The notes: a model not told the origin generated them from the sequence alone. Numbered from the stretch's first letter, positions 1 to 64,000 are shown. The stretch is DNA of 64,000 nt from Spirochaetaceae bacterium (GCA_017614995.1 JAGAAX010000039.1:1-64000); one strand, 5' to 3'. A program made the numbers and translations.

Positions 1-605
1 AAGCGGAAGCGGACGAACCATTCTTTGTAGAGTTCGCTGGCGGCGGTCTGCAGGGCTTCTATCTGCTTTTTGTAGTTTTGTATGAGGTTATCGTAGCAGG
101 ACAAGATTGAAGCGATTTTTTGCTGGGTGGGGAGAGGGGGAAAAGTCCATTTTATATTTTCAATATCGGATGGGCTCACATTTGCTTGATTAGCAGCTCC
201 ATAAGCTCGATTACAAATAGAATACTTAAATGATTCCGTATTTAATAAATAATACAGATAATTTTTATCGGCCTTTTTATTTGGAAGAACTTTTCCAGCA
301 CGTTGATTTAATAAAAACTCTGTATCACTAAAATTTCTGCAACTTCTACCAACCATTGAATTTGGTTGATTTATATGGCTTCCTGTTAAAGAAATTAATA
401 CATCACCTTTTTTGACATGATATTTTTCATCAATTGATAAAAATTCTTTTGAAACATATTGTGTTGAATTATCTAGAATTACATCATTTCCATTACTGAT
501 ATTTCCAATTTTGATAACAGGAATCTCCGTTCCATTTGCTAAATCAGTTGATTTAAATGCGTATCCTGAAATAATTTTGCAATACTCACCAAGTTTTTCC
601 ATCAT
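1..605 (-). CDS. hsdS: Type I restriction-modification specificity subunit HsdS, C-terminus cut by window edge
   Basis: The minus strand encodes about 201 residues running off the left edge. The product begins with a target-recognition domain (LGEYCKIISGYAFKS near the start, LNQRAGK and YLYYLL later). It then enters the helical spacer typical of HsdS: PLPTQQKIASILSCYDNLI followed by KKQIEALQ and ELYKEWFVRFR. HsdS chooses the DNA sequence methylated by HsdM and cut by HsdR. Only the first recognition domain and first spacer are visible; a second half would lie to the left. The start at 605 is preferred because a GGA lies 6 nt upstream; an ATG at 611 would overlap it. It is the third gene of an operon after hsdM and the ORF6N gene. 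hsdR is not in the window. Confidence 0.9.
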   Translation of the reverse strand, partial: MMEKLGEYCKIISGYAFKSTDLANGTEIPVIKIGNISNGNDVILDNSTQYVSKEFLSIDEKYHVKKGDVLISLTGSHINQPNSMVGRSCRNFSDTEFLLNQRAGKVLPNKKADKNYLYYLLNTESFKYSICNRAYGAANQANVSPSDIENIKWTFPPLPTQQKIASILSCYDNLIQNYKKQIEALQTAASELYKEWFVRFR

Positions 606-624
606 TACCATTCCACTTTATTAT

Positions 625-652
625 AGATCCCGAAACAAGTTCGAGATGACAG
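625..652. repeat. Half copy of a dispersed TGTCAT/ATGACA-ended repeat
   Basis: The stretch GATCCCGAAACAAGTTC followed by GAGATGACA matches the right half of the elements at 40614-40684 and 52111-52182, with one change that weakens the local hairpin. It lies just upstream of hsdS on the minus strand. The left half is absent, so this looks like a truncated copy. Confidence 0.6.
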
Positions 653-689
653 TTTTTTTTTTCTTGCCCGCCTGCGAGCTTTCATGCGT

Positions 690-790
690 TAGGGATTGTA
701 GGGGCGGCGTTAGCCGTTCTCGCGAAGCGAGAATGAAGCGATAGCGAAACCCCGAAAAGCCCGACCTGCCGTAAGGCAGGGAACGCCCTA
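690..790. repeat. GC-rich hairpin-bearing intergenic repeat
   Basis: This 100-bp stretch is flanked by TAGGGGCG (699-706) and CGCCCTA (784-790), which pair with one bulge. It contains two further hairpins, TTCTCGCGAAGCGAGAA at 717-733 and CCTGCC-GTAA-GGCAGG at 765-780. No reading frame is convincing. It separates the ORF6N gene from hsdS, so both the transcript and its stability could be affected. It resembles bacterial intergenic palindromic repeats in style. I saw no second copy in this window. Confidence 0.5.
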
Positions 791-799
791 ATTATCTTC

Positions 800-1735
800 T
801 CACACATTCTGCAAAATCGCCGCAATCAGAGATGCATCCAAGAGTTCAAACGCAAAGCACTTCTTTCCTAAATCTTTTAGCGATGCTCCAATGTGATAAA
901 GTGTTTTATTGTCAACAATCAAAAAGCGGTCGTGCATTTTTGTTGTGTGCTTCACCGTCAAAGTCGGATATTGTGCGTTGAACTTCTGCACGTCCTGTGC
1001 AGTCAGTTTTGTTTTTGGGTCAGTGTAAATCGTTATATTTACGCCTTTCTTTTTCTTTGAAAGCCTGTCCAAAACTGTCAGGTCTACATAGCTGTCTATC
1101 AGAATGATTTCTTTTTTTGCCTGAGCAATAAACGACTCGAATTTTGAATAAGCGTCAAAAATCTGTCCCTGAAAGAAAATGCCCTGAGTGTCATTTACAT
1201 TATATTTGTCTATCAGTGCGAATAACTCTTCAACTTTTTTATCTGTTTCTTTTTGATGAATATCTGATTCAATCTGGTGCTGCCTGAGACTCTTTAGTTC
1301 TGCAAAAATCTGAGCATTTCCCTGCAAAAAATGCCTCATAGAGACAAAAGCTCTCATAATCTGAATATTTACATCAACGGCAACAGCACTTTTCAGAACA
1401 GAAGAAAGCATTGCAACGCCTTGTTCAGTAAAGGCATAAGGAAGTTTTCTAACACCGCCCCAACTTGATGTCACAATTTGTGATTTCAAGTTTTCATCAG
1501 AATTGGAGGTCACAAATTGTGATTTCCAATTTTCAAACTCTTCATCACTCAGTTGAAACATGAAATCTTCAGGAAAACGCTCAATGTTTCGTTTTACAGC
1601 CTGATTCAAAACACGAGTTTCAATTTCATAAAGTTCTGCCAGGTCTCGGTCTATCATAACCTGCTGATTTCTTATAGTGAGGATTTTTGATTCTATTGTT
1701 TTTACGGCAAGTTCAGTATTGTTTTTTGTTTCCAC
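800..1735 (-). CDS. ORF6N-domain protein with C-terminal PLD-like domain, in the hsd operon
   Basis: This is a 311-residue protein. Residues about 15-130 form an ORF6N domain ([20 protein letters not shown], then [15 protein letters not shown] and [18 protein letters not shown]), a family first known from phage and associated with DNA binding. Inside it the unit around SQFVTS/SQIVTS is present twice. Residues about 140-180 are helical. Residues about 190-311 read as a phospholipase-D-like fold with one HxDR-type motif ([10 protein letters not shown], then [13 protein letters not shown]). A histidine and an aspartate are there, but the usual HKD lysine is not. The GTG start has GGAG about 10 nt upstream. 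The gene sits between hsdM and hsdS on the same strand, so it is probably co-expressed with the restriction system. Its role is unknown; an accessory nuclease, regulator or phage-sensing function is inference. Confidence 0.82.
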
Positions 1736-1770
1736 TTCTCAATTCTCCATTTTTTTCACAGCTTGAACCG

Positions 1771-1785
1771 GTCACAATTTGTGAC
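1771..1785. promoter_or_regulatory. Palindrome GTCACAATTTGTGAC upstream of the ORF6N gene
   Basis: A 15-bp palindrome (one central base unpaired) lies in the 73-bp gap between hsdM and the ORF6N gene. The core TCACAATTTGTGA recurs inside the ORF6N gene at 1471-1483, and its reverse complement recurs at 1510-1522. It could be an operator bound by the ORF6N protein, or debris from expansion of the internal coding repeat. Confidence 0.35.
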
Positions 1786-1808
1786 ATCAAAACCCAGATA
1801 GAGTCTCC

Positions 1809-3548
1809 TTATTCAAACAACTCCTTCAAGTTTGCCGCAATCTGTTTTTCGAGGTCGGCGGCTTCTTTGCTCAAAGTGGTAAGCTCCGTGTTGAGACCGA
1901 GCATTTTGTCTTTGAACTCCTGTTCGGTCATTCCGTCGTCTTCGATGACAACACCAACATAGCGGCCGGCGTTGAGGGAATAATCCTGGTCGCGGATGCC
2001 GTCTTCGCCTTCTATGCTGGCGGCCTTGCACAAACCAATTACGTCGTTGTAGGTACCGTTCGGGAAGCGTTCTGTGAGCCAGTCTATCTGTGTCTGCCAG
2101 TAGGCTTTTGTTTTGATTTCTTTGTCGTCGCTGGCTTGAGGAGCGGATTTTTTGGCGGCTTCGTATTCTGCAATAAGGGCTTTGAAAGCCTGTGTGTCGC
2201 CATCGTAAAGTCTTGTGATTATGCCGAGATTTTTAATCTGCTCGTCGCTGAACTTTCTGTGCGCGCGGTCTACCTGTGTAAAAATTGAGCGGGCATCTAT
2301 AAAAAGGATTTTGTCTTTTTTCTGCGGATCTTGTGTTTTCTGTTTATCGAAAAACCACAGGGTTGCAGGAAGCGTAACCGACGAGAACATATTGCTTGGA
2401 AGCGTTACCATCTGGCTGATGATTCCTTCTTCTATCATCTTTTTGCGGATTTCAAGTTCTGAGCCGCCTGCATCGCTTGCAGAGTTTGCCATAACGAGGG
2501 CTGCTTTTCCTGTTGCGTTAAGCGAGCTTGCAAAATAGTTTATCCAGAGATAGTTTGCGTTTGGAACGGTTTCTTTTTTGTCGCTTCCTTTTTTGGCGGT
2601 TTTTGATTTGTTTTTTGGAACGCCGTAGATATTAAAGCGCGGATCGTCTTTTACTTTGTCGTAAACAACTTCGTCTACATTGAACGGCGGATTTGCCATT
2701 ACGTAATCAAAGTTTCCTACTGCGTTATGCGGGTCTGAATAAAAGGAGTTTGCTTCTACAATTTCGCCGCGCACGTTATTTAGAAGAAGATTCATTTTTG
2801 CAAGTTTTACTGTATCGGGTTCTTTTTCTACTCCGTAGCAGCGGAACTTCATTACTTCGTTTTCTTCTTTGTTGTGGCGGTGCATAAAGCGGGCTGCCTG
2901 AACAAACATACCGCCAGAACCGCAGGCAGGGTCTAAGATTTTCTTTTCGCCGTTTTGAGGCTGGAGCACTTCTACCATATAGCGGACAACGGTTGCAGGC
3001 GTATAGAAGGTTCCGCCGTCTTTTCCTTCCTGAAGGGCAAACTCGCCAAGGAAGAATTCATAGATTTCGCCGAAAAGGTCTACGCTGATATTTTCGGGAA
3101 TATCCATGAAGATGCGCATGATGTTTGAAAGGAGTTCAGGTTCTTCTTCTGGTACGAGCTGGCCGTACACTTCTTTTGGAAGAACGCCGTCCATCTTTTC
3201 GTTTTCGCGTTCTATGGCTTCCATCGCCTTTTTAACGAGTGTTGCTTTGTTTGCGTCATCGGGAGCGTCGTTTATTGTTGTGTAATAAGCTTCTGGCGGG
3301 AGATAAAAGCCGCAGTGTTTGATTGAGATTTCTTTTATTGTTTTTTCGGCACGAGTGCCTTTTGATTTATTGTATTCTGCTTCGATTTCGGCTTTGTGCT
3401 GTTTATAAAGAATGTCTGCATAACGCAGGAAGATAAGGCCTAAGATTGGCTGTCCGTATTTGTTTGCGGCTAAGTGGGCGCCTGCTCGGAGTACGTCGGC
3501 AGCATGCCAGAGATTGTCTTTTAGGGTTTTGAGTTCTAAGTCGGTCAT
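1809..3548 (-). CDS. hsdM: Type I restriction-modification DNA methyltransferase HsdM
   Basis: This 579-residue N6-adenine methyltransferase opens with the HsdM N-terminal helical domain (DNLWHAADVLRAGAHLAA, GLIFLRYADILY). The SAM-binding motif I is DPACGSGGMF near residue 207 and the catalytic motif IV is NPPF near residue 287. The C-terminal 60 residues are helical and should contact HsdS. It methylates adenine at the site selected by HsdS and, with HsdR, forms the restriction complex. It is the first gene of the operon. No Shine-Dalgarno is visible; instead a TATAAT lies 6 bp before the ATG, so the mRNA may be leaderless. Length and motifs are complete. Confidence 0.95.
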   Translation of the reverse strand: MTDLELKTLKDNLWHAADVLRAGAHLAANKYGQPILGLIFLRYADILYKQHKAEIEAEYNKSKGTRAEKTIKEISIKHCGFYLPPEAYYTTINDAPDDANKATLVKKAMEAIERENEKMDGVLPKEVYGQLVPEEEPELLSNIMRIFMDIPENISVDLFGEIYEFFLGEFALQEGKDGGTFYTPATVVRYMVEVLQPQNGEKKILDPACGSGGMFVQAARFMHRHNKEENEVMKFRCYGVEKEPDTVKLAKMNLLLNNVRGEIVEANSFYSDPHNAVGNFDYVMANPPFNVDEVVYDKVKDDPRFNIYGVPKNKSKTAKKGSDKKETVPNANYLWINYFASSLNATGKAALVMANSASDAGGSELEIRKKMIEEGIISQMVTLPSNMFSSVTLPATLWFFDKQKTQDPQKKDKILFIDARSIFTQVDRAHRKFSDEQIKNLGIITRLYDGDTQAFKALIAEYEAAKKSAPQASDDKEIKTKAYWQTQIDWLTERFPNGTYNDVIGLCKAASIEGEDGIRDQDYSLNAGRYVGVVIEDDGMTEQEFKDKMLGLNTELTTLSKEAADLEKQIAANLKELFE

Positions 3549-3554
3549 GGATTA

Positions 3555-3560
3555 ATTATA
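3555..3560 (-). promoter_or_regulatory. -10 box of hsdM promoter, leaderless spacing
   Basis: On the minus strand a perfect TATAAT ends 6 bp before the hsdM ATG (3548). Transcription starting about 7 nt after the -10 would begin at the start codon itself. No good -35 is visible, because that position overlaps the terminator of the upstream gene. Confidence 0.5.
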
Positions 3561-3571
3561 ACACAATAAAT

Positions 3572-3605
3572 AAAAAAAGCACCTTCTGTATAGAAGATGC
3601 TTTTT
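3572..3605 (-). terminator. Rho-independent terminator after nfnL
   Basis: Minus-strand hairpin: AAGCATCTTCT, loop ATAC, AGAAGGTGCTT, then a T tract. It lies just downstream of the NfnL gene and separates it from the hsd operon. Confidence 0.85.
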
Positions 3606-3630
3606 TTGCTTTTAGCCGGTTTTCAGCTAT

Positions 3631-5121
3631 TTATTTCTTTGCAAGATATTCATTGATACCGCGGGCAGCTTTGCGGCCTTCGCCCATTGCAAGAATAACA
3701 GTTGCAGCACCAAGAACAATGTCACCGCCGGCCCATACGCCGTCAATTGATGTCATTGCACCTTCGTTTACGGTGATGTGACCCTTGCTGTCTGCATTCA
3801 AGCCCGGTGTTGTCTTAACCATAAGCGGGTTAGAGCCGTTGCCAAGTGCAACAATTACAGCATCACACTCAATGTCGTGCTCACTGCCTTCGATTGCAAC
3901 AGGGCTTCTTCTGCCAGAAGCATCAGGTTCACCAAGCTCATAAGAAAGCACTGTAACGCTCTTAACGCGGCCGTTCTCGTCGCCGTTAATCTTTACAGGG
4001 TTTTCAAGGAATCTGAAATTTACGCCTTCTTCCTCGGCGTGAGCAACTTCTTCACGGCGGGCAGGCATTTCTGCTCTTGTACGGCGGTAAACAATGTCTA
4101 CTTTTTCAGCACCAAGACGGTAACCCATGCGGGCAGCATCCATTGCTACGTTTCCGCCGCCGACAACTACAACATGATTTGCCTTGTACAAAGGTGTACA
4201 TGCTTTTTCTGTGTCATAAGCCTTCATAAGGTTGGCGCGTGTCAAATATTCGTTTGCACTGAAAACACCGATAAGGTTTTCGCCTTCGATATTCATAAAC
4301 TTTGGCAAACCTGCACCAGTTCCGATAAATGCTGCATCGTAACCATGCTCTTTTAAAAGCTGAAGCAATGTGCCTGTGCGGCCAACCAGATAGTTTGTTC
4401 TGAATTCAACGCCCATTTTTTTGAGCATTTCAATTTCTTTTGCAACAATAGCTTTCGGCAGACGGAATTCAGGAATACCGTAGACCATAACACCGCCCGA
4501 CTTGTGGAAAGCTTCAAAAACTGTTACGTCGTGGCCTGCGCGGCGAACATCTGCCGCTACTGTAAGACCGGCAGGGCCGGAACCTACAACGGCTACTTTT
4601 TTGCCTGTAGGGGCTGCAACCTGCGGAACAGTCTGCAAATTGTTGTTGCGCTCGAAATCTGCAACGAATCTTTCGAGACGACCGATTGAAACAGCTTTTT
4701 CTGCGTCTTTGTAGGTTTTTCCTACAGTACACTGACCCTGGCACTGCTTTTCCTGCGGACAAACGCGGCCACAGATTGCAGGCAGAAGATTCGCTGTCTT
4801 GATAATGTCAACAGCTTTTTTGAATTCGCCTTTTGCAACTTCTGCAATAAAAGCCGGAATCGGTACATTTACAGGACAACCAGAAACACAAGGCTGGTTC
4901 TTGCACTGCAGACAGCGGTTTGCTTCAACGATTGCCTGCTCTTTTGTGTAGCCGAGTGCAACTTCCGTCATCTGGCGTGCACGTTCTTTCGGTTCGCCTG
5001 TCGGCATAATCTGCTGAGGTATTGCCATACGGTCTTTTGGAGAAAGTGTTTTTCCCTGAATCTTTGCATATTCAGTTTTTGCTGATTCATCAAGTGTTTT
5101 AAAATCAATATATTCAGACAT
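3631..5121 (-). CDS. nfnL: NADPH-binding large subunit of NfnAB-type transhydrogenase / glutamate synthase small-chain homologue
   Basis: This is a 496-residue flavoprotein. The N-terminal third holds two cysteine clusters for [4Fe-4S] centres (CLQCKNQPCVSGCP and ICGRVCPQEKQCQGQC). FAD and NAD(P) Rossmann motifs follow (VVGSGPAGLTVAADVRRAGH and VVVGGGNVAMDAARMG), and the protein ends with GGDIVLGAATVILAMGEGRKAA. GltD-like proteins that sit next to a dihydroorotate-dehydrogenase-electron-transfer-like partner are the large subunit of NADH-dependent reduced ferredoxin:NADP oxidoreductase. The start is set at MSEY (5121), which has GGGGAG 6 nt upstream and overlaps the stop of the partner gene by 1 nt; an upstream in-frame start would extend 51 bases into the partner. 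The alternative is a stand-alone GltA-type glutamate synthase, but the paired gene favours Nfn. Confidence 0.88.
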   Translation of the reverse strand: MSEYIDFKTLDESAKTEYAKIQGKTLSPKDRMAIPQQIMPTGEPKERARQMTEVALGYTKEQAIVEANRCLQCKNQPCVSGCPVNVPIPAFIAEVAKGEFKKAVDIIKTANLLPAICGRVCPQEKQCQGQCTVGKTYKDAEKAVSIGRLERFVADFERNNNLQTVPQVAAPTGKKVAVVGSGPAGLTVAADVRRAGHDVTVFEAFHKSGGVMVYGIPEFRLPKAIVAKEIEMLKKMGVEFRTNYLVGRTGTLLQLLKEHGYDAAFIGTGAGLPKFMNIEGENLIGVFSANEYLTRANLMKAYDTEKACTPLYKANHVVVVGGGNVAMDAARMGYRLGAEKVDIVYRRTRAEMPARREEVAHAEEEGVNFRFLENPVKINGDENGRVKSVTVLSYELGEPDASGRRSPVAIEGSEHDIECDAVIVALGNGSNPLMVKTTPGLNADSKGHITVNEGAMTSIDGVWAGGDIVLGAATVILAMGEGRKAARGINEYLAKK

Positions 5122-5987
5122 TATTTTTTCTCCCCTGCTGCAAGAGCATCCGCCTGAGCTTCCATCTTGCATTTGTGGAAATCTTCTGTTTCGCGCTCTT
5201 TGAATGACTTCATGCGCATCATCATATTGTCCCAGTCAACAAGGTGTCCGTCAAATTCAGGGCCGTCAACGCAGACAAACTTTGTCTTTCCGCCGATTGA
5301 AACGCGGCAACCTCCACACATACCAGTACCGTCAATCATGATTGTATTAAGTGATACTGTTGTAGGAACATTGTATTCCTTTGTTGTTGCAGCACAGAAT
5401 TTCATCATAATTGGAGGGCCGATTGCTACAACTTCTGCAGGCGGGCACTGTGATTCACAGATTTCCTTAAGAGGAACTGTTGAAACACCTTTTCTTCCGG
5501 CTGAACCGTCATCAGTCATAATGATAACTTCGTCAGCTACAGCTTTCATTTCATCGACAAAAATCAAAAGGTCTTTTGTACGTGCTGCAATAACCATAAT
5601 TACTTTGTTTCCGACTGCTTTATGAGCCTTAACAATCGGATAACAAGGTGCAACACCAATACCACCACCGACTACAACAACAGGACCGTCTTTTTTTTCG
5701 ATATGTGTCGGATTTCCGAGCGGACCTAAAATTGCCGCCAGTTCATCACCTTTCTGCTTTTTAGACAATTTAAGTGTAGTCGCACCTACAGCCTGGAATA
5801 CAAGAGCAATCCAGCCTTCTTCTGCATTTGCGTCTGCAATTGTGAGCGGAATACGCTCTCCGTATTCAAGGTCAAGCTGAACCAAAACGAATTGACCTGC
5901 CTTACGGTTGCGGGCAATATCCGGGGCACTAACCTTGAAATAAAAAACATCGGCAGAGAGTTGCCGCTTTTCAAGAATTGTATACAT
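5121..5987 (-). CDS. nfnS: FAD/NAD-binding, [2Fe-2S] small subunit of NfnAB-type transhydrogenase
   Basis: This 288-residue protein is of the ferredoxin-reductase/PyrK-like family. An FAD-binding beta-barrel lies at about 1-100 (KAGQFVLVQL, RIPLTIAD), an NAD-binding domain follows (VVVGGGIGVAPCYPI), and a C-terminal [2Fe-2S] site is GTGMCGGCRV with a later CVDGPEFDGH. With NfnL it would couple NADH and reduced ferredoxin oxidation to NADPH formation. The start at 5987 is chosen because GGAGAAAG lies 5 nt upstream and the N-terminus MYTILEKR fits the family; longer in-frame starts add an unrelated tail. It is the first gene of the two-gene operon. An inverted repeat lies about 90 bp upstream. 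Confidence 0.88.
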   Translation of the reverse strand: MYTILEKRQLSADVFYFKVSAPDIARNRKAGQFVLVQLDLEYGERIPLTIADANAEEGWIALVFQAVGATTLKLSKKQKGDELAAILGPLGNPTHIEKKDGPVVVVGGGIGVAPCYPIVKAHKAVGNKVIMVIAARTKDLLIFVDEMKAVADEVIIMTDDGSAGRKGVSTVPLKEICESQCPPAEVVAIGPPIMMKFCAATTKEYNVPTTVSLNTIMIDGTGMCGGCRVSIGGKTKFVCVDGPEFDGHLVDWDNMMMRMKSFKERETEDFHKCKMEAQADALAAGEKK

Positions 5988-6076
5988 TTTTCTTTCTCCA
6001 ACGAATGGGAATCCCGGCAAAAGACCGGCGTATACCTTTGAGTGTACAAAAAATGAAGTATTCTGGCAATCAAAAT

Positions 6077-6103
6077 TTGCATATTCATGCAATATTTTTG
6101 CAT
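6077..6103. promoter_or_regulatory. Inverted repeat TTGCAT-N4-ATGCAA plus a third half site upstream of nfnS
   Basis: TTGCAT (6077-6082) and ATGCAA (6087-6092) form a dyad, and another TTGCAT lies at 6098-6103. The whole 194-bp gap between hydF and nfnS is AT-rich and carries no gene. The dyad is placed as an operator would be for the nfn operon. The factor is unknown; a redox or amino-acid regulator is only a guess. Confidence 0.35.
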
Positions 6104-6181
6104 TTTATTCAGTATTTATGCAGAAATTTGCGGGATTAATCCAAAATTTATCGATAAAAACCTTTCAGAGCAAGAAATTTC

Positions 6182-7405
6182 CTAACGGTATAAACAGTCC
6201 AAGATTCCGTTTAATTCTGCAATTGCAACTCCGTAGTTTGTCATTGGAACAGCGGCGGCCTTTGCATTCTGCTGGCGCTGAAGCACGTAGGGCTTGTTAA
6301 ACATGCACGCACCACAATGAATGATTAAATCGTATTTTTGAAGCTCGGCTGATGTTTCGGGGAAGTCTGTGCCACGCACAAAATCTATCTGGATTTTTGG
6401 AGCTATTTTTTTGAGCATCGCCGGAATTTTAACTGTGCCAATGTCTTCGTTTGCCGGTGCGTGGGTACATGCTTCAGCAATAAGAACGCGGGAATTGTCG
6501 CTTAGCGTTTTTAAGGCTTTTGCGCCCTGAACAAAAAGCTCTATGTCACCTTTGTACGCCGCCATTAAAATTGAAAAAGACGTCAGCTTAGAGCTTGCAG
6601 GCTTGTTGTCATTCACAAATGGAAAAATCTGAGAATCGGTGATTATAAGATCCGGCGGATTTTTGAGAGAGTCTATTGTCTGCAAAAAAGTGTTCTGCGT
6701 ACAGCAGTGAATGCAAACCTTACGGTCAAGCAAATCACGGATTGTCTGAACCTGAGGTAAGATGAGCCTGCCCTTTGGCGCCTGGCTGTCCTGCGGCATA
6801 ACGAGCAGCACATTGTCGCCGGGTTTGCAGTATTTCTCGGTAAGTGATGTGCTGTAAAAATCATCTGGAATTCTGTTTTTGATTGCAGACAATATGGCTT
6901 TTTTAGCTTCGCTGTTTTTGCCTGATGCAGAATCTACAAAAACCGGCTGATTGTTTTTGAAAAGCTCTGCCTTTTGAAGCGCAGGTTTTTCATCAGCCTT
7001 TGCCTTTGTAATTACCCAGATAACCGGCTTGCCGCTTTGAATGAGCTTTTGAAAGCCTTCCGTCTGAAGGATTTTTTCTGATGCGGTAGCGTTATCTGCT
7101 TCTTTCAGTTCTTCACTGGAAATAACAGCAATGACCACATCGCATTTTGCAAGCGCATCATAGGTTTTTGCAAGCCGTTTTTTGCCAAGCTCTGTCTTGT
7201 CATTGAAACCTGCTGTATCAATAAACACAGCAGGACCTATATCAGGAAGCTCCATGCTTTTTTGAACCGAATCTGTCGTTGTGCCCGAAACTTCGGACAC
7301 AATCGAATAGTCCTGACCCACAAGCATATTCATCAGCGTAGATTTTCCGCTGTTTGTGTTTCCGAAAATGCCGATGTGAAGTCTCTGTCCTTTTGTAGCT
7401 TCCAT
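6182..7405 (-). CDS. hydF: [FeFe]-hydrogenase maturation GTPase HydF
   Basis: This 407-residue protein has an N-terminal GTPase domain: Walker A GNTNSGKST at about 15-23, switch region SGTTTD, DTAGF, and a G4-like TKAK. A dimerisation region follows, then the C-terminal iron-sulphur domain with the HydF ligand set: C-T-H near residue 317 and HCGAC near 370. HydF is the scaffold that carries the 2Fe subcluster to the hydrogenase. It starts 8 nt after hydG stops, behind AGGAGG. Its operon partners are hydG and the TM1266-like regulator. hydE and the catalytic hydrogenase are not in the window. Confidence 0.95.
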   Translation of the reverse strand: MEATKGQRLHIGIFGNTNSGKSTLMNMLVGQDYSIVSEVSGTTTDSVQKSMELPDIGPAVFIDTAGFNDKTELGKKRLAKTYDALAKCDVVIAVISSEELKEADNATASEKILQTEGFQKLIQSGKPVIWVITKAKADEKPALQKAELFKNNQPVFVDSASGKNSEAKKAILSAIKNRIPDDFYSTSLTEKYCKPGDNVLLVMPQDSQAPKGRLILPQVQTIRDLLDRKVCIHCCTQNTFLQTIDSLKNPPDLIITDSQIFPFVNDNKPASSKLTSFSILMAAYKGDIELFVQGAKALKTLSDNSRVLIAEACTHAPANEDIGTVKIPAMLKKIAPKIQIDFVRGTDFPETSAELQKYDLIIHCGACMFNKPYVLQRQQNAKAAAVPMTNYGVAIAELNGILDCLYR

Positions 7406-7413
7406 GACGCCTC

Positions 7414-8832
7414 CTAGAATCTGAAGTCGCGCTTGCCGTTTACTTCTTCTTTAAGATATTGAACGCAGCGCTCGCGCACAAGCTCGTTCGGAATTGTCAG
7501 GAGTTCTTTTTCAATAAGCTTGTCGCCAAGCTGCTTTGTATCAGGAGATGCGTAATCTTCAAGATATTCCTTAAGAGTCATAAGCGCATTCGGGTGGCAG
7601 CAGTTTGCAATCTGACCAGATTTTACAAGCGACATAAATCTATCGCCGGTTCTTCCTGCACGGTAACATGCAGTACAGAACGAAGGAACATAGTTCATTC
7701 TCATAAGCCAGTTTATAACTTCATCAAGAGTACGGCGGTCGCTTACATCAAACTGGGCAGTATCTTCGGGACGTTCTTCTTCGCAATAGCCGCCGACGCT
7801 GGTTCGGCTGCCACCGCTAATCTGGCTTACACCAAGAGCAAGCACTCTTTCGCGGCTTTTCTGTGACTCGCGGGTAGAAACAATCATGCCGGTATACGGA
7901 ACTGCAATTCTGATACAAGCTACAATTTTGGCAAAGGTTTCATCATCAATTGCATCCGGGAAAAGCGCCGGGTCTATGCCGTCCGCAGCGCGGAGTCTTG
8001 GTACAGAGATTGTATGCGGGCCACAACCCTTTGCAGCTTCAAGATGCTCGGCGTGCATAAGCTGACCGACAAACTCGTATTTGTATGTGCCAAGGCCGTA
8101 AAGAACGCCGCAGCCAACATCATCAATTCCGCCGTCCATTGCGCGGTCCATTGCTTCTGTGTGGTAGGCATAATCTGATTTCGGGCCTGTCGGGTGAAGC
8201 TGTTCGTAGCGTTTTTTGTTGTAGGTTTCCTGAAACAGAATGTATGTTCCGATTTCGGCATTTTTGAGGCGTGTGTAGTTTTCTACAGTTGTTGCCGCAA
8301 TATTTACGTTTACACGGCGGATTGCGCCGTTTTTGTGCTTAATTGAATAAATAGTCTTGATTGAGTCTATTATGTACTCAATAGGATTGTTTTTTGGGTC
8401 TTCGCCAGCTTCAATAGCAAGGCGCTTGTGTCCCATATTCTGAAGTGCAATTACTTCGGCGCGAATTTCTTCCTGAGTAAGCTTTTTGCGCGGAATGTGG
8501 CGGTTTGTTCCATGATAAGGACAATAAGTACAGCCGTTTATACAGTAATTTGAAAGATAAAGCGGCGCAAACAAAACAATGCGGTTGCCGTAAAACTTAA
8601 GCTTGATTTCTTTTGCAAGGTTTTCGATTTTCTGATTTAATTCAGGAACTTCGCAGGCAAGCAGAACCGCTGCCTCACGGTGATTAACTCCGTTACATTT
8701 TGCAGCTTCTTCCAGAATACTGTTAATCAGTTTTTCGTCTGTTTTGTGTTTTTCAGCATAATCAAGTGTTTCAAGAATTTCCTCATCGTTGATAAATTCT
8801 TCTGCTTTATTTGACATTACATTATAACTCAT
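7414..8832 (-). CDS. hydG: [FeFe]-hydrogenase H-cluster radical SAM maturase HydG
   Basis: This 472-residue protein is a radical-SAM enzyme that cleaves tyrosine to give the CO and CN ligands of the H-cluster. The radical-SAM cluster motif is CINGCTYC near residue 93, followed by the typical YHGTNRHIPRKKLT. The TIM-barrel core includes EAGEDP and GGIDDVGCGVLYGLGTY. The C-terminal auxiliary cluster motif is CTACYRAGRTGDRFM with a later CHPNAL. GGAGGAAAATT precedes the ATG at 8832. It is transcribed between the TM1266-like gene and hydF. Length matches the family. Confidence 0.96.
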   Translation of the reverse strand: MSYNVMSNKAEEFINDEEILETLDYAEKHKTDEKLINSILEEAAKCNGVNHREAAVLLACEVPELNQKIENLAKEIKLKFYGNRIVLFAPLYLSNYCINGCTYCPYHGTNRHIPRKKLTQEEIRAEVIALQNMGHKRLAIEAGEDPKNNPIEYIIDSIKTIYSIKHKNGAIRRVNVNIAATTVENYTRLKNAEIGTYILFQETYNKKRYEQLHPTGPKSDYAYHTEAMDRAMDGGIDDVGCGVLYGLGTYKYEFVGQLMHAEHLEAAKGCGPHTISVPRLRAADGIDPALFPDAIDDETFAKIVACIRIAVPYTGMIVSTRESQKSRERVLALGVSQISGGSRTSVGGYCEEERPEDTAQFDVSDRRTLDEVINWLMRMNYVPSFCTACYRAGRTGDRFMSLVKSGQIANCCHPNALMTLKEYLEDYASPDTKQLGDKLIEKELLTIPNELVRERCVQYLKEEVNGKRDFRF

Positions 8833-8905
8833 AATTTTCCTCCATTAATATAAATGCGAAATGTGCTTGTTGAATAAGTGTCTATAAGAATAGCCGAGCC
8901 TGTCG

Positions 8906-9160
8906 TTATTTATTCGGAAAGACAGTTTTTGCGCTGATGCCGTCAATTGCCCCAAGCTTTCCGCTTAAAGCATTAATCTTGTCCTGCGGCGCATCAATTG
9001 CAACACTTATTAAAGAGATATTTTCTTTTTTGTAAGGAATGCCCATACGGCCGATTATGTATTCGCCGTATTCATGAAGAAGTCGGTTAAGCTTATCCAC
9101 AGCATCTAAGTTAGAAACTACAATGCCGATTAAAGCAACCTTTGTTTCGGTTGTTTCCAT
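8906..9160 (-). CDS. TM1266-family iron-only hydrogenase system regulator
   Basis: This 84-residue protein has an ACT-like ferredoxin fold (ALIGIVVSNLDAVDKLNRLL, YIIGRMGIPY, NALSGKLGAIDGISAKT). Proteins of this family (TM1266/NikR-C-like) are encoded next to HydG and HydF in anaerobes and are thought to be regulatory, although the ligand is not established. GGGGA precedes the start. It is the first gene of the hydrogenase maturation operon, with a sigma-70-type promoter about 100 bp upstream. Confidence 0.88.
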   Translation of the reverse strand: METTETKVALIGIVVSNLDAVDKLNRLLHEYGEYIIGRMGIPYKKENISLISVAIDAPQDKINALSGKLGAIDGISAKTVFPNK

Positions 9161-9263
9161 AATAATTCCCCTTTCCCATCAGACCGCCGCCAGATTTTCT
9201 AAAATCACCGCATCTTTTGGGTTAGTAAAAATTTTCTAGTTCTTTGATGTTATCTGTTCATTA

Positions 9264-9291
9264 TTATAGAGAAGTTTCGTTTTATTTCAAG
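9264..9291 (-). promoter_or_regulatory. Sigma-70-type promoter of the TM1266-hydG-hydF operon
   Basis: Minus strand: TTGAAA (9291-9286), 16-bp spacer, TATAAT (9269-9264). The leader of about 97 nt to the first ATG is longer than needed. It contains a small hairpin (GATTTT-AGA-AAAATC style) and a GGCGGCGG run, so a structured leader is possible, but I could not match it to a known riboswitch. Confidence 0.7.
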
Positions 9292-9310
9292 GGGTATGCT
9301 GATTCTTTAA

Positions 9311-10345
9311 TTATTGAAGCATTATAAGATAAGGACGCGGTTCAAGCGCAAGCACTTCTTCGGGCGTCATCATCGGTGTGTCGTAGCCTGCGCCTGCAAT
9401 AACCGGCTTTGTAAAGAGCTTGAACGATTTAAGCGGAATGTTTTTAGCTTCTGCGTTTGCAGCATAAGAATCTTTCTTTTGAGCCGGTGTTCCAAAGCCG
9501 TCAGCACAATGAACAAGATTGACCCGCTCAAAATTAGAGCGGACTTCTGAACGGCGGCTTATCATCCAGGGCTTAAACTGATGAATGACGAGCATACGCT
9601 TGCCGGGAAGATTGTTCTCAACAAGATAGTCTTGTATCATCTGCTGGGCTTTATTCACTTCTTCGGCTGTAACCCAGCCGATTTCCTGCATAGGCTTAGT
9701 TGTGCGCCATTCAGGGTCAAGCGCAAGATGCACGTTTTCATACTGAAGATACGGCAAAAGCCTTTTTGTAGCGTATTCTACGGAGTATTTGCCAATCTGG
9801 TGGTCTAAGAACACAAGCCAGCCACGCTCTGCAGCATAATCAATATATTTTTTGCATGTTTCGCTGTTCAAATAGCCGATTTCGCCTTCAGGCCAGCATG
9901 TACCGAAAATCAAGTACAATGCCGGAGTAACGGTTCTTGTGCCGTTTACAGCGTCATAGTCTGCGGCAAATTTAAGCAGAAGCGGCTCAAGGTCCTCAAG
10001 CGAATACTGTCCGATAATTCCCATTGAGGCGGCATTCGGATGACCGTAAAAAGCCATTACGTCGCTGTTCATCATAATGGGGTCGTAAGAGCTTAAAAAA
10101 TGAAGGGCTAAATCTTCGTCAGGAATTACAGGTTCTGCCGCCTGAAGGGCTTCCTGCTCTTTTATGGATTCTTCTTCGGTAACCGGACCGTATACTGGCT
10201 CGGTAATTTCCACAGGCTGATCCGCTTCTTCGGCCTTGTTTTCCGTCTGAACAGCAAAAAGTGCATGAGAAACAAACAGAAATGCCAGGCAAAACACAGA
10301 ATAAAGACAAACTAAAACCAAACTATGAAATTTTAATATTCGCAT
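9311..10345 (-). CDS. Conserved secreted protein of unknown function
   Basis: From the ATG at 10345 this is a 344-residue protein with an N-terminal signal or anchor segment (LVLVCLYSVFCLAFLFVS), then an acidic linker (about 35-75), then a globular domain. Recognisable stretches are MAFYGHPNAASMGIIG, YLIFGTCWPEGEIG, VHLALDPEW and MLVIHQFKPWM, spaced like the strands of a TIM-barrel. I know no function for it. An upstream in-frame ATG at 10399 would add 18 residues; neither start has a clear Shine-Dalgarno, and 10345 gives the better signal peptide. It stands alone and is divergent from the SEC-C gene. Confidence 0.75.
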   Translation of the reverse strand: MRILKFHSLVLVCLYSVFCLAFLFVSHALFAVQTENKAEEADQPVEITEPVYGPVTEEESIKEQEALQAAEPVIPDEDLALHFLSSYDPIMMNSDVMAFYGHPNAASMGIIGQYSLEDLEPLLLKFAADYDAVNGTRTVTPALYLIFGTCWPEGEIGYLNSETCKKYIDYAAERGWLVFLDHQIGKYSVEYATKRLLPYLQYENVHLALDPEWRTTKPMQEIGWVTAEEVNKAQQMIQDYLVENNLPGKRMLVIHQFKPWMISRRSEVRSNFERVNLVHCADGFGTPAQKKDSYAANAEAKNIPLKSFKLFTKPVIAGAGYDTPMMTPEEVLALEPRPYLIMLQ

Positions 10346-10487
10346 AAACCAAATGCTGTGCAGATTAGATTGTTTTTTAAAAATGAAGCGCAGCCACATT
10401 TTATTATCGGCACTTCTAAAAGCAGCTTAATCAATTTTACATAACTAATTACATTTATTGCTCGTGTACATGTTAAGAAGATTCTGC

Positions 10488-10493
10488 TATAAT
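10488..10493 (+). promoter_or_regulatory. -10 box for the SEC-C/rlmB unit
   Basis: A perfect TATAAT lies 32 bp before the start of the SEC-C gene. The -35 region is weak. The short leader holds a GCGCGACGCGC palindrome directly before AGGAGG, which could fold close to the ribosome binding site. Confidence 0.5.
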
Positions 10494-10525
10494 CTCAAAA
10501 AATGCGCGACGCGCAGGAGGTTATT

Positions 10526-11020
10526 ATGGACGGAACATTATGCCCATGTGGTTCAAAGAAAAAATACAGCGAATGTTGTGAACCAATCATTAAGGGAAAA
10601 GCAAAAGCCCTTACCGCAGAAGCTTTGATGCGCAGCCGTTATTCAGCTTATGTAAAACACGAAATAAACTACATTGCAGATTCATGCATACGCGAAACTG
10701 AAGATAACGAAATTGACATGGAAGAAACCCGCAAGTGGAGCGAAGAATCAATCTGGAACGGACTTAAGATTATCCGCACAGAAAAAGGCGGAGAAAACGA
10801 TACAGAAGGTGTTGTTGAGTTTACAGCCGACTACACAAGAAAAGGCATCCGCGACATACACCACGAAACCGCAAATTTCAAGAAAATCGACGGTACTTGG
10901 GTTTATTCTGACGGTTATCTAAGCACTGAAACAGTCCACAGAGAAGGCAGAAAAATCGGCAGAAACGAAAAATGCCCATGCGGTTCAGGCAAAAAATACA
11001 AGCAGTGCTGCGGCCGCTAA
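10526..11020 (+). CDS. YchJ-like protein with two SEC-C zinc motifs
   Basis: This 164-residue protein has SEC-C motifs at both ends: [13 protein letters not shown] at the N-terminus and [13 protein letters not shown] at the C-terminus. Between them is an NTF2-like YchJ middle domain ([29 protein letters not shown], and GTWVYSDG). SEC-C motifs bind zinc; the function of YchJ proteins is not settled. The start at 10526 is chosen because AGGAGG lies 5 nt upstream. The next gene, rlmB, starts 34 bp on and is probably co-transcribed. Confidence 0.88.
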
Positions 11021-11054
11021 TTTATCACCAATAAAACTGAAATAAAGGAATACT

Positions 11055-11834
11055 ATGCAGATAATTACAGGTTTTCATGCTGTTGAAGAAATGATGCGCT
11101 CTGCAAAATGTACGGCAGACGGAGCAAAACCGCATATTGAATATGCAAAGCCCGGTCCGCGCATTAAAAAAATTCTTGAGGACGCAAAAAAGCGCAATAT
11201 ACCTGCCAAAGAAACTACAATGGCAGAGCTTGACCGTCTTACAGCGGAACTTTCTGAAACAGCACAAGACCACCGCGGCATAGTTCTTATTATTGAAGGC
11301 GGTCAGCAGGCTGTTCAGAATTTTGTTCAGTTTGAACAGACTGTGGCTGAAATAAGCAAAAAAGACAATGCAACCATTGTACTGCTTGATTCTGTTACAG
11401 ATCCGCACAATGTTGGCGCAATAATCCGCTCTTGCGACCAGTTTGGCGCAGATTTGGTAGTTATACCTGAAAGGCACAGTGCAACCGAGGGTGATGTAAT
11501 TATGCGCTCAAGTGCGGGTGCGGCGGCATGGGTTCAGCAGGCAGTTGTAACAAACCTCAGCAGAGCGCTTGAAAAGCTTAAGGAGAACGGCTTCTGGATT
11601 TACGGCGCTGACGCGGGCGGTTCACCTTTGGGAGAAGCTAACTTTTCTGGCAAAGTAGCCATTGTTATGGGCAGCGAGGGCACCGGCATGAGCCGCCTTG
11701 TCCGCGAAAAATGCGACGTTATTTTGTCGATTCCAACTTGCGGCAAACTTGACAGTCTTAATGTGTCTGTTGCGGCTGGCATTCTGCTTTACGAAGTGCA
11801 CCGCTGCAAATCTCATCTGAATCAAGCCAAATAG
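11055..11834 (+). CDS. rlmB: SpoU-family 23S rRNA 2'-O-ribose methyltransferase RlmB
   Basis: This 259-residue protein has an N-terminal substrate-binding domain (ITGFHAVEEMM, IKKILEDAKKRNIP) and a C-terminal SPOUT domain. All three knot motifs are present: DSVTDPHNVGAIIRSCDQFG, VMGSEGTGMSRLV and IPTCGKLDSLNVSVAAGILL. It would methylate G2251-type positions in the 23S P-loop using SAM. GGAATACT precedes the ATG. Its last 77 bp overlap the 3' end of dtd on the opposite strand. Confidence 0.92.
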   Translation: MQIITGFHAVEEMMRSAKCTADGAKPHIEYAKPGPRIKKILEDAKKRNIPAKETTMAELDRLTAELSETAQDHRGIVLIIEGGQQAVQNFVQFEQTVAEISKKDNATIVLLDSVTDPHNVGAIIRSCDQFGADLVVIPERHSATEGDVIMRSSAGAAAWVQQAVVTNLSRALEKLKENGFWIYGADAGGSPLGEANFSGKVAIVMGSEGTGMSRLVREKCDVILSIPTCGKLDSLNVSVAAGILLYEVHRCKSHLNQAK

Positions 11835-12252
11835 TGAAAGGTCCGTCGTTTAAGAGACTGACCTTCATGTCTGCGCCGAATTTTCCATGTTCAACGCAGC
11901 CAGTTTCTTTTTTTATAAGGCTTAGAACATGCTCATACATGCTGTTTGCAAAATCTTGCTTGCCGGCGCGGTCAAACCCAGGTCTGTTGCCGCGGCGGCA
12001 GTCTGCATAAAGCGTAAACTGCGAGATTACGAGGGTTTTTCCGCCGACATCTTTGAGCGCAAGGTTTGTCTTTCCGTTTTCGTCTTTGAACACTCGCAAG
12101 CCCAAAAGCTTTTTCACCATTTTTTCAGCAATTTCGTTTGTATCGTCGTTTGAAACACCAAGAAAGACAAGAAAACCTTTTCCGATTTCACCTATAACAG
12201 CACCGTCAACAACAACATTTGCGTTTGCAACGCATTGAACCAACATTCTCAT
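11758..12252 (-). CDS. dtd: D-aminoacyl-tRNA deacylase
   Basis: This 164-residue protein carries the DTD signatures: VQCVANANVVVDGAVIGEIG at the N-terminus, the SQFTLYAD motif, and the NDGPFTIWLDS motif with the Gly-Pro pair that enforces chirality. It removes D-amino acids from mischarged tRNA. Typical family members end soon after the last motif; this one has about 19 extra residues, all encoded in the 77 bp that overlap rlmB antisense. AGAGG lies upstream of the start. Confidence 0.93.
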   Translation of the reverse strand: MRMLVQCVANANVVVDGAVIGEIGKGFLVFLGVSNDDTNEIAEKMVKKLLGLRVFKDENGKTNLALKDVGGKTLVISQFTLYADCRRGNRPGFDRAGKQDFANSMYEHVLSLIKKETGCVEHGKFGADMKVSLLNDGPFTIWLDSDEICSGALRKAECQPQQTH

Positions 12253-12262
12253 AAAAGCCTCT

Positions 12263-14374
12263 TTAGATTTCTTTAAATATTGCGCCGCGGATACGTTTTA
12301 TAAAGCCCGCCCTGCTTACAGAAACTGTCCTGATTTTCTTTTCCGGTTCAACGCAAAGCTTAAGAAGAGCATCGCCTTCGTTTTTTTCAATTCCGACAGG
12401 AGTACCGACTATCCGCTCGCCTTCTCCGTCAAAAGAGATTTCTATCATGCTGCCGGTAGAAATTGCATGGTCTATGACGTGCACCTTGCCCAAAAAGTCC
12501 ATGCCGCCCGCCTCAATGCGCTCAAAACGCACAGACTCTCCGCGGAGCTGGTTTGCATTGACTATAATCTTTCTGCGGATTCTTGAGCGCAGGCCGTCAG
12601 CCTGTTCTTCTGGCAGGTGTTTATTCTCAAGCTCGGCGTATAAGGCATTTAAAAGATTGTCTCTTTCACGCTTAGACAAAGCCTGCTGTTCAGGCTCTTT
12701 AATTGCAAGACTTCCGCCGTTTTTCAGGGCAGAGAACGGAAGCGGATGGCGTTCAGGCTTAGAAGTTTTAACCGCACCCATATATTCAAGCCCGCTTTTT
12801 TTGAGAAGCTCGCCTGCCTGTTCATCGTCTATAAAATCAAAAAGATAAACACCTTCGGCAAGTGTTGCAAGCAGATATGGCTTAAGTACTCTGCTGCTTT
12901 CAATAACTGCACGTTTTTCTTTGTCTACTTTGAGCACATAGCCTTTATAAAGCGCAACCGAATTATACGAATGTTCCCATTCTTCAAGCGAAAATTCTAT
13001 GCTCTGCGAAATTTCATAGACTGACGCATCTTGAAGAATCTTTTTGATTTCTTCAGTGCTCATACCGCTGTCAAATGCGCTGCTGCAAGACTGCTTTGAA
13101 ATTTCAAAAACCGGAACTGTATCAAAACGGGTTATGCACAAAATCTGCATAAGCGGAAGCATTTCTGGAAGCCCTGCACCCGGAATAAGCGCAGCAGAAA
13201 AATCGGGGTTAAGCGACAGACGCCCTTTCAACATTTCAGGCGTATCTACCTTAATATCTGAATTATGGTTCTGCAAAGCCATATCAAAAAATTCAGACCT
13301 TACAAAAACGCCGTCAGACTCAACAAGAAGCTTCATCTTTATTATCTGCTTAACAACCGTAGAAAGCTCAACCGAAAGCGGCAAATCATTATCAGCTTGA
13401 ATTACGTCAGTTTTTGCGGGCTTTATGTCCTCAAGCAGAGAAGCAAGCCTGCCTTTTTTCAGCGTAAACGGCTCCGGGGCTTTTTCGCTTTGCAGCAGAG
13501 CAAGCCGCATCAAAACAGGGTACGAAAAACCGCCCTGAGGCACAGAATTGCAAAGTGAAAACACAAACTGCGCGTGCTTCAAAAGCATTTCGCTTGAAAA
13601 GCGCGAGCACGAAGCCGCACACAAATAGCATATACGCGTTGCATCATCTAAAGCCGCAAACTGCTTCCAGCGTTCCATATTTGGCGCATAATCTGCACCC
13701 TGCTGAACCAAAAGCTGCAAATTTTTTAAGCCGTCAAAAACAAGCTGAAAAATCTCTTTACCGTCCGCCTGTTCCACAAACGGAAAAACCGAAACAATGA
13801 GATTTTCGCCCTTTTTTTTAAGCGTACCGTCACTTTTGCATAAGTCTTTATAATGGAAAAACAGCGAAAAAATTGAAGCGAAAAAGATTGAAGAAGGCTC
13901 AAATGCTGTGCTTCTTGCACCTGAAAAACTGCCTGACGGCATCAGCACAGAAACCGAAAGCAGCGGCTCAATCTTAGGCTCAAGCAGCGGATTAAGCACA
14001 AAACGTATCTGCTTCTGTTCCGTTTTGCGGTAAATCAAAAGCCGCTCTTCAAGGTTCATCAGCCGCTCATATAATTCCGCAAAAGAAAAATCTGTAGAAA
14101 AAAACTGGGAAAGCTTTTCCTGTGTCGGCAGATTCAGTATTTTTATGGCTGAAAGTATCAGAATATCGTTGGCAGACAAAAGACGGACAATCATAGAGGC
14201 GTTTTCGTCTTTACGCAAAAACGCGCTTAAATCTTCTATAAGTTTCTGCTTGTTGTACGGCGTCTTAATTTCGCCAAGATACATCCGCAGAAGCTCAAAA
14301 AAATGCGTATCATTTAATGTTACAAGCGATTCACGCCACGCCAATACAGCTTGTGCACGTTCAGTCTGTTCCAT
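12263..14374 (-). CDS. Helicase-associated protein, partner of bacterial XPB
   Basis: This is a 703-residue protein with no Walker motifs. The N-terminal part is helical with winged-helix-like segments (ELLRMYLGEIKTPYNKQKLI, LSANDILILSAIKIL). The middle (about 340-500) matches the style of the helicase-associated domain found beside bacterial XPB (LSLNPDFSAALIPGAG, LPLMQILCITRFDTVPVFEIS, EEIKKILQDAS). The C-terminus resembles a WYL/beta-rich segment (SMIEISFDGEGERIVGTPVGIE). In actinobacteria and spirochaetes such a gene accompanies XPB and is presumed to assist the helicase in repair. The ATG at 14374 has AAGGA upstream. It starts 9 bp after xpb stops. Confidence 0.75.
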   Translation of the reverse strand: MEQTERAQAVLAWRESLVTLNDTHFFELLRMYLGEIKTPYNKQKLIEDLSAFLRKDENASMIVRLLSANDILILSAIKILNLPTQEKLSQFFSTDFSFAELYERLMNLEERLLIYRKTEQKQIRFVLNPLLEPKIEPLLSVSVLMPSGSFSGARSTAFEPSSIFFASIFSLFFHYKDLCKSDGTLKKKGENLIVSVFPFVEQADGKEIFQLVFDGLKNLQLLVQQGADYAPNMERWKQFAALDDATRICYLCAASCSRFSSEMLLKHAQFVFSLCNSVPQGGFSYPVLMRLALLQSEKAPEPFTLKKGRLASLLEDIKPAKTDVIQADNDLPLSVELSTVVKQIIKMKLLVESDGVFVRSEFFDMALQNHNSDIKVDTPEMLKGRLSLNPDFSAALIPGAGLPEMLPLMQILCITRFDTVPVFEISKQSCSSAFDSGMSTEEIKKILQDASVYEISQSIEFSLEEWEHSYNSVALYKGYVLKVDKEKRAVIESSRVLKPYLLATLAEGVYLFDFIDDEQAGELLKKSGLEYMGAVKTSKPERHPLPFSALKNGGSLAIKEPEQQALSKRERDNLLNALYAELENKHLPEEQADGLRSRIRRKIIVNANQLRGESVRFERIEAGGMDFLGKVHVIDHAISTGSMIEISFDGEGERIVGTPVGIEKNEGDALLKLCVEPEKKIRTVSVSRAGFIKRIRGAIFKEI

Positions 14375-14383
14375 CAAAAATCC

Positions 14384-16105
14384 TTACAAGTCTGTTGCTT
14401 CACGCAGACTTTCGTCATCGACATACTTTAATATGCGGTAATCATAGCCCTGTTCAGCCAAAAACTTCTGGCGGTGCATACCGAATTCTTCTTCAACTGT
14501 ACCGCGCGTAATCAGCGTGAAAAACCTTGCCTTGCGGTTCTTCGGTCTTAAAAGCCGCCCAAGACGCTGCGCCTCTTCCTGTCTGCTACCAAAAGTACCT
14601 GAAATTTGAATTGCCATAGAAGCGTCAGGCAGATCAATCGCAAAATTGGCTACTTTAGAAACTACAATTATGCGGTTTTCGCCAGAACGGAAAGACGCGT
14701 AGATTCTGTCGCGCTCTGCATTTGAGGTTTTGCCTGTTATAAGCGGCGCACCAAGCTCGCCTGCCAGAATCTCAAGCTGTTCTATATACTGCCCGATTAC
14801 AATGATTTTATCTTCGGGGCAGAGATTTATAAGCTTTTTGGCGACACCGCGCTTTAAGGCATTGTCGCTTGCAATTCTGTGCTTTGTACGCTGGTTTGCA
14901 ACGGCATATTCAATCTCTTTGTCCTCGGGCAAATCAATGCGGATTTCAATACACTCGGCTTCCGCAATCCAGCCCGAAGTTTCAAGCTCTTTCCAGGGAA
15001 CATCATAGCGCTTTGGGCCTACAAGGCTGAAAACATGCCCCTCGCAGCCATCCTCTCTTATAAGCGTTGCCGTTAATCCCACGCGCCTTATAGTCTGAAG
15101 CTCCGCCGTAATTCTGAAAACAGGCGCAGGCAGCAGATGAACCTCATCGTAAATGATTAAACCCCAGCTCCGTTTTCTGAACAAGTCAAAATGAGGATAA
15201 GGCGAATCCGGGTCAGGCCGCCACGTTAAAACCTGATAGGTCGCAATTGTAACCGGCTTAATCTCTTTTTCTTCGCCTGTGTATTCGCCAATCTGGTCTT
15301 CTTCAAGATTTGTCTTGTCGAGAAGCTCCGCAATCCACTGGTGAACGGCCGAAATATTTGTAGTAACTACAAGCGTGCTTGTCTTAAGGCGCGACATAAT
15401 CTCCATGCCGACGATTGTCTTGCCCGCCCCGCATGGAAGCACAATGGTGCCGAAACCTGTTCCGGGGCCTTTGTCTCCCACCAAAGCATCTGCGGCTTTT
15501 TTCTGATAGTCGCGCACATTAAGGCTGGCGCCGGAACGGCATTTTTCGCGCATTGAAACTTCAAGCGGCTCGCCGTCACGCAGCGGAACTAAATCTTCAA
15601 CCGGCCAGCCGAGCTGCAAGAGTTTTTGCTTTACAATTCCGCGGTTGACCAATTTCAGAACAAAGCGCAGTTTCTTCTCGTCAGGGTCGGGCGAAAGCAG
15701 GTCTTTCATCTGCTTTGCGGCATTTATTTCCTTATAAATTGGAAGCGAAGCCGTTTCAAGAAAGAGAAAATCGCATACCGCTGCATCTGCATTTTCCGGG
15801 ATTGTCATTTTAAGCTTGCCGAATTTTCCGGCTGTTTCCTTAATCCAGAATTCCACAGGCTGCGGCACAGGAAAGCGCGAATATTCAGTTAATGTTGAAA
15901 TTGCATCTTCCGCTGTAAAACCGGCGCTAACGGCATTCCACAAAGACAGCGGTGTTAATCTATATGTATGAAGATGTTCCGGCGAGCGTTCAAGCTCTGC
16001 AAAAGGAATGAGCGCGTTGCGGCATTCTTCTGCAAGCGGTGCATGAACATCAAGCAAAATTGTACGGTCGCTTTGAACAATCAGCGGATTTGTAGGATTC
16101 AGCAT
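14384..16105 (-). CDS. XPB/Ssl2-family DNA repair helicase
   Basis: This SF2 helicase has 573 residues from the ATG at 16105. An N-terminal damage-recognition-like domain precedes the core. The core has Walker A CGAGKT (near residue 226), the DEVH box (near 319), the XPB-specific RED motif in TATLIREDG, and the arginine-finger motif QRLGRLLRP near the C-terminus. It would unwind DNA in a repair pathway. An in-frame TTG at 16171 would add 22 residues, but the family N-terminus starts near MLNPTNPLIVQSD. It forms a two-gene operon with the helicase-associated gene downstream. Confidence 0.92.
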   Translation of the reverse strand: MLNPTNPLIVQSDRTILLDVHAPLAEECRNALIPFAELERSPEHLHTYRLTPLSLWNAVSAGFTAEDAISTLTEYSRFPVPQPVEFWIKETAGKFGKLKMTIPENADAAVCDFLFLETASLPIYKEINAAKQMKDLLSPDPDEKKLRFVLKLVNRGIVKQKLLQLGWPVEDLVPLRDGEPLEVSMREKCRSGASLNVRDYQKKAADALVGDKGPGTGFGTIVLPCGAGKTIVGMEIMSRLKTSTLVVTTNISAVHQWIAELLDKTNLEEDQIGEYTGEEKEIKPVTIATYQVLTWRPDPDSPYPHFDLFRKRSWGLIIYDEVHLLPAPVFRITAELQTIRRVGLTATLIREDGCEGHVFSLVGPKRYDVPWKELETSGWIAEAECIEIRIDLPEDKEIEYAVANQRTKHRIASDNALKRGVAKKLINLCPEDKIIVIGQYIEQLEILAGELGAPLITGKTSNAERDRIYASFRSGENRIIVVSKVANFAIDLPDASMAIQISGTFGSRQEEAQRLGRLLRPKNRKARFFTLITRGTVEEEFGMHRQKFLAEQGYDYRILKYVDDESLREATDL

Positions 16106-16179
16106 AGCAGAATATTTTAACGGTTTATAAGCTAAGCGACAAGCCTTTCTAATGATTTTCAAAATATTCAAACAAATTC

Positions 16180-16206
16180 TAAAGTCTTATTTCCGTTCTC
16201 CGATAG
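16180..16206 (+). promoter_or_regulatory. Sigma-28 (FliA) type promoter of flaB
   Basis: TAAA (16180-16183), a 15-bp spacer, then TCCGATAG (16199-16206), compared with the sigma-28 consensus TAAA-N15-GCCGATAA. It lies 41 bp before the flaB start. A sigma-28 antagonist gene (flgM) is present in this window at 58466-58753. Confidence 0.85.
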
Positions 16207-16247
16207 ATTAGTATCAGGCATTAAATTTTTTGGAAGGGAGAAAAAAT

Positions 16248-17108
16248 ATGGTTATTAATCACAACCTTAGTGCAATGTTTGCTAACAGAACTTTAGGTGA
16301 AACAAACAATTCAAACCAGAAAACAATGGAAAAACTTTCTTCTGGTTACAGAATCAACCGTGCAGGCGATGACGCATCAGGTTTGGCTGTTTCAGAAAAA
16401 ATGCGTGCACAGATCCGCGGTTTGAATAAAGCTTCAGAAAACGCACAGAACGCTATCTCATTTATTCAGACAACTGAAGGTTATCTTCAGGAAACAACTG
16501 ACATTGTTCAGCGCATCCGCGAACTTGCAGTACAGTCAGCCAACGGTATCTACACAGCAGAAGACCGCATGCAGATTCAGGTTGAAGTTTCACAGCTCGT
16601 TGCTGAAGTTGACCGCATTGCATCAACAGCTCAGTTCAACGGTTTGAACATGCTCACAGGACGTTATGCAAAAGATAACGGCGACAATACAATTACAGGT
16701 TCTATGTGGTTCCACATTGGTGCTAACATGGACCAGCGCTCACAGGCTTTCATCGGCACAATGACATCTACAGCTCTCGGTATCCGCACATTGGGCAACG
16801 AAGAGATTATTTCTCTTGAAACTCCTGATGATGCTAACCGCGCAATCAACACACTCGACGAAGCTCTTAAGAAGATCAACAAGCAGCGTGCTGACCTCGG
16901 TGCATACCAGAACCGTCTCGAATACACAATCGTAGGTCTTGATATTGGTGCAGAAAACCTCCAGGCAGCAGAATCACGCATCCGCGATACTGATATGGCT
17001 GAAATGATGGTTGAGCACACAAAGAACCAGGTTCTTACACAGTCTGGTCTTGCAATGCTCGCACAGGCAAACCAGCAGCCACAGTCAATTTTGGGATTGC
17101 TCCAGTAA
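16248..17108 (+). CDS. flaB: Spirochaete flagellar filament core protein FlaB
   Basis: This 286-residue flagellin has the conserved N-terminal D0/D1 helices ([34 protein letters not shown]), a short variable centre, and the conserved C-terminus ([32 protein letters not shown]). There is no signal peptide, as expected for a protein exported by the flagellar type III system into the periplasmic filament core. The start at 16248 follows GGAAGGGAG. Codon use is clearly biased towards a restricted set (for example CGC and CTC late in the gene), as in highly expressed genes. It is monocistronic, with a sigma-28 promoter and its own terminator. Confidence 0.97.
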
Positions 17109-17127
17109 TAGCAGCCTGAAACCAAAG

Positions 17128-17162
17128 AAAGCGCACGACCTTTTAGGCCTGCGCTTTTTTTT
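17128..17162 (+). terminator. Rho-independent terminator of flaB
   Basis: AAGCGCA and TGCGCTT pair around an inner loop and are followed by a run of nine T residues. Confidence 0.9.
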
Positions 17163-17221
17163 TGCCTTTATGGGTAAATTTACTGATAGAATTGAAAATA
17201 ATCTTCCATTAGGATTCAGCC

Positions 17222-18334
17222 ATGAGAAATTTGCTTTTAGAACTAGGTTATTCACAATCTGAAATTGACAGCCGCATACAGGAAGTCTGGAACACAGTTT
17301 TTGACCAGTCTTCAAAAGAGAGATTCTATCATCAGCAGACCGAAGACTTAGGCTGCATGGAAGACACCGGCAACATTGACGCACGCACCGAAGGCATGTC
17401 TTACGGCATGATGATGGCTGTTCAGATGAACCGCAAGGACATTTTTGACAGTCTCTGGAACTGGTCTAAAAAATACATGTTTATGACTAAAGGCAAAATG
17501 AAGGGCTATTTTGCATGGTCATGCAGCCTTGAAGGCAAATGGAACGCAAACGGCCCCGCACCAGACGGCGAAGAATTCTATGCAATGGCACTTTTCTTCG
17601 CTTCAAAAAGATGGGGCAACGGTTCAGGCATCTACAATTACGAAGCCGAAGCCAAAAGCCTGCTTAAAACATGCCTAACCCACAAATATCCGATGTGGAA
17701 CAGCGAAAACGCCTATATCCTTTTTGTGCCTGGTTGTCCTTACAGCGACCCGTCTTATCATTTGCCGCATTTCTATGAATTATTTGCTGAATATGACACA
17801 GAAAACCGGGATTTTTGGAAAAGAGCCGCAAAAGCAAGCCGTGAATACCTTGAAAAAAGCATGAACCCCGACACAGGTTTCAGCCCGGAATATGCACACT
17901 TTGACGGGTCGCCGGTCTTAGACTGCCCGTGGGGCGACCATGGCTGGTTTTACAGCGATTCATACAGAACAGCCGCAAACGTAGGGCTTGATGCCTTGTG
18001 GAACGGCACAACAAAACCGCTTTACGAAAGAATTAAAGCTATACAGCGCTTCTTCAAAGATATTGCACCATGCGATTACGGAATCTACAAAGTTGACGGC
18101 ACAAAGCTCGGAGACAGTGTCATGCACCCTATCGCGCTGCTTGTTACGCTTGCACAGTCAAGTCTTGCAATTTTTGCCAATCCAGAAGCTGATAAAGAAG
18201 CGCTTAAAACAGCGGAACATTTTATCCGTCTTTTCTGGCACACACCGCTCCGCACAGGCAAAAGGCGCTATTATGACAACTGCCTTTATATTTTTGCACT
18301 TTTAGCTTTAAGCGGAAATTACAAGCCGTTTTGA
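17222..18334 (+). CDS. GH8 reducing-end xylose-releasing exo-oligoxylanase (Rex-type)
   Basis: This 370-residue glycoside hydrolase family 8 protein has no signal peptide, so it should act in the cytoplasm. The likely general acid is E57 in RTEGMSYGMMMAVQM. Other conserved stretches are PDGEEFYAMALFFASKRWG, SDPSYHLPHFYELFAEY and CPWGDHGWFYSDSYRTA, which holds the candidate base aspartate. The overall pattern matches Rex enzymes, which trim xylose from the reducing end of xylo-oligosaccharides. The gene follows flaB but is separated by a terminator. AGGA lies 7 nt before the ATG. No xylan transporter or xylosidase is adjacent. A GH8 endoglucanase is less likely because those are secreted. Confidence 0.88.
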   Translation: MRNLLLELGYSQSEIDSRIQEVWNTVFDQSSKERFYHQQTEDLGCMEDTGNIDARTEGMSYGMMMAVQMNRKDIFDSLWNWSKKYMFMTKGKMKGYFAWSCSLEGKWNANGPAPDGEEFYAMALFFASKRWGNGSGIYNYEAEAKSLLKTCLTHKYPMWNSENAYILFVPGCPYSDPSYHLPHFYELFAEYDTENRDFWKRAAKASREYLEKSMNPDTGFSPEYAHFDGSPVLDCPWGDHGWFYSDSYRTAANVGLDALWNGTTKPLYERIKAIQRFFKDIAPCDYGIYKVDGTKLGDSVMHPIALLVTLAQSSLAIFANPEADKEALKTAEHFIRLFWHTPLRTGKRRYYDNCLYIFALLALSGNYKPF

Positions 18335-18400
18335 GTTTAGGCGCTGCAAGCACTGCAAATAAAGCTTGCGGTTCATTATTTTACAAGGTAGAATTACTAC

Positions 18401-19216
18401 ATGAAACATTCAGCTTTTATTATACTTATTTGCTTTGCTTTTTTACCGGCTTTTGCACAGACAATGCCGACAGTATCTTCGCCCGAAATGCCAGCTTTTT
18501 CTTCATTTCCGACAGTTTCACAGTCTAATACACCTGCTGCAAGCGAGCCTGCCAAAAATGCACAAACTGCCGACAAAACCGGCACAAAATCTGCCCGCGA
18601 AAATGAAAGTTATCTGACAGCCGCAAGCCTTGCTGATTTTACACGCTATTTTTCCGGCAACACTGGCGAAAGCGGCGATATAATTTCTTCTCTGCTTGGG
18701 AAAAACAGTTCGCAGGCTAATAATTCTGCTACAACAAACACTCTGCTTCAGCAGATATTAACCCAGCTTGAAGACATGCAGAAAGAAGCCAACGAAAAGC
18801 CTGTATTTGATTCAATTCAGGAAAAACCGCAGACTTTTGATGAAAAACCCAAGAACAGAGCTAAAATCATCAGATTTATGGCAAACGGTTATAACTTGCT
18901 TTCTACATGCCGCGAGATTTTTTCTTCAGGCAAATCTGCCGACGGAAGTTTCCTCATTACAGGCGACCGCAAATATTTATCAAATAACGAAACCCGAAGT
19001 GAGACTTTCTATTTTCTGTTTAACAAAGCTTCAGACAAGACCTACGACGTCGCTGTGACAGTTCTCCAGGACTCAACTAATATTTATTCGTTCTTGTATC
19101 AGCTTGAAGGCAAAGCACCATTAACCGCTACTTCTATAGGCAATTTAGTTATGCTCACAATAAACGAGCCTGAATGGAAATTCGATTTGCTTATTGACAT
19201 CGGCGACATGAACTAG
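18401..19216 (+). CDS. Secreted protein of unknown function
   Basis: This 271-residue protein has a clear signal peptide (FIILICFAFLPAFAQ, cleavage after about residue 19). A Ser/Pro/Thr/Ala-rich low-complexity stretch (about 20-75) follows, then a helical part with LLQQILTQLEDMQKEA. A globular C-terminal domain of about 110 residues (IIRFMANGYNLLSTCREIF, GSFLITGDRKYLS, ETFYFLFNKASDKTYDVAV) closes the protein. I do not recognise the family. Export to the periplasm or outer surface is likely. AAGGTAG lies upstream of the start. It is not obviously linked to its neighbours. Confidence 0.7.
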   Translation: MKHSAFIILICFAFLPAFAQTMPTVSSPEMPAFSSFPTVSQSNTPAASEPAKNAQTADKTGTKSARENESYLTAASLADFTRYFSGNTGESGDIISSLLGKNSSQANNSATTNTLLQQILTQLEDMQKEANEKPVFDSIQEKPQTFDEKPKNRAKIIRFMANGYNLLSTCREIFSSGKSADGSFLITGDRKYLSNNETRSETFYFLFNKASDKTYDVAVTVLQDSTNIYSFLYQLEGKAPLTATSIGNLVMLTINEPEWKFDLLIDIGDMN

Positions 19217-19311
19217 ATTCACTCAAAAAATTTCTCTTTATCTGACACACTAAACGCTATCTACTTTATTCCATCAGATTAATATAAAATAATCATCAAA
19301 AAAAAAATATC

Positions 19312-19356
19312 TTGACATTCTAACATCTGTTAGATTATATTCTAACTAGTGTTAGG
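19312..19356 (+). promoter_or_regulatory. tetR promoter with two TetR-type operators
   Basis: The -35 is TTGACA at 19312-19317. A 17-bp spacer leads to a -10-like TTATAT at 19335-19340. Operator 1, TCTAACATCTGTTAGA (19319-19334), fills the spacer. Operator 2, TCTAACTAGTGTTAGG (19341-19356), covers the expected start of transcription. The operators are 22 bp apart centre to centre, two helical turns. This is the layout expected for repression by the TetR-family product encoded next. Confidence 0.82.
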
Positions 19357-19365
19357 TATAATAGG

Positions 19366-19968
19366 ATGAATAAAACTAAAGAAGAAATATTAGATGCAGC
19401 TCTGAATTTATTTTCTCAAAAGGGCTTTTCAACAGTATCAATCCGTGATATTTGCTCAGTAGTAAATATCAAAGAAAGTACCGTTTATTACCATTTTCAG
19501 AATAAAGAAGCAATTCTGAATGAAATTCTTAAACAATTTGAAAATCACTCAGAATCGCTTATTGCAAAAATGAGTTCTGCATTTCCTGCACTTATGTCAG
19601 ACCCACAGGCAATTGAAAAACTTTTGCCAAAAATTATGAATGAATATATAGATGGATATCTTACAGACCCTTTTTGCAATAAAGTTATTCGAATTCTGAG
19701 TATCGATCAATTGAATAATCCCAAAGTTCATCAAATGTATTCGTTCTGGCTTTTTGAAAAACCCCTCGAAATTCAGCAATTCGTTTTTTCAATATTTAAT
19801 AATGCAGGAATTATTTCTTGTGATGATCCTGCCTTTGCTGCAGAAAAATTTTATTCACCTTTTTTCTTTTGTCTTTCTCGCTACCTTATTTCAGGCGAAT
19901 TGACACAGGAAAAAATCGGCATATTCAAGAAATCTATTTTTAGGCATATTGAGGAGCATTTAAGATGA
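19366..19968 (+). CDS. TetR/AcrR-family transcriptional regulator
   Basis: This 200-residue protein has an N-terminal TetR helix-turn-helix (ILDAALNLFSQKGFSTVSIRDI, then IKESTVYYHFQNKEAIL) and a ligand-binding helical domain. It probably binds the paired TCTAAC/GTTAGA operators just upstream and so represses its own operon, which also encodes a DUF2141 protein and a small membrane protein. Its stop codon overlaps the next start by 4 nt. The local base composition is more AT-rich than the flanking housekeeping genes. The ligand is unknown. Confidence 0.93.
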   Translation: MNKTKEEILDAALNLFSQKGFSTVSIRDICSVVNIKESTVYYHFQNKEAILNEILKQFENHSESLIAKMSSAFPALMSDPQAIEKLLPKIMNEYIDGYLTDPFCNKVIRILSIDQLNNPKVHQMYSFWLFEKPLEIQQFVFSIFNNAGIISCDDPAFAAEKFYSPFFFCLSRYLISGELTQEKIGIFKKSIFRHIEEHLR

Positions 19969-20405
19969 ATATTTTAAAGAAAAGTATTTTAACTGTTTTA
20001 ATTCAGCTTGTGTGTGCTTTATCGCTTATGGCAGAAGATGTTTCCAAACAGAATAAAGTGACCGTCAATATCTCAAAGATTCAATCTTCTGAAGGACAGA
20101 TTATTTTATGCATTTATAACTCTTCAGATAATTATGATAAGAGAAAGGCTTTTCAAGAATTTAAGCTAAAACCAGAAATTGACAGTATTTCTTTTGAAAC
20201 TCATCTTTCAGACGGTGAATATCTTATAATGCTTTGTCATGACATCAACATGAACGGTAACCTTGATACAGGCTTTATGGATATTCCAAAAGAGCCTGTA
20301 GGCTTAAGTAATTACAACGGTAAAGGAATCCCCGGTAAATTCAAAAAACATAAATTTACTGTTACAGAAGACATAGCAGTTAATATTCCGTTGAAAACTT
20401 TTTAG
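19965..20405 (+). CDS. DUF2141-family exported protein
   Basis: This 146-residue protein has a signal peptide (LTVLIQLVCALSLMA). The DUF2141 pattern follows: VTVNISKIQSSEGQIILCIYN, then GEYLIMLCHDINMNGNLDTGF and DIPKEPVGLSN. The family is a periplasmic or surface beta-sandwich of unknown role. The HDxNxNGxxDxGF loop resembles a calcium-binding loop. It overlaps the regulator gene by 4 nt (ATGA), so translation is likely coupled. Confidence 0.85.
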   Translation: MNILKKSILTVLIQLVCALSLMAEDVSKQNKVTVNISKIQSSEGQIILCIYNSSDNYDKRKAFQEFKLKPEIDSISFETHLSDGEYLIMLCHDINMNGNLDTGFMDIPKEPVGLSNYNGKGIPGKFKKHKFTVTEDIAVNIPLKTF

Positions 20406-20443
20406 TTTAATTCCAAAAAATCACATAAATAAAAGAGGTTAAA

Positions 20444-20836
20444 ATGAAAAACAGAAAATTTAAAATTGCCGCGATTATTATGATAATACACGGTGCAATG
20501 ATGGAAGCAGGTTCTGGCTTAATGCTGATGCCTTTTGTATTTAAAGGAGCTTTAGATCTCAATGCAATTCCTCCGATTTTTGCGATTGACTTCTTCAGAA
20601 ACAACATTATTTTTTTGATACCTATGTCTGTTGTTTTCGGTATAGCAAGAGTCATTGGTGCAACCGGTGTCCTTATAAACCGCAAATGGGGTTTTATTCT
20701 TTCGGTGATAAACTGCATTTTAACGATGAATCTTATGCTTTTTATGATTCCGGTGGGAATCGTTGACGGCCTTCTCGCTTGTTCTGCTTTGGTTTTGCTT
20801 TTAACCGGATATTATGGCAATGAAATAATCAATTAA
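20444..20836 (+). CDS. Small four-helix membrane protein of unknown function
   Basis: This 130-residue, strongly hydrophobic protein has about four transmembrane segments (KIAAIIMIIHGAMMEAG, NIIFLIPMSVVFGIAR, WGFILSVINCILTMNL, DGLLACSALVLLLTGYY). AGAGG lies upstream of the ATG. It is third in the TetR operon and so probably shares its regulation. I do not recognise a specific family. Small membrane proteins in TetR operons are often transport or stress related, but that is inference only. Confidence 0.75.
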   Translation: MKNRKFKIAAIIMIIHGAMMEAGSGLMLMPFVFKGALDLNAIPPIFAIDFFRNNIIFLIPMSVVFGIARVIGATGVLINRKWGFILSVINCILTMNLMLFMIPVGIVDGLLACSALVLLLTGYYGNEIIN

Positions 20837-20856
20837 AAAATATTATGGGGAAATAT

Positions 20857-21518
20857 ATGGCTTCATGGATGGTACATTTAAGAATAGCAGATAAACTGCT
20901 TAATGAACTAAAGGATATTGATGAAACAGCATTTGTTATGGGAAACATTGCACCAGACAGTGGCGTTCCAAATGAAGACTGGACAAAATTCACACCTCCC
21001 AAAACTGTTTCAAATTTCAATGATAGTATATATGATACATCCATAAATATAGACGGATTTTGTTCAAAATACTTTAATGAAGAAATAAATGATAAATATA
21101 CAAAAAAGAATATTCTTTTTTTCTTGGATATTATGTACACTTATTGTCTGATATTGAATGGTCAAGCTTTGTTTATAAGCCTTTAATTCAGACATATCCA
21201 AAAGAAGCTGCTGAAGATGAATATAAGCTTGTATGGGCAGCAAAGAAAGACTGGTATGATATTGATTTTCTGTACTTAAAGCAACATCCGGATTTCCGTG
21301 GTTTTTCAATTTATGCAAATGCAGTGAATTTTGAAAACAAATTTATGAACATTTTTGCTAAAGATGCCTTTGAAAACAGAAGACAATATATCACCTGGTT
21401 TTACCGAAATGATGAAAGGGGTGAACTTGAGCGGGTTTATAAATATCTTACTCCAGAACAGGCAGAGGATTTTGTTCAAAAGTCTGTAGATAAAATACTT
21501 AAAAAGCTATTCAAATGA
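20857..21518 (+). pseudogene. Zinc-dependent phospholipase C-like gene, split by a -1 frameshift at a T7 run
   Basis: The first frame reads MASWMVHLRIADKLL, FVMGNIAPDSG and NEDWTKFTPPK, up to ILFFL. The second frame continues without a gap as FFLGYYVHLLSDIEWSSF and runs to 21518. The two parts join perfectly if the seven T residues at 21116-21122 were eight. The combined product of about 220 residues resembles the small zinc-dependent phospholipase C-like family. The histidines HLRIA and YVHLLSDIE are present, as is the acidic DSGVPNEDW. As given the product stops at 21186. Possible causes are a real pseudogene, phase variation by T-run slippage, or a base-calling error. The start at 20857 is chosen over 20845 because GGGGA lies 5 nt upstream. 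Confidence 0.75.
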
Positions 21519-21552
21519 ACGAACCCCGACGCAGAGCGTTCGGGGTTCGTTC
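21517..21552. terminator. Strong hairpin after the phospholipase-like gene
   Basis: GAACGAACCCCGA and TCGGGGTTCGTTC form a 13-bp perfect stem with a 10-nt loop at the end of the gene. There is no T tract, so it may stabilise mRNA ends rather than terminate. A second small hairpin, GTTTCC-TAC-GGAAAC, lies at 21611-21625. The 150 bp between them and the next terminator hold no gene. Confidence 0.6.
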
Positions 21553-21695
21553 GTTCTGCTAAGGAATTGCTCTCAGGTTTAATACCCCTTATTTCGCCTC
21601 AGAGGGGGATGTTTCCTACGGAAACAGGTATTAACCCCTCGGCACGAATAAAAATCTTTTGTTGAGCAAAGAATTTCTGGCAAAAGAGAAAAGAA

Positions 21696-21722
21696 AAGCA
21701 CATCTGAAAACCAGATGTGCTT
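21696..21722 (-). terminator. Rho-independent terminator of the sugar ABC operon
   Basis: Minus strand: AAGCACATCTG, 5-nt loop, CAGATGTGCTT, followed by TTCTTTTC. The stem is 11 bp and perfect. It lies 40 bp after the last permease gene. Confidence 0.88.
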
Positions 21723-21761
21723 AAGCTTTGAACCTCTCTCCTTTATCCCCTTTTTAAAAGA

Positions 21762-22709
21762 TTACTCTTTTACACCACCAATTGTCATACCGACTACGAA
21801 ATACTTCTGTACGAATGGATATACAACCAAGATAGGCAAAGTTGCAACCATAGTAATAGAAGAACGTATACTGATAGGCGTTGATTTAGACGCTGTTGAA
21901 CCGGCTCCGGCGGCAACCGCCATTGAGTTTGCATCGGCAGCCGAAGAACTCTGGTTCTGGCTCTGCTGCAAGAATGACATCAAAACGTACTGCAAAGAAT
22001 GCAGACGGGGCTTATCAGAACAGTACATGTATGTATCAAACCAGCTGGTCCATGCGTTTACGGCTGTGAACAATGAAATCATTGCAATTGAAGGAATAGC
22101 CAACGGCATAATGATGCTCATGTAAATCTTGAATTCGTTGGCACCGTCAATACGTGCAGACTCAACAAAGCTGTCCGGCAAACCGTTAATGTATGTTCTT
22201 ACAAGAATGAAGTTGAAAATATCAACAAGACACGGAATGATATAAACTGAATATTTACCAAGAAGGTGAAGGTTCTTGATAAGCATGTATCCAGGAATCA
22301 AACCGGCATTTACATACATAGAAATTACAAGAACGGTTGTTAAAGACTTTCTGATAACAAATTCTTTTCGGCTCAAGGCATAAGCAAGCATTGATGTACA
22401 GAATACGCTCAATATAGTCTGCAAAACAGTTCTTGTTACTGAAATAATACCGGCGTTAAAAATACGCGGTGTAACAAACAAATCCTGATAGTTCTTCCAA
22501 GTAAATTTTCTTGGGAAGAATTTGATTCCGCCTTTCAAAGAGTCAAGACCGTCATTCAAAGAAATGGCGATTGTGTTCCAGAAAGGATAAACTGTTGTAA
22601 TAACAACAAATGCAAGCACAATATAAATGATTATATCGAAAATCAAATTGCTTACATAAGTACGTCTTTTAGCGGCAGCATATTCGCTTCGTTTTTTCTC
22701 GTCTATCAT
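21762..22709 (-). CDS. Carbohydrate ABC transporter permease, LplC/YtcP-type
   Basis: This 315-residue inner-membrane permease has six predicted helices. The first is IIIYIVLAFVVITTVYPFWN. The ABC permease EAA loop is ESARIDGANEFKIYMSIIMPLAIP. The C-terminus SITMVATLPILVVYPFVQKYFVVGMTIGGVKE is typical of the LplC group. A Ser/Ala-rich insertion (SQNQSSSAADANSMAVAAG) lies between the last helices and is unusual. It overlaps the upstream permease gene by 4 nt. Substrates of this group are oligosaccharides from plant cell wall polymers; the exact sugar cannot be told. Confidence 0.92.
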   Translation of the reverse strand: MIDEKKRSEYAAAKRRTYVSNLIFDIIIYIVLAFVVITTVYPFWNTIAISLNDGLDSLKGGIKFFPRKFTWKNYQDLFVTPRIFNAGIISVTRTVLQTILSVFCTSMLAYALSRKEFVIRKSLTTVLVISMYVNAGLIPGYMLIKNLHLLGKYSVYIIPCLVDIFNFILVRTYINGLPDSFVESARIDGANEFKIYMSIIMPLAIPSIAMISLFTAVNAWTSWFDTYMYCSDKPRLHSLQYVLMSFLQQSQNQSSSAADANSMAVAAGAGSTASKSTPISIRSSITMVATLPILVVYPFVQKYFVVGMTIGGVKE

Positions 22710-23677
22710 ATCAAACGCTCCTCACCGCTCTTCTTTGCAATTGTATTAGCTATAATAAGAAGCAAGATGTTAACTGCGTTCTTAAAGATACCGGCAGCGG
22801 TTGCAAGACCGTATCTAGATAGTTTGAAACCATATTTCAAAACATAAATATCAATTGTTTCTGCTACATCCTGAATCATACCGTTCTGCAACAAGTACGG
22901 CATTTCAAAGTTAGCATCAAGAATATGTCCGGCAGACATAATCATCATGATAATGATTGTCGGCTTAATTCCAGGAAGTGTAATGTGCCAGATTTTGCGG
23001 AGACGGCCACAACCGTCAATCTGTGCTGCTTCGTACAAACATGGGTCAATAGCTGTCATTGCACCGAGGTATACGATTGTGTTCCAACCTACTTCCTTCC
23101 ATACATAAGTCCAACCGATGATGTGCCAGAAGTATTTTTGAACAGCAAGCCACTGAACAGGCTGTTTTACTATTCCAAGCCACAATAATATATCATTTAA
23201 AATTCCGTCTTCAACGGAAAGTACATTCGCAACCAAACTCGTAACTATAACCCAAGAAAGGAAGTGCGGGAGATAAGAAACTGTCTGAACGAATTTTTTA
23301 ACACCAATATAACGTACTTCGTTCAAAAAGACTGCGAGAATAATAGCAGTAATATAACCGAGAGCCGTACTTATAAGGCTCATTCCTACTGTGTTTCTTA
23401 AAGAAAGCAGGAATTCTTTTTCTGTAAAAAGCTGTACAAACCACTTTAAGCCAACCCAAGTCTGCTGTGAAAAAGATTTATATGGTTTGTAATCCTGAAA
23501 TGCCATTGTCCAGCCCCAGAGTGGGACATATCTGAACAATATAATGTATAGAACGAATGGAACAGACATAAGAATAAGCATTTTTTGCTTACTCAAAATC
23601 ATCCATTTTGTTTTCTTGTTTACTAATTCTGGATTGACCGGTGCCGATGCAGAACTAGAATCATTTTTATTTTTCAT
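22706..23677 (-). CDS. Carbohydrate ABC transporter permease, LplB/YteP-type
   Basis: This is a 323-residue permease. A polar N-terminal tail of about 25 residues precedes the first helix (LILMSVPFVLYIILFRYVPL), followed by AFQDYKPYKSF, a hallmark of this group. The EAA loop is YEAAQIDGCGRLRKIWHITLPGI. It forms the membrane channel with the LplC-type partner. The ATG at 23677 is preferred over a TTG 12 nt upstream. No ATPase gene is in the operon, so a shared MsmX-type ATPase encoded elsewhere is likely. A terminator-like hairpin separates it from the binding-protein gene. Confidence 0.92.
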   Translation of the reverse strand: MKNKNDSSSASAPVNPELVNKKTKWMILSKQKMLILMSVPFVLYIILFRYVPLWGWTMAFQDYKPYKSFSQQTWVGLKWFVQLFTEKEFLLSLRNTVGMSLISTALGYITAIILAVFLNEVRYIGVKKFVQTVSYLPHFLSWVIVTSLVANVLSVEDGILNDILLWLGIVKQPVQWLAVQKYFWHIIGWTYVWKEVGWNTIVYLGAMTAIDPCLYEAAQIDGCGRLRKIWHITLPGIKPTIIIMMIMSAGHILDANFEMPYLLQNGMIQDVAETIDIYVLKYGFKLSRYGLATAAGIFKNAVNILLLIIANTIAKKSGEERLI

Positions 23678-23709
23678 ATAAACACTCAACTAAAAAAATG
23701 ATTAAAAAA

Positions 23710-23769
23710 AAGCCCACAGAAAATCCGTGGACTTTTTTAGACGGAAGAATACAAACGTATTCCTCCGTC
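23710..23769 (-). terminator. Two intercistronic hairpins between binding protein and permease genes
   Basis: Minus strand: first a 30-nt hairpin with stem GACGGA and TCCGTC arms (23769-23740), then AAGTCCACGG, loop, TGTGGGCTT followed by T8 (23738-23710). The second has the form of a partial terminator. It would let the binding protein be made in excess over the permeases, as is common in such operons. Confidence 0.8.
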
Positions 23770-23804
23770 ACTGATTAAGTCTGACATTCAAGCCAGAAGC
23801 TTAA

Positions 23805-25529
23805 TTAGTCCTGAAAACCACCGAATGCTTCTACACGGTGATCAAGCTGCTGCTGCATGAACTTGTTGTATTTTTCTGTGAGCGGCTTGAGCAATTTAGA
23901 ATATTCATCCCATGTCTTGTCGAAATCAGCTGGTTTACCCATGATCATCAAAGGAAGATACTTTCTCTGAACTGTTTCGAATCCAGTCATAGCTACAGCT
24001 GCTTCTTCTTCGATTCCGCCGTTTTCAGCAGATGGGTTACACTGCCACATTGGATACCAACCGGCATTCTTTGGTGGGTTAGGATCTACGAATTCTGCGT
24101 AAGAACCTACACCGTAAGCCTTCCAGAGTTCGATATCAACTGCTTTCTGTGAAAGCTCATATTCCCAAGCGAGATCGTCCATAGAACGAGAGTATCCAGA
24201 AGGCATTGTTCCTTCAAGTTTTGGAGCTTCTTCTGTCCAGAGTGTTGCGCGGTTCTTCTGAATCCATACTGGATCTTTCTGCTGTGCGCGCTGTTCGTCT
24301 GTTCTGTAAGCAGCACCCTTTGTGCCTGTCTTAGATCCGTCAGCATCGATAAGATAGTCTTCGCCTTCAAATCCCCAGTAAAGAACTTTCTGGTTTTCTT
24401 CTTTGATCATTTCATCCATGAACTGAAGAATCTTGATAGCCTTGTCTTCTGGGCATTTTACAGTGATACCATAACCTCTCTGGAGGTTTGGAAGTGACTG
24501 GTCACGATAGTGAGGTTTAATTTTCTCATCGAATGTCAATGGAAGAGGTGCATAAGTTCTTTCATCTTTTCCAGCTGACCAAAGTGTCTGCTCTGGTTCA
24601 CCCATGAACTGCCAGCCCTGAATGAACATACCAAGAACACGGCCCTGTGCAATCTTTGCATAGTACTGGTCTCTGTTGTCTGTGAAAGAAGCAGGATCAA
24701 TCAAGCCTCTCTGGAAATATCCGTTAGCAAGTTTGAACCATCTGTATGCGTTTTCATCAGTAAAGTTATCTGTGTAAACGTATTTGCCGTTTTCAAGAGT
24801 AATGTGTCCGTTACCATCGTTTGGATAACCAGCCAAGAAGTTTGGCGGGTTCCACAAGTCGAATGCTTCCCAGTCAGCTGTGATGATTGAGAACGGAATT
24901 GTCGGTGTACCGTCAATTGTTGGATATTTCTTGTAATATTTTTCAATAAGATCGAAATATTCATCAACTGTCTTGATTTTTGGATAACCGAATTCTTTGA
25001 GAACTGCTTTCTGAATCCACCAACCATTCTGGTTGTAGTATGTATCAGAAGGAATACCGTCGATTACACCGTAGTTTGGAAGAGAATAGATGTGCTCTTT
25101 AACGATGTTTCCGTTAGCATCTTTTTCTGAATCCTGGTCAATCATTTTTTTCCAGGCAGATTCATAATGCTTTCTTAAGTTAGGAGCATATTTCTCTACA
25201 AGCGGCTTAAGGTCGCGAAGACATCCTGCACCCTGGAATTTTTCAGAATCAACTTCTACCAAGTCAGGAAGGTCACCAGAAGCGATAAGCAAACCGATTT
25301 TCTGGTCTTTGTCACCTACGAGGATATCCCAAGCGAAAGTTACACCGAACTTCTCTTCGATCCATTTGTAGGCTTTGTTATCAGCAGGCGGCTGTTCTCT
25401 CTGCTGAATAGTAAAAATAGAAATGTTAAGAGCTTCTTTCTTTCCTTTGTTAGAAGAACCACTCTTATTACATCCTACGAGGCTCAATGCCAGGACTGCA
25501 ACTGCAGCAACTAACACGATTTTTTTCAT
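23805..25529 (-). CDS. Extracellular solute-binding lipoprotein, family 1 (LplA/YtcQ-type)
   Basis: This 574-residue protein has a lipoprotein signal (VLALSLVGC, lipobox LVGC with Cys20). The long binding domain is typical of the LplA group (NISIFTIQQREQPPADNKAYKW, SGDLPDLVEVDSEKF, QRGLIDPASF, GYGITVKCPEDKAIKILQF). Aromatic residues are frequent, as expected of oligosaccharide binding. It should be anchored in the inner membrane facing the periplasm and deliver sugar to the two permeases downstream. Codon use is biased, suggesting high expression. GGAGG lies upstream of the start. Confidence 0.94.
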   Translation of the reverse strand: MKKIVLVAAVAVLALSLVGCNKSGSSNKGKKEALNISIFTIQQREQPPADNKAYKWIEEKFGVTFAWDILVGDKDQKIGLLIASGDLPDLVEVDSEKFQGAGCLRDLKPLVEKYAPNLRKHYESAWKKMIDQDSEKDANGNIVKEHIYSLPNYGVIDGIPSDTYYNQNGWWIQKAVLKEFGYPKIKTVDEYFDLIEKYYKKYPTIDGTPTIPFSIITADWEAFDLWNPPNFLAGYPNDGNGHITLENGKYVYTDNFTDENAYRWFKLANGYFQRGLIDPASFTDNRDQYYAKIAQGRVLGMFIQGWQFMGEPEQTLWSAGKDERTYAPLPLTFDEKIKPHYRDQSLPNLQRGYGITVKCPEDKAIKILQFMDEMIKEENQKVLYWGFEGEDYLIDADGSKTGTKGAAYRTDEQRAQQKDPVWIQKNRATLWTEEAPKLEGTMPSGYSRSMDDLAWEYELSQKAVDIELWKAYGVGSYAEFVDPNPPKNAGWYPMWQCNPSAENGGIEEEAAVAMTGFETVQRKYLPLMIMGKPADFDKTWDEYSKLLKPLTEKYNKFMQQQLDHRVEAFGGFQD

Positions 25530-25759
25530 ATTTCCTCCATATTCCTTTGTACATTAATGATAAGCGAACGTTAAACGATTTACAAATAGGTGAATCCCCC
25601 TATAACAAAACCGTTTTCCTTATATTATACAAAATACAAGTATTTTCTTTTATTCAGTTTAAAACCGAATTTAATCACGTTGTTTTCCGGCTTAAAAAGC
25701 AGTGATTTACTATACAATTACAAAGTATAAATAACTCTGTTTGTATAAAAACTTGTATT

Positions 25760-25780
25760 ATGTGTAGTATAAATACACAT
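25760..25780. promoter_or_regulatory. Inverted repeat ATGTGTA-N7-TACACAT upstream of aroF
   Basis: Perfect 7-bp arms lie 105 bp before the aroF start, with a TATAAA in the spacer that could be a -10. The 355-bp divergent gap (25530-25884) contains no gene; an ATTATA at 25624-25629 could be the -10 of the sugar-binding protein gene on the minus strand. The dyad is a candidate operator for the aromatic operon. Confidence 0.45.
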
Positions 25781-25884
25781 CTATGCTATATTTTTTTATA
25801 GAATTTTCAAAATTCCACTTGTTCTCATTTTTTAATTCGCATAATATGAATCATCAGCATGATTTTATTTACAGGAGCATATAT

Positions 25885-26892
25885 ATGGTTGTAGTAGTAA
25901 AAAAAGACCACGACGAGACACAGTTTGAAAATCTTAAAAAATGGCTTACAAGCCTCGGTGTAAAAATCCACACAAGTGAAGGCGAAAGCTCGCTTGTTCT
26001 CGGACTTGTCGGGGACACTTCCGCAGTTGATATAGATTTAGTGCGCTCGCTCGACATTGTAGAGGACGTAAAGCGCATTCAGGAGCCGTACAAAAACGCC
26101 AACAGAAAATTCCATCCGCAGGACAGCGTTATAGACGTAAGCGGTGTCAAATTCGGCGGCGGAACATTCAATATTATTGCAGGTCCATGTTCAGTTGAAT
26201 CAGAAGAACAGGTTGTAAGCATTGCAAAACAGGTAAAAGCTTCTGGCGCAACAATGCTCCGCGGCGGTGCATTTAAGCCGCGCACTTCGCCCTACTCTTT
26301 TCAGGGTCTCGGTGCAAACGGCATTGAGTACCTTTTAAAAGCAAAAGAAGCAACAGGGCTTCCAATTGTTTCAGAAATTATGGAATTTTCTCAGCTTCCG
26401 CTCTTTGATGACGTTGACCTGATTCAGGTCGGCGCACGCAATATGCAGAACTTTGAACTTTTGAAAGAACTTGGCCACACAAAAAAGCCCATTCTGCTTA
26501 AACGCGGCCTTGCAAACACAATTCAGGAACTTCTTATGAGCGTTGAGTACATCATGGCTGGCGGCAACGAGAACGTGATTCTCTGCGAGCGCGGTATCCG
26601 CACTTTTGAGAACGCGACAAGAAACACGCTCGACATTTCAGCTATTCCTGTGCTGAAAAAGCAGACACACCTGCCGATTGTAATTGACCCGAGCCACGCA
26701 TGCGGCATTTCAGCTTATGTAAAGCCTCTTGCAATGGCAGCAACAGCCGCCGGTGCAGACGGTCTTATGATAGAAGTGCACAACGATCCGCAGCACGCTC
26801 TCTGCGACGGTGCACAGTCGCTTACACCGCAGGTTTTTGACGATGTGGCAAAATGCTGCTTTGCAATAAGACCATACGCTTACAAGGCTTAA
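25885..26892 (+). CDS. aroF: 3-deoxy-7-phosphoheptulonate (DAHP) synthase, AroF-beta type
   Basis: This 335-residue enzyme makes DAHP from PEP and erythrose 4-phosphate, the first step of the shikimate pathway. An N-terminal ferredoxin-like regulatory domain (about 1-70) precedes the barrel with IIAGPCSVESEEQV, LRGGAFKPRTSPYSFQGLG, PIVSEIMEFSQ, LLKRGLANT and DPSHACG. Such N-terminal domains confer feedback control by tyrosine or phenylalanine in related enzymes. The start at 25885 has AGGAG 9 nt upstream; an earlier in-frame ATG would add 34 residues that do not fit. It is the first gene of a seven-gene aromatic operon. Confidence 0.95.
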   Translation: MVVVVKKDHDETQFENLKKWLTSLGVKIHTSEGESSLVLGLVGDTSAVDIDLVRSLDIVEDVKRIQEPYKNANRKFHPQDSVIDVSGVKFGGGTFNIIAGPCSVESEEQVVSIAKQVKASGATMLRGGAFKPRTSPYSFQGLGANGIEYLLKAKEATGLPIVSEIMEFSQLPLFDDVDLIQVGARNMQNFELLKELGHTKKPILLKRGLANTIQELLMSVEYIMAGGNENVILCERGIRTFENATRNTLDISAIPVLKKQTHLPIVIDPSHACGISAYVKPLAMAATAAGADGLMIEVHNDPQHALCDGAQSLTPQVFDDVAKCCFAIRPYAYKA

Positions 26893-26906
26893 TTCGGAGA
26901 TAATTC

Positions 26907-27755
26907 ATGATAATTGGAATTGTAGGCTTAGGCTTGATAGGCGGCTCTGTCGCAAAGGCAATAAAGCACAGCACGCCGCACACAGTTTTGGGGCGCGACA
27001 TTCTTGAGCCGGTTTTAAGAAAGGCAATTCTTCTTGACGCAATTGACGATTCGCTTACAGACGAAAAGCTTTCTATCTGCGACATTCTGATAATTGCCAC
27101 ATATCCTGGAATTTGCGTCGATTTTGTAAAGAACAATTACCAGAAATTCAAAAAGAACGTAATTATAATGGACTGCTGCGGCATAAAGAAGCCGGTCTGT
27201 GATGCTTTGTTTCCGTTGGCAAAGGAACAGGGATTTACATTTATTGGCGCACACCCGATGGCAGGTCTTGAATATTCAGGCTTTGACAACGCGCAGCGGA
27301 AACTTTTTAATAATGCTTCTATTATATTAGTGCCGCCGCAGAACACAGACCTTGAGCTTCTGCACAGCATAAAGCAGTTCTGGAGCAACCTCGGCTTTAC
27401 CAACTTTGAAATTACAACACCGGAAAAGCACGACAGAATTATTGCCTATACGTCACAGCTTGCGCATGTAGTTTCAAGCGCATTTATAAAAAGCCCGACT
27501 GCAAAAGAACACGCAGGCTTTTCAGCCGGCAGCTACAAAGACATGACGCGCGTTGCAAGACTGAACGAAACAATGTGGACGGAGCTTTTCCTCGATAATT
27601 CAGAAAATCTTGAAAAAGAAGTCGATACAGTTATCGAAAATCTGATAAAATACCGCGATGCTCTTAAAGCAAGAGATGAAACTACATTGAAAGAGCTTTT
27701 AAAAGAAGGCAGAATCTGTAAAGAAAATGCAGACAAAGGAGAAGACCGCCTGTGA
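26907..27755 (+). CDS. tyrA: Prephenate dehydrogenase
   Basis: This is a 282-residue protein with an N-terminal NAD-binding Rossmann fold (GIVGLGLIGGSVAKAI) and a helical dimerisation domain (IIAYTSQLAHVVSSAFI, GFSAGSYKDMTRVARLN). The catalytic histidine is expected in the IGAHPMAG segment. It converts prephenate to 4-hydroxyphenylpyruvate, the tyrosine branch. GGAGATAATTC precedes the ATG. It overlaps aroB by 4 nt. No prephenate dehydratase gene is in the operon. Confidence 0.94.
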   Translation: MIIGIVGLGLIGGSVAKAIKHSTPHTVLGRDILEPVLRKAILLDAIDDSLTDEKLSICDILIIATYPGICVDFVKNNYQKFKKNVIIMDCCGIKKPVCDALFPLAKEQGFTFIGAHPMAGLEYSGFDNAQRKLFNNASIILVPPQNTDLELLHSIKQFWSNLGFTNFEITTPEKHDRIIAYTSQLAHVVSSAFIKSPTAKEHAGFSAGSYKDMTRVARLNETMWTELFLDNSENLEKEVDTVIENLIKYRDALKARDETTLKELLKEGRICKENADKGEDRL

Positions 27756-28819
27756 AAAAAATTCTGGTAAAAGCATCAAAGACTTATCCGGTTTTAATTG
27801 ATACAAATCTGCTTGGCAATTGCGGAAATTTCATAAAAGAGGCTGTTTCTCCTCTGCCGGCAAAAGTTGCTCTTTTTTGCGACGACAAGGTTGAGCCGCT
27901 TTACGCTGACACTGTAGAAAATTCTCTCAAGGCTTCAGGCTTTGAAACATACAGATTTATCTTTAAAAACGGCGAGGAACAAAAGCATATTGGTACAATT
28001 ACCCAGATGATAGAATTTCTTGCACAGAACGATTTTACACGCAAAGATTTAGCGGTTGCTTTGGGCGGCGGCGTAACCGGCGACATGACCGGCTTTTCGG
28101 CTGCAATCTTCAAAAGAGGCATCCGCTTTGTACAGATTCCGACAACACTGCTTGCAATGGTAGATTCCTCTGTAGGCGGAAAAACAGGCTGCAATTTGAG
28201 CGTAGGCAAAAACCTCGCCGGTGCATTTTATCAGCCTGAACTTGTGCTCTGCGATATTTCGTGCCTTGAAACTTTAGACGATAAAAACTTTTCATGCGGA
28301 ATTGCCGAAGCGATAAAAACTGCCGTTATTCAGGATGCAGAATTATTTGACTTATTCAAAAAGAAAGTAACGAGCAAAGACACTGAAACGCTCAAAGAGA
28401 TAATCGGGCGGTGTGTAGAAATCAAAGCCGGCGTAGTCGCGCAGGACGAAAAAGAAAGCGGCTTGCGCCAAATTTTGAATTTTGGACACACAATCGGCCA
28501 CGCAATCGAAAAATTGAGCAGCTACAAAACAGCGCATGGCGAGGCAGTTGCAATCGGTATGGCTGTAATCACAAAGGCTTTTACCAAGCTCGGCAAGGTC
28601 AATTCTGCTTTATACGGCGACTTAATCTCGGTTTTAGAGACAAACAGTCTGCCTGTAAAGCACAATTACACCAAACAGGAGCTTTTTTCTGCCGCGCTTT
28701 CAGACAAAAAGCGCAGCGCAGACTCAATAACCGTAGTTTATTCGCCGGAACTTGGCAAAGCAGAACTTCTGCCGCTTAAGCTTAACGAATTTGAAAGCCT
28801 GATTGCTTCAAGCTTTTAA
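27752..28819 (+). CDS. aroB: 3-dehydroquinate synthase
   Basis: This 355-residue protein has the AroB core: KNGEEQKHIGTI, LGGGVTGDMTGFSAAIFKRG, QIPTTLLAMVDSSVGGKTG, CGIAEAIKTAVI and NFGHTIGHAIE with the metal-binding histidines. It starts with GTG in a GTGA overlap with the tyrA stop. It converts DAHP to 3-dehydroquinate. Confidence 0.96.
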   Translation: MKKILVKASKTYPVLIDTNLLGNCGNFIKEAVSPLPAKVALFCDDKVEPLYADTVENSLKASGFETYRFIFKNGEEQKHIGTITQMIEFLAQNDFTRKDLAVALGGGVTGDMTGFSAAIFKRGIRFVQIPTTLLAMVDSSVGGKTGCNLSVGKNLAGAFYQPELVLCDISCLETLDDKNFSCGIAEAIKTAVIQDAELFDLFKKKVTSKDTETLKEIIGRCVEIKAGVVAQDEKESGLRQILNFGHTIGHAIEKLSSYKTAHGEAVAIGMAVITKAFTKLGKVNSALYGDLISVLETNSLPVKHNYTKQELFSAALSDKKRSADSITVVYSPELGKAELLPLKLNEFESLIASSF

Positions 28820-28833
28820 CTGACGGAGTTCCG

Positions 28834-30060
28834 ATGATTTTAGAGTTACAACCGGGCAAACTGAAAGGCTGCGTTGAGGCAATTGCTTCTAAATCTGACG
28901 CACACAGGGCTTTAATCTGCGCAAGTTTTGCAGACGCGCCCTGCACTTTAAAGATTTCAACAACGTCAAAAGACATTGAAGCTACCGCCGAAGTTCTGCG
29001 CTCTTTTGGCGCGGACATTGACCAGACAGACAATCTCTACAAAGTCGTTCCTGTAAAGGCAAAGACACTGAAATGCACAGCCGACTGTAACGAGAGCGGC
29101 TCAACTCTGCGCTTTCTTCTGCCGGTTGCCGCCGCCGTTGGCGGAGAAGTGCTTTTTACAGGTCAGGGCAGACTGCCTGAGCGCCCAATGACAGAATTAT
29201 GCAGAACACTCGAAGAAAACGGCGTTTCTTTTAACCAGCATGGCAAAAATTTTTTGCCGCTTACTGTTTCGGGCAAATTGACCGGCAGAGATTTTGCCCT
29301 GCCCGGCAACGTCAGTTCGCAATACATAAGCGGACTTCTGTTTGCTTCTGCTATTTCTGGCGGCGGCACAATCAGGCTCACTTCAAAGCTTGAATCCGCT
29401 TCTTATGTTGAAATTACGCGCCATGTACTTGAAAAATTCGGTATAAAAACTGAAGCTGCCGCTGACAGCTACAAAGTCTTGGAAAACCAAAAGCTTATCT
29501 CGCCCGGCTCTTACACAGTAGAAGGCGACTGGTCTTGCAGCGCTTTCTGGCTTTGCGCAAAATTTATGGGCTCAAATGTTTCAGTCTCTAACCTTGATTC
29601 AGACTCTCCGCAGGGCGATAAGGCTGTAGCAGAAATCTTAAAGGATTTTGCCGCTTCAAAAGAATGTGCCGTAGACTGCTCGGATATTCCAGACCTTGTT
29701 CCGCCTCTTGCCGTTGCGGCATGTGCAAGAAAAAGCGTTACCCGCTTTGTAAATGCCGCGCGCCTAAGGCTTAAAGAAAGCGACCGTATTGAATCTGTGG
29801 CAAATATGATAAATAATCTTGGCGGAAAAATCGAAACAACGCAGGATTCAATTACAATTTTTGGCAAAGGTTCGCTTAAAGGCGGAAAAGTCTCAAGTCA
29901 GAACGACCACAGAATCGTTATGGCGGCTGCTGTTGCTTCAACAATATCAGAAAACCCTGTAATAATTGACGGCGCAGAAGCTGTACAAAAGTCTTATCCG
30001 TCGTTTTTCCAAGATTTCAACAAACTAGGGGGCGCTTTTAATGTCATCAGTCTTCGGTAA
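28834..30060 (+). CDS. aroA: 3-phosphoshikimate 1-carboxyvinyltransferase (EPSP synthase)
   Basis: This 408-residue enzyme has the two-domain EPSP synthase pattern: SKSDAHRALICASFAD, ESGSTLRFLLPVAAAVGGE (equivalent of the NSGTTxR motif), GRLPERPM, SSQYISGLLFASAI, RLKESDRIE and DHRIVMAAAVAS. The motif NSGT is replaced by ESGS, and GNAGT[AS]MR-type residues are absent, which places it with class II-like enzymes. It is 14 nt after aroB and overlaps the aroC start by 20 bp. Confidence 0.95.
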   Translation: MILELQPGKLKGCVEAIASKSDAHRALICASFADAPCTLKISTTSKDIEATAEVLRSFGADIDQTDNLYKVVPVKAKTLKCTADCNESGSTLRFLLPVAAAVGGEVLFTGQGRLPERPMTELCRTLEENGVSFNQHGKNFLPLTVSGKLTGRDFALPGNVSSQYISGLLFASAISGGGTIRLTSKLESASYVEITRHVLEKFGIKTEAAADSYKVLENQKLISPGSYTVEGDWSCSAFWLCAKFMGSNVSVSNLDSDSPQGDKAVAEILKDFAASKECAVDCSDIPDLVPPLAVAACARKSVTRFVNAARLRLKESDRIESVANMINNLGGKIETTQDSITIFGKGSLKGGKVSSQNDHRIVMAAAVASTISENPVIIDGAEAVQKSYPSFFQDFNKLGGAFNVISLR

Positions 30061-31123
30061 CTGCATAAAAGTCTCAATTTTCGGTCAGTCTCATTCTGAA
30101 TCAATCGGCGTTGTAATTGACGGCTTAAGAGCCGGTTTTAAGCCCGACATCGACAAGATTAACGCCTTTATGAAGCGCCGCGCGCCCGGACAGAATGCTG
30201 TTTCAACACCGAGAAGCGAAGCTGACGAAGCGCATATTATAAGCGGACTTGCCGACGGCGTAACATGCGGCGCGCCTTTATGCGCAATTATCAACAATAC
30301 AAATACACGCTCAAAAGACTATTCAAAGCTTAAAGAAGTACCGCGCCCGGCGCATTCTGACTTTCCGGCCTTTGTAAAACATTCAGGCTTTAACGACATT
30401 AGAGGCGGCGGCCACTTTTCTGCAAGACTGACCGCGCCGCTCTGCTTTGCAGGCGCTTTGTGTATGCAGCTTCTTGAAAAAGAGAACATCTACATCGGCG
30501 CGCACATTTCTTCTATAAAAGACGTGCACGATTCAGACTTTGACATGGTTTCAGTTTCAAAAGCAGAGCTTGAAAAGCTGAAAAATGCGCCGGTTCCGCT
30601 GCTTAACCAGGAAGCGTGGCCTTTAATGGAACAGACAATATTGAGCGCAAAAGCCGAAGGCGATTCAGTTGGCGGAATAATTGAATGTGCCTGCACCGGC
30701 TTAAAGCCCGGCGTCGGCGAGCCGATGTTTGACGGCATCGAAAACAGAATTGCACAGGCAATTTTTGCTGTTCCTGCCATAAAAGGAATTGAATTCGGAC
30801 GCGGCTTTGAATCTGCTAAGCTTTTCGGCTCTGAAAACAACGACCCGTTCTATTTTGACGGCGGCGAAGTAAAGACCAAGACGAACAACCACGGCGGCAT
30901 TTTGGGCGGCTTAAGCTCAGGAATGCCAATTGTCTTTAGAGCAGCTTTCAAGCCGACGCCTTCAATTGCCAAAGAGCAGGACTCTGTAAACCTCTTATCA
31001 AAACATGATGAAAAGCTTAAAATTGAAGGACGGCACGACCCGTGCGTTGTTCTCCGCGCTGTGCCATGTGTAGAAGCCGCGACAGCACTTGCTGTCTACG
31101 ACCTTCTTTTAGAAAACGTCTAA
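30041..31123 (+). CDS. aroC: Chorismate synthase
   Basis: This 360-residue FMN-dependent enzyme carries GQSHSESIGVVIDG, MKRRAPGQNAVSTPRSEAD, HSDFPAFVKHSGFNDIRGGGHFSAR and GRHDPCVVLRAVPCVEA. It makes chorismate from EPSP. The start is inside the aroA 3' end and follows GGGGG, so the two are translationally linked. Confidence 0.96.
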   Translation: MSSVFGNCIKVSIFGQSHSESIGVVIDGLRAGFKPDIDKINAFMKRRAPGQNAVSTPRSEADEAHIISGLADGVTCGAPLCAIINNTNTRSKDYSKLKEVPRPAHSDFPAFVKHSGFNDIRGGGHFSARLTAPLCFAGALCMQLLEKENIYIGAHISSIKDVHDSDFDMVSVSKAELEKLKNAPVPLLNQEAWPLMEQTILSAKAEGDSVGGIIECACTGLKPGVGEPMFDGIENRIAQAIFAVPAIKGIEFGRGFESAKLFGSENNDPFYFDGGEVKTKTNNHGGILGGLSSGMPIVFRAAFKPTPSIAKEQDSVNLLSKHDEKLKIEGRHDPCVVLRAVPCVEAATALAVYDLLLENV

Positions 31124-31154
31124 TAACTAATGCTTTACAGCATAAAGGAATAAT

Positions 31155-32642
31155 ATGCCAGAAACTCTTGAAAATCTAAGAAACCGGATTGATGAAATCG
31201 ACGAACAGATTGCAAAGCTTTTTGCGGAGCGCATGGATGCTGTTGAAAAAATAGGAATCTATAAAAAAGACAACGCCCTCGGCGTAAATCAGGCTGAAAG
31301 GGAAAAATCTATTGTAAAGCGGCTTACAAAGCTCATTCCGGCAAAATACGCAAGCGCGATTGAGCAAGTCTATGACGCAATTTTTGCAACGAGCAAGCGT
31401 TATCAGTCAAAGGTCATCGGCAAAGCAAAATTCGGGCTTATCGGAAGAAATATCAGCTATTCTTTTTCAAAAGAGATTCACGCCGCCTTCGCAGACTATG
31501 ACTACGAAATCATCAACCTTGAGCCGGAAGAAGTTGAAGGCTTTTTTGCCAAAAAAGAATACGCAGGCTGCAACGTAACAATTCCTTACAAGCGCGATGC
31601 CGCTGCCTTATGCGACGAGCTTTCGCCGCAGGCAAAGGCAATCGGTTCTGTAAACACCGTTATTCTTAGAAAAGACGGCACTCTTTTCGGCGACAACACC
31701 GACTATTACGGTTTTCTCAATATGGCAGAAAAAGCCGGCGTAGACTTTAACGGAAAGAAAGTGCTTGTTTTTGGCAACGGCGCAACAAGCGCGACAATCT
31801 GCGCCGCCGTAAAAGACAAGGGCGGCAACGTTACTGTAATTTCGCGGAACGGCAAAACTACTTATGCAGATCTGCCGCTTCATAAAGACGCGCAGATTTT
31901 GATAAATGCCACGCCGGTGGGCACATACCCCGAAACCGAAAATCAGATTACTTCTATAGAACAGTTTGAACAGGCAGAAGCCGTTCTTGATGTTGTGTAC
32001 ACACCTCTTGCAAGCCGCTTTGTTCAGCAGGGTCTTGACCGCGGCTTAAAGGCAAGCGGCGGACTTCCAATGCTTGTCGGTCAGGCTAAAAAAGCCGCCG
32101 AGCTTTTTGCCGGCAAAACAATCAGCAAAGAACAGGAAGAAAAAGTTTTCCACAAGATTTTGCGCCAGAAACAGAATCTTATCCTCATCGGCATGCCGGG
32201 TTCCGGCAAGACAAGCCTCGGCAAAGCCGCCGCAGAAAAGCTCAACCGCCCTTTCATCGACTTAGACACAGAAATCGAAAAGCGCGAGCATCTTTCTATT
32301 CCAGAAATATTCGCCAAATTCGGCGAAAGTCACTTTAGGGCAATTGAAACCGAAGTTATAGCTGAAATTGCCAAAACTTCCGGTGCTGTAATTGCTACAG
32401 GCGGCGGCGCTGTAATGAACCGAAGAAACAGGCTCAATCTGCGCCAGAACGGCTTCTGCGTCTTTATAAAGCGCGACCAGAAACTGCTTGCTGTAGACGG
32501 ACGCCCTGTTTCTAAAGCTAAAGGCACAAAGCAGCTTGAAAAAGAACGCATGCCAGTCTACAAAGAACTTGCCAATGCAGAAATTGAAAATAACGGCAAA
32601 CTTGAAGATGCTCTTAACCAACTTTTGGAGGCTTTTAAATGA
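31155..32642 (+). CDS. Trifunctional chorismate mutase / shikimate dehydrogenase / shikimate kinase
   Basis: This 495-residue fusion has three parts. Residues 1-90 are an AroQ-type chorismate mutase (LENLRNRIDEIDEQIAKLF, AERMDAVEKIGIYK, NQAEREKSI). Residues about 93-325 are shikimate dehydrogenase (FGLIGRNISYSFSKEIH, CNVTIPYKRDA with the catalytic lysine, VNTVI, GDNTDYYGF, VLVFGNGATSATIC, INATPVGTYP). Residues about 335-495 are shikimate kinase (LIGMPGSGKTSLG as Walker A, FIDLDTEIEKR, FRAIETEVI, ATGGGAVM, GRPVSKAKG). It joins steps 4 and 5 of the shikimate pathway with the branch to prephenate. AGGAATAAT precedes the start; aroQ overlaps its stop by 4 nt. All three active sites look intact. 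Confidence 0.93.
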   Translation: MPETLENLRNRIDEIDEQIAKLFAERMDAVEKIGIYKKDNALGVNQAEREKSIVKRLTKLIPAKYASAIEQVYDAIFATSKRYQSKVIGKAKFGLIGRNISYSFSKEIHAAFADYDYEIINLEPEEVEGFFAKKEYAGCNVTIPYKRDAAALCDELSPQAKAIGSVNTVILRKDGTLFGDNTDYYGFLNMAEKAGVDFNGKKVLVFGNGATSATICAAVKDKGGNVTVISRNGKTTYADLPLHKDAQILINATPVGTYPETENQITSIEQFEQAEAVLDVVYTPLASRFVQQGLDRGLKASGGLPMLVGQAKKAAELFAGKTISKEQEEKVFHKILRQKQNLILIGMPGSGKTSLGKAAAEKLNRPFIDLDTEIEKREHLSIPEIFAKFGESHFRAIETEVIAEIAKTSGAVIATGGGAVMNRRNRLNLRQNGFCVFIKRDQKLLAVDGRPVSKAKGTKQLEKERMPVYKELANAEIENNGKLEDALNQLLEAFK

Positions 32643-33070
32643 AATTTCTTGTAATCAACGGCCCGAATATAAACATGCTCGGCATCAGAGAGCCTGACAT
32701 CTACGGAAAGCAAAGCTACAAAGATTTGATAAAATTCGTAAAAGACTGTGCCAAAAAGCGCGGCATAAAAGCAAAGCTTTTTCAGTCAAATTCTGAAGCC
32801 GCAATTGTCACCGCAATTCAAAAAGCCTACAACAAATTTGACGGAATTATCATAAATCCGGCGGCATATACACACACAAGCGTCGCAATTTTAGACGCGC
32901 TTAAAGCTGTCGCCATTCCGGCTGTAGAAGTGCACATCTCAAAAGTGCCTGAACGCGAAGCTTTCAGACAGGTTTCTTATGCGGGCATGTTCTGCTTTAA
33001 GACTATCACAGGCTTGGGCTTTAAAGGCTACGAAGAAGCCATGGATGCACTCATCGAAAAGCTTAAATAG
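32639..33070 (+). CDS. aroQ: Type II 3-dehydroquinate dehydratase
   Basis: This 143-residue protein has the type II pattern: INGPNINMLGIREPDIYG with the reactive tyrosine region, FQSNSEAAIV, IINPAAYTHTSVAI with the catalytic histidine, and VEVHISKVPEREAFR. It dehydrates 3-dehydroquinate to 3-dehydroshikimate. TTGGAGG lies upstream in the fusion gene. It is the last gene of the operon, followed by a terminator. With it the operon encodes every step from DAHP to chorismate. Confidence 0.95.
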   Translation: MKFLVINGPNINMLGIREPDIYGKQSYKDLIKFVKDCAKKRGIKAKLFQSNSEAAIVTAIQKAYNKFDGIIINPAAYTHTSVAILDALKAVAIPAVEVHISKVPEREAFRQVSYAGMFCFKTITGLGFKGYEEAMDALIEKLK

Positions 33071-33084
33071 AGCACAGGACATAA

Positions 33085-33120
33085 AAAAGGCTGTCGGAAA
33101 AACACCGGCAGCCTTTTTTT
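33085..33120. terminator. Bidirectional terminator between the aro operon and the chemoreceptor gene
   Basis: AAAGGCTGTCGG and CCGGCAGCCTTT form the stem, flanked by A and T tracts on both sides, so it can serve both converging genes. Confidence 0.9.
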
Positions 33121-33134
33121 TCTTGAAACAGAAA

Positions 33135-35318
33135 TTACAGCTTAAAGCCTTTTGTCTGTTCGTAAAGATTGTCAGACAGGCTGTTGTTTTCGCCAGACAG
33201 AGAAGCAACGCTGTCAACAGATGTGCTGATCTGTTCCATTCTGTCTGAAACATTCTGCGTAACTTCCTTAACCTGATAAGCAAAATCTCTAAGGTTTACC
33301 ATCTCGTTCTGAACCATAGAAGCACCGGTATTCATTTCGGTTGAACCGTTCAAGATAAGAGTGGTTGTATTCTGCATTGTTCTTAAAGATTCAAGAACCT
33401 GCTGAGAACCTTCTGCCTGCTCGTTCATAGACATCGAGATTTCAGACATCAAATCGTTGACGTTACCAATCTGACCAGAAATATCTTCAAATACAGTGTT
33501 TGCATCTGTTGACTGGTCTACAACGTTTCCAATGTTTGAAACTACTACGCGGAGCATTTCTGCAATTTTCTTTGACTGCTCAGAAGTATCTTCCGCAAGT
33601 TTACGGATTTCGTCAGCAACAACCGAGAAGCCTTTACCTGCATCACCGGCGTGGGCAGCCTCAATAGCGGCGTTCATAGCAAGCAAGTTGGTCTGAGAAG
33701 CGATTGTCTCAATCAATTCGTTGGCTTCAAGAAGCTGCTGTGAGTGCTGTGCTGTCTCTTTAACAGACTCAATAACGCCTTCCATTGTGTTTCTACCGGT
33801 TTCAGACGCGCCTTTAAGCTCTGTAAAGGTCTTGCTTGCACGGCCCAAGTTGTTAGAAACAGACTGAATGTTTGCAACCATTTCCTCAATAGCGGCAGAC
33901 GATTCGTTTACGCTGTTAGCCTGGTTTCCAATCTGGTAGTTCAAGCTTTCAATTGTCTTTGAAATTTCATGCACAGTAGAAGTTGTCTCTTCGATACTGG
34001 CACTCAAATTTATAGCGTTCTTAGAAAGAACGTCTGTCTTTTGGTTAATGTCGTTAATTGCATTCTTTGTGCGGCTTACGTTGTCATTCAAGTTAGAAGA
34101 AACGTTACCAAGCTGTGCCGCTTCAGACTGAATAGAACGGATAATGTCGCCGAGCTTGCCCAAGAAGTTGTTGAAGTTGCTTGAAATGCGCGCCATAACG
34201 TCGTTGCCGCCCTCTCTAGAAGTAAGGCGTACTGTAAGGTCACCGGCACCAGTTGCAAGCGTACCGAAACTGTTTGCGATTGTGCTCAAAGGCATAACGA
34301 TATTTTTTGAGAAAGCGAACGAAACAATAAGTACAACTACTGTAACAAAAACAAGCCAAATAGCTGCAAAAGACAACAGTGATCTAATTTGAGCAAACAA
34401 CGGAGCGCGCTCAATAAAGATACCCAGTGTCATATATGTTCCGTCAATCGGGCAGAAGTTGAACAGTTCGCGGGTTTTATCCAGATTATATTCAACAGTT
34501 GTAAATGACTCGTCGCGGGCAACCATTCTCTGTGCATATTCTGTAAAAGACTGCGGCAGTTCTGCAATTGAAGAAGTTACAGAAATCTTAGTACCGTTCT
34601 CTTCTTTTACACGAACCATCATGCTGTCGTCCCAGTGATATACGATATTTCCCTGGTCGTTTACGATTAAGAATTTTACTTCTGCACCGAAAGTGTCTTT
34701 TGCCTGCTTTTGAAGAGTTTCAAGTTCTTTTGCGAACAGATTCCATGAAACAGAACCCGCAATCATACCGTTCAGGTGTCCGTTTTTATGCAGAGTCTGA
34801 CAAACCATTATCTGTCTTACGCCGTTACTCAAAGAAACAACCGGCTCTGAAACATAAGACATGTTCTTTTCGGCTTTATTGTTCGTAATAATGTCTTTAA
34901 AATAATCGCGGATAGCAATAGAAGAAAGCTTTGCAGTCGGGCTCTTGTTGTCCGAAGTCTGCTTTCCGTCAAAATGCGGGTTTCCGCCGCCTGTGTTGTG
35001 ATATGTACCGTCGTTAAAGGCGAGAATAATCTTTTCAAAAGTGCCGTCTGCAACAACCGCTTTCATTGAAGCTTCAATATCAGACCATTCATGATTAACA
35101 ACATGGTCATTTTTTGACAAGGTTGAAGCTACAGATGTCTTTTCATGGAAAAAGGCAGACACAGAAGAAGCTGCGTTGTCAACAAAAGTATCATAATATG
35201 AATAAATATCTTCTACAGTGGCTTTGTAGTTCATAACTAACATAATTGCACTGCTTATAAACAAAGGAATTGTTGAAACAGCAAAAAACAAGAGTCTTAA
35301 CTTATGAGTTAATTTCAT
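33135..35318 (-). CDS. Methyl-accepting chemotaxis protein with periplasmic CACHE-type sensor
   Basis: This 727-residue chemoreceptor has TM1 at about 7-29 ([21 protein letters not shown]) and a periplasmic domain of about 280 residues with CACHE-like features ([28 protein letters not shown]). TM2 (about 311-337) is followed by a HAMP region ([17 protein letters not shown]), then the signalling helices. The conserved hairpin tip is at about 533-573 ([34 protein letters not shown]). The start at 35318 is chosen because GGGAG lies 5 nt upstream; an ATG 12 nt earlier lacks one. A sigma-28-type promoter precedes it. It should signal to CheA/CheW. Confidence 0.94.
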
Positions 35319-35398
35319 TGTGTCTCCCATTAAAAAGCCGGCAAGCTTGTCAACTTTTTTAAGTTATTTAAAAAATCTAAAAAGATAGTGTTCACTTA

Positions 35399-35426
35399 TT
35401 ATCGGCAGATTTTTCCATTTCTTCTA
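35399..35426 (-). promoter_or_regulatory. Sigma-28-type promoter of the chemoreceptor gene
   Basis: Minus strand: TAGA (35426-35423), 16-bp spacer, perfect GCCGATAA (35406-35399). The start codon is 81 bp downstream. The same 313-bp gap (35319-35631) also has a TATAAT at 35574-35579 facing the hybrid kinase gene, with no clear -35. Confidence 0.72.
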
Positions 35427-35631
35427 TCTGGAAATCGACAAAAAGTAAACATATCTCAATATTCTCTAATATTCTACACTCACATGCTACAACTATCAAG
35501 AATTTTTTTAACAAATCATCAGTTTTTATCAGTCTATTTTAAAAATAATTACCACAAATAAATAAGATTGCTATATAATTTAATGGAAATACTTATTCGT
35601 AAATTATCGATGACAAAAGTGTAGGAACAAA

Positions 35632-38600
35632 ATGTCTGAACAAAAGAAACAAGTACGTCTGCCTCCTTTGGTTTTTATACCAGTAATTATCGTTTTATCT
35701 GTTGTTCTTGTTACTGCAAGCCTTCTGGTTATAGATTTGAAAACAAAAGAGCTTGCCTCGCAGAATCTGCACACACTTGAACAGCAGCGTTCTACTTTTG
35801 AAATTGCACTTAATTATGAGCTTTTGAAAACAAAGTCTGCCGCAGAAGAATTTGCAGCGGCTATAAAAGACAAATCACCGGAAGAGGCACTTCCGGCTTT
35901 TAAGCGCAGTTTAGCCGCAGACTTTCTCCTGTACAATGACACACGCGAAAACACATGCTTCTCGTCAGACAAAACAGACGTTTCTGCTTTCCAAAGCGAA
36001 ATCCACAATTTGCTGACTAAAAAGAACAGCTTCTCCGGCCCTGAAACAATAAGCTTTAATGCAGGCAGGGCAGACGGCGGCGCACAGCAAAATCCTGTTT
36101 TTGTTTTTTCTTCGCCGGTTTATTCAGACGGAGAACAATGCGGCTTTTTGGGCAACATCATTTATGCAGAGAACATCTTTGACAAGTTTATGCCCGACGA
36201 TTTAGAACGCAAAAACTCGTTTGTGCTCTGCGACAAAAACGGAAAAATTCTTGCCTCTACAAAAGAGCTTGCAGAGCTCGGTTTTACAGAAAATTCACTT
36301 TTGGCAAAGTGCGTCAATCAAAGCAAAAATTTCATTTTTAAAAAAGGCCCTGTCAGCAACATTAAGACTAGCTTTGAAAAAGATTCTGAAGGCATGTTCC
36401 TTTTTGGCGACAATAACGGCGATACGCATTTTGCAACACACATTTCTGTGCCTGAGCGCGGCTGGGTTTTGCTTTCAATAATTTCTACAGAAGATTTCAA
36501 AACCAATCTGCTCTATATTATAGCGACTCTTTGGGTTTTAGCCGCGCTTCTTTTGGGCATCTGCATTATTTTGTATCACCTTAGAAACAGAATTTATCTT
36601 ACAAGAGAAAATCTTGCAGATTCAAAGTATGAGCACGAGCGTTTCTTGCGCGAAATCTGCTGCGACATCTATGAAAATGTTATTGAAGCTGACCTTACAG
36701 ACAATGTGGTTCTCGGCAAATCAGCAGACGCGCTTTTAGACCACCTCAATTTAAGCAAAAAGACAAGCTACGATGAAATGCTTAAAATGCTTGCCGAAAA
36801 GGTGATTCACCATAAGTTTGTCACACAGTTTTACGATTCTCTGCGTGCAGAGACTTTGCTTAAAAAGTACGAAGACGGCGAGTATTCGAGCGAACTTCTC
36901 TTTATGGACAACACCTACAGCGAGAATTATCTGTGGAAAAGTGCAAAGATAACGCTCTATTATTTTGAATCAACCAAGACAGTACGCGCCATTATTTTTG
37001 TGCGCAACATCGACGAAGAAAAGCGCAAGGAACTTTCGCTTATCGAAAAAAGCGAGAAAGACTTTCTCACAAACCTGCTTAACAAATCTTCGTTTGACAG
37101 CAGGGTTAAAGATTTTCTTGCACAGGCAGAACCAGAAAACTGCCACCACGCTCTTGTAATTTTTGATATAGACAACTTCCGCCAGATTAACGAAACGCTC
37201 GGCTATTTGAACGGCGACTCTGTAATCATGAACTTTATTGAAACAATAAAGCGCAATATCCGCAAGGACGACATTGTAGGCCGTTTGGGCGGCGTAAGTT
37301 TTGCAGTTCTTATAAAGAACTACGGAAACCGCGCGATGCTCAAGACGCAGCTGCAAATTCTCTGCGACGAGCTTCACCGGCAGGTTGTAAACGAAAACAT
37401 TACATGTACGGTAACGGCGAGTATCGGCTGTGCCCTTTACCCTGAACACAGCACAAACTATAAAGAACTTTTCGGCAATGCAAACGAGGCGCTCTACTTC
37501 AGCCAGACACATGGTATGGATACATTCACCATTTACGAGCCTCAGCTTTTGAAGCATCAGGCGCTTTTTGTTGACGAAAAAGACATTGACGAGCTTGTAA
37601 ACACCGCTGCCGACGGTATCGCAAAACTTGCCGTAAACCCAGAATTCACGTTTTTGTACACAAACCAGAAGTTCCTCAACCTTATCGGGCGCACTTCTAA
37701 AGACATTGAAAACGACGGCTTTATGGGCATCAAATACTTCCACCAGGACGACGTGCCGCAGATTTTCGAGGCATTGTATTTCGCTATGGAAAAAAAGATG
37801 CCTTATTCAATTTCTTATAGAATTCAGCATAAAAACGGCCAGTACATTTCAGTACGCACAAAATGTCTTTTCGTAAACGAAAACTACAACGGCACGCCGG
37901 TTATGTACAGCATCTTTACTGACATTACAGACATGGTAAAGATGAACGAGCAGCTCCGCGAGGCAAAAGAAGCCGCACTTGCCGCTACAAAGGCTAAGTC
38001 TAACTTCCTTGCGAGCATGAGCCACGAAATCAGAACGCCTATGAACGCAATTATGGGCATGAGCGATTTGATTCTGCTCGACAAAACTTCGTCAAATTCA
38101 AATATTGAGTACGCCAGAAACATTTCGACGGCGTGCCGCAGCCTTCTCGGCATTATCAACGACATTCTCGACATTTCTAAGATTGAATCAGGCAAGCTTA
38201 CGCTTACAGTTGTAACGTACAACTTTATCGAAATGATAAACGACGTAATTACAATGATTAAGCTTAGGGCACAGGACAAATACCTTGACTTCTTTGTTCA
38301 TATAAACCCGAATATTCCGTCTGAAATGACCGGCGACGAAATCCGCTTAAAGCAGATTCTTCTCAATATTTTGAGCAACGCCGTAAAATACACGCACGAA
38401 GGCTACGTCTTTTTGACGGTTGAGGGCGGAGAAAAAGACGGAAACTACGAGCTTAAGTTTATTGTAAGCGACACCGGCATCGGCATAAAAGACGAGGACA
38501 GAAAGCACCTCTTTACAGAATTTGAGCGCCTTGACGCGCAGAAAAACCGCAACATCGTCGGTACAGGCTTAGGTCTTTCAATTACCAAAAAGCTCTGCGA

Positions 38601-40182
38601 AATGATGAACGGTTCAATTTCTGTAAAAAGCGAATACGGCAAAGGCTCTACATTTACGGCTGTTGTCAAACAGTCTGTTTCAGAATACAAGCCTCTTGTT
38701 GAAACAAAAGACGCTGTTAATAAGAAAATTCTTTACTTTGAGCCGAACAACCGCACAAGCCAGTTCATGCTGAAAGAATTTGAAACGCTCAATTCTCAGG
38801 TTGATCTTTGTGTTGACGTTAAGACTGCTACAGCCTGTCTTGGCAGAAACAAAACTGGAGACAAATCAGACTATGATTTTGTATTTGTCTCTTCAAAATA
38901 TTTTGACAAAGTTCAGCAGTGCATAAAAGCTGAAAACCTTTCAGACTTGAAAGTTGTACAGATTGCAGAAGATTCTGTCGCTGTTTCGCAGAGCAAAACG
39001 TGCGTGCTTGTTACGCCGGTTTCGTGCATTCAGCTTGCGCAGGTGCTCTCCGGCAACGATTCTCTGGCACAGACACATCTTGCACAGACACACAACTTTA
39101 CAAGAGTTTTTGCACCGGACGCAAAAGTGCTTGTAGTTGACGACAACTCGGTCAACTTAAAAGTTGCAAAAGGTCTTTTAAAGACACACGACATCGACTG
39201 CGAGACAGCAATTTCGGGCTATGACGCACTCGGTTTGATTTACAAAAAGACTTATGATTTGATTTTCATGGATCACTTGATGCCGGACATGGACGGTATC
39301 GAGACCACACACAAAATCAGGGCTTTGGAGAACAACGAGAACAGCAAAAAGCCTATTATTGCGCTTACAGCTAACGCACTTAGCGGAATGCGCGAGATTT
39401 TCCTTTCTGAAGGCTTGAACGACTTTTTGTCTAAGCCGATTGAACCGGCAAAGCTTAACGCAATTCTTGCAGACTGGATTCCAGTTGATAAAATCAAATA
39501 TGAAACAGACGAATCTGCGCCTGACGCACAGCCCGAAGAAAAGGCGGCTGAAACAGAAGAAACTGTTATTGAGGGCGTAAACTATCAGAACGGTCTGGGC
39601 TTTGCCGGCAGCGACAAAGCGACTTACATGGACATTCTTAAGACTTTCTCAAACGACTACGAGAAGCGCGACAAAGAACTGCACAATATGCTTGCAGCCG
39701 GTGATTTTCAGGGCTTTACTACAAACATTCACGGCTTAAAGAGCGCTTCAAAGTACGTCGGTGCAGAGGCTGTATCTGAGATTGCCGCAAAACTTGAAGA
39801 AGCGGGCAACAAAAGCGACAAACAGTTTATCGACGCTCATTTTGAGGAATGTATGTCGCTTTACAAGACGGTCTGCCGAAACATTCAGGATTATCTTGAA
39901 AAAGAAGTTTTGCCGCAGAGCGCCGCTTCAAAAGGCGACATAAGCCAGCTTGCAGAAAGCGCAAACCTTTTGAAGCAGTACGCATACGACATGGATATAG
40001 TTTCTTTTGAAGAAGAGCTGAAAAAAGTTGCTAATTATTCATGGGATGATATAATAAAGGCAAAACTAAATGATGTTTCAGAAGCAGCATATTCTTATGA
40101 TTATGGAAAAATGTCTGAAGAAACAGAAAAATTGTTATCAATAATTACTGAAATAAGTGATACATCAAATAAAGCAGAATAA
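35632..40182 (+). CDS. Multidomain hybrid sensor histidine kinase with degenerate GGDEF, PAS, REC and Hpt domains
   Basis: This is a 1516-residue membrane protein. TM1 lies at about 10-34 and TM2 at about 292-318, with a periplasmic sensor between. The GGDEF-like domain (about 480-650) has the signature as GGVSF at 553-557, so cyclase activity is unlikely. A PAS domain (about 650-768) follows. HisKA has H798 in SHEIRTPMNAIMG. HATPase (about 895-1010) has LLNILSNAVKYTHEG, DTGIGI and GTGLGLSI. A receiver-like domain without clear acid pocket (about 1030-1150) precedes a true receiver with D1214 in IFMDHLMPDMDG. An Hpt domain has H1367 in NIHGLKSASK. The last 90 residues are helical. It encodes a full His-Asp-His phosphorelay. 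A single-receiver gene follows 12 bp later. Confidence 0.9.
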   Translation: MSEQKKQVRLPPLVFIPVIIVLSVVLVTASLLVIDLKTKELASQNLHTLEQQRSTFEIALNYELLKTKSAAEEFAAAIKDKSPEEALPAFKRSLAADFLLYNDTRENTCFSSDKTDVSAFQSEIHNLLTKKNSFSGPETISFNAGRADGGAQQNPVFVFSSPVYSDGEQCGFLGNIIYAENIFDKFMPDDLERKNSFVLCDKNGKILASTKELAELGFTENSLLAKCVNQSKNFIFKKGPVSNIKTSFEKDSEGMFLFGDNNGDTHFATHISVPERGWVLLSIISTEDFKTNLLYIIATLWVLAALLLGICIILYHLRNRIYLTRENLADSKYEHERFLREICCDIYENVIEADLTDNVVLGKSADALLDHLNLSKKTSYDEMLKMLAEKVIHHKFVTQFYDSLRAETLLKKYEDGEYSSELLFMDNTYSENYLWKSAKITLYYFESTKTVRAIIFVRNIDEEKRKELSLIEKSEKDFLTNLLNKSSFDSRVKDFLAQAEPENCHHALVIFDIDNFRQINETLGYLNGDSVIMNFIETIKRNIRKDDIVGRLGGVSFAVLIKNYGNRAMLKTQLQILCDELHRQVVNENITCTVTASIGCALYPEHSTNYKELFGNANEALYFSQTHGMDTFTIYEPQLLKHQALFVDEKDIDELVNTAADGIAKLAVNPEFTFLYTNQKFLNLIGRTSKDIENDGFMGIKYFHQDDVPQIFEALYFAMEKKMPYSISYRIQHKNGQYISVRTKCLFVNENYNGTPVMYSIFTDITDMVKMNEQLREAKEAALAATKAKSNFLASMSHEIRTPMNAIMGMSDLILLDKTSSNSNIEYARNISTACRSLLGIINDILDISKIESGKLTLTVVTYNFIEMINDVITMIKLRAQDKYLDFFVHINPNIPSEMTGDEIRLKQILLNILSNAVKYTHEGYVFLTVEGGEKDGNYELKFIVSDTGIGIKDEDRKHLFTEFERLDAQKNRNIVGTGLGLSITKKLCEMMNGSISVKSEYGKGSTFTAVVKQSVSEYKPLVETKDAVNKKILYFEPNNRTSQFMLKEFETLNSQVDLCVDVKTATACLGRNKTGDKSDYDFVFVSSKYFDKVQQCIKAENLSDLKVVQIAEDSVAVSQSKTCVLVTPVSCIQLAQVLSGNDSLAQTHLAQTHNFTRVFAPDAKVLVVDDNSVNLKVAKGLLKTHDIDCETAISGYDALGLIYKKTYDLIFMDHLMPDMDGIETTHKIRALENNENSKKPIIALTANALSGMREIFLSEGLNDFLSKPIEPAKLNAILADWIPVDKIKYETDESAPDAQPEEKAAETEETVIEGVNYQNGLGFAGSDKATYMDILKTFSNDYEKRDKELHNMLAAGDFQGFTTNIHGLKSASKYVGAEAVSEIAAKLEEAGNKSDKQFIDAHFEECMSLYKTVCRNIQDYLEKEVLPQSAASKGDISQLAESANLLKQYAYDMDIVSFEEELKKVANYSWDDIIKAKLNDVSEAAYSYDYGKMSEETEKLLSIITEISDTSNKAE

Positions 40183-40194
40183 GTGAGGAAGTAA

Positions 40195-40560
40195 ATGAAA
40201 CAGATTTATCTTGTAGACGATGAAATTACCAACCTGCGTGTTGCAGAAAGCGCCTTAAAAGACCGCTATGAGTTACGGCTGCTGACCGGCGGCAAACAGC
40301 TTTTTGTAATGCTTGAGCGCGCCCTACCGGACTTAATTCTGCTTGATATACGTATGCCTGATATGGACGGTATTGAAGTAATGGAACTGTTGAAGCAGCA
40401 TAATGACTATAAGAAGATTCCGGTTATTTTTCTTACGTCAAACACAGACAAAGACGTTGTTACACACGCGCTCAAGCTCGGCGCAGTTGACTATATTGCA
40501 AAGCCTTTCGATGTAAACCAGCTTCCGATACGAATCCAAAAAGTTATCGGCTTTGATTGA
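40195..40560 (+). CDS. Single-domain response regulator
   Basis: This 121-residue receiver has no output domain. The acidic pocket is DDE near residue 8, the phosphoryl acceptor is D51 in ILLDIRMPDMDG, and the conserved Thr/Ser and Lys are in FLTSN and IAKPF. GAGGAAG precedes the start. It is the natural partner for the Hpt domain of the hybrid kinase just upstream; the next step of the relay is unknown. Confidence 0.92.
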   Translation: MKQIYLVDDEITNLRVAESALKDRYELRLLTGGKQLFVMLERALPDLILLDIRMPDMDGIEVMELLKQHNDYKKIPVIFLTSNTDKDVVTHALKLGAVDYIAKPFDVNQLPIRIQKVIGFD

Positions 40561-40588
40561 TAAGCGTCACAAATAAGACCGCATAAAC

Positions 40589-40709
40589 AAAAAGGGACTG
40601 TCTAAGAAGATTATGTCATGCTGAATTTATTTCAGCATCTACATTAGATGTAGAACAAGATCCCGAAACAAATTCGGGATGACACACTTCTTAGATAGTC
40701 CCTTTTTTT
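40589..40709. terminator. Terminator whose loop is occupied by a repeat element
   Basis: Outer arms AAAAAGGGACTGTCTAAGAAG (40589-40609, split here for reading) and CTTCTTAGATAGTCCC plus T7 (40687-40709) pair with one mismatch. Between them lies the 71-bp element at 40614-40684. It ends the receiver gene on the plus strand and can also act for pheS on the minus strand. Confidence 0.8.
40614..40684. repeat. MITE-like palindromic repeat, copy A (71 bp)
   Basis: The ends are TGTCAT and ATGACA. Inside are the hairpins GTCATGCTGAA/TTCAGCAT, CTACATTAGATGTAG and GATCCCGAA/TTCGGGAT. The copy at 52111-52182 is of nearly equal length with the same ends and order of hairpins, and 625-652 is a right-half copy. 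Confidence 0.8.
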
Positions 40710-40726
40710 ATGTTGAAACAATCTGT

Positions 40727-42286
40727 TTAATATCTGGCTTTTCTCAAGCGAACCTGCTCGATGTCGTTGCTGAAAAGCTCGCGGAGGTCGTTCAAACCGA
40801 GTGCCATCAAAGCCATGCGGTCAATACCGATACCCCAGGCAAGAACAGGACAGTCAATGCCCATTGCCTTTGTAACTTCAGGGCGGAAAATGCCTGAACC
40901 ACCAAGCTCAAACCAGCCCAAAACAGGGTGCTTGATGTGCACTTCAACAGAAGGTTCTGTGAACGGGAAATAGCCCGGAACATATTTAACTTCTGTAGCA
41001 CCGGCGATTTCTACAGCAAACATTTCGAGGAAGCCGAGCAAAGTCTTAAGATTTACTTCTTCGCCCAAAACGATGCCTTCTGTCTGATAGAAGTCTGACA
41101 AATGTGTTGCGTCAACTTTGTCATAGCGGAAACAGCGCGCAATTCCGAAATATTTGCCCGGAATCTTTGGCTTTGAAGCAAGCTGATGTGCCGAAAGAAC
41201 TGTACCCTGGCTTCTCAAAATGAGGCGGCGCGTAAAGTTTGTGTCAAATGTGTAATTCCAGCCGCGGCTGCCTGAATTTCCGCCGTCGCGGTGTACTGCT
41301 GCTACATTAGAAAGATACGGCTCTTCGATTTTCTTTGCGTGTGTCGGGTTCTTAACGTAATAAACATCGTGAATATCGCGCGCCGCATGGAACTGCGGCA
41401 TAAAAAGAGCGTCACCGTTCCAGAATTCTGTTTCTACAAGCGGGCCGTCAAATTCTTCAAAACCGATTGAAACAAGCTTGTCTTTTACGCTCTCAAGGAA
41501 CGAAACATAAGGATTAGTTCTACCCAAAATGATGCGTGCAGGCGGAACAGCAATATTGTAGCCGCGGAATGCTTTGTTCTTCCATTCGCCTGAAGCAATC
41601 ATTTTTGGTGTAAGAGCGCCAAGTTCTTCGCCTGTTAAGCCGGCATCAAGCAGTGCTTTTTTCACGTTTTCTGCGTCTGCCGTAAGCTTATAAACAACAG
41701 TCTCGCGCTCAACAATGCGGAATGCGGCATCTGCTGCACCGCGTTTTTTAGCCAGAGCACCAATACAGTCAAGTTCTGCCTTTGAAAGCGAGGTCTGATC
41801 CATAAGACCGTTTTCACAGGCAGCAGCTTTTTTCAGCAGGCTTGAAGTTACGGCGATACGCTCGCTTGCAGGCTTGCCGGTGTAGGCAGCTTTTTTATTT
41901 GCGTCCATAGCAAGAACGCCTTCTTTAGAAAGCTGACCGAAAGCACTTCCGACATCTTTGTTTTCAATTTTAAGCGCTGCCGCAATTTCCGGCAGAAGAT
42001 GCGGGCCATTGTCCTTCAAAAATGAAATAATACGCTCATCATTTGTACCATTCTCAGCAAAACTGCGGCCAAGATCAGTAATTTCAAAATAAGTATGAGG
42101 TTCCCGGCGTACAACTGCTGCAAGCTCTTTGCCCACAAGCCAGGAAAACGCCTGATTTGCATGACCTTCTTTATAATCAAGTTCTTTCTGCAAACGTTCA
42201 GACGTTAATTCGTCTTTTGCACCGTATGTCCGCAAAACACGAATTTCAAGCGGATGCAAGTTTTTGATAAGCGCATGTGTGTCCAT
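40727..42286 (-). CDS. pheS: Phenylalanine--tRNA ligase alpha subunit, archaeal/eukaryal type
   Basis: This 519-residue class II synthetase subunit is far longer than the usual bacterial PheS (about 330). Winged-helix domains occupy the N-terminal half (IRVLRTYGAKDELTSERLQ, ITDLGRSFAENG). The catalytic core carries FDGPLVETEFWNGDALFMPQ, HLSDFYQTEG, ELGGSGIFRPEV and the motif-3 stretch WGIGIDRMALMALGLND. This architecture is that of archaea and eukaryotes, which spirochaetes are known to have acquired. The ATG at 42286 overlaps the stop of the upstream gene by 1 nt; a TTG just before it is less likely. pheT is not adjacent. Confidence 0.95.
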   Translation of the reverse strand: MDTHALIKNLHPLEIRVLRTYGAKDELTSERLQKELDYKEGHANQAFSWLVGKELAAVVRREPHTYFEITDLGRSFAENGTNDERIISFLKDNGPHLLPEIAAALKIENKDVGSAFGQLSKEGVLAMDANKKAAYTGKPASERIAVTSSLLKKAAACENGLMDQTSLSKAELDCIGALAKKRGAADAAFRIVERETVVYKLTADAENVKKALLDAGLTGEELGALTPKMIASGEWKNKAFRGYNIAVPPARIILGRTNPYVSFLESVKDKLVSIGFEEFDGPLVETEFWNGDALFMPQFHAARDIHDVYYVKNPTHAKKIEEPYLSNVAAVHRDGGNSGSRGWNYTFDTNFTRRLILRSQGTVLSAHQLASKPKIPGKYFGIARCFRYDKVDATHLSDFYQTEGIVLGEEVNLKTLLGFLEMFAVEIAGATEVKYVPGYFPFTEPSVEVHIKHPVLGWFELGGSGIFRPEVTKAMGIDCPVLAWGIGIDRMALMALGLNDLRELFSNDIEQVRLRKARY

Positions 42287-42690
42287 CAATAATCTTCCTG
42301 AATTAGATATTTTCTAAATATTATATTGGCTCTATAGCGAGCCAGATGATTCACATTATCAAAGCGTAATACAGCAGGAGAGGCATAGTTATACCAGTCA
42401 TAGCCGAATTCCTGTGTAAGTTTACGCGCAACATCTCTGACAGCATAAACTGCATCACTTTCGCGATACAGGTTGTCAAGGACAATATATGTTATATAAG
42501 CTTCCTCTCCATAAGGAGAATAGCGCACTTCGACAGTATAATTCAATTCTGTATCAGGAATTGTATCAGAAAAAGATCTGTATACAATTTCTTCCCACGG
42601 ATTAATGTTATTTGTTTCAGCCTTTTGTGCAAATACACAAACAAAAGAAAACAAACAAAACAAAACAACAAAAAATGATTTTTTCATCAT
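42286..42690 (-). CDS. Small secreted protein of unknown function, upstream of pheS
   Basis: This 134-residue protein has a signal peptide (KSFFVVLFCLFSFVCVFA, cleaved before QKAE). The mature part is a compact alpha/beta domain (LNYTVEVRYSPYGEEAYITY, YAVRDVARKLTQEFGYDW, LARYRANIIFRKYLI). I do not recognise it. AGGAGAGCGG precedes the ATG pair. Its stop overlaps pheS by 1 nt, so pheS depends on translation through it. A long structured leader precedes it. Confidence 0.75.
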   Translation of the reverse strand: MMKKSFFVVLFCLFSFVCVFAQKAETNNINPWEEIVYRSFSDTIPDTELNYTVEVRYSPYGEEAYITYIVLDNLYRESDAVYAVRDVARKLTQEFGYDWYNYASPAVLRFDNVNHLARYRANIIFRKYLIQEDY

Positions 42691-42838
42691 GACCGCTCTC
42701 CTAGATTGGGGAATAAACATCTCAATAGATGTTTTGCATCAAACTGATACGTTTAGGCACAATCTGCGTAATTGTACTCTTTTCTTGGAATCTGGTAAAG
42801 CATCTACAGCAAAAAGGCAGACACTTCTCTAAATTAGA

Positions 42839-42961
42839 CGAGTTCGGAAACTTAAGTTTTCCGAACTCGAACTTTAGTAAATCGCAATTTTGCAAGGCTT
42901 TAGCCTGAAAAATTGCTGACCTGTTCGAAAACTAACCGAGTTTCCGAACAGGTCTATTATA
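42839..42961 (-). other. Structured leader with three hairpins ahead of the secreted protein-pheS unit
   Basis: On the minus strand a TATAAT (42961-42956) is followed at once by hairpin 1 (ACCTGTTCGGAAACT, loop, AGTTTTCGAACAGGT). Hairpin 2 is GCAATTTT with inner AGGCT/AGCCT and AAAATTGC. Hairpin 3 is GAGTTCGGAAA with TTTCCGAACTC. Hairpins 1 and 3 share the core GTTCGGAAA. The gap 42691-43029 has no gene. It could be a regulatory leader or a small RNA; no T tract follows hairpin 3. Confidence 0.6.
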
Positions 42962-43029
42962 AACCGATTACAGCCATAATGAAAGCCGTAACCGGTAAAA
43001 AAATTTACACTATTTCCGGCTTAAAAGGT

Positions 43030-43758
43030 CTATTCCTTCCAGCGGATACGGCATTCTGTTCCTTTCAAATCTGTCAGAAGGGTTACCAACGGAATGCTCA
43101 TTGTAATTGTATTGTCTTTTACAGCGATGTCATTTTCTCTGCTGTTAGTCATTTCAGCAGAAAGAATTGTTCCAGGTACTGAAAAAAGCAGATTGACTCT
43201 TGCTTTCTGCAAATCTTGAGCGATTTTATCGCCGTATGCAATTGCAATTAAGTCCGTATATTCCTGGGCACTCATTACTTCGCCTGTAAAAATCGGGGCT
43301 ATAAGAAGCTCAATATACAGCGCAGTATCTTCAGGCATAACGGCAACAGCTTTCTTTACGTTTTCTGGCGTAAGCTTAATGCGCATGTCGTTTACACCGT
43401 TAGCGGTTGTTACTGTAAGCAAATCCTTTGACCCGCGGAGCATGGTCGTTATGTTTTTTGTCTCTGCGGTTACAGTAAGCGCTGATTTTGAAGGAAATTT
43501 CAAACCAGTTACAGCAAATCCTGCTGCCTTAAGCGAAGCGCGGATTTGGTTGGCGTCAAACAAAGCTTCTGTAGAATCAACACCTGCAAGCGATGCAACC
43601 AAAGTCTGAACTGACGGGCTCAGCTTTGTCTGCATTGCCACAGCCCCGGATTTATCTGTACGTGTTTCCAGAGAAACTGAAGTAGTACAGCTTGTAAAAA
43701 TGACACAAATCAGGAGCACCGCACACAATGAAAATGTAGTACGGTGCTTATTTTTCAT
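43030..43758 (-). CDS. Lipoprotein of unknown function
   Basis: This 242-residue protein has a lipoprotein signal (FSLCAVLLICVIFTSC, lipobox FTSC). The mature protein is Thr/Ala-rich with an alpha/beta pattern (SLETRTDKSGAVAMQTKL, LKAAGFAVTGLKFPSK, YIELLIAPIFTGEVMSAQEY). It should be anchored to the inner or outer membrane. The start is uncertain: ATGs at 43758 and 43773 are both possible, and neither has a good Shine-Dalgarno; 43758 gives the more usual signal length. It lies 16 bp after the NlpC/P60 gene and is probably its operon partner. Confidence 0.72.
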   Translation of the reverse strand: MKNKHRTTFSLCAVLLICVIFTSCTTSVSLETRTDKSGAVAMQTKLSPSVQTLVASLAGVDSTEALFDANQIRASLKAAGFAVTGLKFPSKSALTVTAETKNITTMLRGSKDLLTVTTANGVNDMRIKLTPENVKKAVAVMPEDTALYIELLIAPIFTGEVMSAQEYTDLIAIAYGDKIAQDLQKARVNLLFSVPGTILSAEMTNSRENDIAVKDNTITMSIPLVTLLTDLKGTECRIRWKE

Positions 43759-43774
43759 ATTAATAAACAGCATA

Positions 43775-44995
43775 TTAATATATAAAACCATCAGTCGAAA
43801 TAGTTACATCTGGAAATGAAAGAATCGAACGATAGCTTGTATCTGCAACTTTCAAAGCTTCTTTGCTTGCCTGAGTTGCTTCGTTAGCAGCAGCTTTTGC
43901 TTCCTGTGCGGCGGCTGTAGCTTCTCTGGCGGCAGCGGTTGCCTCTCTTGCAGCAGCGGCAGCTTCTTTTGCAGCCTGTGTTGTTTCCTGCAATGCCAGA
44001 GCCTGCTGAGACTGTGCCTGAACTTGTGCCTGCTGTGAAGCCTGCAATTGTGCCTGTGTATATGCCGCCTGTGCCTGAGCCTGAGCTTCTGCCTGTGCTT
44101 TTGCATAAGCCTGGGCTTGTGCCTCTGCCTGAGCCTGTGCGTTCTGGGCTGCTCTCAATTGAGCCTGAGCTTCAGCAAGTGCCCTTGCCTGCTCTTCAGC
44201 CTGGGCTTGAGCCTGTGCAAGCGCAGCTTCCTGTGCGGCAAGCTGTTCACGCTGTTTTTCAGCAGCAATTTCTTCGGCAGTCGGTGTTCCTGCGCTTATT
44301 GTGCCCGGCACCGGAATTGCCGTAAATACTTCGCCCTGGTTCTCTGTACCGGCCGGAACTGCTTCAACCTGAACAAAACCTTCATCAACAGGTTCAGGCT
44401 CAACAGGCTTCTTTTCTTCAACAACGGCAACGGCAACCGGCAGCTCTTCAACTTCTGCCTTTACCGGTGTTTCAACTTGAACAACTTCAGCTTCCTCTTT
44501 TTGGGGAAACACCTTGCCTATCTTCTCCGGATGGGTGGCTACAGGCAGGAATTTACCGCAGCCTACAAAAGTTGTGTTCCAATATGAGTCGCTTAATTTA
44601 GAGATGATTACGCCTGTTTTCGGGCCGTCGCTGGCAGCATGAATAAATTCGTCATTGCCAAGATATACAGCCGCATGGTTTACAGTATTTGCTGCCTTGA
44701 AAAACAGAAAATCGCCAGGCTGAAGCTGCTCTTTTTCGAGCCGTTCTGTCGCGTTATACAAGTCCTCGGCGCGGCGCGGCAGTTTTATGCCCAAAGACTG
44801 TTTTGCAGAAGTGAAAATAAAACCGGAACAGTCCATACCGGTTTTAGAAATTCCACCATATTTATAAGGTGTTCCTAAGTATTGTTTACATTGTTCAAGA
44901 AACAGTGTTCTCTGTTCTTCAGGTGTCAATTCCTGAGCACAGACAAAGGAAAACATTGTGCAGACTAAAATACACAATGCAAGCAGTTTTTTCAT
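43775..44995 (-). CDS. NlpC/P60 peptidase with long Gln/Ala coiled tail
   Basis: This 406-residue protein has a signal peptide (LLALCILVCTMFSFVCA). The NlpC/P60 domain (about 25-155) has catalytic Cys in GMDCSGF, His in VNHAAVYLG and a third polar residue in FIHAASDG. It would cleave cell-wall peptides. A Pro/Val/Glu linker (about 160-240) leads to about 130 residues built of Ala-Gln and Ala-Glu repeats, then Ala-rich units of AAREAT type, likely a long alpha-helix or coiled coil. GGAGGAAAG precedes the start at 44995. The shared promoter-hairpin element lies about 165 nt upstream. Confidence 0.9.
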   Translation of the reverse strand: MKKLLALCILVCTMFSFVCAQELTPEEQRTLFLEQCKQYLGTPYKYGGISKTGMDCSGFIFTSAKQSLGIKLPRRAEDLYNATERLEKEQLQPGDFLFFKAANTVNHAAVYLGNDEFIHAASDGPKTGVIISKLSDSYWNTTFVGCGKFLPVATHPEKIGKVFPQKEEAEVVQVETPVKAEVEELPVAVAVVEEKKPVEPEPVDEGFVQVEAVPAGTENQGEVFTAIPVPGTISAGTPTAEEIAAEKQREQLAAQEAALAQAQAQAEEQARALAEAQAQLRAAQNAQAQAEAQAQAYAKAQAEAQAQAQAAYTQAQLQASQQAQVQAQSQQALALQETTQAAKEAAAAAREATAAAREATAAAQEAKAAANEATQASKEALKVADTSYRSILSFPDVTISTDGFIY

Positions 44996-45127
44996 TGTCT
45001 TTCCTCCATGAAATACCAATTTTTTGCATAACAAGCTTTTTTGTTCACATAAAGTGAATCAATGAAAGTCGTCCATGACATAGAAAGCCCTTACACAAAC
45101 AGATTTTCAATAAATATTGAATTATCA

Positions 45128-45171
45128 GACCTGTCAGCAAACTCAACCAGCTTGCAAACACGTCTATTATA
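45128..45171 (-). promoter_or_regulatory. Promoter -10 plus hairpin element shared with 42918-42961
   Basis: Minus strand: TATAATAGAC at 45171, then an imperfect hairpin ending GACAGGTC. Aligned without gaps to 42918-42961, 34 of 44 bases agree. It starts the presumed leader of the NlpC/P60 gene. The rest of the 353-bp gap 44996-45348 shows no gene. Confidence 0.6.
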
Positions 45172-45348
45172 GCTCAATATTTACAAAAACCCTTTTTAGT
45201 ATCGGCACATCTGCAAATTTCACATACCTTTCAAATAAAAAAACAGCAAAATACTTTTTTGTTCAAATTTTTTGCTTTTTTCTGCAACCTGAAATAATAT
45301 TAATGTGTCAATGTAAATGCGGAATTCTCTGCAAAAAAGGATTTTATC

Positions 45349-47082
45349 ATGGGAAAAATACAGAACCGTCCTCTGCCGTGGGCTGCAATAGAGCCATGGA
45401 GGGGAAAAGCATTTAAAGGCGAATGGCCGACACTCGCCGAACTTATTACAATAAGTGCAGAACGTTTTGCCGACAGGCCTTGTTTTACAGATTTTGACCC
45501 GGACAGAAGAACATACACTTATGCTCAAGTTATGGAAAAAATCCAGCAGCTTGTTCAATGGCTTTGCAGCATGGGCATCAAAAAAGGCGACTGCATCGCA
45601 GTTTCAGGCAAGAACTCGCCGGAATGGGGCGTTGTATACCTTTCAGCCGGTTTTGTCGGAGCAATCATTGTTCCTATAGATTATGCTCTGCACGAAAAAG
45701 AAGTTACCAATCTTTTGAACACAGCAAAACCAAAGCTGTTTTTCGTAGACGAAGAAAAATACAAATATTTCACCGAGAATCCTTGCGGTGCAAAAGTTTA
45801 TTCGCTCAACAAGAAAATACCTGAAACTTATGTATTTGACCTAAAAACTGAATCTACATTCACACCAGAGCCTTCAACCGAAAACGATACAGCCGCCCTG
45901 CTTTTTACTTCTGGTACAACCGGAACACCAAAAGGCGTTATGCTTTCGCATAAAAACCTTGTTTCAGACTGTTTTATCGCGCAGACAAACCTGCTCATTC
46001 TCAAAGAAGATGTTTTCTACGCGCTTCTGCCGATTCACCACGCATATACAATGCAGGCGGCTTTTATCAACCCGCTCTCTGTCGGTGCAGAAATTGTATT
46101 CGGCAAAACAATGGCTGTTTCTAAAATGCTCAAAGAACTTCGTGAAGGAAAGATTACGCTTATTCTGGGCGTTCCGCTTCTGTTCAACAAGCTTCTTGCA
46201 GGCATTGTCAAAGGTATCCGCGCAAAAGGCCCTGTTGTATACGGCATTATGAAAATGCTCATGGGCATTTCTTATCTTATAAAGAAGCTTACAGGCAAAA
46301 ACCCCGGCAAAAAGCTTTTCAAGGCTGTTCTTGAAAAAGCAAGCATAAGCACACTGCGCGTTGCAATCTGCGGCGGCGGCCCTCTTGCTGCAAGCGTATT
46401 CAGAATGTATCAGGAATTCGGAATTGACTTTATTCAGGGTTACGGTCTGACTGAAACTTCTCCGATTATTGCGCTCAACCCGATTGAGCACTTCAAAATT
46501 GAAAGCGTCGGCCGCGATTTTTCACCTCACATGGAAATGAAAATTATCGACAAAGACGAAAAAGGCATTGGCGAAGTTGTTGTAAAAGGGCCGATGGTTA
46601 TGCAGGGCTACTACAACATGCCTGAAGAAACCGCCGCAATGTTTACAGAGGACGGCTTCTTAAAGACCGGCGACTTAGGCTGGATGGACAGCGAGAATTA
46701 TCTCTATCTTTGCGGAAGGGCTAAAAACCTTATTGTTACTGCCGGCGGCAAGAATGTTTATCCTGAAGAAGTCGAGAATGCCTTCCAGCTTTATTTCAAC
46801 GACATCAACCAGATTACCGTTGTCGGCTATGAAATGGAAGCAGGTTCAAAGTCAGAGGGCATTGAAGCACAGATTTACCCTGCCGACGAGCTTCTCAAAA
46901 AGCTTGGCGTTCAGCGGGGCGACGTTGCAGCACAGGACGCAATCTACAACGCAATTTCCGACATTGTTGAAAAAGTCAATAAGACGCTTCAGCCTTATGC
47001 ACGCATCTCAAAGATAACAATTCTTGACGAGCCGTTGGAAATGACAACGACACAAAAAGTTAAGAGAAACTACAAGAAATAA
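45349..47082 (+). CDS. AMP-binding long-chain acyl-CoA synthetase family protein
   Basis: This 577-residue adenylate-forming enzyme carries the motifs LLFTSGTTGTPKGVMLSHKN (split here by role: phosphate loop), GYGLTETSPI, KTGDLGWMD and the C-terminal lysine region TTQKVKRN. It should activate fatty acids to acyl-CoA for lipid use. No transmembrane segment is clear. AAGGA lies 7 nt before the ATG. It is alone, with a terminator after it. The substrate chain length cannot be told from sequence. Confidence 0.92.
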   Translation: MGKIQNRPLPWAAIEPWRGKAFKGEWPTLAELITISAERFADRPCFTDFDPDRRTYTYAQVMEKIQQLVQWLCSMGIKKGDCIAVSGKNSPEWGVVYLSAGFVGAIIVPIDYALHEKEVTNLLNTAKPKLFFVDEEKYKYFTENPCGAKVYSLNKKIPETYVFDLKTESTFTPEPSTENDTAALLFTSGTTGTPKGVMLSHKNLVSDCFIAQTNLLILKEDVFYALLPIHHAYTMQAAFINPLSVGAEIVFGKTMAVSKMLKELREGKITLILGVPLLFNKLLAGIVKGIRAKGPVVYGIMKMLMGISYLIKKLTGKNPGKKLFKAVLEKASISTLRVAICGGGPLAASVFRMYQEFGIDFIQGYGLTETSPIIALNPIEHFKIESVGRDFSPHMEMKIIDKDEKGIGEVVVKGPMVMQGYYNMPEETAAMFTEDGFLKTGDLGWMDSENYLYLCGRAKNLIVTAGGKNVYPEEVENAFQLYFNDINQITVVGYEMEAGSKSEGIEAQIYPADELLKKLGVQRGDVAAQDAIYNAISDIVEKVNKTLQPYARISKITILDEPLEMTTTQKVKRNYKK

Positions 47083-47086
47083 TGTT

Positions 47087-47157
47087 ATTCCCGCACTTGA
47101 TGCGGGAATCTAAAAAACAGGCTGCCCGATGAAAGAACATTGGCGCAGCCTTTTTTA
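47087..47157. terminator. Tandem hairpins, the second a bidirectional terminator
   Basis: ATTCCCGCA-CTTGA-TGCGGGAAT (47087-47109) is a perfect 9-bp hairpin. It is followed by AGGCTGC and GCAGCCT (47119-47151) with T6. The second ends the acyl-CoA synthetase gene; the preceding A run lets it also serve the EAL gene on the minus strand. Confidence 0.85.
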
Positions 47158-47164
47158 TTCGAGA

Positions 47165-49375
47165 TTATTTTTTGTTGAATGTTTGTGCAAAAGTCTGCGC
47201 AGGTACAGGCCGTCCCAAAAGGTAACCCTGAACTTCGTGGCAGCCTAAATTTGCAAGCATATTAAGCTGATTTTCGGTCTCAACGCCTTCCGCAAGAATC
47301 TGCATATTAAGCGTGTCCGCAAGCTGAATAATCGAAGAAAGTATCTTTTTGCCGATTAAATCTTTTTCAGCCTTATAGACAAAAGCCTTGTCAATTTTAA
47401 GCACATCTGCCTTAATGTCGCGCAGCAAAACCAGAGAAGAATAGCCTGAACCAAAATCGTCAATCGCAACCCTTATGCCATATTCGTGCAGATTTGCGAT
47501 AAGTGCGTTCAATACGGCAGCATTGTCGTACATAATTGTTTCTGTAATCTCAACTTCGATTAATTCCGGCGGCAGATTGTATTTTTCAATTGTCGTCGTT
47601 ATAACATTGAAATAAATCGGATTGAGCAGAAGCAGCTTCGACTGGTTTACAGAAATCGGCACAGGTTCAATGCCAAAATCAATCCAGTGGCGCAAAAGCT
47701 GGCACGTACATTCCATCATGTATAAGTCAAGCTGTACAATAAAGCCGGTCTTCTCAAATACCGGGATAAATTCGTCCGGGTATCTGTGATCTGCACCAGT
47801 GTTTTCCCACCTTACAAGGGCTTCTGCGCCGACAAGCCGTCTTGAGACAAGCTCATATTTCGGCTGAAGATGCATCTGGAATTCAAGGTTTTCAAACGCC
47901 TCGTGCATCGTGTTCTCAATCATTTTCTGTTTTATCGCGCTCTGTCTCAATTTTTCCTGATAGAAGAAGCTCGGCATACCCTCTTTTTTAGCGCAATTAT
48001 GAACATGATTTGCCCTTTCAAATATCGCGGTGACTTTCATCTTGCTTTCTTCCAAACGGTAAAAGCCCACCGTAAATGTTATGTGATACGGCTTTTTAAT
48101 CTTTTCAAGCATTGCATTGAACGCATCTGTAAAAAGCTCGCGCTTCATCAAAAGCTCTTCTTCTGTCGCCTTAAAGTCCGTAATCATATAGAAAGTGTCG
48201 CTTGCAACGCGGCAGACAAGTCCCGTCGGGATATAGCTTTTAAGTTCCCTGTACACAATTTTAAGCAGATGGTTGCCTTCTTCAAAGCCGTACAAATCGT
48301 TAAAAATGCGGAAATCGTTAATATCAAGACAGACCGCAAGCAGCTCGCCTGATTCATGATAATTGATGTATTTTTCAGCGTCTTCAAGAAATTTCTGGTA
48401 GCTTATGCCATGCGTTACAGGGTCTAAGAAAGCATGTATCTTAACCTCGTTAAGGTGGTGCGTATAAATAAGCACCATTGCAATAATAATTGCCGAAAAA
48501 GCAAAAAAATTAACAAGCGATGCAATGATACTGTATATTATTAGCAAACCATAACGCTCAAAAGCTTTGCTCTTAGAGACTATTGAAACAAGCCGCCATT
48601 CCGTTTGCGGAATCTTATCAGACACAATATAGAAATTTTCTTTTCCTATCTTAATTCTGCTGATTTTTTCAGAAAAAATGCTTGTATCTGCCTTTTCAAG
48701 ATAATCAAAAATTTTAGACTCGTCATCAAGGTCATTTGAATAACCGATTACATCACGTTTGCCGTTCAGCAATATCGAAGAAACGCCTGTTCCGATATTG
48801 TGAAAAAAGTCTTGGCTTGTTGTTGATTGAACATTCGTTCCCCCAACCAGCCCGATTACATTTCCGTTGTCATCAAAAAATGGAACTATAACGCTTGCAA
48901 GAACTGTCTCCTGCTCTTCTCCCGGCGGAACTTCAACAGATGAATAAAAACTTGACTTGCCTTCAAATCCATCCTTATAGAAAGGATACTTTCTTACATC
49001 GAAATATTCGCTTCTCTCGTTAAATGATTTTCCGTCTGAATCGATATAAAACACATAATCAAAGGTTGTGTTTTTTTTGCAGGAACGCAAATACTCTATA
49101 ATTGTTTCTTCATCATTATAAAGTCTTGAAATGTGGAATTCTTCAAAAAATGCAGCTACAACTCCAATGTTATCTTCTTTGTAGTCAAGTGACGAAGTTA
49201 TCTCGTGCTTGCACTGCTTTGAAACTGCTTCAAGAGTTACATAAACGCTTTTTTCTGAAAATCTCTTAATTTGCAGCAAAAAGAAACAGAGAGTGGCTGC
49301 AACAAAAAGTGCGGCAATGAGAGCAAAAATTAATATCTGATAGCGTTTCTTGTACAAAGCCAAAAACTGCTGCAT
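47165..49375 (-). CDS. Membrane EAL-domain c-di-GMP phosphodiesterase with degenerate GGDEF
   Basis: This 736-residue protein has TM1 at about 11-34, a periplasmic CACHE-like sensor, and TM2 at about 272-305. A GGDEF-like domain (about 320-470) has VASDTF where GGDEF should be, so it is not a cyclase. The EAL domain (about 490-736) keeps GAEALVRW, SVNQS, IEVEITET, IDDFGSGYSSL, LKIDKAFV, AEGVET and VQGYLLGRP, so it should hydrolyse c-di-GMP. The ATG at 49375 follows GAGG; a TTG 6 nt earlier is not needed. It likely lowers c-di-GMP in response to an external signal. Confidence 0.92.
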   Translation of the reverse strand: MQQFLALYKKRYQILIFALIAALFVAATLCFFLLQIKRFSEKSVYVTLEAVSKQCKHEITSSLDYKEDNIGVVAAFFEEFHISRLYNDEETIIEYLRSCKKNTTFDYVFYIDSDGKSFNERSEYFDVRKYPFYKDGFEGKSSFYSSVEVPPGEEQETVLASVIVPFFDDNGNVIGLVGGTNVQSTTSQDFFHNIGTGVSSILLNGKRDVIGYSNDLDDESKIFDYLEKADTSIFSEKISRIKIGKENFYIVSDKIPQTEWRLVSIVSKSKAFERYGLLIIYSIIASLVNFFAFSAIIIAMVLIYTHHLNEVKIHAFLDPVTHGISYQKFLEDAEKYINYHESGELLAVCLDINDFRIFNDLYGFEEGNHLLKIVYRELKSYIPTGLVCRVASDTFYMITDFKATEEELLMKRELFTDAFNAMLEKIKKPYHITFTVGFYRLEESKMKVTAIFERANHVHNCAKKEGMPSFFYQEKLRQSAIKQKMIENTMHEAFENLEFQMHLQPKYELVSRRLVGAEALVRWENTGADHRYPDEFIPVFEKTGFIVQLDLYMMECTCQLLRHWIDFGIEPVPISVNQSKLLLLNPIYFNVITTTIEKYNLPPELIEVEITETIMYDNAAVLNALIANLHEYGIRVAIDDFGSGYSSLVLLRDIKADVLKIDKAFVYKAEKDLIGKKILSSIIQLADTLNMQILAEGVETENQLNMLANLGCHEVQGYLLGRPVPAQTFAQTFNKK

Positions 49376-49528
49376 CCTCAATCCTCATTACAGGCATAGT
49401 AAAATTATGGTAAATTTTTAAGACTATACCCCAACTAAATGATATTATGATAATATTTTGCTGTCAAATAAAAATATAAAAAGAATTTCCGGGCATCTCT
49501 TGCCGCTATATGTATGATTTTGTATTTA

Positions 49529-49556
49529 AATGAATAGGGTAAATTCCCTATTCATT
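49529..49556. repeat. Perfect inverted repeat with 11-bp arms
   Basis: AATGAATAGGG and CCCTATTCATT surround a TAAATT spacer. It lies in the 364-bp gap 49382-49745, about 155 bp upstream of the EAL gene. It could be an operator for that gene or an RNA hairpin. The rest of the gap shows only a 31-codon frame (49607-49702, plus) with no good ribosome binding site. Confidence 0.5.
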
Positions 49557-49687
49557 AAACGATTAACCAACCCCAAACTTATATTAGTTTTACTCTGTAT
49601 AAAGCCATGTTTTGGTGTTTTTGTGGCGCTACTATAAAAAAAGTTTTAGCCGTAGAAGAATTAATTCCTCCTGGCTTTTACGGACTC

Positions 49688-49735
49688 AAGGGGCTGTCTT
49701 AAAATTTTTCATTTTGCCTCAGACAGCCCCTTTTC
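49688..49735 (+). terminator. Plus-strand terminator without an obvious upstream gene
   Basis: AAGGGGCTGTCTT and GACAGCCCCTTTTC form a strong stem followed by T residues on the plus strand. The nearest plus-strand gene ends at 47082. On the minus strand it would follow mtnN, but the T tract there is poor. Confidence 0.65.
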
Positions 49736-49745
49736 TTATATTAAC

Positions 49746-50480
49746 TTAAATCAGCGAAATCATCTTTTGAACGAGTTTTGCACTTAAAGTGGCGGCGGCT
49801 TCTTCGTTAAAGCTGTAAGTTGTCTCGCCGTTGTCGTCTGCCATGTCGCTCATGCAGCGTATAATGATGAACGGAATCTGATTCAAGAAACAGGCTTGGG
49901 CAATTGCAGCGCCTTCCATTTCTACACAGGCTGGCGAGCAGTTTTCTACGATTTTTGCTTTTACGTCTTTAGAAGCTATAAACTGATCTCCGGTTGCAAT
50001 TCTGCCTTTTACAAGCGAATGTCCTTCGGCTTCTTTAAGCGAGGCAAAGGCTTTTTCGGCAGCTTCTATTAATTTGGCGTCAGCCTTAAAATCAGAACAC
50101 TTCATGCCGGGAATTTCTGTTATCTTGTAACCGAAGCCGACAGCGTCCATATCGTGATAGAGAGCGTCTGTAGATAAAACAACGTCCTGCACTTTTAAGC
50201 CATGCGCCATTGCACCGGCGATGCCTGTGTTTATAATGTGCGTTACACCATATTGCAGAATCAGACGCTGTGCGCACAAAGCGGCATTAACCTTGCCTAC
50301 GCCGGACTGAACAATTACAACTGGTGTTCCGTCAAGCAGACCTTCCATAAAAACGCATGAGCCTGCTTCTGTAAGGCGGATATCTTTTTCTTGAGAAAGC
50401 GGCTTCAAAAGGCTTTTCAGCATTTTGACTTCAATATCCATAGCACCGATAATTCCAACTTTAACTGCTTTTTCTGCCAT
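49746..50480 (-). CDS. mtnN: 5'-methylthioadenosine/S-adenosylhomocysteine nucleosidase
   Basis: This 244-residue protein of the PNP/UDP family carries VGIIGAMDIEVKML with the catalytic Glu, VVIVQSGVGKVNAA, INTGIAGAM, VEMEGAAIAQACF and IRCMSDMADDNG with the catalytic Asp. It cleaves adenine from MTA and SAH in methionine salvage and SAM recycling. A weak sigma-70 promoter is visible upstream (TTCAAA, 16 bp, TATACT on the minus strand). It is monocistronic. Confidence 0.94.
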   Translation of the reverse strand: MAEKAVKVGIIGAMDIEVKMLKSLLKPLSQEKDIRLTEAGSCVFMEGLLDGTPVVIVQSGVGKVNAALCAQRLILQYGVTHIINTGIAGAMAHGLKVQDVVLSTDALYHDMDAVGFGYKITEIPGMKCSDFKADAKLIEAAEKAFASLKEAEGHSLVKGRIATGDQFIASKDVKAKIVENCSPACVEMEGAAIAQACFLNQIPFIIIRCMSDMADDNGETTYSFNEEAAATLSAKLVQKMISLI

Positions 50481-50709
50481 ATTCTGTTCCTGTTAGTCTT
50501 ATTTGCTTCAGTATAGCAAAAACATCAGGCTTTTGAAAGCTTAAGTTTTGTTCCAGTTTCAGACTGAATATAACGCCATAAATTCAGTTATTTGTAAAAA
50601 TATCGTAAAACATTGTTAAAAATCGCATTATTTGCAAATATTTCAAGCTTTTTGCAAAATACCGCAACGTTTGCTATTGACATTTTTATTTTATTGGTAT
50701 ACTTTAAGT

Positions 50710-50777
50710 ACAACAAACAGCAATACTTTTGAAAAAAGGCCGTATTTTTTCTTTCCTCCTTTAGCGGCCTTTTTTCT
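50710..50777 (+). ncRNA. Candidate small RNA or attenuator with anti-Shine-Dalgarno-like loop
   Basis: A promoter-like TTGACA (50677-50682) and TATACT (50698-50703, spacer 15) would start transcription near 50710. AAAAAAGGCCG (50732-50742) and CGGCCTTTTTT (50765-50775) form a terminator. The loop contains CTTTCCTCCTTTA, which is complementary to AAGGAGGAAA ribosome binding sites. No open reading frame lies between. It may instead attenuate the zinc peptidase gene at 50883. The 402-bp gap otherwise shows no gene. Confidence 0.45.
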
Positions 50778-50882
50778 TTTTAAACCGACTGAATCTTTCC
50801 CTGTTCATCAATTCATATTTGACTTTTACAGCTTCCTAAAGTATTTTATCTTTATCAAAGCATTTATTTTGCGGAGGATTTC

Positions 50883-51602
50883 ATGTACGTAGACCAATAT
50901 TATATTATGCTTGTTGTACCTGCACTTATCATTTCGCTTATAGCGCAGGCAAAAGTCAAATCTACATTTTCAAAATATTCAAAGGCTGCCTCAAAAAAAG
51001 GCATGAGCGGCGCACAGGCTGCACAGCTTCTGCTTAGGGCAAACGACATTACGGACGTGCGCATTGAGCACGTTGCGGGCAGTCTTACAGACCATTACGC
51101 ACCAACCCAGAAAGTGCTCCGCCTTTCTGATTCTGTCTATTCGCAGACTTCAATTGCAGCAATCGGTGTTGCAGCCCACGAAACAGGCCACGCAATTCAG
51201 CATGCGCGCGGCTATGCACCGCTCTGGCTTAGAAGCGCAATTGTTCCTGTAGCAAATTTCGGCTCAAAATTCGGGCCTCTGCTTGCAATTATCGGCTTGG
51301 GCTTCGGTTACGGCACTTCAGGCAGCGGCAGTCCTTCTCCAATCGGAACCCTGCTGGTCAACATCGGGCTTTTGCTTTTTTCAGCATCTGTAATTTTTTC
51401 GCTTATCACACTGCCGGTTGAATTCAACGCATCGCACCGCGCAATCAAGATTCTGCGCCAGACGGGCACGCTTGACGAAGAAGAGCTGAAAGGCACAAAA
51501 AAAGTGCTTGCCGCCGCCGCAATGACTTACGTTGCTTCAGCTTTAACCGCGATTGCATCGTTCCTGCGTATTCTGCTTATTTCAAAAAACAGAAGAAGAT
51601 AA
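50883..51602 (+). CDS. YugP-type membrane zinc metallopeptidase
   Basis: This 239-residue protein has TM1 at the N-terminus (YYIMLVVPALIISLIAQA), a cytoplasmic or exposed catalytic segment with HETGH in AAHETGHAIQHARGYAP (zinc site), and two or three further helices (FGPLLAIIGLGFG, LLVNIGLLLFSASVIFSLI, YVASALTAIASFLRILLI). The family is the neutral zinc metallopeptidases of Pfam Zn_peptidase_2. Function is not well known. GCGGAGG precedes the start. The phosphatase gene follows after 1 nt. Confidence 0.9.
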   Translation: MYVDQYYIMLVVPALIISLIAQAKVKSTFSKYSKAASKKGMSGAQAAQLLLRANDITDVRIEHVAGSLTDHYAPTQKVLRLSDSVYSQTSIAAIGVAAHETGHAIQHARGYAPLWLRSAIVPVANFGSKFGPLLAIIGLGFGYGTSGSGSPSPIGTLLVNIGLLLFSASVIFSLITLPVEFNASHRAIKILRQTGTLDEEELKGTKKVLAAAAMTYVASALTAIASFLRILLISKNRRR

Positions 51603-51603
51603 C

Positions 51604-52092
51604 ATGACAAAGATTATGTTCGTCTGCCATGGAAACATCTGCCGTTCAACAATGGCAGAATTTGTAATGAAAGAGCTTGTAAGAAAAGCCGGAATGGCAG
51701 ACAGATTTTTGATTGATTCAAGCGCAACAAGCCGCGAAGAAATCGGCAACGACACACACTACGGAACAAAACAAAAGCTCCGCGAGATGGGCATTCCATT
51801 TGAACGGCGCGCCGCAACCCAGCTTACAAAGTCTGACTGCGAAGATTATGACTACATAATAGGCATGGACTACGCCAACATACGGAATATTCTGCGGATT
51901 GGCGGAGAAGCGGTGCAGAACAAAGTGCACCTGCTGCTTGAATTTGCACCGCCTTCTTATAAAGGCGGCGTTTCAACCATGTACGGAAGCATTAAAGAGA
52001 TTGACGACCCATGGTACACCGGCAATTTTGACGCAACTTACAATGACGTTTTTGCCGGCTGCCAGGGGCTTCTGGCACATTTTCAGCAATAA
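51604..52092 (+). CDS. Low-molecular-weight protein tyrosine phosphatase
   Basis: This 162-residue protein has the active-site loop CHGNICRS (C-x5-R-S) near residue 8 and the general acid in DDPWYTGNF near 137. It dephosphorylates tyrosine residues of proteins; in bacteria it is often linked to polysaccharide control, but no kinase is nearby. The start at 51604 directly follows the peptidase stop; its ribosome binding site AGAAG lies inside that gene, so the two are co-transcribed. Confidence 0.93.
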   Translation: MTKIMFVCHGNICRSTMAEFVMKELVRKAGMADRFLIDSSATSREEIGNDTHYGTKQKLREMGIPFERRAATQLTKSDCEDYDYIIGMDYANIRNILRIGGEAVQNKVHLLLEFAPPSYKGGVSTMYGSIKEIDDPWYTGNFDATYNDVFAGCQGLLAHFQQ

Positions 52093-52110
52093 CTTTTGAC
52101 AGGTTAAAAC

Positions 52111-52182
52111 TGTCATGCTGAACTTGTTTCAGCATCTACATTGTATTTAGTGCAGAGATTCCGAACCAAGTTCGGAATGACA
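52111..52182. repeat. MITE-like palindromic repeat, copy B (72 bp)
   Basis: The ends are TGTCAT and ATGACA. The inner hairpins are GTCATGCTGAA/TTCAGCAT and ATTCCGAA/TTCGGAAT, in the same order as copy A at 40614-40684. The left halves are nearly identical. It lies between the convergent phosphatase and trkH genes and may act as a terminator-like structure. Confidence 0.8.
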
Positions 52183-52187
52183 GTTGT

Positions 52188-53633
52188 CTATTTTTTCCAG
52201 AATTCGGGGAAGAAGAACAGAATAAGCGTATAAAGCTCAAGACGGCCTGCAAGCATTGCAAAGCAGTACCACCACTTTACAAACGGAACTAAAAAGCCGT
52301 AGTTTTCAGAAGGGCCGACCATGCCGAAGCCCGGGCCGATATTTCCCACCATAGAAAGGCTGGCTGTAAACGCCGAGAATAAGTCCATTCCGCTCAAAGT
52401 GCCCACAAAAGTTGTAATCAGCACAAGAATACCGTACAAAAACCCGAAAGCCGCAACGCTGAAAACCAGGTCTTTTCTTCCCGGGTCGTTGTTGATGCGG
52501 ATTGTGAAAATTCCATGCGGATGAAGGAGGTGGCGCATTTCGTTTGCAGCCTGCTTGCCGAAAACAACCCAGCGTATAACCTTGAAGCCGCCGCCTGTTG
52601 AGCCTGAACAGCCGCCGACGAACATAAGCACAAATATTATAAACTGAGCCGACGGCGCCCAAAGCGTAAAGTCTGCGGTGGCAAAGCCCGTCGTTGAAAC
52701 GATTGTTACAACCTGAAAAGACGCCAGCCTCAAAGCCGTAGAAAAACTTTTGTATTGCGGAAGAATTATAAGCGTTATGCCTGTAATGCACACCAACAGC
52801 AGCATAAGATAGACTTTTAATTCCGTATTATCAAAAATACTTTTGATTTTTCCGGTAAAAGCCTGAAAATAAAGGCTGAAGTTTATGCCGGAAAGCGCCA
52901 TAAAAATACAGCAGACCCATTCGATTATAGGCGAATTATAAGCACCGATACTTGCGTTTTTAGACGAGAAGCCGCCTGTGCCGAGCGTAGAGAACGAATG
53001 GGAAAGAGCTTCCCAAAAAGACATTCCGCAAATCATCAGCAGAACAGTTTCAGTTAAAGTCATGCCGACGTAGATAAACCACAAAATTTTTGCTGTTGTG
53101 GCAATTTTCGGGGTTATCTTGCCTTTGTCCGGGCCTGTGGTTTCAGCCTTGATAAGCTGAAAACCACCCACGTCCAAAAGCGGCAGAAGTGCAACAGTAA
53201 GCACGACAATTCCCATGCCGCCAAGCCAGTGCATCTGCATACGCCACATATTGATGCAGTGCGGCAGAGGCTCAACTTCGCTTAAAACGGTTGCACCCGT
53301 CGTTGAAAAGCCCGAAACACTCTCAAAAAGAGCGTCTGTAAATGTTTTCATTGTGCCCGAAAGCAGAAGTGGAACTGCACCGAGCAGACATGCCATAAAC
53401 CATGCAACCGCAACAAGCACATAGCCGCTTCTAAGCGAAAGCCGCTTTACTTTGTTTTTCTTTCCGGCGAACCACATTATTGCCGCAAAAACAAGGCAGA
53501 CAACAAAAGGCAGCGCAAAACATGAAATCATCTGATACTCGCCGTAACAGAGCGCGCACGCCACAGGAATAACAAAAGTCAGCGCGATAATTGCAAGCAG
53601 AAACGCCATTAACCGAACAACGAAAACAAACAT
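52188..53633 (-). CDS. trkH: TrkH-family potassium uptake channel subunit
   Basis: This 481-residue integral membrane protein has about 10-12 helices and the four pore-loop repeats of TrkH (SVSGFSTTGATVLSEVE, FSTLGTGGFSSKNASIG, VSTTGFATADFTLW, LSMVGNIGPGFG). The SGSTGGGFKVIR stretch is typical. It forms the potassium pore gated by TrkA. It begins directly after the trkA stop (TAAATG), with GGAGAC upstream. Confidence 0.94.
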   Translation of the reverse strand: MFVFVVRLMAFLLAIIALTFVIPVACALCYGEYQMISCFALPFVVCLVFAAIMWFAGKKNKVKRLSLRSGYVLVAVAWFMACLLGAVPLLLSGTMKTFTDALFESVSGFSTTGATVLSEVEPLPHCINMWRMQMHWLGGMGIVVLTVALLPLLDVGGFQLIKAETTGPDKGKITPKIATTAKILWFIYVGMTLTETVLLMICGMSFWEALSHSFSTLGTGGFSSKNASIGAYNSPIIEWVCCIFMALSGINFSLYFQAFTGKIKSIFDNTELKVYLMLLLVCITGITLIILPQYKSFSTALRLASFQVVTIVSTTGFATADFTLWAPSAQFIIFVLMFVGGCSGSTGGGFKVIRWVVFGKQAANEMRHLLHPHGIFTIRINNDPGRKDLVFSVAAFGFLYGILVLITTFVGTLSGMDLFSAFTASLSMVGNIGPGFGMVGPSENYGFLVPFVKWWYCFAMLAGRLELYTLILFFFPEFWKK

Positions 53634-55070
53634 TTAGTCTCCAAATTTTTCAAGAACATGTTTTGTATCTTTTACGTCTGCAATAAATACAAGCTTATCG
53701 CCGCCCGAAAGAACCGTATTGCCGTCTGCAATCGCGTAAGACTCGCCTTTATTGACAAGCAGAATCAGGAACGTTTCGTCACCGCTGCGCAAGTCTTTCA
53801 GCGCCATGCCGTCAACCTTTGAGTTTTTCGGAAGCTCATATTCAACAACCTCGAAACTTCCTTCTGAAAGCGTGTGAATTCCAGTTACACTCTTGCCGCG
53901 CAGATGGCTCATAATTGTATCAACAACTGTATCTTTAATTGGAACAACTACGTCGATTCCGATATTGCGCGTAATTGCCGCATAAGAAGAGCTTGTTACA
54001 AGACAGATGCTCTTTGAGCAGCCCTGTGCCTTAAAATAGGCAGAAGTAACTATATTAAGCTCGTGGTTTCTTGTAGCTGCAATCACAAGGTCATAGTTTG
54101 AAAGATCGCCCTCTTCAAAGATAAAGCTTTCGTCCGTAATATCAGCATTAATAACAGCAGCTTCTGGAAATCTTGCCTTTGCCTCTTTTGCAAGCTCGCG
54201 GTCTTTTTCGATTATAACGAGATTGATTTTCGGCTTAAAACGCTTGTCAAAGACTTTTGAAAAAAACTTAGTTGCCCCGGACTTTTTCAAGATTCCGTCT
54301 GCAACATTTGAGCCTACCTTGCCCGCGCCGACAAGTGCGACACGCTTTATAGGCTTCTGCCCTGTTGTTCCTGCTATTTTAAGGAATTCGGGCATCTGTG
54401 TTTTGTCAAGCAGCAGCGAGAGCGTGTCTCCTGCATAAAGCTTGGTGTCGCCGCGCGGCAGAAAAGACTTGCCGTTATGCGCAACAACTGGAATCAAAAA
54501 GCGGAAAGGCACGAGCGGCTTAATATCCTGAACAAGAATTCCTTCCAGCCTGCTTCCTGCTTCAATATCAAGAGAAGCCATCGCATAATGCGAGTCTTCA
54601 AATTCCATTACTTCGGCAACTGCGCCATGCTCGTATGCGGCAACAATTATTTTTGCAGCTTCTACGTCAGGATGAACCATTACGTCAATGCCGTAAAGCG
54701 GCGGACGCGAAGTGTCCTCAAGCCATTTCTGCGCCGCAAGAAGCTTTGAATTGGCATAATAATCGTCATTACGCACACGCGCAATCTTAAATACGTCCGG
54801 ATACACCGAATCGACAAGCGAACATGTAATCATGTTCAGTTCATCTGATTCTGTAAGAGCTACAAGCGCGTCTGCTTTTGCAATTCCGGCAGATTCAAGT
54901 GTCTCAAGATTGTTTCCGTTAGCCAGAACAACAAGGCAGTCAACCCTGTCCTGCAAATGGCGGACTGTTTCTTCATCTTTATCAATCAGAACAACATCGT
55001 TTTTTTCTGAAACAAGCCGTTTTGCAAGCTGAACACCTGTAAAACCTGCACCAACAATAATTATTTTCAT
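53634..55070 (-). CDS. trkA: TrkA potassium uptake regulator with two RCK modules
   Basis: This 478-residue peripheral protein has two RCK_N/RCK_C pairs. The first Rossmann motif is IVGAGFTGVQLAKRL, the second ALVGAGKVGSNVADGIL. The C-terminal RCK_C domain ends near FIADVKDTKHVLEKF. It binds NAD(H)/ATP and controls TrkH. The start at 55070 fits the family; an earlier TTG-like start would add 6 residues. It is the first gene of the trkA-trkH operon. Confidence 0.94.
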   Translation of the reverse strand: MKIIIVGAGFTGVQLAKRLVSEKNDVVLIDKDEETVRHLQDRVDCLVVLANGNNLETLESAGIAKADALVALTESDELNMITCSLVDSVYPDVFKIARVRNDDYYANSKLLAAQKWLEDTSRPPLYGIDVMVHPDVEAAKIIVAAYEHGAVAEVMEFEDSHYAMASLDIEAGSRLEGILVQDIKPLVPFRFLIPVVAHNGKSFLPRGDTKLYAGDTLSLLLDKTQMPEFLKIAGTTGQKPIKRVALVGAGKVGSNVADGILKKSGATKFFSKVFDKRFKPKINLVIIEKDRELAKEAKARFPEAAVINADITDESFIFEEGDLSNYDLVIAATRNHELNIVTSAYFKAQGCSKSICLVTSSSYAAITRNIGIDVVVPIKDTVVDTIMSHLRGKSVTGIHTLSEGSFEVVEYELPKNSKVDGMALKDLRSGDETFLILLVNKGESYAIADGNTVLSGGDKLVFIADVKDTKHVLEKFGD

Positions 55071-55178
55071 ATACTGAAAAACTAACACGAATTGAAGCTG
55101 CTTGCAAGGAGTTTCGTTTTTGAGATTGGGGTTGCAAAATTAGGGCTATTGAGGCGCAATTGTATTTATTTCCTGAAT

Positions 55179-55511
55179 TTATAAAAATTCGGTCTTAATA
55201 ATATCCCTTAAATCATCTGAAAAATGTTTAGATAAAGAAACAGACAATTTTTCTATAAAATCCTCTTGATTAGTTAATGCAACATTCTTAAGAGTTTCAC
55301 TATCACAAAACAAAAGATATGGTTTTATTTCTAGCAAATTTGAAATATCTTCTATGACTTGAATTGTTGGAAAACTAGATTTTGATTCTATCTTATTTAT
55401 ATAGCTTAAACCTTTTCCAAGTCGTTCAGATAAAGCTTCTTGCGTTAAATTCTGCCTTTTTCTATAAAACTTTAAATTATTAACAAATATGTCCTGTAAA
55501 GAAATATCCAT
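55179..55511 (-). CDS. XRE-family helix-turn-helix regulator
   Basis: This 110-residue protein has an N-terminal XRE domain (NNLKFYRKRQNLTQEALSERL, then LSYINKIESKSSFPTI). A short C-terminal helical tail follows. The region is strongly AT-rich, unlike the neighbours at left. The start may be 55511 (MDISLQDIF) or an ATG 18 nt upstream; neither has a clear ribosome binding site. It is divergent from the small membrane-protein gene, a possible target. Confidence 0.85.
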   Translation of the reverse strand: MDISLQDIFVNNLKFYRKRQNLTQEALSERLGKGLSYINKIESKSSFPTIQVIEDISNLLEIKPYLLFCDSETLKNVALTNQEDFIEKLSVSLSKHFSDDLRDIIKTEFL

Positions 55512-55681
55512 GTTAAAAGTATTTTGCATTCAACTATTTATTTGTAGGACTTAAAATGATATTTTCATTTACAGATAGCTATAAATAGCATATTATAATA
55601 AATAATACAGCCTAAAATGAAAATTTTAGGCTTAAAAATTTCATTTACACTTAAAAAGAAGTGTTTCTCAAAGGAGATTTT

Positions 55682-55843
55682 ATGGGTATTTTTATTGCTA
55701 TTCTGTGGCTTATTTTGGCTTTTGTTGTAGCTGCACTAGCCAAAAAAAGAGGAAGAAGCTATGCAGGTTGGTTAATTTTGTCATTAATCATTTCACCACT
55801 TATTACAGGCTTAATTGTACTTCTGCTTGGCGAAAAAAAATAG
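55682..55843 (+). CDS. Small two-helix membrane protein
   Basis: This 53-residue protein has one hydrophobic helix (FIAILWLILAFVVAALA), a basic loop KKRGRSYAG, and a second helix (WLILSLIISPLITGLIVLLL). AAAGGAGA precedes the start at 55682. It has its own terminator. Small proteins of this form are common in phage-like or stress loci; its role is unknown. Confidence 0.75.
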   Translation: MGIFIAILWLILAFVVAALAKKRGRSYAGWLILSLIISPLITGLIVLLLGEKK

Positions 55844-55851
55844 CTTCGTAT

Positions 55852-55889
55852 AAAACTTCTGTGTCATAAAACTGACATAGAAGTTTTTT
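55852..55889 (+). terminator. Rho-independent terminator of the small membrane protein gene
   Basis: AAAACTTCT-g-TGTCA and TGACA-t-AGAAGTTTT form the stem, followed by T residues. Confidence 0.85.
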
Positions 55890-55911
55890 AATTTGGTAAA
55901 AAGGAATTTTT

Positions 55912-56508
55912 ATGAAAAAATCAATATTTTTGTTAATTCTTTGCTTTTTAGCGTTTGTTTGTTTTGCCCAGAAAATAAATATAATGGACTATTTTCCAAC
56001 AGAAATTGGAACTATGTGGAGTTATACCAATGAAAATGAAAAAATGCTAGAAATCATAACAATAGAAAACTCCAGCAAAAATTCTGATAACAGTTACCTT
56101 TATTTATTTTCTGATTATGTGGACGGTTTAGGTACAACAAAATCATTATATAATGCCCAAAATAATAAAATTTGCTTAGTTGTGGCTAAAGACCTTTTTG
56201 GTAATTATCATGAAAAAAAAGACCCATGTCCTGTAATCCTCGCTGATCCAGATAAAAAAGGAACATACATTGATAATGGCGATAATTACAATTATGAAGT
56301 AATAAAATCAAACTGTAAATTCGATGATAAAAATTTTCCAGACTGCATTGTTGTTATTGAAAAAATTGTTGCTAATGACACAATACTTCGAACTAAAAAA
56401 AGCTATTATGCAAAAGGGATTGGATTGGTATACGAAACAATTATAGGCTCTAGTAATAAAGAAACGGTTTATAGAAAGCTTGTAACTTCATCTATAACAA
56501 TAAATTAA
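55912..56508 (+). CDS. Secreted protein of unknown function
   Basis: This 198-residue protein has a signal peptide (IFLLILCFLAFVCFA). The mature part starts with MDYFPTEIGTMWSYTNENE, a pattern often seen at the start of surface beta-rich domains, and ends with KKSYYAKGIGLVYETI. This resembles the generic lipoprotein-type beta-sandwich found in Bacteroidetes and spirochaetes, but no lipobox is present. AAAAGGAA precedes the start. The coding region is AT-rich. Confidence 0.72.
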   Translation: MKKSIFLLILCFLAFVCFAQKINIMDYFPTEIGTMWSYTNENEKMLEIITIENSSKNSDNSYLYLFSDYVDGLGTTKSLYNAQNNKICLVVAKDLFGNYHEKKDPCPVILADPDKKGTYIDNGDNYNYEVIKSNCKFDDKNFPDCIVVIEKIVANDTILRTKKSYYAKGIGLVYETIIGSSNKETVYRKLVTSSITIN

Positions 56509-56643
56509 AATCTTTATAGGAAATACGCAATATTTGCCAAATAACTCTAATTTTGAAATCAGATATACATCATATGTTCAAAATTTATGAGCTATCTATA
56601 ACATAAAAAATCATTAATATCTAAACTTTATAAGGATGGTAAT

Positions 56644-57066
56644 ATGAAAAAATCTATTTTATTCTTTCTTTTGTTTTGCTTTATTCTTGTTTTCGCAAGT
56701 TGCAAAAATGATGAACAAGAAATACGAGATTTGATTACAAACTATCAAAATGCTGTAAATGAATATGACAAAGAAAAAATCTCTAGCTTCTTTGAAGATC
56801 CTGATGATTTATATTTCACTTTTCTTATTCTCGACTCGTATAGAGCACAAGGATTAATTCCACAATACAAAATTGATGTTTTAAAAGTTGAAACCTATGG
56901 TACTACAGCAGAAGCTAAATTAAAAACGCGACTTACTTTTAAAGGTGATGATGCATCTACCATAGCAGCTTTCAATCTTTTTACACCTTCTGTTTTTAAC
57001 TCTACTACAACACTTAGCAAAGATAGTGGTAAATGGAAAATCATCTGTGAAGAAATGGAACAATAG
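56644..57066 (+). CDS. Small lipoprotein with NTF2/SnoaL-like pattern
   Basis: This 140-residue protein has a lipoprotein signal with lipobox FASC (Cys20). The mature part has a helix (IRDLITNYQNAVNEYDKEKI) followed by strands ending in SKDSGKWKIICEE, as in small NTF2-like domains. No catalytic residues are evident. AAGGATGG precedes the start. It follows the other secreted gene by 135 bp in the same AT-rich patch. Confidence 0.7.
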   Translation: MKKSILFFLLFCFILVFASCKNDEQEIRDLITNYQNAVNEYDKEKISSFFEDPDDLYFTFLILDSYRAQGLIPQYKIDVLKVETYGTTAEAKLKTRLTFKGDDASTIAAFNLFTPSVFNSTTTLSKDSGKWKIICEEMEQ

Positions 57067-57099
57067 ATTAATTAATGATCCTATATATAAATAATATTC

Positions 57100-57224
57100 T
57101 TCTGGCGGAAAGTAGTGACTTGCGGACGCGGACTGCCTCATGGGAGCGAGCGTTAGCGAGTCTAATTTCCAATTATCCCATGCCCGCAGTCCGACGGATG
57201 CAATGGAACGGATTTTCGCCAGAA
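57100..57224. repeat. Large imperfect palindrome between lipoprotein and zinc-ribbon genes
   Basis: TTCTGGCG (57100) pairs with CGCCAGAA (57224). Further in, GGACTGC pairs with GCAGTCC, and CATGGGA pairs with TCCCATG, in the same nested order. The centre is AT-rich. The gap 57067-57246 has no gene. It could be a MITE-like element, a non-coding RNA, or a composite terminator. Confidence 0.6.
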
Positions 57225-57246
57225 AAATTGCTTTTTCATCCTTTCC

Positions 57247-57672
57247 CTACTTTTTGTGGCATTCGGTGCAGCCTAGAATGTGCACGTGGTGGGCGCCGCC
57301 TTTGCGCTCGAACATGCGCGCGGTAAGGTGACCGTCTAAAGGCACGTTCTTTTTGCACACAGGGCAGATGCGCTTTATTTCAGGCGTTTCAGGTGGAAGG
57401 CAGTGAGGACAGCCATGAATATAGCAGAGACGGTCGGCTGCTTTGCCGCCTTCAAAGACAGAGGAGCGGATTTTTTCTTTGCCGACTAAAAACGTGCCGC
57501 ACAAGGGGCAGCAGCCAGGCTGAACACCGTCGGCATATTTTTTTGCGGGCTGATCTTTTTTCTTTGCGCGTTTGCCGCGTCCGCCCCGGAAAACCGTCAG
57601 TTTTCCGCTGAAAACAAGCATTAAAAGGCACACAGCAACCGAAAGCAGAACAAAAATTATAAACATTTGCAT
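57247..57672 (-). CDS. Membrane-anchored protein with zinc-ribbon-like cysteine motifs
   Basis: This 141-residue protein has a single N-terminal helix (FIIFVLLSVAVCLLMLVF), a basic linker (RGGRGKRAKKKD), then three cysteine clusters (CCPLCG, CYIHGCPHC, CPVCKK) and a final CTECH. The spacing suggests two zinc ribbons facing the cytoplasm. The family is not known to me. The start at 57672 is uncertain; there is no clear ribosome binding site, and ATG at 57666 is also possible. It is divergent from rsmI. Confidence 0.72.
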   Translation of the reverse strand: MQMFIIFVLLSVAVCLLMLVFSGKLTVFRGGRGKRAKKKDQPAKKYADGVQPGCCPLCGTFLVGKEKIRSSVFEGGKAADRLCYIHGCPHCLPPETPEIKRICPVCKKNVPLDGHLTARMFERKGGAHHVHILGCTECHKK

Positions 57673-57698
57673 AATAATATATTGCGCTATAAATTCAC

Positions 57699-57727
57699 TT
57701 GCTTCAAGTAAAATATAACAGTATAAT
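57699..57727 (+). promoter_or_regulatory. Sigma-70-type promoter of rsmI, leaderless spacing
   Basis: TTGCTT (57699-57704), 17-bp spacer, TATAAT (57722-57727). The GTG start codon is at 57734, where transcription would begin. No ribosome binding site is present. Confidence 0.72.
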
Positions 57728-57733
57728 AGTATT

Positions 57734-58441
57734 GTGTCAGAATTATTTATTGTAGCCACACCGATAGGCAATCTTAGCGACATAACTTTTAGGGCAATTG
57801 AAACTTTTAAGACAGTCGATATAATTGCCGCAGAAGATACACGCCATACATTGCAGCTTCTGACACATTTTGAGATAAGAAAACCTTTAGTGTCGTGCAG
57901 GTCTCAGAACGAGCTTGAAGCGGCACAAAAGATTGTGCGTCTGCTTGATGAAGGCAAGAACGTGGCTTATGCAAGCGACGCAGGTACACCGGGCATAAGC
58001 GATCCGGGTGCTGTTCTTGTAGCTTCGGCAAGAGAGGCAGGGCATAAAGTCACACCGATTCCGGGTGCATCGGCTTTTGCTTCGCTTTTAAGCGTTGCAG
58101 GTATTGCGGGCAAGACAGTCATCTTTGAAGGGTTTCTTTCGCCAAAACCCGGCAGACGGCGCTCCAGGTTAAAAGAGCTTATCGCAACCGGAGATTCATT
58201 TATTTTGTACGAATCTCCGTTCCGAATTGTTAAGCTTTTAACGGATATTGCCGAAATTAATAGTGAGCGTCGTATTGTTATTGGGCGGGAACTTACCAAG
58301 CTTCATGAAGAGATTCTTGAGGGTACGGCTGGCGAGCTTAGGGATGATTTTTCCGCGCGGAGTAAAATTCTAGGCGAGTTTGCAGTTTTTGTTTCAGGCG
58401 AAAAAAAGCTTAAAAAAACTGAAGACGATGCCGATATTTAG
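57734..58441 (+). CDS. rsmI: 16S rRNA 2'-O-methyltransferase RsmI
   Basis: This 235-residue protein of the tetrapyrrole-methylase fold opens with FIVATPIGNLSDITFRA. It contains AAEDTRHT, SCRSQNE, YASDAGTPGISDPG, PIPGASAFASLLSVAG, FEGFLSPK and LYESPFRI. It methylates C1402 of 16S rRNA. The GTG start is set by the promoter position and by the family N-terminus. flgM follows 24 bp later. Confidence 0.94.
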   Translation: MSELFIVATPIGNLSDITFRAIETFKTVDIIAAEDTRHTLQLLTHFEIRKPLVSCRSQNELEAAQKIVRLLDEGKNVAYASDAGTPGISDPGAVLVASAREAGHKVTPIPGASAFASLLSVAGIAGKTVIFEGFLSPKPGRRRSRLKELIATGDSFILYESPFRIVKLLTDIAEINSERRIVIGRELTKLHEEILEGTAGELRDDFSARSKILGEFAVFVSGEKKLKKTEDDADI

Positions 58442-58465
58442 TGTAGAGGAAAAAGGTAGGTTTTT

Positions 58466-58753
58466 ATGGTAATTAATCGACTTGACGGTATTAATCCACT
58501 GCAAGACAAACAGGCTGCTCAAAGGTCACAGAACAAATATTCTGTGCGCGATACAGCAGATTCCATAAATCTTTCTGACGAAGCAAGAGAACTTGCAGAA
58601 GCTTATTATGCTTCTCAAGTAGCTAAAGAGACTCCGGATGTTCGTGCAGATAAAATTGCAGAAATAAAAGAAAAGATTAAGGATCCGTCGTATATCAACT
58701 CAGCTGTTATTGATACAGTTGCAAATAGAATTATGGACGCATACGGTATCTAA
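58466..58753 (+). CDS. flgM: Anti-sigma-28 factor FlgM
   Basis: This is a 95-residue protein. The N-terminal half is polar and probably disordered; the C-terminal half carries the FlgM pattern (SINLSDEARELAEAYYASQV, VRADKIAEIKEKIKDPSY, AVIDTVANRIMDAYGI). FlgM holds sigma-28 until the flagellar hook is complete. Sigma-28-type promoters are visible in this window before flaB and the chemoreceptor gene. AGGTAGG precedes the start. It lies in a run with rsmI and has a terminator of its own. Confidence 0.9.
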   Translation: MVINRLDGINPLQDKQAAQRSQNKYSVRDTADSINLSDEARELAEAYYASQVAKETPDVRADKIAEIKEKIKDPSYINSAVIDTVANRIMDAYGI

Positions 58754-58784
58754 ACAGTTTATTGCTGTTTGTGTATGCTACTTT

Positions 58785-58812
58785 AAAGGCGGATTATCTA
58801 TCCGCCTTTTTT
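58785..58812 (+). terminator. Rho-independent terminator after flgM
   Basis: AAAGGCGGAT, 5-nt loop, ATCCGCCTTT, then T residues. Confidence 0.9.
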
Positions 58813-58835
58813 TGTCTAATTTTTGAAGGAACAAT

Positions 58836-59981
58836 ATGAACGATTTATCTTTTAAAGTTGCCCCGCATATTCTTCTGGGTAATCAGACTTCTTCAAGACT
58901 TGGAGCACTTGCTTCGCCTTTGGCTTCAAGATTTTTATTGATTTTAGACCCGGCTACAAACGAAGTAAAAGCCAAAGAAAAGCTTTCAAAGGTTCTTTCT
59001 GACAGCAACCTTGATTTTATTGTCTATGAGGACATGCCGAACAACACCGACACAGAAACCTTGATTCAGGTTTTGAAGCTTGCACAGAGCGCGCATATTC
59101 AGGGCATTATTGCCTGCGGCGGTGAAAAAGCTCTTAACCTTGGCCGCGGCGTAGCTTCACTTTTTAACGAAGATAAACCGGTTTACGACATTGTTGACGG
59201 CGATGTTTCTCATGCAGAGCCGCTGCCGCTTATTTGTATACCGACCGCAATCCGTGATACATTCCTTTTTTATGAACGCTGTGCAATCATCGATGCGCGT
59301 TCAAATCAGTTCAGACTTATTAAAGTTCAGGAAGGTTTGACAAAAGAAATTATCTTTGACGCTGCTTTTGGCGCTACACTGACAAAGAATCAGATTTCTT
59401 CAATTTCTTTGAATATTCTCTGCCTGGCATTTGAAACATATTTTTCAACACGTTCAAGCTTCTTGTCTGATGCAATTGCAGAAAAGATTTTTGAGCTTAT
59501 GGCTCCGGCTGACAATTTGACAGACCCGCTTGCATCGCCGGAAACTGTAGATGAAACACTTCTTCAGTGCGGCTGCATGTCGGCTTTGGCGGCTTCTTTT
59601 TCTGCACCTGGCCCGATTACCGCGCTTACTTTTGCGACACACGCACGCTACAAGGTTTCGCGCACATTATTGTCAACAATTCTGCTTCCATATCTTATTG
59701 AAGAAGCTGTTTTCTCAAGCGACAGAATCCTTAAGGCAGCAAAGCTTCTCGGTGTTTGCAGCGACAATGTTTCGGCTGAAGAAGCGGCAAACTTCCTTGC
59801 AGAGAACATCCGCGGACGCATTGCGCGCGCAGGGCTTCCTGCCAGAATTAAGGAACTGTCTATTTCTATTGAGCAGGTTGCCGCGGCAGTTAATGATGCA
59901 ATGCAGCTTGACTTTATGCCGTTCTATGCAAAACCTGTTACGGCAGACAGCCTTTTCAACTTGGTAAAACAAGCTTACTAA
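58836..59981 (+). CDS. Iron-ADH/dehydroquinate-synthase-fold protein with degenerate active site
   Basis: This is a 381-residue protein. The fold is suggested by APHILLGNQTSSRLGAL, IIACGGEKALNLGRGVASLF in place of the NAD-binding GGGS, PLICIPTAIRDTF, and SISLNILCLAFETYFSTRSS, which occupies the region of the usual metal-ligand Asp and His. GPITALTFATHARY lies where GxxHxxxH would hold the other ligands. Most metal ligands are therefore missing, so a pseudoenzyme or binding role is likely. GAAGGAAC precedes the start. The TrmH-like gene follows with no gap, so the two are co-transcribed. Confidence 0.75.
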   Translation: MNDLSFKVAPHILLGNQTSSRLGALASPLASRFLLILDPATNEVKAKEKLSKVLSDSNLDFIVYEDMPNNTDTETLIQVLKLAQSAHIQGIIACGGEKALNLGRGVASLFNEDKPVYDIVDGDVSHAEPLPLICIPTAIRDTFLFYERCAIIDARSNQFRLIKVQEGLTKEIIFDAAFGATLTKNQISSISLNILCLAFETYFSTRSSFLSDAIAEKIFELMAPADNLTDPLASPETVDETLLQCGCMSALAASFSAPGPITALTFATHARYKVSRTLLSTILLPYLIEEAVFSSDRILKAAKLLGVCSDNVSAEEAANFLAENIRGRIARAGLPARIKELSISIEQVAAAVNDAMQLDFMPFYAKPVTADSLFNLVKQAY

Positions 59982-60815
59982 ATGATTTCTCCAGACAAGC
60001 TCTTTCAAATTGAAGGCGGACAGCGCAGGCGGAAACTTGCGCTGTGTTTCGGCGCGCTTGAACGCGATATTGCAGGCACAGCCGAAGCAGGCTGTATCTA
60101 CGACATTAAGACAATGCCGCGGGCAGAATACACCAAAAAGCTTGCCGCCGTTCTTCTTAAAGACCCGCAGATAAGCCAAGCCGCAAAAGACGAGATAAAT
60201 GCGCTTATAAATGCAGAACCCTTTGACGAGCGGCGGCTCTGCAACACTGCGCGCAACCACCTTCTTGCCGTAATCGGCACATTACCTGCCGAATGGGATT
60301 TAATCATTGCTCCGCATAATGCACCTCGCGACGAAAACGGTGCGCTTCTTGCACGCAATTTCTATGACGGTGTACAGGTTTTCGCTGAAGACATACGCTC
60401 GCCTTTTAATTTAGGCTCTATTTTCAGAAGCGCGGAAGCATTCGGCGCAGAAAAAGTGCTGCTCTCGCCTTTCTGCACAGACCCTGCCCACCCGCGCGCA
60501 GTCCGTTCCGCAATGGGCTGCATTGAGTCTATTCCCTGGGAAAGAACTTCTTTAGACGATTTGCCGGACGATATTCCGGTTTTTGCACTTGAAACCGGCG
60601 GAACATCAATAGATGAATTTGTTTTTCCAAAAAAAGGCATTGTCATTCTTGGGTCAGAAGAGCTTGGGTGCAGCCCAAAAGCGCTTGAGAGAGCAACTTA
60701 CGGCTGCGTCACAATTCCAATGACGGGCATAAAAGCTTCTATTAATGTGGGCGTTGCTTTTGGTGTTCTTATGAGCTTCTGGACACAGAAATTAAGGCTT
60801 GACCAATGCAGGTAA
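59982..60815 (+). CDS. TrmH/SpoU-family RNA 2'-O-methyltransferase
   Basis: This is a 277-residue protein. The N-terminal 100 residues are not typical of known SpoU extensions. The C-terminal SPOUT domain has the three motifs: DIRSPFNLGSIFRSAEAFG, ILGSEELGCSP and IPMTGIKASINVGVAFGVL. The target RNA is unknown. Its ATG directly follows the upstream stop, and it overlaps the ATP-grasp gene by 10 bp, so translation of all three is likely coupled. Confidence 0.88.
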   Translation: MISPDKLFQIEGGQRRRKLALCFGALERDIAGTAEAGCIYDIKTMPRAEYTKKLAAVLLKDPQISQAAKDEINALINAEPFDERRLCNTARNHLLAVIGTLPAEWDLIIAPHNAPRDENGALLARNFYDGVQVFAEDIRSPFNLGSIFRSAEAFGAEKVLLSPFCTDPAHPRAVRSAMGCIESIPWERTSLDDLPDDIPVFALETGGTSIDEFVFPKKGIVILGSEELGCSPKALERATYGCVTIPMTGIKASINVGVAFGVLMSFWTQKLRLDQCR

Positions 60816-62020
60816 CGCAAAAACCGGCGATCTTTGCTGCCGGCGCAACAGCCCTTTTCGGTTTAGACGAAATACGGCAAGCCCTTGAATCTTGCGGTTT
60901 TTGCGTCAGCTTTGTAGACGCGCCTTTTATGCGCCCTTTTGCTTCCGCAGAGGAAACCGAAGCCATTTCATTTTCAGCCGGAATAAAATGCCCCGGAAAC
61001 AGCTTTATTATTCCATTAACTGAATATTGGATTTCTTATTGCATTGCAAACGGCGGCGCGAGAATCAGCAGCCGGGCATTGTCGGCTTCGCGCTCAAAAG
61101 TCTTTCTCTACGATGTTCTTACTTCAAAAAATATTGACGTTCCCCAAAACTACGGCTCAAAAGACGAAGCCTTAGACGCTCTTAAAAGCGGAAAAAAAAT
61201 CATCGTTAAGCCGCAGGGGCTTCATTCAGGCTACGGCGTTGAAATTATTGAAAAAGCCGACCCTGCCCTTTTGGAAAAGCATTTTTTATGCGCAGGCACA
61301 ATTACGAACAAAGCCATGCGCATAATGCACATTGAAAACACAGGCGCAATGCTTTCTGAATTTATTGAAGGCACAGAATACAGCGCAGACTGCTTCTGCT
61401 TTAACGGAAGAAAAAGCCTCGTAAGGCTCTGCAAAAAAAACATAGTCTATATCAAGGGCAAGCCCTGCACCGCCACCTGCCAGATTGTCGAGCCTTCGCC
61501 AGAAATAAGCTCTGCCCTGCAAAGCTGGCTTGACGCGCTTTTTGACGGTTCTGACATTTCGTTTGCGCAGTTTGACTTTATAATAGACGGAAAAAACCGG
61601 ATTGTTCCAATTGATTTTGCATCGCGCATTGGCGGCGGAATGACCGAACTTTTGAAAGAGCTGCCATTCAATGTGTATGCGGCTTCTGTAAAAGAGGCTT
61701 CGGCTTCTAGCCTGAAAAAGCTTGAAACCGGCGCGTATTCTAAAATTTTTAGCGACAGCACTTTTGTGTCTGCACCGCTGACACAGCTCAATTATCTTTC
61801 AACCAAGAGCGGCTATATTGTAGACGACAACTTTCCGCTTTATGCCGGAAAGCAGATTATAAACAAACACAAGGGCGACTACGCTATTTCTAATCCTTCA
61901 AGCGTGCAGAGCCGCCTTGCCGTAGTTGTAGCACATTTGCCTGACAGCGAACTTCCGCAAGAGCTTTTAGATTCGCTTCTTCTGACAGAACCGTACATCG
62001 GTGGGAAAGATAAAGTTTAA
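60806..62020 (+). CDS. ATP-grasp domain protein of unknown substrate
   Basis: This is a 404-residue protein. A Rossmann-like N-terminal part precedes the ATP-grasp core: KKIIVKPQGLHSGYGVEII (lysine plus glycine-rich loop), MLSEFIEGTEYSADCFCFN, and FAQFDFIIDGKNRIVPIDF with SRIGGGMTELL. The final metal-binding motif reads IDFASRIGGG rather than the usual ExN, so metal binding may be altered. It resembles carbamoyl-phosphate-synthase-like ligases that join a carboxylate and an amine. The last 46 codons recur in the repeat at 63694-63857. Confidence 0.83.
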   Translation: MQVTQKPAIFAAGATALFGLDEIRQALESCGFCVSFVDAPFMRPFASAEETEAISFSAGIKCPGNSFIIPLTEYWISYCIANGGARISSRALSASRSKVFLYDVLTSKNIDVPQNYGSKDEALDALKSGKKIIVKPQGLHSGYGVEIIEKADPALLEKHFLCAGTITNKAMRIMHIENTGAMLSEFIEGTEYSADCFCFNGRKSLVRLCKKNIVYIKGKPCTATCQIVEPSPEISSALQSWLDALFDGSDISFAQFDFIIDGKNRIVPIDFASRIGGGMTELLKELPFNVYAASVKEASASSLKKLETGAYSKIFSDSTFVSAPLTQLNYLSTKSGYIVDDNFPLYAGKQIINKHKGDYAISNPSSVQSRLAVVVAHLPDSELPQELLDSLLLTEPYIGGKDKV

Positions 62021-62046
62021 AAGCATAAGCTCTGAAACATGCTCCC
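61883..62046. repeat. 164-bp direct repeat, copy 1 (3' end of the ATP-grasp gene)
   Basis: It begins GCTATTTCTAATCC and ends CATGCTCCC. Copy 2 is at 63694-63857, with exactly the same length and about 8 or 9 differences. Copy 1 covers the last codons and 26 bp past the stop. The copies bound the toxin-antitoxin island. Confidence 0.92.
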
Positions 62047-62116
62047 TATCACAAAATGAGCGGCTACAGGTAAAGATAGATAACAAAACACTTGAGATTA
62101 CGTAACTCTATGGCAG

Positions 62117-62519
62117 TTACGGTTTTAGCCAGTTTTCTATTTTAAGTCCGTCAATACGCCTGAAATGCTCTTCGTTGTTTGTTACTAGAACAGCATGATT
62201 TGTAATAGCGCTTGCACCTATGAAAATATCCGCATCTTCAATAAGTTTTCCTTATTCTACGGAGGACTGCATAAATTTGGGCTGCCTGCATAAAATCTGC
62301 ATCAGAAATTGGAATTACAGAAATATGTTTGCAAAAAATTTCAAAATAGTTCTGTAATCTTTTAGACTGACTGTAGAGAATTCCGCGCATAATTTCATAT
62401 TGGACTACATTTGAAATTGCAAATTCATTTTGAAAAAAGACGGAATCAAAATTTGCCACGACAGTTTCATTCCGTTCCAGTAAATAACTTACAATGTTTG
62501 TGTCGAGCATATAAAGCAT
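62117..62519 (-). pseudogene. vapC: VapC PIN-domain toxin, frameshifted
   Basis: The first frame begins MLYMLDTNIVSYLLERNE (first PIN aspartate), carries VVQYEIMRGIL (conserved Glu), and stops after RRIRKTY at 62238. The rest continues in another frame as GKLIEDADIFIGASAI (third acidic cluster), then HAVLVTNNEEHF, ending at 62117. The total of 403 bp equals 134 codons plus one extra base, so a single inserted base near 62258 accounts for the break. The truncated product lacks essential acidic residues and is probably inactive. It lies 1 nt after its antitoxin gene. Confidence 0.85.
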
Positions 62520-62520
62520 T

Positions 62521-62757
62521 TTAGAATCTTTCCTTAAAGTTGATGCGATGATTTCTGATGTCTTCAGCCTCTTCGTGCGTCATTGCTTCGAATATGCTGT
62601 GAAGTTCATTTAAGGCAGATTGTTTTTCCGTTGATATTTTTGTTCCATTAAAATCTTCGTCTAATGCGGTTATAACAAGACGCTGATTGGGGCGAAATCG
62701 AGATGTATCTTCTGCAACACATGTTGAACCGTCAAAATATCCGTTTACTGAAACCAT
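62521..62757 (-). CDS. vapB: VapB-type antitoxin
   Basis: This 78-residue protein begins MVSVNGYFDGSTCVAED, as in small antitoxins with an AbrB or Phd-like N-terminus. Its acidic C-terminus (LNELHSIFEAMTHEEAEDI) is the likely toxin-binding part. GGAGGTCGAT precedes the ATG at 62757; the GTG 12 nt earlier is not needed. It is intact although the toxin gene is broken, as expected from the order of decay in such modules. Confidence 0.8.
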   Translation of the reverse strand: MVSVNGYFDGSTCVAEDTSRFRPNQRLVITALDEDFNGTKISTEKQSALNELHSIFEAMTHEEAEDIRNHRINFKERF

Positions 62758-62770
62758 ATCGACCTCCACT

Positions 62771-62803
62771 CATGTATTATAACACATGCGATTTACATTG
62801 CAA
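62771..62803 (-). promoter_or_regulatory. Promoter and operator-like dyad of vapBC
   Basis: Minus strand: TTGCAA (62803-62798), 16-bp spacer, TATAAT (62781-62776). The dyad CATGT (62771-62775)/ACATG (62784-62788) covers the -10, the usual place for antitoxin autoregulation. Confidence 0.7.
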
Positions 62804-62980
62804 GCTTGAGATTGCCACAAAAGGTAAGGTCACTGAGCTTATTTCTGCCGTTTATAAGCCGAACCCTTCACCGGGGGAAGCCAAGCATAAAATTTAGCCA
62901 CGCATTTTCTCAAATTCACTGATTGTAAACACAACATAGCTTTACAATACACCATTCTTGTTTGCTCATACGGGAATTCC

Positions 62981-63010
62981 TTGACAAATATGGGATTTAT
63001 CACATATTAT
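62981..63010 (+). promoter_or_regulatory. Promoter of the higBA-like pair, with dyad
   Basis: TTGACA (62981-62986), 18-bp spacer, TATTAT (63005-63010). The dyad AATATG (62987-62992) and CATATT (63003-63008) sits in the spacer and overlaps the -10. The ATG at 63017 lies 6 bp after the -10, so the mRNA may be leaderless. The gap 62804-62980 upstream shows no gene. Confidence 0.7.
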
Positions 63011-63016
63011 TTTAGT

Positions 63017-63373
63017 ATGGATATGTACGACGTACTATTTTATGATTTACCAGACGGTTCAAAACCCGTTAAGGATTTTATGGACACACTTGATGCAAAA
63101 ATGTTTGTTAAAGTTGTAAGAACCATAGATATGCTTAAACAGGTTGGGCCTTCTATGCGGCTTCCATATTCAGAACACCTTGATGACGGAATTTTTGAGA
63201 TTCGTGTAAAACAAGGAACGAACATAACTCGTGTGTTGTATTTCTTCTTTGTGGGTAAAAAAATTATACTTACAAACGGTTTTGTTAAGAAAACACAGAA
63301 AACCCCAAAGAATGAATTAGCATTAGCCAAGAAGTATCGTGACGAATATAAGTCGCGAGGAGGAAAGAAATGA
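63017..63373 (+). CDS. higB: HigB/RelE-superfamily toxin (phage Gp49-like)
   Basis: This 118-residue protein has the Gp49-like pattern: YDLPDGSKPVKDFMDTLD, then IDMLKQVGPSMRLPYSEHLDDGIFEIRV, RVLYFFFVGKKIILTNGFVKKTQKTPKNEL and AKKYRDEY. Such toxins cleave mRNA in the ribosome. The start at 63017 (or 63023) has no Shine-Dalgarno; a TTG at 62981 is really the -35 of the promoter. It overlaps the antitoxin gene by 4 nt. Confidence 0.9.
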   Translation: MDMYDVLFYDLPDGSKPVKDFMDTLDAKMFVKVVRTIDMLKQVGPSMRLPYSEHLDDGIFEIRVKQGTNITRVLYFFFVGKKIILTNGFVKKTQKTPKNELALAKKYRDEYKSRGGKK

Positions 63374-63648
63374 CAGATTTTGATGAATATGTTGCAGAAA
63401 AACTTAAAGACCCTGAATTTAAAGCTGAATACGATGCTCTTGAACCTGAATATGCAATCATTCAAGCAATGATTGATGCACGCAAAGAAAGCGGTCTTAC
63501 CCAAAAAGAACTTGCTGAAAAAACTGGAATCAATCAGGCGGACATCAGTAAGCTTGAACGTGGAAATGCGAATCCCTCGCTTAGAACGCTTAAACGTCTT
63601 GCTGCTGGCATGGGGTGTACTCTCAAAGTTGAATTTGCAAGGATGTAG
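63370..63648 (+). CDS. higA: HigA-type XRE antitoxin
   Basis: This 92-residue protein has a C-terminal XRE helix-turn-helix (RKESGLTQKELAEKTGINQA, then DISKLERGNANPSLRTLKR) and an N-terminal helical part that should bind the toxin. The order toxin first, antitoxin second is that of higBA. GGAGG lies in the overlapping toxin 3' end. It would repress the shared promoter by binding the AATATG/CATATT dyad. Confidence 0.92.
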   Translation: MTDFDEYVAEKLKDPEFKAEYDALEPEYAIIQAMIDARKESGLTQKELAEKTGINQADISKLERGNANPSLRTLKRLAAGMGCTLKVEFARM

Positions 63649-63693
63649 CAACATAATCGTTAGTTCATCGGGAGAATTATTGATTCGATAAAT

Positions 63694-63857
63694 GCTATTT
63701 CTAATCCTTCAAGCGTGCAGAGCCGCCTTGCCGTAGTTGTAGCGCATTTGCCTGACACCGAACTTCCGCAAAAGCTTTTAGATTCGCTTCTTCTTGCAGA
63801 ACCGTACATCGGTGGGAAAGATAAAGCTTAAAACCATAAGCTCAGAAACATGCTCCC
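63694..63857. repeat. 164-bp direct repeat, copy 2 (ATP-grasp 3'-end fragment)
   Basis: It matches 61883-62046 base for base apart from about 8 or 9 changes. The frame is intact and reads AISNPSSVQSRLAVVVAHLP, then a stop, with a few changed residues compared with copy 1 (for example DTE for DSE). There is no start codon or ribosome binding site, so it is a gene fragment. Confidence 0.92.
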
Positions 63858-64000
63858 GGCGTGTTTGTGCCAAAGCCTCGCAGTGACTCCCTTTAGTGTC
63901 AAGGCGAGTTTTGTCCCGTCCTCGCCTGCTGAAACTTTTTGATATTATAATTTCATAATTTTTTGGATTGTCTTATCACAGATTTCTGAGACAGTTTTTA
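63858..64000. other. Non-coding end of window
   Basis: A small hairpin GGCGAG/CTCGCC lies near 63903-63926. An ATTATA near 63947 could be a -10 on the minus strand. No gene is evident in these 143 bp. Confidence 0.5.

Follow-up and report, generated by a model that had tools for sequence, protein, structure and literature searches.

How chromosomal toxin-antitoxin (TA) pairs enter genomes without a mobile element is an open question, and it is raised here by a 1.65-kb insert, in which two such pairs lie between two copies of the 3' end of a gene encoding an ATP-grasp protein. The analysed stretch of DNA (hereafter the window; 64,000 nucleotides) comprises positions 1–64000 of the 191-kb contig C16 in a draft genome (3.05 Mb, 64 contigs), whose host is a gut Treponema relative. 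Our best explanation, to which a probability of roughly 0.6 is assigned, is an integrase-free entry with a long target duplication, by homologous recombination on one side and illegitimate recombination on the other, at a hotspot between the ATP-grasp gene and htpG.

The duplicated gene end and its cargo

The features of the locus are as follows (coordinates in the window, strand, description):

60806–62020, plus: ATP-grasp protein gene (404 aa), host of the duplicated 3' end (ORF, Pfam and relatives)
61883–62046, plus: repeat copy 1, i.e. the ATP-grasp 3' end, including the stop and the 26 bp behind it
62034–62046, plus: truncated left terminus of a palindromic, MITE-like element (GAAACATGCTCCC), which closes copy 1 (compared with G006 and with the window's own copy 2)
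62047–62087, plus: flank A, matching the G007 sequence after its ATP-grasp gene (BLAST match reaching 62087; alignment)
62117–62519, minus: vapC toxin gene, frameshifted (93-aa ORF at 62238–62519, the rest in another frame)
62521–62757, minus: vapB-type antitoxin gene (ORF; paired with vapC in relatives over 62123–62787)
62862–62933, minus: relic (72 bp) of a third gene's 3' end (ending SEFEKMRG, stop); the open frame continues in G007
62954–63683, plus: extent of the higBA module matching G269:C10 (78.6% over 737 columns)
63020–63373, plus: higB-like toxin gene, Gp49/RelE-type (Pfam Gp49, E 2e-25)
63370–63648, plus: higA-like antitoxin gene, Xre-type HTH (Pfam HTH_3, E 1e-15)
63684–63693, no strand: junction between the cargo and the displaced, probably native gene end
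63694–63857, plus: repeat copy 2, the displaced ATP-grasp 3' end
63845–63930, plus: MITE-like element with terminal inverted repeats (CTGAAACATG...), positioned like the one behind the single gene end of G006
63945–64000, minus: Xre-type HTH gene, which runs beyond the window (up to contig position 64367)

The two copies of the direct repeat, 164 bp each, are 95.1% identical (self-BLAST E 9e-71) and differ at 8 of the 164 sites. The coding part of copy 1 corresponds to the last 45–46 codons of the ATP-grasp ORF, in frame; in copy 2, from which the start is absent, the frame remains open for 45 codons to a stop of its own, with 4 amino acid differences from copy 1. The original prediction, which had described a 164-bp repeat of about 95% identity at these positions and a downstream copy with its frame kept despite codon changes, was reproduced in all these respects. 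The product of the host gene gave weak Pfam matches (ATP-grasp_4, E 6e-5; ATP-grasp_3, E 1e-4), and its relatives in G007, G001 and G003 show 60–80% amino acid identity. The right edge of the 164 bp falls inside the terminal repeat of the small MITE-like sequence: in copy 1 this sequence breaks off after its first 13 bases and gives way to the G007-like stretch (flank A, ~41 bp directly after copy 1), and the MITE body follows copy 2 only, being absent after copy 1. The junction on the other side of the cargo was placed from the homology to G269, which stops at 63683, and from the gene-end homology, which begins at 63691–63694.

Since the assembly is a draft in 64 contigs, a misassembled repeat might be suspected. 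However, the copies differ at the 8 sites mentioned above and have distinct flanks, each matched in an independent assembly, and similar structures are present in other assemblies. An assembly artefact was rejected on these grounds, its probability being practically negligible.

The cargo contains two modules with the organization of type II TA systems, i.e. a PIN toxin gene with an upstream antitoxin gene (vapBC) and a Gp49-type toxin gene followed by an Xre-type antitoxin gene (higBA). Unlike in known type II vapBC pairs, the vapC of the window is frameshifted: its ORF encodes 93 aa, versus 132–133 aa in four relatives, the missing C-terminal part is found in another frame and, by the length in the relatives, an intact PIN toxin was not found in this pair. 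The vapC product has a PIN domain (E 2e-6) and a VapC NCBIfam match that lies under the cut-off of that model; a Pfam search with the vapB-type antitoxin gave no match. The higBA-like pair reads as intact, with the gene order given above. It had been claimed that the insert holds a vapBC with a broken toxin, a higBA-like pair and nothing else; both pairs were confirmed, but the last part was not, as the 72-bp relic and the ~41-bp stretch shared with G007 are also present.

The modules differ in their relatives. Relatives of the vapBC part (62123–62787) occur in many genomes belonging to a different genus of the family. The higBA match in G269 is flanked by a methyltransferase-type gene on one side and a helicase-type gene on the other (both names come from reading of the translations), and this flanking pair reads as a putative restriction-modification locus. 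A minus-strand frame at the left edge of higBA starts with MINPIFVKE, like the helicase-type gene of G269, and therefore a piece of a G269-type locus seems to have travelled along with higBA. The GC content is 36–37% in the cargo modules versus 42–46% around them. Judging by these matches, the cargo is not one element but a patchwork, each module having relatives of its own. Outside matches were confined to higBA-like sequences (66–73%) of one Ruminococcus plasmid and three unannotated phage records, for which reason carriage of the whole insert by a plasmid or a phage was rejected.

The ATP-grasp/htpG interval in related genomes

The genus search covered eight genomes, including that of the window. 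ATP-grasp and htpG are at most ~300 bp apart in G001 and G003, and in the window's genome the distance is ~4.9 kb, with a second vapBC near htpG. In G006, one ATP-grasp end is followed by a MITE-like palindromic repeat and then by an HTH gene, and the 1.65-kb insert is missing; the proposed comparison of relatives with and without the insert thus returned an insert-free site as well as the short ATP-grasp/htpG spacing in G001 and G003. The MITE-like element after copy 2 is 92% identical over 83 bp to that of G006 (G006:C220) and 87% to a second G006 copy, and the HTH gene behind it has the same place and orientation as the one in G006 (42% identity over 67 aa). Because the G006 MITE and HTH gene follow copy 2, it is this copy that most likely retains the native flank. 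The flank after copy 1 matches G007 and the flank after copy 2 matches G006. The earlier suggestion that the gene end was brought in with the insert agrees with this arrangement, in which the host gene end on the cargo side is intact and the displaced copy has the probable native flank.

In G007, the ATP-grasp site contains a gene for an AAA/DUF4143 ATPase in place of vapBC, and then the gene of which the window has the 72-bp relic. On another contig of G007, a 61-bp piece of the ATP-grasp end lies, together with a different vapBC, next to htpG. Since the G007 cargo differs from that of the window at the same place, the ATP-grasp/htpG interval is one hotspot with cargo differing by species. 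The partial copy in G007 also suggests, against our best explanation, that the duplication could predate the TA cargo.

An older duplication with a later arrival of the TA pairs constitutes the main rival history. It has two steps, the first being an old duplication or insertion of the ATP-grasp end, shared with G007 and evened by gene conversion, and the second the entry of vapBC and higBA as unrelated modules. The composite cargo is consistent with such a history, as is the fact that G007, too, has two gene ends along with flank A and the third gene's end; moreover, in the last 61 bp of the repeat the window's own copies pair at 3 sites and the G007 copies pair at the same sites. However, the second copy in G007 is just 61 bp long, has another left edge and lies on a separate contig, and independent events would yield the same pattern. 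The two-step history is regarded as unlikely, though less so than the other rivals.

A comparison of sites within the ATP-grasp repeat showed that the window's two copies are mutual closest relatives (15 sites for, 1 against). Being sisters, they point to a close donor, or to copies evened by gene conversion, or to a plain duplication. An attempt to name the native copy by its sequence alone was abandoned for the same reason, the flanks being more telling, and the identity profile along the ATP-grasp gene showed no clear step that would mark a crossover point. A donor allele from within the species, an older converted duplication and a plain duplication all fit these sequences equally well. 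With sister copies, the imported diverged allele is not seen at ATP-grasp, which runs against our best explanation. The view that the downstream copy is a diverged allele rather than a fresh duplication is not borne out here, but fits well at the C58 locus described below.

Direct repeats at further loci

A scan for direct repeats around 13 VapC-type and 4 Gp49-type loci in the window's genome revealed further ones beyond ATP-grasp. At the C58 locus (G000:C58), vapBC lies between two copies, 85% identical, of a 124-bp segment that forms the 5' end of a gene for a membrane protein, and the insert is missing in G007 and G006. Copy 2 is 94% identical to G007, with the gene at 91–100% (counted per 100 bp); copy 1 is 86% identical to G007, and ~85% when its upstream flank is included, and copy 1 has five sites in common with G001 against the rest. 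As copy 2 is G007-like and copy 1 shares these five sites with G001, the copies act as different alleles. The vapBC is 94% identical to the G001 vapBC at the same place, whereas the adjoining gene shows only ~72%. The alignments support the reading that a gene allele may have been imported one-sidedly along with its cargo, an event that would leave such a pattern. The cargo-side edge of copy 1 coincides with ~9 bp (TGYCGGTTT) that the gene has in common with a dispersed repeat; at the ATP-grasp junction, judged without a donor sequence, no microhomology was recognised.

Passive circles have also to be considered, i.e. excision of the cargo with one gene end by recombination between the repeats, and re-entry of the circle into the same gene by a single crossover. 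The direct repeats around the cargo permit excision, and the finding of vapBC at one position in two species, with 94% identity, shows that exchange occurs at allelic sites. Nevertheless, such circles, of which no sign was seen, leave unexplained both the origin of the first duplication and the 15% difference between the C58 copies, and this history is held to be highly improbable.

Apart from C58, the C6 locus contains a single non-TA gene (no Pfam family) between 116-bp copies of its neighbour's 3' end (99% identical), and G007 has the empty site; since this cargo is not a TA pair, the duplication process is not TA-specific. A vapBC in G001 has an exact 24-bp target duplication, the target being present once in G006 (one mismatch), and a vapBC in G003 is bracketed by pieces of the 3' part of the upstream gene plus downstream DNA (~95%). 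The duplicated lengths differ by locus (24, 116, 124 and 164 bp, in addition to gene-end pieces of 81–127 bp), and so do the duplicated targets (gene 3' end, gene 5' end or intergenic DNA). Several other direct repeats were read differently: those of L098 and L110 (dispersed repeats), L111 (ABC-transporter paralogs), L057 (within vapB and a vapB relic), L051 (a duplicated terminator hairpin) and L060 (which looks like similar neighbouring genes).

The original prediction likened the insert to elements entering at tRNA and tmRNA genes. A site-specific integrating element that targets gene ends and carries a gene end of its own, with its integrase in trans or lost, would indeed leave the host gene intact and the displaced end distal, and in tRNA/tmRNA islands, too, the incoming 3' end restores the host gene and the old end is displaced. 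Unlike in these islands, however, there is no integrase in or beside the insert (ORFs and Pfam of the 61.8–67 kb region), which bears out the statement that none lies inside. No tRNA, tmRNA or Rfam match was found near the insert, and an attB at an RNA gene was rejected for this reason; nor did inspection of the 24-, 116-, 124- and 164-bp duplications show a common attachment core. The repeat lengths and the kinds of target vary from locus to locus (a gene 5' end and intergenic DNA are among the targets), the cargo ends differ and the cargo is composite. The likeness to such elements was not upheld, and an integrating element is considered very unlikely.

Proposed route and relation to known systems

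According to our best explanation, small accessory modules, often TA pairs, would arrive at the ATP-grasp/htpG hotspot without an integrase or a transposase. The incoming DNA, presumably from a relative, would carry an ATP-grasp end followed by cargo; it would recombine homologously inside the ATP-grasp gene on one side, and on the other an illegitimate join would fall immediately 5' of the resident gene end. That end would be left as a displaced second copy by its old flank (MITE and HTH gene), and the ATP-grasp gene would now use the copy adjoining the cargo. Parts of the cargo (vapBC, higBA) may postdate the duplication. The sequences themselves show the repeat, the insert-free relative, the other cargo in G007, the composite cargo and like duplications elsewhere; this route, its order and the origin of the DNA in a relative are what we infer from the arrangement, and the idea of a recombination-driven cassette put forward earlier is in keeping with recombination as the likely route.

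As the molecular route, homology-facilitated illegitimate recombination (HFIR) is favoured, with long-target-duplication insertion as the name of the pattern. HFIR combines homology on one side with an illegitimate join on the other side, at 3–10 bp of microhomology (PMC3240628), and has been proposed for Vibrio cholerae effector-immunity arrays that keep displaced old genes (PMC5361080). The loci described here would resemble it in the one-sided anchor with an illegitimate join, in the displaced part of the old gene downstream and, as at C58, in copies that behave as alleles of different strains. The products described for HFIR typically have a deletion instead of a duplication (PMC3240628), a point against our best explanation; unlike these laboratory products, the present loci have duplications, and a short match was seen at the C58 edge only.

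Insertion with long and variable target duplications, 'in the order of 100 bp', has been described for restriction-modification genes (Nobusato et al. 2000, Gene 259:99, as summarised in PMC1643837 and PMC3874152), and according to these summaries it was recognised by comparison of related strains, e.g. H. pylori 26695 and J99 (PMC1643837, PMC3874152). The likeness lies in a small complex of the selfish type that lacks a transposase, is absent from a relative and has variable long target repeats. Target repeats of ~100 bp were found here at 164, 124 and 116 bp, with a single gene end in the G006 and G007 alignments, and the cargo is absent at the orthologous place in G006 (the 1.65-kb insert), in G007 and G006 (C58) and in G007 (C6), these being other species and not strains. 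In contrast to the restriction-modification cases, the present comparison is between species, the copies are 1 to 15% apart, and the cargo is mostly vapBC or higBA in Treponema-like species, with one cargo that is neither; restriction-modification genes were not found as cargo at these loci.

Neither the TA families nor the hotspot nor the recombination route is of a new kind; what is new is that, in one Treponema group, vapBC is repeatedly associated with target duplications (24–164 bp). No prior report of long target duplications around TA pairs was found in the open-access literature. Repeated scars of like kind, together with insert-free relatives, would make the entry route of TA pairs testable, and would place TA pairs next to restriction-modification genes among the units whose insertion duplicates a long stretch of the target. 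A further generalization, that the TA modules of the Treponema group are self-standing, transposase-free mobile units making 24–164 bp target duplications, with the route of restriction-modification genes being general for addiction modules, is conceivable but doubtful.

The association was also assessed by counting. Direct repeats span 7 of 36 VapC modules of the genus, versus 7 of 207 single genes (p=0.0014), at an ungapped score of at least 16 across the module, a cut-off picked after the scores had been seen. The 36 modules are those with enough flank, the ATP-grasp locus being left out (its higBA exceeds the flank used), and in 2 of the 7 positive modules the repeat is a hairpin resembling a terminator (L051) or a stretch resembling a promoter (L052); the control genes, 360–1500 bp in length, come from one genome only. 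With mismatched flanks, 3 of 350 combinations were repeat-spanned. In a background of 361 kb of the window's genome, sampled as stretches, repeats spanned 9 of 500 random placements (p 2.5e-5 against the VapC modules).

The ATP-grasp/htpG hotspot beyond the window

Two features lie on the contig (C16) just past the window end:

64412-65668 (L013 6413-7669): BspA-type leucine-rich repeat lipoprotein gene
66113-66762 (L013 8114-8763): second vapBC, directly adjoining htpG

Both genes of this second vapBC are apparently intact, and the pair is bracketed by two copies of a terminator-like hairpin (53 bp, 87%), one of which lies on the 3' side of htpG. The lipoprotein gene also falls within the hotspot.

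Dispersed repeats

63845-63930; also L017, L036, L035 and L037: MITE-like palindromic repeat, ends CTGAAACATG
L098 14939-16230, L110 204-4422, L048 1143-1218: second dispersed repeat, TGYCGGTTTTTG...GCGGCACTTTTCGCCG...GTTGCGAAAAGA

The MITE-like repeat is dispersed in the genus relatives G006 and G001, and a single copy was found in the window's own genome (G000). The second repeat forms a junction at the vapBC locus on contig C58 of G000 and, in L098, flanks a gene similar to Rpn/PD-(D/E)XK nucleases. Units of about 40 bp (AAACCACATTTTGTGGTTTGCTCACTTCAAGTG...) stand in a tandem array in G006 (C151; L036 690-1030).

Other cargo and related loci

L099 12168-13109 (G000, contig C6): signal-peptide protein gene, no Pfam family

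This gene lies between 116-bp direct copies (99% identical) of the 3' end of its neighbour, and the relative G007 has an empty site at this place. Elsewhere in G000 (contig C10; L057 1305-2045), the remnant of another vapB (53 bp, 92%) comes after a vapBC. The higBA relative in genome G269 (contig C10; L129) has a methyltransferase-type gene on one side and a helicase-type gene on the other, both belonging to what looks like a restriction-modification locus.
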